From: Asaia bogorensis
GTDB taxonomy: Bacteria; Pseudomonadota; Alphaproteobacteria; CACIAM-22H2
Length of the DNA stretch: 34,324 bases
NCBI GenBank assembly: GCA_945892765.1
Contig: CAMDDQ010000006.1
Span: 1-34,324, forward strand
Direction of reading: 5' to 3'
In this document: positions 1-34,324 of the stretch, one piece after another
Position numbering within the stretch: position 1 is the first letter of the stretch
How the letters are laid out: each line of letters opens with the position of its first letter
Program-made: the position numbers and the translations under genes
Notes under the pieces: model-generated
What the model was told of the DNA's origin: nothing
What the model saw: the letters and a program-made list of their open reading frames with translations, nothing else
Database searches by the model: none

Positions 1-381
1 CACGCCGTCGAAGGTGCCGCCGGGCAAGGCGTCGAAGAGCCGATAGCCGGGGTCGTAGCAGGTTACCCGCTCCACGCCCCACCATTCGACGATGCCGCCA
101 TAGCGTTTGCCGTCGGGCGCGGTCACCGGCATGGGGGCGTATTGGCGGCCCTTGCCGGCGCCGTAGTCGAGCAAGGTGCGGGCCCCGAACCGATCTATCA
201 GCGCCTTAATCCGCGGTCCCTGGCGGGGCAGGCTGCGGCCGTCGAAGGTGGCGTCGGCGGGAATGCCGAGTTGGCGTTCGCCGTTGACATGCATGTCGCG
301 ATACAGCTCGACCAGCGCGCGATAACGCGGGCTGGGATTGGCCCGGCTCCACGGCGGTGGCGCCGCCCCGTCCATGGTCAT
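1..381 (-). CDS. Class I SAM-dependent methyltransferase-like protein (N-terminal part; gene runs off the window edge)
   Basis: Minus-strand translation from ATG at 381: MTMDGAAPPWSRANPSPRYRALVELYRDMHVNGERQLGIPADATFDGRSLP...LLDYGAGKGRQYAPM...WWGVERVTCYDPGY; the LLDYGAGKG motif resembles SAM-binding motif I. Start abuts the accA stop (383-385). Confidence 0.6.
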   Translation of the reverse strand, partial: MTMDGAAPPPWSRANPSPRYRALVELYRDMHVNGERQLGIPADATFDGRSLPRQGPRIKALIDRFGARTLLDYGAGKGRQYAPMPVTAPDGKRYGGIVEWWGVERVTCYDPGYRLFDALPGGTFDGV

Positions 382-382
382 G

Positions 383-1339
383 TCAGGACAGCCCCGCGCG
401 GCCGATTTCGATGAACTTTTCGCGGCGCCGGGCGCGCAGCACGCCGCCCTTGATCTCGCTCATCTCGAGCAGCGCGGTTTCGAGAGCATCACCCAGCGAT
501 CGGATGACCGCCGGCGCGTCGCGATGGGCGCCGCCCAAGGGTTCGGGAACGATGGAATCGATGACGCCAAGGCGCAACAGGTCCTGCGCGGTGAGCTTAA
601 GCGCGTCGGCCGCGTCCTTGGCGTGTTCGGCGCTGCGCCACAGGATGGAGGCGCAGCCCTCGGGCGAAATCACCGAATAGATGGCGTGCTCCAACATCAG
701 CACCTTGTTGGCGGCGGCGATGGCGATGGCGCCACCGGAGCCGCCTTCACCGATGATCGCGGCGACAAACGGCACCTCGATCGACAAGCTGGTTTCGACA
801 CAGCGGGCGATGGCTTCCGCCTGGCCGCGGGCTTCGGCGTCGATGCCGGGATAGGCGCCCGCGGTATCGACCAGCGACAACACCGGCAGGCCGAAGCGAT
901 CGGCGAGCAACATCAGCCGTCGGGCCTTGCGATAACCCTCGGGGCGTGCGCTGCCGAAATTGTGCCGGATCCGCGAATCGGTATCGTTGCCCTTTTCCTG
1001 GCCCATGACCATCACAGGGCGGCCGCGGAAACGCCCGATGCCGCCGATGATGGCGCGGTCCTCGCCAAAGGCGCGGTCGCCGGCCAGCGGCGTGAACTCC
1101 TCGATCAGGCTCTCGATGTAGTGGACAAGATGCGGCCGATCGGGATGACGCGCGACCTGCACCTTCTGCCAGGGCGTCAGCCGCCCATAGGATTGGCGCA
1201 GCAACTTTTCGGCCTTGGCCTGGAGCCGCCCGACCTCGTCGGCGATGTTGACGCCGCTGTCGCCGCCGAGATGGCGCAGCTCCTCGATCTTACCCTCGAG
1301 TTCGGCTATCGGCTTTTCGAAGTCCAAATAATGCGGCAT
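383..1339 (-). CDS. accA: Acetyl-CoA carboxylase carboxyltransferase subunit alpha
   Basis: 318 aa, [22 protein letters not shown]...[22 protein letters not shown]...[12 protein letters not shown]...[14 protein letters not shown]; characteristic AccA sequence. Confidence 0.97.
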
Positions 1340-1354
1340 GTCATCCGTTCGGCG

Positions 1355-2332
1355 TCACGCGGCGGCGATCCGGTCGGCTTTCTTGACCAGCGCCTCGGCC
1401 TGTTTGATCGAGGCGATGTCGATCATGCGGCCGTCGAGCGCGATGGCGCCCTTGCCGTCTTTCGCGGCGCTTTCCATCGTCGCCAGGATCCGCCGCGCCT
1501 TGTCGATTTCCGCGGCCGACGGCGTGAAGATTTCGTTGGCCGGCGCGATCTGCGTGGGATGGATCGCCCATTTGCCTTCGCAACCCAGCGCCGCAGCGCG
1601 CCGCGCCGCCGCCTTGAAACCGTCGACATCGCCGAAATCGCCAAGCGGCCCATCCACCGGGCGCAGACCATGGGCCCGGGCCGCCACGACGATACGCGCC
1701 AGCGCATAATGCCACATATCGCCCCAATGCGAGAGGCGCTCGCCGCCCGGCTCCGCATCGGTCAGCATTGCGTAGTCGGAGCTGCCACCGCCGATCTTGG
1801 TCGTGCGCGCCCGCGTTGAGGCGGCATAGTCGCCAACGCCGAAATGCAGGGATTCGATGCGGCGGCTGGACCCGGCGATGGCGTCAACGTTCATCATGCC
1901 AAGCGCGGTTTCGATCAGGATTTCGATGCCGATGCGGGCCGGCAGGCCCATGGCCTTTTCAACCTGGCTGACCAGCACGTCGACCGCATAAACATCGCCC
2001 GGCGTGCCGACCTTCGGGATCATGAACAAATCCACTTTGGCGCCGGCCTGCTCCACGATATCAACCACGTCGCGATACATATATTCGGTGTCCAGCCCGT
2101 TGAGGCGGACCGCGACGGTGCGCCGGCCCCAATCGATGTCCTTGAGCGCGGCGATCACGTTCTTGCGCGCCATCGCCTTGTCGTCGGGGGCGACCGAATC
2201 CTCAAGGTCCAGCAAAACGATGTCGGCAGCCGATTTCGCCGCCTTCTCGAACAGTTTTGGCTGGCTGCCGGGTACCGCCAATTCACTGCGGTTCAGCCGC
2301 GGAATCGTCTGTTCGACAATGCGGAAGCTCAT
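1355..2332 (-). CDS. HpcH/HpaI aldolase/citrate lyase family CoA ester lyase, L-malyl-CoA/beta-methylmalyl-CoA lyase-like
   Basis: 325 aa; RSELAVPGSQPKLFEKAAKSAADIVLLDLEDSVAPDDK, IGIEILIETALGMMNVDAIA, GKWAIHPTQI: hallmarks of the CitE/Mcl family; overall resembles Mcl1-type lyases. Confidence 0.88.
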   Translation of the reverse strand: MSFRIVEQTIPRLNRSELAVPGSQPKLFEKAAKSAADIVLLDLEDSVAPDDKAMARKNVIAALKDIDWGRRTVAVRLNGLDTEYMYRDVVDIVEQAGAKVDLFMIPKVGTPGDVYAVDVLVSQVEKAMGLPARIGIEILIETALGMMNVDAIAGSSRRIESLHFGVGDYAASTRARTTKIGGGSSDYAMLTDAEPGGERLSHWGDMWHYALARIVVAARAHGLRPVDGPLGDFGDVDGFKAAARRAAALGCEGKWAIHPTQIAPANEIFTPSAAEIDKARRILATMESAAKDGKGAIALDGRMIDIASIKQAEALVKKADRIAAA

Positions 2333-3336
2333 CGGCGCCTCGAAGGGATCGGTGCTTTCGCCGATTGATGGCCCGCGGCCGTGTTGTTGTCAACCGATGG
2401 CCCGGCCGCCGCCGCGGTCGCTTCCGGGCGCCGCGCCAGAGGATGATGCCGGCCGACCAGGGCCTTGAGCCGGTCGCCCGCGACATGGGTGTAGATTTGC
2501 GTGGTGGCGATGTCGGCATGTCCCAACATGCGCTGGACGCTGCGCAAATCCGCGCCGCCCTCCAACAGATGGGTGGCGAAGGCGTGGCGCAGGACATGCG
2601 GCGACAGCCGGCGCGGGTCCATCCCGCACGACGCCGCCAGTTCCTTTAGCATCTGGCCGACACGCCGCCGCGTGAGATGGCCTTCCTCCCCGCGCGAGGG
2701 GAAAAGCCAGGATGAGGTTTCGCCCTCGCGCAGAAAATCGGCGCGGATCGCCAGGTAGCCCTCCAGGGCGCGGCGGGCGTCCTCGCCCAACGGCACCATG
2801 CGTTCCTTGCCGCCCTTGCCGCGCAGAACCATGAAACGCCCCGCGCGGGCGGCGGTCAGCGGCAGCGCCACCAATTCCGTCACGCGCAGCCCGCCGGCAT
2901 AAAGCAGCTCAACCATCGCCGCGAAGCGGATCGCTTCGGGTCCGTCGCGGCGCCGGGCCGCGGCCAAGAGAAGCGCGACTTCGGCGGCGTCGAGCACCTT
3001 GGGCAGGCGCCGTCCCTGGCGCGGGGAATCCGCGGTCGCGCTGGGATCGTCCGCGCGTACGCCCTCGGCGACCAGGAACCGGTGGAACTGGCGGAGCGCC
3101 GCCAGCCGCCGCGCCGCCGTCCGCGCCGAACGCCCGGCCCGCGCCAACCCGGCGAGGTAGGACCGCAGATGGCCGGCATCGCCGGACTCGGGGCTCAACC
3201 CGCGTTTGGCCAGGAACGCGGCGAAGTCCTGAAGGTCGCGCCGATAGGCGTCGAGTGTGTTGGACGCGGCGCCGCGTTCGGCCGCCAGCATTTCGAGAAA
3301 GGCTTCGACGTGGCGCGAAATCGCCCCGCGTTTCAC
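2329..3336 (-). CDS. xerD: Site-specific tyrosine recombinase XerC/XerD family, likely XerD
   Basis: GTG start at 3336 (VKRGAISRHVEAFLEMLAAERGAASNTLDAYRRDLQDFAAFL). Catalytic residues visible: GLRVTELVAL (R), HVLRHAFATHLL (HxxR), LGHADIATTQIYTHV (H..Y). The longer ORF to 3570 overlaps the upstream gene in another frame. Confidence 0.9.
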   Translation of the reverse strand: MKRGAISRHVEAFLEMLAAERGAASNTLDAYRRDLQDFAAFLAKRGLSPESGDAGHLRSYLAGLARAGRSARTAARRLAALRQFHRFLVAEGVRADDPSATADSPRQGRRLPKVLDAAEVALLLAAARRRDGPEAIRFAAMVELLYAGGLRVTELVALPLTAARAGRFMVLRGKGGKERMVPLGEDARRALEGYLAIRADFLREGETSSWLFPSRGEEGHLTRRRVGQMLKELAASCGMDPRRLSPHVLRHAFATHLLEGGADLRSVQRMLGHADIATTQIYTHVAGDRLKALVGRHHPLARRPEATAAAAGPSVDNNTAAGHQSAKAPIPSRRR

Positions 3337-3343
3337 CGTCAGG

Positions 3344-5140
3344 TCACAGTCCCGCGGCCAGCGCCGCTTCCAGGGCCAGCGCCCGGGCCTCGGCGCCGAG
3401 CCCAACCGCGCGCAAGGCACCCAGCGCCTCGGCGAGAACATAAGGGCTGCTTGCTTGCGGGAAACGGTCGCCCAGCATGACCAGGGATTCGAGGATGGTT
3501 TCGCCGACGCGGCCCGCCCGCGACGCGGCGCGCAGGCCCAGCCACAGGGAGGGCGGCGGCATCGCCGCATCTTGGAACTTGAAATCCACCATCAACGGCG
3601 CCCAATCGGCCGCGTCCACGGTTTCCCCAGCGGCGACCAGCAGGGTTAACAACAAAGCGGCGCGATCATTGGCCGCCTTGTCCTCCGCCTTCACGGCGGC
3701 CGCAAGCCAATCCTTCATCCGGCGGGCCTCCCACGGCCCTGCCTCGTCGCCCGCCGCCAAGCGCACCAAGGGCCACAGCGCGGCCTCGGCCTTGGCCGCG
3801 TCCTCCTTGGCCTTCGCTGCGTCCTGCACCAGCGCGAACCAGACCCGGGCTTCGGCCGGCCGTCCCGCCGCGAGCATGGCGCGGGTCAACGTCGGGGCCA
3901 GGGGCGCGGTTTCGTCCGAGGGCGCAATCTCCAGCAGCATCGGCAGTGTCACGCGCACGGCGGTGAGGTATTCCTCCCATTTCTTGCCCAGGCCCAGCGA
4001 GCGTTGCAGCAACACCGTCCGCGCCGGGGGCGCGGTCTGCACGCGTGCGGCGCGGTACAGCAATGCGCGCCCGCGCGGACCGGCATCCAGATTCGCCACG
4101 GTGGCCGCGCCGCCCAGTTGCTCCGGCGTGAACGGCACGCTGTCGTAAATCAGGCCGAGGGCCTCGGCGGTCACCACGCCCGCCGCCTCCGCCCGCTCGG
4201 CCGCGGACAGGCGCAGGTCGAGTGAGGCGTTGGGACTAGTCGCAACGATTCGCAGGGCGGCGAGATCGGCGGAATTCAGCGCGTCGCGCGGCAGGTTTTG
4301 CCGCGCCGCGCGCAACATGGCCAGATGTAATGGCTGTGGGCGGGGCAGGCTCTCCACGACCGACTTGGCGTCGCCCCCGAGCGCGGCGACCAGACGAACG
4401 AAGGCGGGATCGTCCTCGGTTTGCATCTCACGCAGCAGGCCTAGGCCGAGCGCAGCCTTGCCATGGTCGCCGGCCAGCGTCTGACAAAAGATCAGTGCCT
4501 TTTGCCAATAGGCGTCCTGAAACCGGGCGATGGCGGTCCGCGCCAAGGCACAAGCCCCGGCGTTATCATAGGCCAGCAGGAGGCCTTCGATCTGAATGCG
4601 GGCGAGGTCGGGATGTTCCCCGCGGCTGGGCACGGCGTTGATCAATTCCATGCTTCCGGCAAGCTCGCCCGACGCGAACAAGGCATTTGCCCGCAGCGTC
4701 ATGAAACTCTTTGTGTCCGCCGCGCCGGAAACGGCCTCGGGCACAATGGCGGCGGTCATCAGCAATTTTCGCTTGAGGGAACGCAACGTCGGCGAGGACA
4801 TCGCGTTGGGCAGGGCGGTCAGCAATGACTGAAGACTGCGGCGCGGCGAACCCTGCCACACCGAAGCCGGGAACCCGCCGCTCGCCTCGTCGAGCGCGCC
4901 TAGGGAATCAATGTCGATGGGCGGCGCCGGGGCCACGTCGAAGGGTTTCTCGGCAACCTTGCCGGGCGCCGGTTCGGCGACCGGAGCGGGTTTTTGCTCC
5001 TCCGGCGTCACCGATCGCGGCGCTTGGAGTCGAACCGGCGGCGCTGATTGGGCAAGCTCGGCGGCGAAGGCCGGGCCGGAAAACACGATCCCCAGGACCG
5101 CCATGGCTTGCAGCGTGGCTTTAGCGCGGCAGTCTGTCAT
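3344..5140 (-). CDS. Predicted secreted, alpha-helical/TPR-like hypothetical protein (598 aa)
   Basis: Signal-peptide-like N-terminus (LQAMAVLGIVFSGPAFAAE), Pro/Ala-rich linker, then Ala/Leu-rich helical repeat-like sequence; long uninterrupted ORF between xerD and a small TM ORF. Confidence 0.8.
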   Translation of the reverse strand: MTDCRAKATLQAMAVLGIVFSGPAFAAELAQSAPPVRLQAPRSVTPEEQKPAPVAEPAPGKVAEKPFDVAPAPPIDIDSLGALDEASGGFPASVWQGSPRRSLQSLLTALPNAMSSPTLRSLKRKLLMTAAIVPEAVSGAADTKSFMTLRANALFASGELAGSMELINAVPSRGEHPDLARIQIEGLLLAYDNAGACALARTAIARFQDAYWQKALIFCQTLAGDHGKAALGLGLLREMQTEDDPAFVRLVAALGGDAKSVVESLPRPQPLHLAMLRAARQNLPRDALNSADLAALRIVATSPNASLDLRLSAAERAEAAGVVTAEALGLIYDSVPFTPEQLGGAATVANLDAGPRGRALLYRAARVQTAPPARTVLLQRSLGLGKKWEEYLTAVRVTLPMLLEIAPSDETAPLAPTLTRAMLAAGRPAEARVWFALVQDAAKAKEDAAKAEAALWPLVRLAAGDEAGPWEARRMKDWLAAAVKAEDKAANDRAALLLTLLVAAGETVDAADWAPLMVDFKFQDAAMPPPSLWLGLRAASRAGRVGETILESLVMLGDRFPQASSPYVLAEALGALRAVGLGAEARALALEAALAAGL

Positions 5141-5261
5141 TTGGAATTACCTTTTCAACCCGCGCCGTTGGCGCCGGAATATCCCAAGTCGCGAGAAAGA
5201 CGACCATGGCGACAAGACCGACAAGGATAACCGCGGCAACCGTCAATCCGATTTTGTTCAT
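5121..5261 (-). CDS. Small single-TM membrane protein (46 aa)
   Basis: MNKIGLTVAAVILVGLVAMVVFLATWDIPAPTARVEKVIPNDRLPR; one hydrophobic helix; 3' end overlaps the start of the 598-aa ORF (20 bp), suggesting translational coupling. Confidence 0.7.
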   Translation of the reverse strand: MNKIGLTVAAVILVGLVAMVVFLATWDIPAPTARVEKVIPNDRLPR

Positions 5262-5430
5262 CTTGCTAGAAAAAATGTCCAGGTACTGAATACGGGACAG
5301 CCCGCGTATCCTCGGCCTTCCGCACTGGCGACAACGCGCCATGATTCTGTTAAGGTCAAATCATGGCGAAACGGCGGCAGTTTACCGGCTCCCTTCCGGG
5401 CTTTCAACGCGTTGCGCGCCTTCGGGATCG

Positions 5431-6015
5431 ATGACCAACGACCCTAGTCCGTCATCGATGACAAAATCCATCGTTCTTGTCGGCCTCATGGGCGCGGGCA
5501 AAAGCGCCATCGGACGCCGCCTGGCCGTTCGCCTCAGTCTTCCCTTCGTTGACGCCGATCAGGAAATCGAGAACGCCGCCGGCTGTACGATCGAAGAATT
5601 CTTCGAGCGGCATGGCGAGCCCGCCTTCCGGCAGGGCGAACGCCGCGTCATTGCCCGCCTTCTCGACAGCCCGCCCCATGTGCTGGCGACCGGCGGCGGC
5701 GCCTTCATGGACCCCGACACCCGATCCAAGATCGCAGAAAAGGGCATATCGGTTTGGCTGCGGGCGGATATCGAGGTCCTGCTGCGACGAGTCGGGCGAA
5801 GGAACAACCGGCCCCTGCTGAAAAATGGCGAGCCGCGCGAGGTCTTGACCCAATTGATGGCAGAGCGTTACCCGATCTATGCCGGCGCCGACGTCACGGT
5901 CGATAGTTTCGACGGCCCGCCGGAGGCGACGGTGGAGCGTGTGATGACGGCGATCGAGGGCCTTCTCCCTGGCGGCGTCAGACCCGCGACGGTTCCCGAG
6001 CCCCAGACGCGATGA
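5431..6015 (+). CDS. aroK: Shikimate kinase
   Basis: MTNDPSPSSMTKSIVLVGLMGAGKSAIGRRLAVRLSLPFVDADQEIE...GCTIEEFFERHGEPAFRQGERRVI...VLATGGGAF; Walker A GLMGAGKS. Start could also be 5458. Confidence 0.96.
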   Translation: MTNDPSPSSMTKSIVLVGLMGAGKSAIGRRLAVRLSLPFVDADQEIENAAGCTIEEFFERHGEPAFRQGERRVIARLLDSPPHVLATGGGAFMDPDTRSKIAEKGISVWLRADIEVLLRRVGRRNNRPLLKNGEPREVLTQLMAERYPIYAGADVTVDSFDGPPEATVERVMTAIEGLLPGGVRPATVPEPQTR

Positions 6016-7127
6016 GCGACGCCGCTTCGGTGCGGGTCGAGCTGGGTGCCCGCGGCTATGACATCCTGGTCGGGGCCGCGCTCTTGGCGGAAGCCGGCAC
6101 GCGCCTGAAGGCGGCGGTCAAGGCGCGCACCGCGATCGTCGTGACCGACGAAAACCTCGCCCGCTTGCATCTGCCTGCGCTCGAAGGGTCGTTGGCCACG
6201 GCCGGCATAACATCGCGCGCCATCGTCCTGCCGCCCGGCGAACGGACCAAGGATTTCGCGAACCTCCAGAGTCTCGTCGAGGCGCTGCTGGATGCCCGCG
6301 TCGAGCGTGGCTCGGTGGTCGTCGCCTTCGGCGGCGGCGTCATCGGAGACCTCGCCGGCTTCGCCGCCAGCATCGCCCTGCGCGGCATCGATTTCATCCA
6401 AATTCCGACGACCTTGCTCGCCCAAGTCGACAGCTCCGTCGGCGGCAAGACCGGCATCAATACACGCCATGGCAAGAACCTAGTCGGCAGCTTTCATCAA
6501 CCCCGCCTGGTCCTCGCCGATGTTGCGGTTCTGTCCACGCTGCCGCCGCGCGAACGGCTGGCCGGCTACGCCGAAATCGTCAAATACGGCCTGATCGACG
6601 ATCCGGAATTCTTCGCCTGGCTGGAAACCGAGGGCCGCAAGGTCGCCGCGGGCGACACCGCGGCGACGATCCGCGCCGTGGTCACGAGCTGCACGGCGAA
6701 GGCCGCCATCGTCGCCGCCGATGAACGCGAGGCCGGACGGCGCGCGCTGCTCAATTTCGGCCACACCTTCGGTCACGCCTTGGAGGCCGAATCGGGTTTC
6801 GGCGACCGCTTATTGCACGGCGAGGCGGTGGCCATCGGCATGGTCATGGCCTTCGATCTGTCCGTCCGGCTCGGCTTGTGCCCGGCCGAGGACGCCGCCC
6901 GCGTGCGCCGTCACCTCGCCGCCGTCGGGCTGCCGGTCGGACTCGGCCGCCTCGCCGGACCCGATTGGACGGCTGAAGCCCTGTTGGCCCATATGGCGCA
7001 GGACAAGAAAGTCGTCGACGGCCGCACGACCTTCATCCTAACCCGCGGCATCGGCCGCGCCTTCATCGCCCGCGACGTGCCCGCTGCCGCGGTGCTCGAC
7101 CTGCTGCGCGGAGCGATCGCGGCCTGA
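6012..7127 (+). CDS. aroB: 3-dehydroquinate synthase
   Basis: 371 aa; PPGERTKDFANLQSLVEALLDARVERGSVVVAFGGGVIGDLAGFAAS...IPTTLLAQVDSSVGGKTGIN; ATGA overlap with aroK. Confidence 0.97.
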   Translation: MSDAASVRVELGARGYDILVGAALLAEAGTRLKAAVKARTAIVVTDENLARLHLPALEGSLATAGITSRAIVLPPGERTKDFANLQSLVEALLDARVERGSVVVAFGGGVIGDLAGFAASIALRGIDFIQIPTTLLAQVDSSVGGKTGINTRHGKNLVGSFHQPRLVLADVAVLSTLPPRERLAGYAEIVKYGLIDDPEFFAWLETEGRKVAAGDTAATIRAVVTSCTAKAAIVAADEREAGRRALLNFGHTFGHALEAESGFGDRLLHGEAVAIGMVMAFDLSVRLGLCPAEDAARVRRHLAAVGLPVGLGRLAGPDWTAEALLAHMAQDKKVVDGRTTFILTRGIGRAFIARDVPAAAVLDLLRGAIAA

Positions 7128-8446
7128 TGGGCCTCTCCACGATATCCCTCCAGGCGACCCTCATCGTCGCGCTCGTCCTGGTCTCGGCGGCATTCTCTGC
7201 CGCGGGGACGGCGTTGATCGGCGCCTCGCGCGCGCGCCTTCTCGCGCTGGAGAAAAAGGGCAACCGGCGGGCGGCGTTCGTTAACCTCCTGCGCGAGCGG
7301 CAGGATCGCGTCGTCGCCGCCATTCTCATCGGCAACACGATCGTTGATGTCGTGGCCTCGGCGCTAGCCACGGTGATCTTCGTCGGGCGGTTCAGCGCCG
7401 CCGGGATCGCTTACGCCGCCATAACGATGACAATCGCCCTCGTTGTCATCGCCGAGATATTGCCCAGGGCCTTTGCCCTTACCCGCGCCGATCGCGTCGC
7501 GCTCGCCTTGGCTCCCTTTCTGCGCGTCACTTTGGCCGGCCTGCTGCCGATCGCCGACGCGGTTCATGTCCTGGTCAACGCGATCTTGGGAGTCTCGCGG
7601 TCGGGCACGGCGGAGAACGGCGCCGAGACCGCAGAGGACGAGTTGCGCGGCGCCATCGCCCTGCACGGCGAAGCGGCCACCGAGACGCGCGAGGAACGGG
7701 CGATGCTACGCAGCATCCTTGACCTCGCCGAAGTCGAGATCAGCGAAGTCATGGTCCATCGCCGCAACGTCGTCTCCTTCGATGCCGATTTGCCGCCGAC
7801 GACGGTCGTCGAACAAGCCTTGGCCAGTCCGCACAGCCGCATCCCCTTATGGCGCGGCCAGCCCGAAAACATCGTCGGCGTGCTGCATTCAAAGGCGCTG
7901 TTGCCGGCGTTGCGGCTGCATGGCGGCAATATCGACGCCATCGGCATCGCCGATCTCATGTCGCCGCCCTGGTTCGTGCCCGACACCACGACCTTGCTCG
8001 ATCAGCTCCAGGCCTTCCGCCAGCGGCGCGAGCATTTCGCGGTCGTGGTCGACGAATACGGGGCGTTGATGGGCGTGGTCACGCTCCAGGACATCATCGA
8101 GGACATCGTCGGCGACATCGACGAAGGCCACGATATGAAATTGCCGGGTGTGCGCGCGCAGCCGGACGGTTCGTATATCGTCGACGGCCAGGTCACCATC
8201 CGCGACCTCAACCGCGAATTCGATTGGGGTTTGCCGGACGAAGAGGCCACGACAATTGCCGGCCTGGTGCTCCATGAAGCGCGGCGCATCCCGGAGGTCG
8301 GGCAGAAATTCCGCTTCCATGGATTTGGCTTCAAAATTCTGCGACGGCGGCGCAACCAGGTCACGCAGCTTCGCCTGAAACCGCCGGCGAATCCTGGCGC
8401 AAACCGCGCGCGCAACGGCACGATCGCCGAGGCGGCCGAGGGTTGA
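7127..8446 (+). CDS. HlyC/CorC-family membrane protein (CNNM/DUF21 + CBS domains + CorC_HlyC domain)
   Basis: 439 aa; N-terminal TM helices, EISEVMVHRRNVVSFDAD and FAVVVDEYGALMGVVTLQDIIEDIVGDIDEGHD (CBS/CorC), C-terminal GSYIVDGQVTIRDLNREFDWGLPDEEATTIAGLVLHEARRIPEVGQKFRFHGF. TGATG overlap with aroB. Confidence 0.93.
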   Translation: MGLSTISLQATLIVALVLVSAAFSAAGTALIGASRARLLALEKKGNRRAAFVNLLRERQDRVVAAILIGNTIVDVVASALATVIFVGRFSAAGIAYAAITMTIALVVIAEILPRAFALTRADRVALALAPFLRVTLAGLLPIADAVHVLVNAILGVSRSGTAENGAETAEDELRGAIALHGEAATETREERAMLRSILDLAEVEISEVMVHRRNVVSFDADLPPTTVVEQALASPHSRIPLWRGQPENIVGVLHSKALLPALRLHGGNIDAIGIADLMSPPWFVPDTTTLLDQLQAFRQRREHFAVVVDEYGALMGVVTLQDIIEDIVGDIDEGHDMKLPGVRAQPDGSYIVDGQVTIRDLNREFDWGLPDEEATTIAGLVLHEARRIPEVGQKFRFHGFGFKILRRRRNQVTQLRLKPPANPGANRARNGTIAEAAEG

Positions 8447-8449
8447 AGT

Positions 8450-9397
8450 TCAACCCCCGTCGCCACCGATAAGGGCGATCAACCGGGAGGCGGCGGATTC
8501 GAAGTCCAACTCCCCCTTGAGCACGGCGGCGCAGACGGCGTCGACACGCCCGTCGTCCAAGGTCTCCAACCGCGATTTGACGCGAGCGGCCGCTATCCCG
8601 GCGAGCAGCCGGCGTATCCGCGCCGCCGGGCCCTGGGTCCGCCGGACGGCCGCCGCGGCGGCGGCCGCCACGGCATCGGCGAGCGCGGCGACACCCTCGC
8701 CGGTAGTCGCCACCGTGCGCAACACCTGGGGTCCGCCGCCATCCCGCGACACCCGCGAGGCGAGCGCGTGGTAGCTGCGCGCGGCGGTTGGGAGGTCTGC
8801 TTTGTTGACCACGACGATGTCGGCGATTTCCAATATCCCGGCCTTCAGCGCCTGGATTTCGTCGCCAAGATTGGGCGCGACCACGACCAGCGTCACATCG
8901 GCAAGCTCGGCGATCTCGACCTCCGATTGGCCGGCGCCCACGGTTTCGACGACGATCAGATCCTTGCCCGCGGCATCCATCACGTCGACAACCCGGCTGG
9001 CCGTGCGCGACAATCCACCGAGATGGCCGCGCGCGGCCAGGCTGCGGATGAACACGTCGGGATCGTTGGCATGGCGGGCCATGCGTAGGCGGTCGCCCAG
9101 GATCGCACCGCCACTGAATGGGCTCGATGGATCAACGGCGATCACACCGACGCGGTGACCGCGCTGACGGGCTTCCGTCACATACGCGGCGACCAGGGTC
9201 GATTTGCCGGCGCCCGGCGGGCCGGTGAAGCCAACGACGCGGGCGCGGCCGAGTCGCGGGAAAATCGCGGCCAGCACCGCGGCGGCGTCGGGCGTTTCGT
9301 TCTCGACCGCGGTGATCGCGCGGGCGAGCGCCAGCCTGTCGCCGGCGAAAAGCGTCGCCAGCCAGTGGGCGGCGGAAGCTATTTCGCCTCTAGCCAT
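8450..9397 (-). CDS. MeaB/ArgK family GTPase (methylmalonyl-CoA mutase-associated), paralog 1
   Basis: 315 aa; VVGFTGPPGAGKSTLVAAYVTEARQRGHRVGVIAVDPSSPFSGGAILGDRLRM...DLIVVETVGAGQSEVEIAELADVTLVVVAP...VVNKAD. Confidence 0.92.
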   Translation of the reverse strand: MARGEIASAAHWLATLFAGDRLALARAITAVENETPDAAAVLAAIFPRLGRARVVGFTGPPGAGKSTLVAAYVTEARQRGHRVGVIAVDPSSPFSGGAILGDRLRMARHANDPDVFIRSLAARGHLGGLSRTASRVVDVMDAAGKDLIVVETVGAGQSEVEIAELADVTLVVVAPNLGDEIQALKAGILEIADIVVVNKADLPTAARSYHALASRVSRDGGGPQVLRTVATTGEGVAALADAVAAAAAAAVRRTQGPAARIRRLLAGIAAARVKSRLETLDDGRVDAVCAAVLKGELDFESAASRLIALIGGDGG

Positions 9398-9479
9398 TGC
9401 CAGCGTGGACGGTCATGGCCGCGTTCTTCGTCGGCGCGCGACCGCTTATAGTTCGCCCCAAACTGTCTGGAGACACGCC

Positions 9480-10028
9480 ATGCCCCTGTCCGCGCCCGCC
9501 GCCCGCGAGTCCATTCACGAACGCCGCATCGACTGCAAAGGATACCGGCGCGGCGACGGTTTATGGGACATCGAGGGCCATCTCACCGACCGGAAGACCT
9601 ATGACTTCGTGAACGCCTGGCGCGGCGAAGTCAAGGCCGGGGAGCCGGTACATGAAATGTGGCTGCGGCTGACGATCGACGATGACTTGACGATCCGGGC
9701 CGCCGAGGCCGCGACCGAGGCGGCGCCCTATCGGGTCTGCTCCGGTGCGTCGCCGCTTTTCCGACGGCTCGAGGGCCTGCGTATCCGGGCCGGTTTCAAG
9801 CGCGAGGTGCATAAACGCCTGGGCGGAAACTGTGGCTGCACCCATCTGATCGAACTAGCCGGGCGGCTGGCCACCGTCGCGTTGCAGACTATCGTTCCCC
9901 TGCGTGACCGCGAGAAAGCCGGCAACCGGGCCGACATTCATCCGAGCCTGCTCGATAGTTGCCATGCCCTGCGCCGCGACGGCGAGGTGGTTCGTGAGTT
10001 CTGGCCGAATCATTACACCGGCCCCTGA
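9480..10028 (+). CDS. DUF2889 domain-containing protein
   Basis: MPLSAPAARESIHERRIDCKGYRRGDGLWDIEGHLTDRKTYDF...GNCGCTHLIELAGRLATVALQTI; recognised DUF2889 pattern. Confidence 0.88.
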   Translation: MPLSAPAARESIHERRIDCKGYRRGDGLWDIEGHLTDRKTYDFVNAWRGEVKAGEPVHEMWLRLTIDDDLTIRAAEAATEAAPYRVCSGASPLFRRLEGLRIRAGFKREVHKRLGGNCGCTHLIELAGRLATVALQTIVPLRDREKAGNRADIHPSLLDSCHALRRDGEVVREFWPNHYTGP

Positions 10029-10038
10029 TCCGTCGTTG

Positions 10039-10329
10039 TTAACTGCCGGTCGCGGCGGCGTTGGCCTCGTCCGGCGTCAGCGTGGCCAGCGATAGGGCGT
10101 GGATTCTTTGCGCCAGCTCCACCTCCAGCAATCGATGAATCATCCGCTGTCGCTCGACCCGGCTCTTGCCGGCGAAGGCGGCGGCGACGACGGTCAGGCG
10201 AAAATGGGTCTCACCCTCCGGCCGAGACCCGGCATGGCCAGCATGTTTGTGGGATTCATCAACGATGTCGAGCCGCGCCGGCTTGAGTGCCTCGGTCAGC
10301 TTGGTTCGGATCGTCTCGGCGACAATCAT
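10039..10329 (-). CDS. BolA family protein
   Basis: 96 aa; MIVAETIRTKLTEALKPARLDIVDESHKHAGHAGSRPEGETHFRLTVVAAAFAGKSRVERQRMIHRLLEVEL. Confidence 0.95.
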   Translation of the reverse strand: MIVAETIRTKLTEALKPARLDIVDESHKHAGHAGSRPEGETHFRLTVVAAAFAGKSRVERQRMIHRLLEVELAQRIHALSLATLTPDEANAAATGS

Positions 10330-10446
10330 GATGGCTCCTCGCCCATGGCCCGGCTACGAGAGGCGAATTCGGCGGGCCACGTCAAGCAAAAGAGAAGCCG
10401 GAGGGTGGCTTGTCAGCCGCCGCAGGACTGCCCCATACTTCCGGCC

Positions 10447-11019
10447 ATGCGCCACAGCCGGATCAGGGCCCTGGAGGCCCCCTTCCTTGACAGCGAGGCA
10501 TCGCCCCGGCCTTGCGATCATCCGGGCTGCGCGGCCGAAGGCAGCTTCCGCGCGCCGCGGTCGCGCCTGGACCTGGGCAGCTATTACATGTTCTGCCTCG
10601 ACCATGTGCGCGAATACAACGCGGCCTGGGACTATTACTCCGGGATGAGCCAGGCCGAGATCGAGGCGGAATTGCGCGCCGACATGGTCGGCCGGCGGCC
10701 AAGTTGGCCGATCGGAACCCGGGGGCGCGGCGCGGTTCATCGCACCGAACCCGACATTTTCGATTTCTTCGATCTTTTCAGCGGCTGGAACGCACGCAGC
10801 AACCGCCCGCCGCGACGGCCGCGGACGCCGGAGGAAGAGGCCCTGGTCGTGCTGGGGCTGGTGACGCCGGTCACCGCCTCCCAGGTGAAAGAGCGCTACC
10901 GCCGCCTGGTCAAGATGCACCACCCCGATTCCCATGGCGGCGACAAGGATGCCGAGGAAAGGCTGAAAACGATAAACCAAGCCTATATGATAGTCAGGAA
11001 CGGCGTCGAATCGATGTGA
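10447..11019 (+). CDS. DnaJ (J-domain) protein with C-terminal J domain
   Basis: 190 aa; C-terminal ALVVLGLVTPVTASQVKERYRRLVKMHHPDSHGGDKDAEERLKTINQAYMIV with HPD motif; N-terminal Cys-containing segment CDHPGCAAEGSFRAPRS...YMFCLDHVREYNAAWDYY. Confidence 0.9.
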   Translation: MRHSRIRALEAPFLDSEASPRPCDHPGCAAEGSFRAPRSRLDLGSYYMFCLDHVREYNAAWDYYSGMSQAEIEAELRADMVGRRPSWPIGTRGRGAVHRTEPDIFDFFDLFSGWNARSNRPPRRPRTPEEEALVVLGLVTPVTASQVKERYRRLVKMHHPDSHGGDKDAEERLKTINQAYMIVRNGVESM

Positions 11020-11059
11020 CCGATCGGTCGCCCCCGCGTAAATTTACCGGAAATATTTT

Positions 11060-12073
11060 ATGACCCCATCGAACCAGACTCAATCCGGCTCCGCCGCCGC
11101 GGGTTTGCCGAACGGCCTGCCCGACATCCGGGTATCGGTCCGTCAGCTTTTCGGCATCGACACGGATATGGAGGTTCCGGCGTTCTCCGCCTCATCCGAA
11201 CATGTCCCGACCGTCGACGAGGTTTACCGCTTCGACCGCAACACCACGCTCGCGATCCTGGCCGGTTTTGCCCATAACCGGCGGGTCCTGATCCAGGGTT
11301 ATCACGGCACCGGCAAATCGACCCATGTCGAACAGGTAGCGGCACGCCTGAACTGGCCGTGCATCCGCATCAACCTCGACAGCCATATCAGCCGCATCGA
11401 CCTGATCGGGCGCGACGCCATCGTCATCCGCGACGGCTTGCAAGTCACCGAGTTCCGCGAAGGCATCCTGCCTTGGGCTTTCCAGCATCCCTGCGCCCTG
11501 TGTTTCGATGAATACGACGCCGGCCGGCCGGACGTCATGTTCGTGATCCAGCGCGTGCTCGAGGTCGAGGGCAGGCTCACTTTGCTCGACCAGAATCGCG
11601 TGTTGCATCCGCACCCTGCCTTCCGCCTGTTCGCGACCAGCAACACCATCGGCCTTGGCGACACAACCGGGCTTTATCACGGCACGCAGCCGATCAACCA
11701 AGGCCAGATGGACCGCTGGAACATCGTCGCGACGCTGAACTACCTGCCCCACGACGCGGAGGCGGACATCGTTCTGGCCAAAGTGCCGTCTTGCGCCACC
11801 AAGGAGGGCCGCGAACAGATTGCCGCGATGGTGGCGCTCGCCGATCTGACCCGCGCCGGTTTCGTCGCCGGCGACATCTCGACCGTCATGTCGCCGCGGA
11901 CGGTGATCACCTGGGCTGAAAACGCGCGCATCTTCGGGGATGTCGGCTTCGCGTTCCGGGTGAGCTTCTTGAACAAATGCGACGAGGTCGAACGCGCGAC
12001 GGTGGCCGAGTATTACCAGCGCTGTTTCGGAACCGAGTTGGCGGAATCGCGCATCAAAGCCCCGCGCGCCTAG
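11060..12073 (+). CDS. cobS: Cobaltochelatase subunit CobS (AAA+ ATPase)
   Basis: 337 aa; [49 protein letters not shown]...[22 protein letters not shown]. Confidence 0.96.
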
Positions 12074-12082
12074 GGCCGCCGC

Positions 12083-13966
12083 TTGCCCCAGGTGACCTCG
12101 CCGTCCGAACAGGACAATCCGATCGAGGATTTCCGAACCGTCACCGGCGCGGCAATCCGCGCCATCTCCGAACGCCCCGACATCACCGTCGCCTTCGCGC
12201 CCGACGGCATCGGCTTGCGCGGCGCGGAGGCCCGGCTGTCGCTGCCGCCGCGCGATCTGCCGCCGCGCGAGGTCGCGGTCGCGCGTGGCGAGGCCGACGC
12301 GATCGCCTTGAAGCTGCGTCACCATGACGAGTCCGTCCACCGCCGGCGCCGCCCAGCGGGACCGATGGCGCGGTCGGTTTTCGACGCGATCGAGCAGGTG
12401 CGTTGCGAGGCCCTCGGCGCCCGGCACATGGCTGGCGTCGCCGCCAATCTCGCCGCCGTCCTTGACGAAACGTGCCGCGCGCGACGCCTCGATGCGGTCG
12501 GGGAACGCGATCCGGCGGCGCTGGTCGACGCCGTTTCCCTCTATGCGCGAGAATCCTTGACCGGACAGCCGTCGCCGGCATCCGGCCGCCGGCTCGTCGA
12601 TGTATGGCTGCCATGGCTCGAGGCCCATTGCGGCCAGGATCTCACCGTGTTGCGCGACCGCCTGACCAACCAGGACGCCTTTGCCGCCGCCGCGCGCAAA
12701 CTTATCCAGCATTTGAAACTCGATGAGGACGAGCCGGCGGCGGAGCCCGAGCCCGAGGCCACCGCGGCCGAGGATGAAAAAGACGAGAACGCCAAGGGCG
12801 ACAGCGAGGACGACTCCGCCGCCGAGGCGGCTGGAGCCGGCCCCGGCGAACGGCAGGATGCTTCGGGCGAGGACGCCCTCGAAGGCACGGAAGAGGAAGG
12901 CGAGAGTGATGGCATCCCCGGAATCGCCGAGGATATGGGTGATCACCCAGGCCGCCGCATGCGCCAGCCCTTCTCCCCGGGGGGCAACCGTGGAGCCGAA
13001 CCTTATCGCGCCTTCACCTGCGAATTCGACGAAGAGATCGGGGCCGAGGAATTGTGCGACGCCGACGAGCTGGCGAGGCTGCGGCTCCATCTCGATCAGC
13101 AATTGCTGCATCTGGGTGGCGTCATCGGCAAACTCGCCAACCGGCTCCAGCGCCGGCTGATGGCACGGCAACTCCGATCCTGGGAATTCGATCTCGAAGA
13201 GGGGATGCTGGACGCCGCCCGGCTCGCCCGCGTGGTCGCGAGCCCGGTTCATTCGCTATCCTACAAGCGGGAGAAGGAAACCGCCTTCCTCGATACCGCT
13301 GTTTCGTTGCTCATCGACAATTCGGGTTCGATGCGGGGCCGGCCGATCACGGTCGCGGCCATGAGTGCCGACATCCTCGCCCGTACGTTGGAACGCTGCG
13401 GCGTCAAGGTCGAAATTCTTGGCTTTACGACGCAGGCCTGGAAGGGCGGCCAGACGCGCGAGCGCTGGCTTGCGCAAGGGAAGCCTTCTTTCCCCGGCCG
13501 GCTCAACGATTTGCGCCACATCGTCTACAAATCGGCGGATGCGCCCTGGCGGCGGGCACGCAAGAACCTTGGTTTGATGCTGCGCGAGGGCCTACTCAAG
13601 GAGAACATCGACGGCGAGGCCTTGTTGTGGGCCTATGCCCGCCTGGCCGCCCGGCCCGAGCGGCGGCGCATCCTGATGGTCATTTCCGACGGCGCGCCGG
13701 TCGACGATTCGACGCTGTCGGTGAATTCCGGCAACTACCTCGAACGTCACCTTCGCCAGGTCATCGACTGGATCGAATCCGGCCTTTCGCCGGTGCAACT
13801 CTTGGCCATCGGGATTGGCCACGACGTAACCCGCTATTACCGCCGAGCCGTCACGATCGTCGACGCCGAGCAACTCGGCGGGACAATGATGGAGAAGTTG
13901 ACGGAATTGTTCGCCGAGCCGGGATCCCGGGCGACCGATCGGCGGTCGCGGGCGCGCCGGGCGTGA
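12083..13966 (+). CDS. cobT: Cobaltochelatase subunit CobT
   Basis: 627 aa (TTG start at 12083); acidic central linker and C-terminal VWA-like domain with MIDAS-like [43 protein letters not shown]; follows cobS. Confidence 0.95.
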
Positions 13967-14967
13967 GGCGACCCTCGGCGATCCACCCGGCCCTTCGGGT
14001 CAGCGCCGCGACGATTGCCCTTTGGATCGCGGCCTGGGCGCCGGCGGCGGCCGATCCCATACAAATTTTCTTCAGCGCCGTTCCGCTGCGCCAGGACGCG
14101 CCGGGCCAAGACCGGGTGGGTGGGCTGGTTTTTCGCGGCGGATTGACCCTGACGTCAAGCGATCGCCGCTTTGGCGGCTGGTCGGACCTTCGTGTCGACG
14201 CCGACGGTAAGGGTGTCATGATGTTGTCCGATGTCGGACGCTGGCTGCGTCTTGGGCTCGGCTACGACGGACAAGGCCGGCTTTCCAGCATCGAGAGCGC
14301 CGACACCGGGCCGTTGATCGGCAAGGACCGCCAGCCGCTGGCGACCTTTTCAAACGATTCCGAGGGGCTGGCGCGGGCCGGGGATGGCGGTTGGATTGTC
14401 TCATTCGAGAACGGCCACCGCTTGTGGCGTTATCCGCCGGCGAGCCCGCCCTTCTCGCTACCGCCCTTGGACATGCCGATGCCGCCGGGCCTCAGCGATG
14501 CTAGCTTCAATGACGGCATCGAGGCGCTGACTGCATTGGGCGAGGGGCGGCTCCTCGCCATCGCGGAGGGGCTCTACGATGCGACCGGCGCCAATGTCGG
14601 CTGGATTGGCGGCGCCGGCGGCTTCGTGCCGCTGGCCTATGTAGCGTCGCCCGGCTTCAAGCCAACCGCGGTCGCCCGGCTCCCCGATGGCGATGTCATG
14701 GTGTTGGAGCGCCGTTTCACGCTGTTTGGCGGTTTTGCGGCACGGCTGGCGCGGGTACAAGGCGCGGCCCTGGTGGCTGGCGCCCGGCTTGCGGGCAGGG
14801 AAATCGCGCGCCTCCAGCCGCCCGACATCATCGACAATTTCGAGGGCATCGACGCGCGCATTGGGCCTTCCGGCGAAACCCTGCTTTATGTCGTCTCCGA
14901 CGACAATTTCAGCGTGTTTCAGCGGACCCTGTTGCTGATGTTCGCTCTGGCCGCCGCGGATCGTTAG
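13963..14967 (+). CDS. Secreted esterase-like activity of phytase (phytase-like domain) family protein
   Basis: GTG start overlapping the cobT stop (GTGA, 13963-13966); signal-peptide-like N-terminus, then [15 protein letters not shown]...[42 protein letters not shown]...[38 protein letters not shown]. Confidence 0.82.
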
Positions 14968-14997
14968 GGCCGCGCGCGGCGCGCCGTCGGGTGGCTA

Positions 14998-15300
14998 TTA
15001 GGCCGCCGCCGCCGATTTCTTGGCCAGCGCCTTTTCCACGCGGCGCTTCAGCCGGCGGATTTCGTCGTGCAGATCGGCGTCGGAGCGGGAGAGCAGCCAC
15101 ATGTCGAGGCCGCCATTTTTCTCCACCGTGCGGATGCCGCGCGTGGTGAGGCGAAGGCGCACGGACTGACCGAGCGCATCGGAGACGAGCGAGGCAATCT
15201 GCAAATTGGGCAGATAACGCCGCTTGGTCTTGTTGTTGGCGTGGCTGACATTGTTGCCGGACAACACGCCTTTGCCGGTGACGAGACAACGCCGGGCCAT
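14998..15300 (-). CDS. rpmB: 50S ribosomal protein L28
   Basis: 100 aa; [66 protein letters not shown]. Confidence 0.97.
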
Positions 15301-15356
15301 GGCCAACCTCATTGAGACGGAATGTGCGGCGCCGAAGCCCCGCGAAAGGCGCGTTT

Positions 15357-16388
15357 TTAAGGCAATTGGCCCCGTCCCGTCAAGCGCCGCGGCGTGGCCG
15401 CCGGGGTCAAGAGGGCGTCGAGGACGGCGCGCGCGGCGGCGCCGGGAGTCACGGCGCCGGCGCCAACATCGACCTCCAGCTTCGCCAACACAGCCGCGGC
15501 GCGCGGATGCGCCATCAGACGGGTCCGCACGCCGGCGTCGATTTCGGCCCACAGCGCCGCCCGCGCCTGGTCGCGGCGACGGGCCGCGAGCGCGTCGCCC
15601 ATTCCCGGCCTGCCCCGGCGCCGTTCGATGGCTTGCCAGACCTCGTCGATGCCCTTCCCCATCAAGGCCGAGCAGGTCAGAACCTCGCGACCGCGCGCCT
15701 CAAGCAGGGACAACGCCGAGGTGTATTCCATGGCCGCGCGCTGCGCCGCCGCCTCCGACGCGCCATCGGCCTTGGTGACCACGATCAAATCGGCCAATTC
15801 GACGATCCCGCGTTTTATCCCCTGAAGTTCGTCGCCGCCCAAGGGCGCGATCAACAAGATAAAATGGTCGACGATCCCGGCCACGTCGGTCTCCGACTGC
15901 CCGACGCCGACAGTTTCGACCACGATCACGTCGAAACCGGCGGCTTCGCACAATAGGACGGATTCCCGGGTTCGCGGTGCGATGCCGCCGCGGGCGCCGC
16001 TACTTGGCGAGGGGCGAATAAAGGCGCGGTCGTCGCGAACCAGCCCCGCCATGCGTGTCTTGTCACCGAGAATCGACCCTCCCGACACCGGCGAGGAAGG
16101 ATCGACGGCGAGCACGGCGGGGCGATGCCCCCGGCCGATGAGCAACAAGCCGAGGGCCTCGATGAAGGTGGATTTGCCGACCCCGGGCGCCCCTGAAATA
16201 CCCAGACGAAGGGACTTGCCGGCGCGGGGCAGAAGCAGGGCGAGCAGTACGTCGGCTTCGGCCCGATGATCGGCACGGGTCGATTCGACGAGCGTGATGG
16301 CTCGCGCTAAAGCCCTTCGGTCGCCTTTTTCCAAAGTCGCCGCCAGGTCTTCGATCGTCTCGGACAAGGCCGGAAATTCGTTCGCCAT
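15357..16388 (-). CDS. meaB: Methylmalonyl-CoA mutase-associated GTPase MeaB (paralog 2, next to the mutase)
   Basis: 343 aa; [54 protein letters not shown]...[58 protein letters not shown]. Confidence 0.96.
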
Positions 16389-16476
16389 GGAACACCTGAC
16401 GCGAGGAGAACAAGAAAACCAAGGCGCCGCCCGCGATTACGCCTGCCCGATGAATTGTGCCGAAAGATCGGCTAGG

Positions 16477-18669
<2,193 letters not shown>

Positions 18670-18769
18670 CGAAGATTCCGCCGCAAAAAGCTCATGCATC
18701 GTATGGAAAATGCACAATAACTTATTGCCTGAACTCAAGTCTATCCCGCTGTCTGATGACCGAGGAGGG

Positions 18770-20564
18770 TCAGGCGGGAGCCTTGCGCAGAGCTTCGGCG
18801 GTGAGGAGGACGAACGAAACCGGCTTGTCGAGCCCTTTGACCGGAACGGTCTGCCCGATGACCGACAGACCGGCGACAAGTTTTGCCACAGCGGGGTCCC
18901 GGGCCAGCGATTCCGACATCACGATTTCCCCGCCCAGGCTTTCGCCTTGGAGCCGCGCCGCCAGGTTCACGGTCGAGCCGAAATAATCCATGCGATCATT
19001 GAGCGTGACGGCGATAAAGGCGCCGCCGTGTAGGCCCAGCTTGATGACGATGGTTTCGGCGCCATGCGCCGCAGCATTGGTCGCGTTGAACTGGGCGACA
19101 TTGCGCTGAACGTCGAACGCGGCGCGCAGGGCATCGGCCGGCTGCACGAAAGCCGCCATCACGGCGTCGCCGATGGTCTTGACGATGGCACCGTTGTTGG
19201 CGCGCACGGCCTCGGCGAGGAAAGCGAAATGCTCGCGCACCAGATGATACGCCGCGGCGTCCCCGATGCGGGTGTAAAGCGCCGTCGAGCCCTGCAAATC
19301 CGTGAACATCAACGTGATTTGCGAGATCGCCACCTCGTCTCCGGGGCGCAGGATCTCGGCCGAAAATTGATCGCGAAACGCCTGCATCGCCGTGACCCGG
19401 TGCGCCGTCAGGGCATCCAACACCCAATCGCGCGATTCCACGACGATCGTGGCTTCGCTCCCCGACCGGTTTTCGATGTTCACGAGCCCTGGATTTGCCG
19501 GATTCCCGCAGACGACTCGTTGCGGCTCGGCGATGATCGTCGGGAACGCCTCGGTCCCAAAGAAGATGTCCGACGCGCCGCTTGGTCCCAGCATGCGCAG
19601 CCGGTAGTCGCCATGCGCCAGATCGGCGGGCACGGTGCGTTTCTGCCCGGGCGCCATGATCTGCTGAAGCACGACATGGGGTGTTGTCATCGGACCGGAT
19701 AGGCAAAATTCGCCCTGGGTCAAATGCCGTACCTGAGGCGAGGGATGAAAGGTGATTTCGACGTTGTGATCGAATTCCCGCTCGTAGTCGATGTTGCAGG
19801 AATGGCAGTGCGCCCCGTTCGGAAGCGCGGCCAGCGTGGATGCCGATTCCTTGCCACCGCGACAGCGCGGGCACAACAGGTCCCAGCGCAATTCAAGCAT
19901 CCCCGCCTTCACCGCCGCGAGGCACAGTTCGATGAGGTGGCGGCTGGAGACCTTCCATTGTCCAGCGAGCGCCAACGGGCGGATACGCGTTATGTCCACT
20001 TCCTGCGCGGTCAGAAGGTGATCGGCAAGCCGGCGCGCGAGGCCCTGCCCAAAGGGCGTCGCCTCGATCGCGGCCACCATGCCGTCAACACGTTCGACGG
20101 CGCCTTCGGCGAGATGCGGCGTGGTGTCGAACGGCTGGTCCCGGGTGCCGCCAATGAAGGCGACGGCGTTACGGGCGAGCCGCTCGATGATCCTGCCGGC
20201 TCGATCCAGGAAGCCCAACCGGAACAAGAGGGTGCCGAACAGATTGGCGGCTTCGCCCTCGAGGACATAAGTGGCCTTGCAGCCTTGGCCTTCGGCTTCG
20301 AGGGTCAAAGATGGACCGAAGGTCTTGAACGGCCCTTTGCGGAACAGGCGTCGTTGGCTGCAGTTCTTATTGCGCGCCCATTGATAGGGCCGTTCTTCCC
20401 ATTCCAGCTCGATGCGCCCGATCCGGGCACGGGATTTCCTCCATCCGATAAGGCGGCGTTCCCGCGGCTTCGTTGAAACGCGCGGTATCGGCAAAGACCG
20501 GCCAGATCTTTTCCGGCGGCTGATCGAAATGCCAAACCCAGCTTCGGCGGTAGACTTTGCCCAT
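18770..20564 (-). pseudogene. Class III adenylate/guanylate cyclase with N-terminal SRPBCC-like DUF5939 region and zinc-ribbon-like motif; apparent frameshift near 20420-20450 (pseudogene, or sequence/assembly error)
   Basis: N-terminal piece in one frame (MGKVYRRSWVWHFDQPPEKIWPVFADTARFNEAAGTPPYRMEEIP, start 20564) and the remainder in another frame (ARIGRIELEWEERPYQWARN...LCPRCRGGK...CHSCNIDYE...QITLMFTDLQGSTALYTRIGD...IVKTIGDAVMAAF...DYFGSTVNLAARLQ). The cyclase domain keeps both metal-binding Asp residues. Confidence 0.8.
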
Positions 20565-20718
20565 CGTCGCGCGGCGCCTCCTTGACGCTCTTCTGCCCTT
20601 GTACGCCACCCGCGGCCGCGCAGATTAACCCATCGAAGCCAAATTGGCCGCACGCCTCTATTGCCAGCGCATGTTTTCCGTTATGAGTGGCGGTACCGCC
20701 TAAACTCGGAAGCCAACA

Positions 20719-21060
20719 ATGCCCAAGAAAATCAATCCCCTCAGCCTGAACGCGTTGCAGCTCAAGACCCTGGCGCTGCTTCAGGAGTTGGCACAGCTTC
20801 CCGATCACGGCACCGCCGAGAGTGATGGTACCGTAACCGTGCGCTACTTGCCGCATCCCCATGGCGATCATTTCCATGTCGGCCATCGCATGGTTCACGC
20901 CAGCGATGCCACCGGGCTGGCCTTGGAGGCGCCGTGGATCGCGCTCGAACGCAAGGGTTTGTTGAAATCGAAATTCCCGGAATCGGCCGTGATGACGCCT
21001 GAAGGCCTAACCTATGAAACGGGAGTCCGAGACCTCATTCTTCACGGCGGCGATCACTGA
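20719..21060 (+). CDS. Hypothetical protein with His-rich motif
   Basis: 113 aa MPKKINPLSLNALQLKTLALLQELAQ...TVTVRYLPHPHGDHFHVGHRMVHASDATGLALEAPWIALERKGLL...; complete intergenic ORF with plausible composition. Confidence 0.75.
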   Translation: MPKKINPLSLNALQLKTLALLQELAQLPDHGTAESDGTVTVRYLPHPHGDHFHVGHRMVHASDATGLALEAPWIALERKGLLKSKFPESAVMTPEGLTYETGVRDLILHGGDH

Positions 21061-21062
21061 CC

Positions 21063-21947
21063 TCACCACCGGAAAGCGGTAAGCGTTAGGCTCGGGCTGG
21101 TACCGGAGCCGCCGTAAAGGCGCCCAAGACGCGCGGGCTCCGGCAGTTCCCCCATTGAAACGCCTAGTTGCGGGCCGTGGATGCCACCGGGGATGAACGC
21201 GGAATCGATTCCACCGCTCGCCGCCCCGGCAATGTCCGTGCGCAGGGCATCGCCGATCGCAAGCACGCGCCGCCGATCGGAAATCGCCAGGCGCCCCAGG
21301 CAAAGGGCATAGATCGACGGATAAGGCTTGCCGTGATAGCGGACGACCCCGCCAAGCTGTTCGTACTTTAGGGCGAGGGCGCCGGCGCAGACTAGGCGCG
21401 TGGCGCCCTTCATGACTTCGAAATCGGGATTGGCGCAGAGCATCTTGAGGTCCCGCGCCTTCGCATCGGCCAGCTCTACTTCGTGGTCGGCGACACTCAT
21501 TCCATCCAAGCGGGGGCCGGTGACGAGGATAAAATCGGCGGCGCCGACAGATGCGACCGGTTCCAAGCCGTTGCCTTCGACCATGCCGCGATCACGTTCC
21601 GGCCCAATCAGCAGACAGCGCCGTCCGAGAGCCGCGTGAAAGGGCTCGCGCCGCGCTTCAATGGCGAGCCACGCCTCCTCGCCAGAGGACAAAACCTCAT
21701 CGTAAAGATCGTCGGTCAGCCCCATCGCCGCCATCGTCGCGGAGACCACAGCCGCGCGCCGCGGCGCGTTCGAAAGGATGACGACGCGCTTTCTCAACGC
21801 CCGCAATCGCCTCAGGGCATCGGTGGTGCCTGGGTAGGGACTGAGGCCGTCATGGAGGCATCCCCACAAATCGAGGATAAAGCCGTCATAGCGGTCCGCG
21901 ATCGCGGCCAGGCCGTCAATCGCGGGAACGGTGCTGGCGCTCGTCAC
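21063..21947 (-). CDS. HAD-superfamily class IIA hydrolase (TIGR01459-like)
   Basis: 294 aa; YDGFILDLWGCLHDGLSPYPGTTDALRRLRALRKRVVILSNAPRRAAVV...MLCANPDFEVMKGATRLVCAGALALKYEQLGGVVRYHGKPYPSIY...VLAIGDALRTDIAGAASGGIDSAFIPGGIH. Confidence 0.93.
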   Translation of the reverse strand: MTSASTVPAIDGLAAIADRYDGFILDLWGCLHDGLSPYPGTTDALRRLRALRKRVVILSNAPRRAAVVSATMAAMGLTDDLYDEVLSSGEEAWLAIEARREPFHAALGRRCLLIGPERDRGMVEGNGLEPVASVGAADFILVTGPRLDGMSVADHEVELADAKARDLKMLCANPDFEVMKGATRLVCAGALALKYEQLGGVVRYHGKPYPSIYALCLGRLAISDRRRVLAIGDALRTDIAGAASGGIDSAFIPGGIHGPQLGVSMGELPEPARLGRLYGGSGTSPSLTLTAFRW

Positions 21948-21955
21948 GAACGGAT

Positions 21956-22762
21956 TTATTCCTTGGAGACTCGCGGTTTGCCGAACAAGTAGCCCTGGCC
22001 GAAGTCGATTTGAAAATCGAGCAGCTCAACGAGCGTCTTTTCGGACTCGACCTTCTCTACGATCAAATCGATGCCGTGACGATCGAGGGCCGCCTTCAGC
22101 GCCTGCACTTTGCCCTCGCCGCCCTCACCCCCCGCCTGTTCGATCAGCCGAGCCGCGCCGATCTTGACGAAGTGAAAATGGCGATCGGCGAGATCGGAAA
22201 AATCGAGATCGAGGCTCGCGACTTGATCCATCGAAAAGCCGAAGCCGACATCGGCCAGCTTTTCGAGATGACGCGCGGCCGTCTCGCCGAGCCGGTCAAC
22301 GCTCGATTGCGCAAACTCGAAGGAGAGGTTGGCCGCGAGGTCGGCATTGTCGGACAGGAAGGCGAGGAAGTCGCGGAAAAACCCGGTATCGGCCAGGGTG
22401 TGCTGCGAGATGTTACAGAAAAAGCCGAGATTCTGATTTTTCCTTTGGACACGCCGCACGAGCTGGATGCAGCGGAACAGCAACATGTTGTCGATGGTCC
22501 CGATCAAGCCTTCGCGTTCGGCGACGCCGATATATTGCTCGGGCATCACGACGGAATCGTCGCCAGCGCGAATGCGCGAGAAACACTCGTAATACCGCCG
22601 TTTGCGCTGGGGCAGGCTGACGATTGGCTGGAGGTACAGGTCAATGTCGTCGGCCCGCAACGCCTCGCGCACGATGTCGAGCACGGTGGCGTCGTCGATT
22701 CCCGTCATATAACGCACGGGTGCCGCACGACTCGTGGCCGACGGAGCGGCGGCCGGCGTCAT
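21956..22762 (-). CDS. Degenerate EAL-domain protein (TipF-like C-terminal half)
   Basis: 268 aa; DLYLQPIVSLPQRKRRYYECFSRIRAGDDSVVMPEQYIGVAEREGLIGTIDNMLLFRCIQLV...SFEFAQSS...FGFSMDQVASL...DFQIDFGQGYLFGKPR; EAL fold recognisable but the EAL signature reads ECF and DDFG reads SMDQ. Confidence 0.85.
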   Translation of the reverse strand: MTPAAAPSATSRAAPVRYMTGIDDATVLDIVREALRADDIDLYLQPIVSLPQRKRRYYECFSRIRAGDDSVVMPEQYIGVAEREGLIGTIDNMLLFRCIQLVRRVQRKNQNLGFFCNISQHTLADTGFFRDFLAFLSDNADLAANLSFEFAQSSVDRLGETAARHLEKLADVGFGFSMDQVASLDLDFSDLADRHFHFVKIGAARLIEQAGGEGGEGKVQALKAALDRHGIDLIVEKVESEKTLVELLDFQIDFGQGYLFGKPRVSKE

Positions 22763-23202
22763 CGGCGGGGCATCTCGCCCGGTGGCGCCGGCTGCGCGCG
22801 ACCGCCCAGAGATTTATGCCGCTCGGAATATTGCTTGACGAGGCCCTGCAGAAGCCGGACTTCGTCCATGACCTTGCCGATATTGGCGGTTTGCCCCTGA
22901 CGAACGCGGCTGGAGGATTCGATAGCTTCCAGGATAAGGCGGCTCTCGTTCCGCGCTCGGGCAAGTTCGTCGGCGAGTTCGGCAAAACGCAGCCGCAGCC
23001 ACGCCACCTCTGATTCCAGCCGGCCGATTCCCAACCCGGCCAAAAGGCCGTGAACCGGGCCGCAACCCAGGAGAACTTCACCGCCGAGCAACAGCGAATC
23101 GCCGGGTTCGAGCGCGGGAAAATTGTAGGGCAGCGCCACCGCCAGAATGGCCGCGACCACCGCGTAGGACGGCGCAATCAGCAGATGATGGTGCAATGGC
23201 AT
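22759..23202 (-). CDS. Membrane-anchored coiled-coil protein (TipF-like N-terminal half)
   Basis: MPLHHHLLIAPSYAVVAAILAVALPYNF...SLLLGGEVLLGCGPVHGLLAGLGIGRLESEVAWLRLRFAELADELARARNESRLILEAIESSS...; hydrophobic segments followed by coiled coil; 4-nt ATGA overlap with the EAL ORF. Confidence 0.75.
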   Translation of the reverse strand: MPLHHHLLIAPSYAVVAAILAVALPYNFPALEPGDSLLLGGEVLLGCGPVHGLLAGLGIGRLESEVAWLRLRFAELADELARARNESRLILEAIESSSRVRQGQTANIGKVMDEVRLLQGLVKQYSERHKSLGGRAQPAPPGEMPRR

Positions 23203-23301
23203 GGAAAAAGCGGTTCGGGCGGTGGAGTCGAAGGTTGTGAACCGGGGCCGCAGTGTGTGGGAAAAGCCGGGGGCGCACAAGCGCAACGATGCCGGAGCCG
23301 A

Positions 23302-23667
23302 TTAGCCATCCAGGTCGCCGCCGGCCCATGGGGGTATGGCATGGCCGCCATCCCGGTCGACCGGCAAATCGTCGGTCCTGATCACGGCGGAAAGGGGCAA
23401 TCCGCCATAGAGATGGGGGAAAAGGGCGCCGCCCCGCGCCGGCTCCCATTTCAGCGCATCGCCAAGCCGGTCCGCGTCCACGGTCAGAAGCACGAGGCCG
23501 GTCTGGCCGTCGCGGTGTTTGGCCACGCTAGCGGAAAGCTGCGCGCCGGTTGAAAAATGGATGAAGCCGTCGGCGCGATCTTGGGAGGAACCGGCATAAA
23601 TGCCAGCCGCTTCCGCGGCCCGCCATTCGTCCCATCGGCAGACATGAAAAATGCGGCGATTGGCCAT
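23302..23667 (-). CDS. DUF952 domain-containing protein
   Basis: 121 aa; MANRRIFHVCRWDEWRAAEAAGIYAGSSQDRADGFIHFSTGAQLSASVAKHRDGQTGLVLLTVDADRLGDALKWEPARGGALFPHLYGGLPLSAV. Confidence 0.92.
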   Translation of the reverse strand: MANRRIFHVCRWDEWRAAEAAGIYAGSSQDRADGFIHFSTGAQLSASVAKHRDGQTGLVLLTVDADRLGDALKWEPARGGALFPHLYGGLPLSAVIRTDDLPVDRDGGHAIPPWAGGDLDG

Positions 23668-23742
23668 GCGCTCCCGTTCCTCGAACCCACCCTTGCCCAA
23701 GTCACATTTCCGTTCAAGGCCAGTGTTCGTGATGCGGTCGGG

Positions 23743-23752
23743 ACAAATTTGT
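23743..23752. promoter_or_regulatory. Candidate operator: perfect 10-bp palindrome ACAAATTTGT just upstream of the S24/HTH regulator
   Basis: Sequence CGGGACAAATTTGTGGGAC ending a few bp before the regulator start; AT-rich palindrome in GC-rich DNA; located between divergent genes. Confidence 0.4.
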
Positions 23753-23766
23753 GGGACTAATTGCCC

Positions 23767-24405
23767 ATGCTTCGGCATGCCGACATCTGGCGCGCCATCG
23801 ATTTGCTGGCCGAGAGACACGGCTTCTCTCCGTCTGGGCTGGCGCGACGGGCGAGACTCGATCCAACCGCCTTCAACCGCAGCAAGCGGGTCGCCCGTGA
23901 CGGGCGACCGCGGTGGCCCACGACTGAGAGCATCGCCAAAATCCTCGAAGCCACGGGCGCATCCATGACCGAATTAGTCGCGGCGATCACCGCAGGCGAC
24001 GAACCGGCGATGCCTTTTCATCGGCGCATTCCGGTTGTCGGCCTCGCCAAGGCCGGTGTGGTCGGATATTTCGACGATTCGGGCCACCCCGCTGGCCAAA
24101 GGTGGGACCACTTGGCGTTTTCCGATCTCGGCGCCCCCCACCTTTACGCGATCGAGATCGCCGGCGACGGCTTGGCTCCGGTTTGCCGGTCCGGCGATAC
24201 GATCGTCGTATCACCCACGGCCAGCCCGCGGCGTGGTGATCGCGTTGTCGTCAAAACGACCTCAGGCGAAGTGCTGGCTAAACAACTCGTCAGGCGCAAC
24301 GTCCGCAGGGTTGAGCTGCTGCCGTTGGACTTAAGTGGAGCGCCACGCATTCTGACAGGCGATGATGTCGTGTTCATTCACCGCATCATCTGGATCATCC
24401 AATAG
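23767..24405 (+). CDS. HTH transcriptional regulator with C-terminal S24/LexA-like domain (apparently lacking the catalytic Ser)
   Basis: MLRHADIWRAIDLLAERHGFSPSGLARRARLDPTAFNRSKRVARDGRPRWPTTESIAKILEATG (HTH) and RIPVVGLAKAGVVGYF...LYAIEIAGDGLAPVCRSGDTIVVSPTASPRRGDRVVVKTTSGEVLAKQLVRR (S24 fold). A TTG start at 23761 is also possible. Confidence 0.9.
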   Translation: MLRHADIWRAIDLLAERHGFSPSGLARRARLDPTAFNRSKRVARDGRPRWPTTESIAKILEATGASMTELVAAITAGDEPAMPFHRRIPVVGLAKAGVVGYFDDSGHPAGQRWDHLAFSDLGAPHLYAIEIAGDGLAPVCRSGDTIVVSPTASPRRGDRVVVKTTSGEVLAKQLVRRNVRRVELLPLDLSGAPRILTGDDVVFIHRIIWIIQ

Positions 24406-24420
24406 CGCCGCGGCCGGGGT

Positions 24421-24466
24421 CAAAACGCGACGGCCCGGGGAGTTTGGCCCCGGGCCGTCGGTTTTG
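24421..24466. terminator. Bidirectional intrinsic terminator
   Basis: CAAAAC g CGACGGCCCGGGG agtttgg CCCCGGGCCGTCG GTTTTG: 13-bp perfect GC stem (24428-24440 / 24448-24460) flanked by complementary A- and T-tracts; lies between the convergent regulator (+) and phasin (-). Confidence 0.85.
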
Positions 24467-24491
24467 CACTCCACGCGATAACCCCTCGGCT

Positions 24492-24536
24492 CTAACCTTC
24501 CCAATCGGTCCGGACCGCCTTGGGAAAACGGGTTAG
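24492..24536 (-). terminator. Hairpin overlapping the phasin stop codon (3' end structure/terminator candidate)
   Basis: CTAACCTTCCCAA (24492-24504) pairs with TTGGGAA (24520-24526) and GGTTAG (24531-24536, after a 4-nt bulge); inner perfect palindrome CGGTCCGGACCG (24506-24517). Includes the phasin TAA stop (24533-24535). Confidence 0.6.
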
Positions 24537-24979
24537 AAGTTGGCGGGTTTGCCCGCCTTTTCGATCATTTGGGCGAAGCGAGCGCTCAACGGCTGAAGAG
24601 CCTCGGTCGACATCTTCGTGCCAATCTCGCTGAGTTTCGTGCCTTCGGCGCGCCAGGTGTCGATGGCGCTTTTCGTAAACGCAGTCTGCACTTCGGTGGC
24701 TTCCTGAAAATTCTTGCACGACGCCAATTTCTGCGCGGTCGCGAGAGCGGACTCGACATTGGCCTGAGCGAGGGCGGCGACTTGACGGCCGATCACCTCG
24801 AAGCCCTTGGCCATGACCGAGCTCGATTTCATCGCGGCATTAACATTGGCTTCGGTCATCGCTTTCAGGTCGCCAAAACCCTTGGTGGCAGCGGCTGTGG
24901 CCTTTTCGACTTGCTCCTTCACCGTGACGGTCAAAATCGCTGGGTCGAAGGCAGTTTGGGTGGTGTTCTTGGCCGGCAT
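24533..24979 (-). CDS. Phasin family protein
   Basis: 148 aa; MPAKNTTQTAFDPAILTVTVKEQVEKATAAATKGFGDLKAMTEANVNAAMKSSSVMAKGFEVIGRQVAALAQANVESALATAQKLASCKNFQEATEVQTAFTKSAIDTW. Confidence 0.93.
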   Translation of the reverse strand: MPAKNTTQTAFDPAILTVTVKEQVEKATAAATKGFGDLKAMTEANVNAAMKSSSVMAKGFEVIGRQVAALAQANVESALATAQKLASCKNFQEATEVQTAFTKSAIDTWRAEGTKLSEIGTKMSTEALQPLSARFAQMIEKAGKPANF

Positions 24980-25052
24980 CGGAAAATTCTCCTTACATAA
25001 GGGGCGGAAAAGGGGGCGTGTCTCTCTTGGCGCTGCTATGCTGGGGAAAGTC

Positions 25053-25071
25053 TATGTTGCAGCGCAGCATA
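25053..25071. promoter_or_regulatory. Candidate PhaR-like TGC-rich operator upstream of the phasin gene
   Basis: TATGTTGCAGCGCAGCATA, near-perfect inverted repeat (TATG[T/C]TGC-N3-GCAGCATA); TGC...GCA spacing resembles PhaR sites described for phasin promoters in alphaproteobacteria. Confidence 0.5.
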
Positions 25072-25112
25072 TCGGGAATATGCCAGCCCCATACCCGATG
25101 ATCAAGTATTTC

Positions 25113-25127
25113 TTGTGCAGTGCACAA
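25113..25127. promoter_or_regulatory. Second palindrome upstream of the phasin gene, TTGTGCAGTGCACAA
   Basis: Perfect 7-1-7 inverted repeat in the intergenic region between divided minus-strand genes, followed by TGCTGCAACG. Confidence 0.45.
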
Positions 25128-25162
25128 AAATGCTGCAACGCGGTGTCAGGGGCGGCGGAGGA

Positions 25163-26749
25163 CTATTCGGCCGCCAATGTCTTCCGAATGAGGGCGATGG
25201 TTTCGGCGACCCCGAACAGGGCGATGAAGGTGCCCATGCGCGGGCCTTCGCTTTGGCCGAACAAGGTCTCGTATAAGGCGAGAAACCAGGACTTCAAATC
25301 GGGAAACGTATGGCGCTTGCCGACTTCGTAGACTTCGGTCTGCACCGTCTCGGCGCTGGCACCCGTGGGCAACCGCCCCAGGGCGTCGGCCAGATCGGCG
25401 AGCGCCACCCGCTCGATCGCCGTCGGCGCCCGATGGCGCCGCTTCGGCTTCACGAAATCCCGGTAATAGGCAATGGCGTGATTGACGAGCCGATCGAGAA
25501 CCGGCGAGGTGGCCGGCGCGGCCGTCGGCGCATAACGGCTGATGAAGCCCCAGAGAACCGTCTTGTCTTCGGCATTGGTGACACTGGCGAGGTTGAGCAG
25601 AATACCAAAGGACAGATGCAGGGACTCTGCGGGCGGCTTCCCGTCATGAATATGCCAAGCCGGGTTTTCGAGCCGCTCCGCCGGCGTTTGCTTCGCCTGC
25701 TTTTCGAGCAGGCTCAGGTAATCGTCGACCTGGCGCGGGATGACGTCGAAATGGAGCCGCTTCGCCCGGCGCGGCTGTTGGTACATGAAAAGAGACAGGC
25801 TCTCGGGCGGCGCATAACGCAGCCATTCATCGACGGTGATCCCGTTGCCCTTTGACTTCGAGATTTTTTCGCCCAGCTCGTCGAGAAAAAGTTCGTAAGT
25901 GAACCCCTCGGGCGGCTTGCTGCCCAGTATGCGACAGATGCGTCCGGACAGCGTGACCGAATCGATGAGGTCCTTGCCCGACATCTCGTAATCGACGCCG
26001 AGCGCCACCCAGCGCATCGCCCAGTCCACCTTCCATTGCAGCTTGCAATGGCCGCCGGTGACGGGCCGTTCGACGACGCGGCCGTTTTCGTCGAGATATG
26101 AAACTGTGCCGGCGTCCGGGTTGCGGGCGACGATTGGCACCTGCAGCACCCGGCCGGTGCGCGGGCAGACCGGGAGAAATGGGCTGTAAGTGGCGCGGCG
26201 TTCCGGACCCAGCGTCGGCAACATGACCGCCATGACGTCGTCATAGCGGTTCAGGATGGCGCGAAGCGTGTCGTCGAAAAGCCCCATCCGATAACAATCG
26301 GTGGCGCTTCTGAATTCATAGTCGAACCCAAATCTGTCGAGGAAAGCGCGCAGGCGCGCGTTGTTGTGATGACCGAAACTTTCATGGGTGCCGAAGGGAT
26401 CGGGGATCGAGGTCAGCGGCTTGCCCAGATGAGCTTCCATCATGTCCCGATTGGGGACGTTATCGGGCACCCGCCGAAGGCCGTCCATATCGTCGGAGAA
26501 GGCGAACAATTTCGTCGGGATGTCGGATAAGCGGCGAAACGCCTGGCGAACCATCGTCGTACGCACGACTTCGCCGAACGTCCCGATATGTGGCAGGCCG
26601 GACGGGCCGTACCCGGTCTCGAATAACACGTAGCCCTTGGCGGCGCTTTCGGCGCGGGCCAACAGCTTGCGCGCCTCCTCGAATGGCCACGCTCTGGCCT
26701 GTAGGGCCAAATCGCGCGGGGAATCGGACATGGGCGCGGGCGACGACAT
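25163..26749 (-). CDS. lysS: Lysine--tRNA ligase, class I
   Basis: 528 aa; [32 protein letters not shown] (HIGH-like), KISKSKGNG (KMSKS-like), class I LysRS pattern [40 protein letters not shown] later M (26731) may be the true start. Confidence 0.95.
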
Positions 26750-26876
26750 GTCGGACCCTAGTACTCGCTCGCGGCGTTCCGCGCAACCGGCGCGCGGCCT
26801 GGACGCGGGTCGTGATCCGACATCGGTACAGGCAGTCGCCGCGCCCTTGGCCCAGCCCTATAGTCCCCCCGGTCCG

Positions 26877-29651
26877 ATGCAAACGCCGCCCCGCTCCTCC
26901 CTTCTCCGCTTCCCCGACGCACCGGCCCTGGTCGCCGGCGCCGCGGATTGCCAATGGCTAACCGCCGATGGCGAAGTGCTGCGCTTGCGCCACGCCGATG
27001 CCGCCCTGCGGGCGCGCGCCACGCCGCCGATTCTGTGCCATGCGCCCGCGACCGCGCGACGGCTCGGCACCGACCGTTTCCCCGCCTACGATGTGTTGGA
27101 GCTTTTCGCCTTCGTTCGGCCCGCTCGTTTCTGCCTGCCGACCGCGCGCGGGATCGCCGATGCCCTTGCCTTGAGATCGCCGCGCGCCGCTGCGAGCGAA
27201 GTGTCGTCGTTGCCGCAAGCGGCCGAATACCTGCTGCGTGAACTCGCCGACGGCGATATCGACAACGATGCCATCGGTATCGCGCGCATCATGACGCGGG
27301 GCGGCTGGCCCTGGGGTCGGTTCGTGCTCGCGGCTTTGGGCGACGACCCGCACGCCTACAAGACGGATCTTTCGGCCGCCGCGCTCGGAGTCTGGCGGCG
27401 TCTGGGCGAATGGTCCGACTATGCGCCCGACCCGCCGGCCGGCGACATCCCCATCGAGCCGGGCGAGGCCCGCGAACGGCTCCGTCAGATGCTGGGCGCC
27501 GATGCCGAAGATCGACCACAGCAGGCCGATTACGCGTCGGCCGTGTCGCTGGCCTTCCGTCCGCGCGACTCCCGCGACCATCCCCGACTCGTGCTGGCCG
27601 AGGCGGGAACGGGAATCGGGAAAACGCTCGGCTACCTGGCCGCTGCGACGTTGTGGGCGGAGAAAAATCGCGCACCGGTCTGGATCAGCACCTATACCCG
27701 CAATCTCCAACACCAAATCGATCGCGAAATCGATCGCCTGGTGCCCGACCCGGTGGAAAAAGCGAGGCGCGTCGTCATTCGCAAGGGCCGGGAAAATTAC
27801 CTGTGTCTACTCAATCTCGAAGAGGCGGCGGCCGGGCTGACGACACGGCCGCAGGACGCCACCGCGCTCGGCCTGATGGCGCGGTGGGCGGCGCGCTCGC
27901 GCGACGGCGACATGACCGGCGGCGATTACCCAGCCTGGCTCGCCGATATCCTCGGCCGCGGCCGCACGCTCGGGCTCGCCGATCGTCGCGGCGAATGCAT
28001 CTATTCCGCGTGCTCCCATTTTCACAAATGTTTCATCGAACGCAGCGTGCGGCGCGCCCGCCGCGCCGACATCGTGGTCGCCAATCACGCCTTGGTGATG
28101 GTCCAGGCCGCGCTGGGCGGAGTCGACGACACGAGACTGCCGAGCCGTTACATCTTCGACGAGGGCCATCACGTCTTCGATGCCGCCGACGCCGCGTTTG
28201 CGGGCCTGCTGTCGGGCCAGGAAGCCGCGGACCTGCGCCGCTGGGTACTCGGCGCCGAGGGCCGCAGCCGTAGCCGGACACGTGGCCTCAAGCTGCGAGT
28301 CGGTGATCTGGTCGTGGGGAACCAAGCCGGGGAAGCGGCGCTAGAGGCGGCCTTGATAGCCGCCCGCGGACTACCCGGCGATAGCTGGGGCGCGCGGCTC
28401 TCGGCCAACAATCAGATCGGACCCGCCGAAACTTTCCTCGCGCTGGTGCGCCACCAAGTGTTGGCCCGCACTGGCACGGGTGATGAGGGTTACGGCCTGG
28501 AGGCCGGTACGATGCCGCCCATCCCGGGTGTCGAGGCGGCCGCGGCCAACCTCGAAAGGGCCCTGGCCGGACTTGCCGAGCCGCTGCGCCGGCTGGCAGA
28601 ATGTCTCGCGGCGAAGTTGGATGCCGAATCCGCGACTTTGGACAGCGCCACGCGCCAGCGCATCGAGGCGATCAGCCGCGGGCTCTTGCGGCGGGCAGAC
28701 GCCACAATCGAAGGCTGGCGCGCGATGCTAAAGTCCATCGGCCACCCGGCGCCGCCGGAATTTGTCGACTGGTTCGCCATCGATCGGATCGATGGGCGCG
28801 AGGTCGATGTCGGGATGCATCGGCATTGGCTCGATCCGACCGCTCCTTTCGCCGTCGGCGTTGCGCGGCCGGCGCAGGGCTTGCTGGTGACCTCTGCCAC
28901 GCTGACCGATGGAACCGGGGACATCGAGGCCGATTGGAAGGCGGCCGAAATTCGGACCGGCGCACGGCATTTGCCGGAGGCAATTCGGGCCAGCCATGCT
29001 TCGCCCTTTGACTACGCCGCCTTGACCCGAGTGATCGTCGTCAACGACCTCCGGCGCGACGACATTGATCAGACGGCGGCTGCCTACCGCGAATTCCTGT
29101 TTGCCTCGGGCGGGGGCGGCTTGGGTTTGTTCACCGCGATCAGCCGCCTGCGCGCGGTCCATGAGCGCATCGCGCGTCCGCTCGACGCGGCCGGCCTCAA
29201 GTTATTCGCCCAGCACGTCGACGCCATGAATACGGCGACGCTCATCGATATTTTCCGGGCCGAGGAAGATTCCTGCCTGCTTGGCACCGACGCCGTCCGC
29301 GACGGCGTCGACGTGCCCGGCCGCAGCCTTCGCCTGATCGTGTTCGACCGCGTGCCCTGGCCGCGCCCGGACATACTCCACCGTGCCCGCAAGGGCGCTT
29401 TCGGCGGCAGCGCCTATGACGACATGATAGCGCGGCTGCGCCTGAAACAGGCCTTCGGAAGGTTAGTCCGGCGCGCCGACGATTTCGGGGTCTTTGTCCT
29501 TCTCGATTCGCGCCTGCCCTCGCGGCTGGCCAAGGCATTCCCCGCGGGAGTCGAGATCCAGCGCGTCGGGCTAGCCCAGGCGCTCGATATCACCCGCGAA
29601 TTTCTCCGTGTGGGTGGCCAGGGGCGCGGGCCCGGCACGGCTCGGCCTTGA
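26877..29651 (+). CDS. DinG/Rad3-type ATP-dependent DNA helicase
   Basis: From M at 26877 (MQTPPRSSLLRFPDAPALVAG...); Walker A LAEAGTGIGKTLGYLAAA, YIFDEGHHVFDAAD (DEGH box), C-terminal GTDAVRDGVDVPGRSLRLIVFDRVPWPRPD and LKQAFGRLVRRADDFGVFVLLDSR. Confidence 0.92.
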   Translation: MQTPPRSSLLRFPDAPALVAGAADCQWLTADGEVLRLRHADAALRARATPPILCHAPATARRLGTDRFPAYDVLELFAFVRPARFCLPTARGIADALALRSPRAAASEVSSLPQAAEYLLRELADGDIDNDAIGIARIMTRGGWPWGRFVLAALGDDPHAYKTDLSAAALGVWRRLGEWSDYAPDPPAGDIPIEPGEARERLRQMLGADAEDRPQQADYASAVSLAFRPRDSRDHPRLVLAEAGTGIGKTLGYLAAATLWAEKNRAPVWISTYTRNLQHQIDREIDRLVPDPVEKARRVVIRKGRENYLCLLNLEEAAAGLTTRPQDATALGLMARWAARSRDGDMTGGDYPAWLADILGRGRTLGLADRRGECIYSACSHFHKCFIERSVRRARRADIVVANHALVMVQAALGGVDDTRLPSRYIFDEGHHVFDAADAAFAGLLSGQEAADLRRWVLGAEGRSRSRTRGLKLRVGDLVVGNQAGEAALEAALIAARGLPGDSWGARLSANNQIGPAETFLALVRHQVLARTGTGDEGYGLEAGTMPPIPGVEAAAANLERALAGLAEPLRRLAECLAAKLDAESATLDSATRQRIEAISRGLLRRADATIEGWRAMLKSIGHPAPPEFVDWFAIDRIDGREVDVGMHRHWLDPTAPFAVGVARPAQGLLVTSATLTDGTGDIEADWKAAEIRTGARHLPEAIRASHASPFDYAALTRVIVVNDLRRDDIDQTAAAYREFLFASGGGGLGLFTAISRLRAVHERIARPLDAAGLKLFAQHVDAMNTATLIDIFRAEEDSCLLGTDAVRDGVDVPGRSLRLIVFDRVPWPRPDILHRARKGAFGGSAYDDMIARLRLKQAFGRLVRRADDFGVFVLLDSRLPSRLAKAFPAGVEIQRVGLAQALDITREFLRVGGQGRGPGTARP

Positions 29652-29683
29652 CGATCGGCGAAAGCGCCTTACATTCGCCAACC

Positions 29684-30103
29684 ATGAACAATGCAAAGAC
29701 GATCGGTCCCCACGCCGCGCTTATCTGTGTGATGGTCATGGTGTCGGCCTCGGATCGGGAAATGAAAGCGCCAGAGCTTCGCCGCATCGGGGACGCCGTG
29801 CGCCTCCTCCCGATTTTCGCCGGCTTCGATCTCGATCGGCTGACGGATACCGCCAAGGAATGCGCGGTCATGATTTCGACGGAGGACGGGCTCGAACTCA
29901 CGCTCTCCATGATTAAGGCGGCGCTGCCGGAACGCTTGCGCGAGACCGCCTACGCACTCGCCTGCGACATCGCCGCGGCCGACGGCAAATTTCCGCACAC
30001 GGAGTTGCGGATGCTTGATCTGGTCAGGCAGCGTCTGGGCGTTGAGAGGCTAACGGCTGTGGCGATCGAACGCGCCGCCCATGCGCGTTACGCCGTTCTT
30101 TGA
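29684..30103 (+). CDS. TerB-family (tellurite resistance TerB-like) protein
   Basis: MNNAKTIGPHAALICVMVMVSASDREMKAPELRRIGDAVRLLPIFAGFD...YALACDIAAADGKFPHTELRMLDLVRQRLGVE; TerB-type pattern of acidic helical repeats. Confidence 0.85.
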   Translation: MNNAKTIGPHAALICVMVMVSASDREMKAPELRRIGDAVRLLPIFAGFDLDRLTDTAKECAVMISTEDGLELTLSMIKAALPERLRETAYALACDIAAADGKFPHTELRMLDLVRQRLGVERLTAVAIERAAHARYAVL

Positions 30104-30251
30104 GACGCCCGCTCCAATCCGGCGAAAGTCGGTAGGGGAATCTCGCGGTTTTCGATTGCCAAATGCGCCGCGATAGGGTCCACAGCCGCGCTGTTTGCGT
30201 TGCTCGCCCAAGGTGGGCGCCAACGCCATTTTCGGCATGGAGATAGAAATC

Positions 30252-30536
30252 ATGAACGATCCGACATTCTGCGACGGCTTCGGTAACATCGCCTTTGTGG
30301 GCAGCATGGTCCGCATGGAGATCGTGGTGCTGTCGCCGACTAAGAAGAACAAGGACGGCCGCGTCGAGCGCGAACATCTGGGTCAGGTCGTGATGCCGCC
30401 GGAAGCTTTTCTGCAAGGCTTTGCCGCCATGCAGAACCTGGTGAAGCAGCTCAAGGACAAGGGCATCATCCAGGAGCGGCCCGCCGCCGCTGGCAAAGAC
30501 GCCGCGAAGGCAACCTCGCCCGCCGGGCGCGCCTAG
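30252..30536 (+). CDS. Hypothetical protein (94 aa)
   Basis: MNDPTFCDGFGNIAFVGSMVRMEIVVLSPTKKNKDGRVEREHLGQVVMPPEAFLQGFAAMQNLVKQLKDKGIIQER + Ala/Lys-rich tail; plausible composition and its own intergenic region. Confidence 0.72.
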   Translation: MNDPTFCDGFGNIAFVGSMVRMEIVVLSPTKKNKDGRVEREHLGQVVMPPEAFLQGFAAMQNLVKQLKDKGIIQERPAAAGKDAAKATSPAGRA

Positions 30537-30547
30537 CACTACTCATC

Positions 30548-30574
30548 TCGGCGCGTGGCTTCGGCCCGCGCCGA
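30548..30574. terminator. Hairpin with C(TTCG)G tetraloop between convergent genes
   Basis: TCGGCGCG t GGC TTCG GCC CGCGCCGA: 8-bp plus 3-bp stem with UUCG loop, between the stop of the 94-aa ORF (30536) and the stop of marR (30585); weak downstream T content. Confidence 0.6.
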
Positions 30575-30584
30575 CCCGAGTCTT

Positions 30585-31091
30585 TCAGGTATTTTGGGGC
30601 GCCGCGTCGCGCGCCGGTCGCAGCCGGATGCGGGCGCGCATCCCGCCGAGCCGGCCAAGGGCGGCGGTAAAGGCCGGGACGTCCGTGCCCAACGCCGCGA
30701 AGAACGCCACATCCTCCTTTTCGACCATCGGCAAGGCCCGGCGCAGGGCCTCGCCGCCGGCCGCGTTCAACACGATGGCCTTGGCCCGAGAATCTTCCGC
30801 GTGGATCGTTCGTGCCACCAGACCGCGGCGCTCCAGCCCGCGCAACACCACCGACGCCGTCATCGGATCGATCCCGCAAAGCCGCGCCAGCGCCACTTGC
30901 GTCGCGGGACCGCCCTGGTGGGCAAGCACCGCCAAAAGGACGAACTGAACATGAGTGAGGCCGAGCGGTCTCAATGCCGCGTTTAGGCGGCGCTGCCAAC
31001 GATTGGCCCCCTGCCACAGAAGAAACCCCGGACTGTCCGCCGGGCCGCGAAATCGCTCCGCGGCCATCTCGCCAATCGGGTCCGCCACCAT
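30585..31091 (-). CDS. MarR family transcriptional regulator
   Basis: MVADPIGEMAAERFRGPADSPGFLLWQGANRWQRRLNAALRPLGLTHVQFVLLAVLAHQGGPATQVALARLCGIDPMTASVVLRGLERRGLVARTIHAEDSRAKAIVLNAAG; wHTH of MarR type. Start 31091 or 31097. Confidence 0.93.
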   Translation of the reverse strand: MVADPIGEMAAERFRGPADSPGFLLWQGANRWQRRLNAALRPLGLTHVQFVLLAVLAHQGGPATQVALARLCGIDPMTASVVLRGLERRGLVARTIHAEDSRAKAIVLNAAGGEALRRALPMVEKEDVAFFAALGTDVPAFTAALGRLGGMRARIRLRPARDAAPQNT

Positions 31092-31123
31092 GCCCAAGCC
31101 CGTGTCGTTGGTTCGCGGGCTTC

Positions 31124-31154
31124 ATAATATCAATTATTATAAAATCTGATATTA
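31124..31154. promoter_or_regulatory. AT-rich inverted-repeat region upstream of marR (promoter/operator candidate)
   Basis: ATAATATCAATTATTATAAAATCTGATATTA: contains ATAATA-N5-TATTAT (31124-31140) and TAATATCA...TGATATTA (31125-31132/31147-31154), sharply AT-rich relative to its surroundings, about 30 bp from the marR start. Confidence 0.6.
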
Positions 31155-31157
31155 AAA

Positions 31158-31985
31158 TCACTTCGGCATCGGCGGCACCACAAGCTGGGCATCGAGCGCC
31201 GTGGAAAACCAACTCAGGCCCCAGTGCAAATGCGGCCCGGTCACCCGCCCGGTCTTGCCGACCTTGCCGATGAGTTCACCTTTTTTGACCCGGTCGCCGA
31301 CCTTTGCCGACATGGCGCTCATATGGCTATAGGTCGTGGCGATACCGTGGCCGTGGTCGAGAATCATCGTGCGGCCGGTGAGCAACAAATCCTCATGGGC
31401 GAAGGTCACGATGCCGTCGGCGGGCGCCGTGATCTCCGCGCCCTCGGGGGCGGCGATGTCGACGGCCAGATGTGGTGACCGCGCCTCGCCATTAAGGATA
31501 CTCTGGCTCCCATAGACCCCGGAAATGGGCCCCAGAACCGGCCACGAAAAACCCTTGGTGAAGGCCAGAAGCGGGCTGTCGACCACCCTCACGGCCGCGA
31601 CGTGTCTGGCGTCATCGGCGATGCGGGCAAGCTCCACTGGATCCGGCGTCACGGTGTTTTGCGGCAATCCGTTAACGCGGCGGATATCATATGTACGCTT
31701 ATTGATCTTGAGCGTTTGGCTGTCCCGGCTGCCATCGGGCGACACGATGACAAATGACGCCGTCAGTTTGGAATCGCGCGAGAAGCCAAAGGCAAAATAT
31801 CCGTCGGCCGAGACACTCAATATGCGGCCATCGAAGGTTACCGAGGAACCCGGCTGCGTCCGGCCCACGACCAGGCCGCCCTGGACAAATTCGCCCTTGA
31901 ATTCCACGAGCGGTGCCGCAAGCGCGGACGCCGCCACCCACGATGCGACGGCCAGCGCCGCCATCCCGAATTTGGTTATTGTCAC
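31158..31985 (-). CDS. Secreted M23 family metallopeptidase (LytM-like)
   Basis: GTG start 31985; signal-peptide-like (MAALAVASWVAASALA), C-terminal FSWPVLGPISGVYGSQ...PHLAVDIAAPEGAEITAPADGIVTFAHEDLLLTGRTMILDHGHGIATTYSHMSAMSAKVGDRVKKGELIGKVGKTGRVTGPHLHWGL: HxxxD and HLHW motifs. Confidence 0.93.
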   Translation of the reverse strand: MTITKFGMAALAVASWVAASALAAPLVEFKGEFVQGGLVVGRTQPGSSVTFDGRILSVSADGYFAFGFSRDSKLTASFVIVSPDGSRDSQTLKINKRTYDIRRVNGLPQNTVTPDPVELARIADDARHVAAVRVVDSPLLAFTKGFSWPVLGPISGVYGSQSILNGEARSPHLAVDIAAPEGAEITAPADGIVTFAHEDLLLTGRTMILDHGHGIATTYSHMSAMSAKVGDRVKKGELIGKVGKTGRVTGPHLHWGLSWFSTALDAQLVVPPMPK

Positions 31986-31996
31986 AACAGCACCTT

Positions 31997-33475
31997 TTAG
32001 TCGTCGGAGGTCGGTTGTTTCCCGCCGCGGCGGCGCACGCGCGGGGTCTGGGGCGTGACCGTGGCGGCGATCTCGCCGTCGCGGAATTGCAGGATGATGT
32101 CGCCGGCATCGCGCGCTTCCGCGGCCAATGCCAGCGGCCGGTCTTGTTTGTCGCGTGCCAACACAAAGCCGCGGTCGAGCACACGTTCGTACGACATGCC
32201 TTCCAAGAGCTGCGCCATACCGTCCAACCTCGCCCGGCTTTCGCCGATCGAACGGGCCACGGCGTCGCGCAGGCGCTGCCCGAGTTCGGGAGGTAGCCGC
32301 ATGGCGGCCTCGCGCAACCGGCCGCGGCCGGTCTGCGCCAACGCCCGCGACTCGGCCGCGAGCCGCGCCGCGGCGGCGGCCCATTGCTGGTGCGGGCCGG
32401 GGAGGCGCGCGCTGTGCCGCGCGACCGCGTCCCTGCGCCGAGCCAGGAAATTGTCGACCGCAAGGCGGAGCCTTTCACCGCGGTCGTCCAGCCGCTGCGC
32501 GTTTTCGTCGACCAGCCGCCTGGGATCGCCGAGGCCGCGTTCCAGCCCGTCGAGGGTAAGCCTCCTTTCGCCGAGCCCGCGATTGAGCGCACCGATCAGG
32601 CGGCGGTCGAAATCGCCGATTTCCGCGGCCAAATCGGCGCGCACCGGCACCGCCATTTCCGCCGCCGCGCTGGGCGTCGGCGCGCGCCGGTCGGAGGCAA
32701 AGTCGATCAGCGTCGAATCGGTTTCGTGACCCACCGCCGAAATCAGGGGGATGAGCGAGGCGGCGGCGGCGCGCACGACGATTTCTTCATTGAAGGCCAT
32801 GAGGTCTTCGAGGCTGCCGCCGCCGCGCGCCACGATCAGCAGATCCGGTCGGGGCGGCGAACCGCCGACAATCAACCGATTGAAGCCAGCGATGGCAGCC
32901 GCCAACTGTGCCGCCGCTCCCTCTCCCTGCACCGCCACCGGCCACAACAGAACCCGGCGCGGGAAACGGTCGGCGAGGCGGTGCAAAATGTCGCGGATCA
33001 CCGCACCGGAGGGGGAGGTGATGATGCCGATGATTTCGGGCAAATAGGGCAGCTTCCGTTTGCGTTCGGCAGCGAACAGCCCCTCTGCCGCGAGGCGTTG
33101 TTTGCGTTCTTCGAGGACTCGCAGCAGGGCGCCCCGGCCCGCCAGTTCGACCGACTCGACCACGAGCTGATATTTCGAGCGGCTGCCATACGTGGTGATA
33201 CGCCCGCTCGCCACTACTTCCATGCCGTCCTCGGGCACAATCGACAACCGTTGAACGGTGCCGCGCCAACAGACGGCGTCGAGCACGGAATCGGCGTCCT
33301 TTAGGGCAAAATAGACGTGGCCCGAAGTGTGGCGCTTCACGCCCGAGACTTCCCCGCGCACACGCACCCAAGCAAAAGCGTCCTCAAGCGTGCGCTTGAG
33401 CGCGGCCGACAACTCGCTCACCGAAAATTCGGGGAGGTTGCGCGGAGCCTCGGCGGCGGGCAGGGTTGCGGTCAT
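31997..33475 (-). CDS. xseA: Exodeoxyribonuclease VII large subunit
   Basis: MTATLPAAEAPRNLPEFSVSELSAALKRTLEDAFAWVRVRGEVSGVKRHTSGHVYFALKDADSVLDAVCWRG...IGIITSPSGAVIRDILHRLADRFPRRVLLWPVAVQGEGAA...LIVARGGGSLEDLMAFNEE. Confidence 0.97.
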   Translation of the reverse strand: MTATLPAAEAPRNLPEFSVSELSAALKRTLEDAFAWVRVRGEVSGVKRHTSGHVYFALKDADSVLDAVCWRGTVQRLSIVPEDGMEVVASGRITTYGSRSKYQLVVESVELAGRGALLRVLEERKQRLAAEGLFAAERKRKLPYLPEIIGIITSPSGAVIRDILHRLADRFPRRVLLWPVAVQGEGAAAQLAAAIAGFNRLIVGGSPPRPDLLIVARGGGSLEDLMAFNEEIVVRAAAASLIPLISAVGHETDSTLIDFASDRRAPTPSAAAEMAVPVRADLAAEIGDFDRRLIGALNRGLGERRLTLDGLERGLGDPRRLVDENAQRLDDRGERLRLAVDNFLARRRDAVARHSARLPGPHQQWAAAAARLAAESRALAQTGRGRLREAAMRLPPELGQRLRDAVARSIGESRARLDGMAQLLEGMSYERVLDRGFVLARDKQDRPLALAAEARDAGDIILQFRDGEIAATVTPQTPRVRRRGGKQPTSDD

Positions 33476-33550
33476 TGCCTTTGAAATATGATACAAGACC
33501 GGCCGTCTCCCACAAAGGCCGCACCCACCGTTTATGGCGTCGAAATCGGC

Positions 33551-34324
33551 ATGAAGATATTGGTCGTAGGATCGGGCGGGCGCGAACACGCCCTGTGTTG
33601 GGCCATCGCGGCGTCTCCCCTGTGTGACAAGCTCTATTGCGCCCCCGGCAATGCCGGCATCGCCGCAGAGACCGAATGTGTGCCGATCGCGGCCGGCGAC
33701 ATCGACGCCATCGTCGATTTCTGCCGCAAACAGGCCATTGAATTCGTGGTTGTCGGGCCCGAGGCGCCGCTGGTCGAGGGGCTCGTCGATCGGCTTGAAG
33801 GCGCGGGAATCATGGCCTTTGGCCCGACACAAGCCGCGGCGGCCCTGGAGGGGTCCAAGGGCTTCATGAAGGATTTGTGCGCCAAGCACAACATCCCGAC
33901 CGCGCGTTACCACCGCTTCCGCGACGCCGAAAAAGCCAAGGCCCATGTCCGCGTTCATGGCGCGCCGATCGTAGTCAAGGCCGACGGACTCGCCGCCGGC
34001 AAGGGCGTGACCGTGGCCCGCAGCGTTGCCGAGGCCTGCGCTGCCATCGATTCGTGTCTGACCGAACGCCGCTTCGGCGCCGCCGGGGAGGAAGTCCTGC
34101 TCGAGGAGGTTCTAACCGGCGAGGAATGCAGCTTTCACTGCCTGGTTGATGGCGAATTCGCGTTGCCCCTAGCCACGGCCCAGGACCACAAGGCCGTGCT
34201 CGACGGGGAGCGCGGACCCAATACCGGCGGCATGGGCGCCTATTCGCCGGCCCCGATCATGACGCCTGCATTGGAAAAGCGGGTGATGGACGAAATCATC
34301 AACCCGACCGTGGCGGCGATGGCG
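33551..34324 (+). CDS. purD: Phosphoribosylamine--glycine ligase (3' end beyond the window)
   Basis: [46 protein letters not shown]...[18 protein letters not shown]...[20 protein letters not shown]...[13 protein letters not shown]...[26 protein letters not shown]. Confidence 0.97.

What the first reader, a model, noticed from the sequence alone, without database searches (positions are those of the whole stretch)
20360..20564. Adenylate cyclase upstream of methylmalonyl-CoA mutase has its N-terminal domain in a different reading frame
Seen directly: the minus strand encodes MGKVYRRSWVWHFDQPPEKIWPVFADTARFNEAAGTPPYRMEEIP in one frame (start 20564; that frame stops at 20367-20369). The clearly continuous domain (ARIGRIELEWEERPYQWARNKNCSQRRLFRKGPFKTFGPSLTLEAEG...) continues in another frame through to an apparently intact cyclase domain. 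The junction is near 20420-20450. From memory of DUF5939-type cyclases, a short linker should separate EEIP from ARIG, so a small out-of-frame deletion is plausible. Otherwise it is a consensus or assembly error, recent pseudogenisation, or a recoding site. The cyclase half keeps its metal-binding Asp residues, so an internally initiated, N-terminally truncated active cyclase is also possible.
Basis: partly seen in the sequence, partly recalled or inferred. Interest (0 to 1): 0.6.

Follow-up and report, generated by a model that had tools for sequence, protein, structure and literature searches.

The report
Adenylate cyclase gene with 32-base deletion
A freshwater-type alphaproteobacterium's signalling-enzyme gene has lost 32 bases between two near-identical short repeats, which breaks the reading frame inside its front (ligand-binding-type) domain; this is an ordinary mutation, probably early gene loss or a truncation, not a recoding signal.

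Summary
The minus-strand gene 20564→18770 is the ortholog of an intact 608-aa protein in a same-genus genome (G001). Against both same-genus genomes the window lacks exactly 32 nt at 20420-20423. The missing stretch runs from one copy to the other of a 13-nt direct repeat, the only pair matching at 12 or more of 13 positions at distances of 10-100 nt in the intact gene. That is the signature of a slipped-strand deletion and argues against a random base-calling or assembly error, although reads could not be checked. The break falls inside an N-terminal SRPBCC/START-like domain (Pfam, AlphaFold2 and Foldseek agree). The DUF5939 and class III cyclase domains downstream are intact and conserved (pairwise dN/dS 0.12). 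The cyclase frame is open upstream to a GTG at 20653, so a gene finder could call a 627-aa ORF, but that upstream peptide is an out-of-frame reading. No good Shine-Dalgarno precedes the early in-frame start codons. The Baikal relative G002 independently carries a stop at codon 5. Best reading: a recent disabling or N-terminally truncating deletion. Recoding is not supported. Interest is low.

The parts
20432..20564 (-). 5' part of the gene in the original frame: first half of the SRPBCC/START-like domain (strand, two helices, next strand); ATG at 20564 preceded by AAGGAGG
   Evidence: matches G001 P0002 residues 1-44 with 0 amino-acid differences
20421..20433 (-). Hybrid copy (CCCGTGCCCGGAT) of the 13-nt direct repeat left by the 32-nt deletion; breakpoint about 20420-20423
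20367..20369 (-). TAA stop that ends the original frame about 17 codons after the junction
20117..20420 (-). Remainder of the SRPBCC/START-like domain, in the shifted (+1) frame
19718..20035 (-). DUF5939 match with a CxxC...CxxC cysteine cluster (CPRC...CHSC)
   Evidence: Pfam PF19363 E=2.2e-16, P0001 residues 133-238; motifs located
18902..19327 (-). Class III adenylate/guanylate cyclase catalytic domain (FTDLQGST, KTIGDAVMA, DYFGSTVNLAAR all present)
   Evidence: Pfam PF00211 E=1.2e-20, P0001 residues 369-510; motifs; closest solved relative Ma1120
18770..20653 (-). Apparent single 627-aa ORF in the cyclase frame (GTG start, no Shine-Dalgarno) that a gene finder may call; its first 74 or so residues are out-of-frame translation

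Best explanation
A 32-bp slipped-strand (short direct-repeat) deletion in the lineage of this genome broke the frame of a single-copy SRPBCC-DUF5939-class III cyclase gene at codons 45-56. Translation from the normal, well-marked start at 20564 now ends at the TAA at 20369-20367 after 65 residues, so the full-length cyclase is not made. The gene is either newly inactivated, or survives only as a weakly expressed N-terminally truncated cyclase. Shown: the deletion relative to orthologs, the repeats, the domain that is broken and the intact catalytic motifs. Inferred: slippage as the mechanism, that the deletion is in the organism's DNA, and the loss of full-length product.
For: A 32-nt gap at one place against both same-genus orthologs. 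The gap equals the spacing of the only pair matching at 12 or more of 13 positions, 10-100 nt apart, in the intact gene (1 of 160,069 position pairs tested). Where the contig can be compared with both relatives, it is the only frame-breaking indel inside a gene body that is specific to the window, so the contig is otherwise clean. Ten orthologs carry both halves in one frame. There is no second copy and no contig with the undeleted version in the same assembly. The standard start codons in the cyclase frame before 19900 have no recognisable Shine-Dalgarno, while the normal start has AAGGAGG. Of four window-specific changes in the broken domain's remainder, one (F79C) hits a position that is F in all but one aligned relative.
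Against: No reads were available, so an assembly or minority-strain origin is not excluded. The downstream 553 codons show no second lesion and dN/dS of 0.12; that fits a very recent break, but also a truncated gene still under selection.
Confidence: 0.72

Rival explanations
1. Truncated but functional cyclase: the N-terminal SRPBCC domain has been shed and a DUF5939-cyclase protein is made from an internal start (for example ATG 20080 or GTG 20077), giving a cyclase without its front sensor domain.
For: All catalytic motifs are intact. Window-specific changes after the SRPBCC domain are 3 nonsynonymous to 29 synonymous, against 65 to 110 on the longer G001 branch. A Bradyrhizobium homolog naturally lacks the N-terminal domain (L040). 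G002 independently has a stop at codon 5 with the rest intact.
Against: Early internal starts lack a Shine-Dalgarno. Most of the branch may predate the deletion, so low dN/dS does not prove selection after it. The excess of changes in the broken domain is not significant in the window (Fisher p=0.08) and rests on few changes in G002 (p=0.015, one of several tests).
Confidence: 0.18
2. Assembly or consensus error in this metagenome-type assembly; the organism has an intact gene.
For: The genome is in 173 contigs with 3.5% contamination; no reads can be checked.
Against: The break is a 32-nt deletion ending exactly in a repeat pair whose longest exact match is 10 nt, too short to collapse a typical short-read assembly (inference). 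Other gene bodies in the contig are free of frame breaks specific to the window. No undeleted version is present in the assembly.
Confidence: 0.09
3. Programmed +1 frameshifting or another recoding event joins the two frames.
For: The two frames overlap for about 60 nt (20431-20369) and the cyclase is +1 relative to the start frame.
Against: Ten orthologs are in one frame without any recoding. The junction is a deletion scar and about 10 codons present in the relatives are missing. I saw no known slippery motif by eye.
Confidence: 0.01

Closest known systems
Pfam PF19363 (DUF5939) - PF00211 class III nucleotidyl cyclases with an N-terminal SRPBCC/Polyketide_cyc2 domain
   Same: The intact same-genus ortholog (P0002) has the order SRPBCC-like, DUF5939, Guanylate_cyc; the window keeps the last two in full
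   Different: In the window the SRPBCC-like domain is split between two frames
Bradyrhizobium DUF5939-cyclase (L040)
   Same: DUF5939 plus cyclase
   Different: Has no N-terminal SRPBCC domain and has its own start codon there; the window's domain is broken by a deletion
Mycobacterium avium Ma1120 (PDB 4wp9 and others; organism from general knowledge)
   Same: Closest solved cyclase catalytic domain by profile (E=4.8e-31)
   Different: Only the catalytic domain is covered by the match
Short direct-repeat (slipped-strand) deletions in bacterial genes
   Same: Deletion spans one repeat copy plus the spacer and leaves one hybrid copy
   Different: Nothing notable

Membership tests
Class III adenylate/guanylate cyclase (PF00211) | Profile match above the curated cut-off | tested here: met
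   74.3 bits against a cut-off of 21.9
Class III adenylate/guanylate cyclase (PF00211) | Metal-binding Asp pair and transition-state Asn/Arg motifs | tested here: met
   FTDLQGST, KTIGDAVMA and DYFGSTVNLAAR present, with the key columns invariant in the alignment; residue roles from general knowledge
Class III adenylate/guanylate cyclase (PF00211) | Catalytic activity and ATP rather than GTP preference | not testable with these tools
   needs an assay
DUF5939 (PF19363) | Profile match above the curated cut-off | tested here: met
   60.3 bits against a cut-off of 22.5
SRPBCC/START-like domain (Polyketide_cyc2) | Continuous domain in one frame | tested here: not met
   Frame broken at 20420-20423 in the window; continuous in G001 and others
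SRPBCC/START-like domain (Polyketide_cyc2) | Fold of the intact ortholog's N-terminal 152 residues | tested here: met
   AlphaFold2 pLDDT 85.5, strand, two helices, six strands, C-terminal helices; top Foldseek hits are SRPBCC/Bet v 1 proteins, best E 3.1e-7, TM-scores about 0.5-0.6. The Pfam match in G001 itself is below cut-off, but in L006 it is above
Pseudogene | Frame-disrupting lesion relative to orthologs | tested here: met
   32-nt deletion
Pseudogene | Loss of constraint across the remaining coding sequence | tested here: not met
   dN/dS 0.12 over 553 codons, no further lesion; consistent with a recent break
Programmed frameshift gene | Frame break conserved in orthologs | tested here: not met
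   orthologs have one frame

The most novel reading that the evidence does not exclude
Two of the three held members of this genus have independently removed the START-like front domain of the same cyclase (32-nt deletion here, stop at codon 5 in G002) while the DUF5939-cyclase part stays under selection. That would be repeated loss of a putative ligand-sensing domain, giving an unregulated or re-regulated, internally initiated cyclase.
Probability: 0.12. Interest if true: 0.4.

Novelty: new member of a known kind. Interest (0 to 1): 0.18.

Why it matters
It is mainly a caution for annotation: the broken gene still appears as a 627-aa open reading frame, so automatic annotation could list an intact cyclase with a false N-terminus. 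If more genomes show N-terminal losses with a conserved catalytic part, it would point to a dispensable sensor domain in a cyclase family for which no paper was found in the held library.

Tried and rejected
Two separate genes: rejected, because ten orthologs are continuous. Programmed recoding: rejected (see rivals). A true alternative N-terminus from GTG 20653: rejected, because there is no Shine-Dalgarno, the same frame carries stops in G002, and the window's peptide is simply the +1 reading of the conserved domain. An intact second copy or haplotype in the same assembly: none found. Literature on DUF5939: no paper in the held library; one paper holds both SRPBCC and adenylate cyclase, and I did not read it. 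A general decay of this contig: not supported, because the other gene bodies compared are in frame.

Full report
Observation. On the minus strand the ATG at 20564, preceded by AAGGAGG, opens a frame reading MGKVYRRSWVWHFDQPPEKIWPVFADTARFNEAAGTPPYRMEEIPCPDRAHRAG... that stops at 20369-20367. The rest of the protein (ARIGRIELEW...) is one open frame shifted by +1 that runs to 18770.

What was lost. Whole-genome searches found one copy of the gene in this genome and close orthologs in the two other held genomes of the genus: G002 at 92% and G001 at 81% amino-acid identity over the 553 codons of the downstream frame. At the DNA level the window has a single gap of 32 nt within the gene against both. 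G001 reads ...EEIPRPDGSVLRIARARIGRMELEW... in one frame through all 608 residues. The N-terminal region is likewise in one frame with the cyclase in seven other genomes (L006-L012) and in L038 and L039. So the halves belong to one gene and the window carries a deletion of 10 codons plus 2 nt.

Mechanism of the lesion. In G001 the missing stretch begins at CCCGCGCCCGGAT and ends before CCCGCGCCCGTAT, 32 nt apart; G002 has the equivalent pair. A scan of the whole G001 gene for 13-nt pairs at distances of 10-100 nt with at least 12 matches finds only this pair among 160,069 comparisons. The window keeps one hybrid copy, CCCGTGCCCGGAT (20433-20421). This is what slipped-strand deletion between short direct repeats leaves, and it would be a remarkable coincidence for a base-calling error. 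Repeats with an exact core of 10 nt should not confuse an ordinary assembler (inference). No contig of this assembly holds the undeleted sequence. Reads were not available, so this remains strong inference rather than proof.

What is broken. The N-terminal 150 residues of the intact ortholog form an SRPBCC/START-like domain: Polyketide_cyc2 matches above cut-off in L006 and more weakly in several others; AlphaFold2 gives a strand, two short helices, six strands and C-terminal helices at mean pLDDT 85.5; and the best Foldseek matches are SRPBCC and Bet v 1 family proteins. The deletion removes the loop and most of the strand at residues 51-59. DUF5939 and the class III cyclase domain follow and are intact, with the catalytic motifs present. 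The closest solved catalytic domain is Ma1120.

Fate of the gene. Across the downstream 553 codons dN/dS is 0.12 to 0.14 in all three pairwise comparisons, with no second lesion. Substitutions specific to the window after the broken domain are 3 nonsynonymous to 29 synonymous; in the remainder of the broken domain they are 4 to 8 (difference not significant, p=0.08), and one of these changes to cysteine a phenylalanine kept in all but one aligned relative (F79C). The break is therefore recent, or the remainder is still used. The standard start codons in the cyclase frame from 20653 down to 19912 have no recognisable Shine-Dalgarno, including ATG 20080, so any truncated product is probably poorly made. 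The long 627-aa ORF from GTG 20653 is an accident of the +1 frame being open; G002 has stops in it.

Relatives. G002 has an independent nonsense change at codon 5 (TAC to TAA), and in G002 codons 1-44 carry relatively more replacement changes than the rest (p=0.015, one of several tests). But G002 also has frame breaks in the neighbouring EAL gene, so its sequence quality or general decay may explain this. A Bradyrhizobium homolog lacks the SRPBCC domain altogether, so a cyclase without it can exist. This keeps alive, at modest probability, the reading that the front domain is dispensable.

Verdict. A well-observed, real-looking 32-nt deletion with an ordinary cause; the gene is a recent pseudogene or a truncated cyclase. 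Not a recoding site and not a new system.

Noticed in passing
L043 (G002:C2) around 10017-10797: The ortholog of the window's EAL-domain gene (21956-22762, minus) is broken into three frames in the Baikal relative by two 1-nt differences, while the window and G001 copies are intact.
   Followed up: partly
L043 (G002:C2) 12197-12214: The start region of the cyclase in G002 reads ATGGGTAAGGTCTAACGC: a stop at codon 5 right behind a normal Shine-Dalgarno and start.
   Followed up: partly
window 20719-21060, plus strand: A small ORF (113 aa, MPKKINPLSLNALQLKTLALLQELAQLP...) sits between the HAD-type gene and the cyclase, on the opposite strand; its DNA is well conserved in all three genomes.
   Followed up: no
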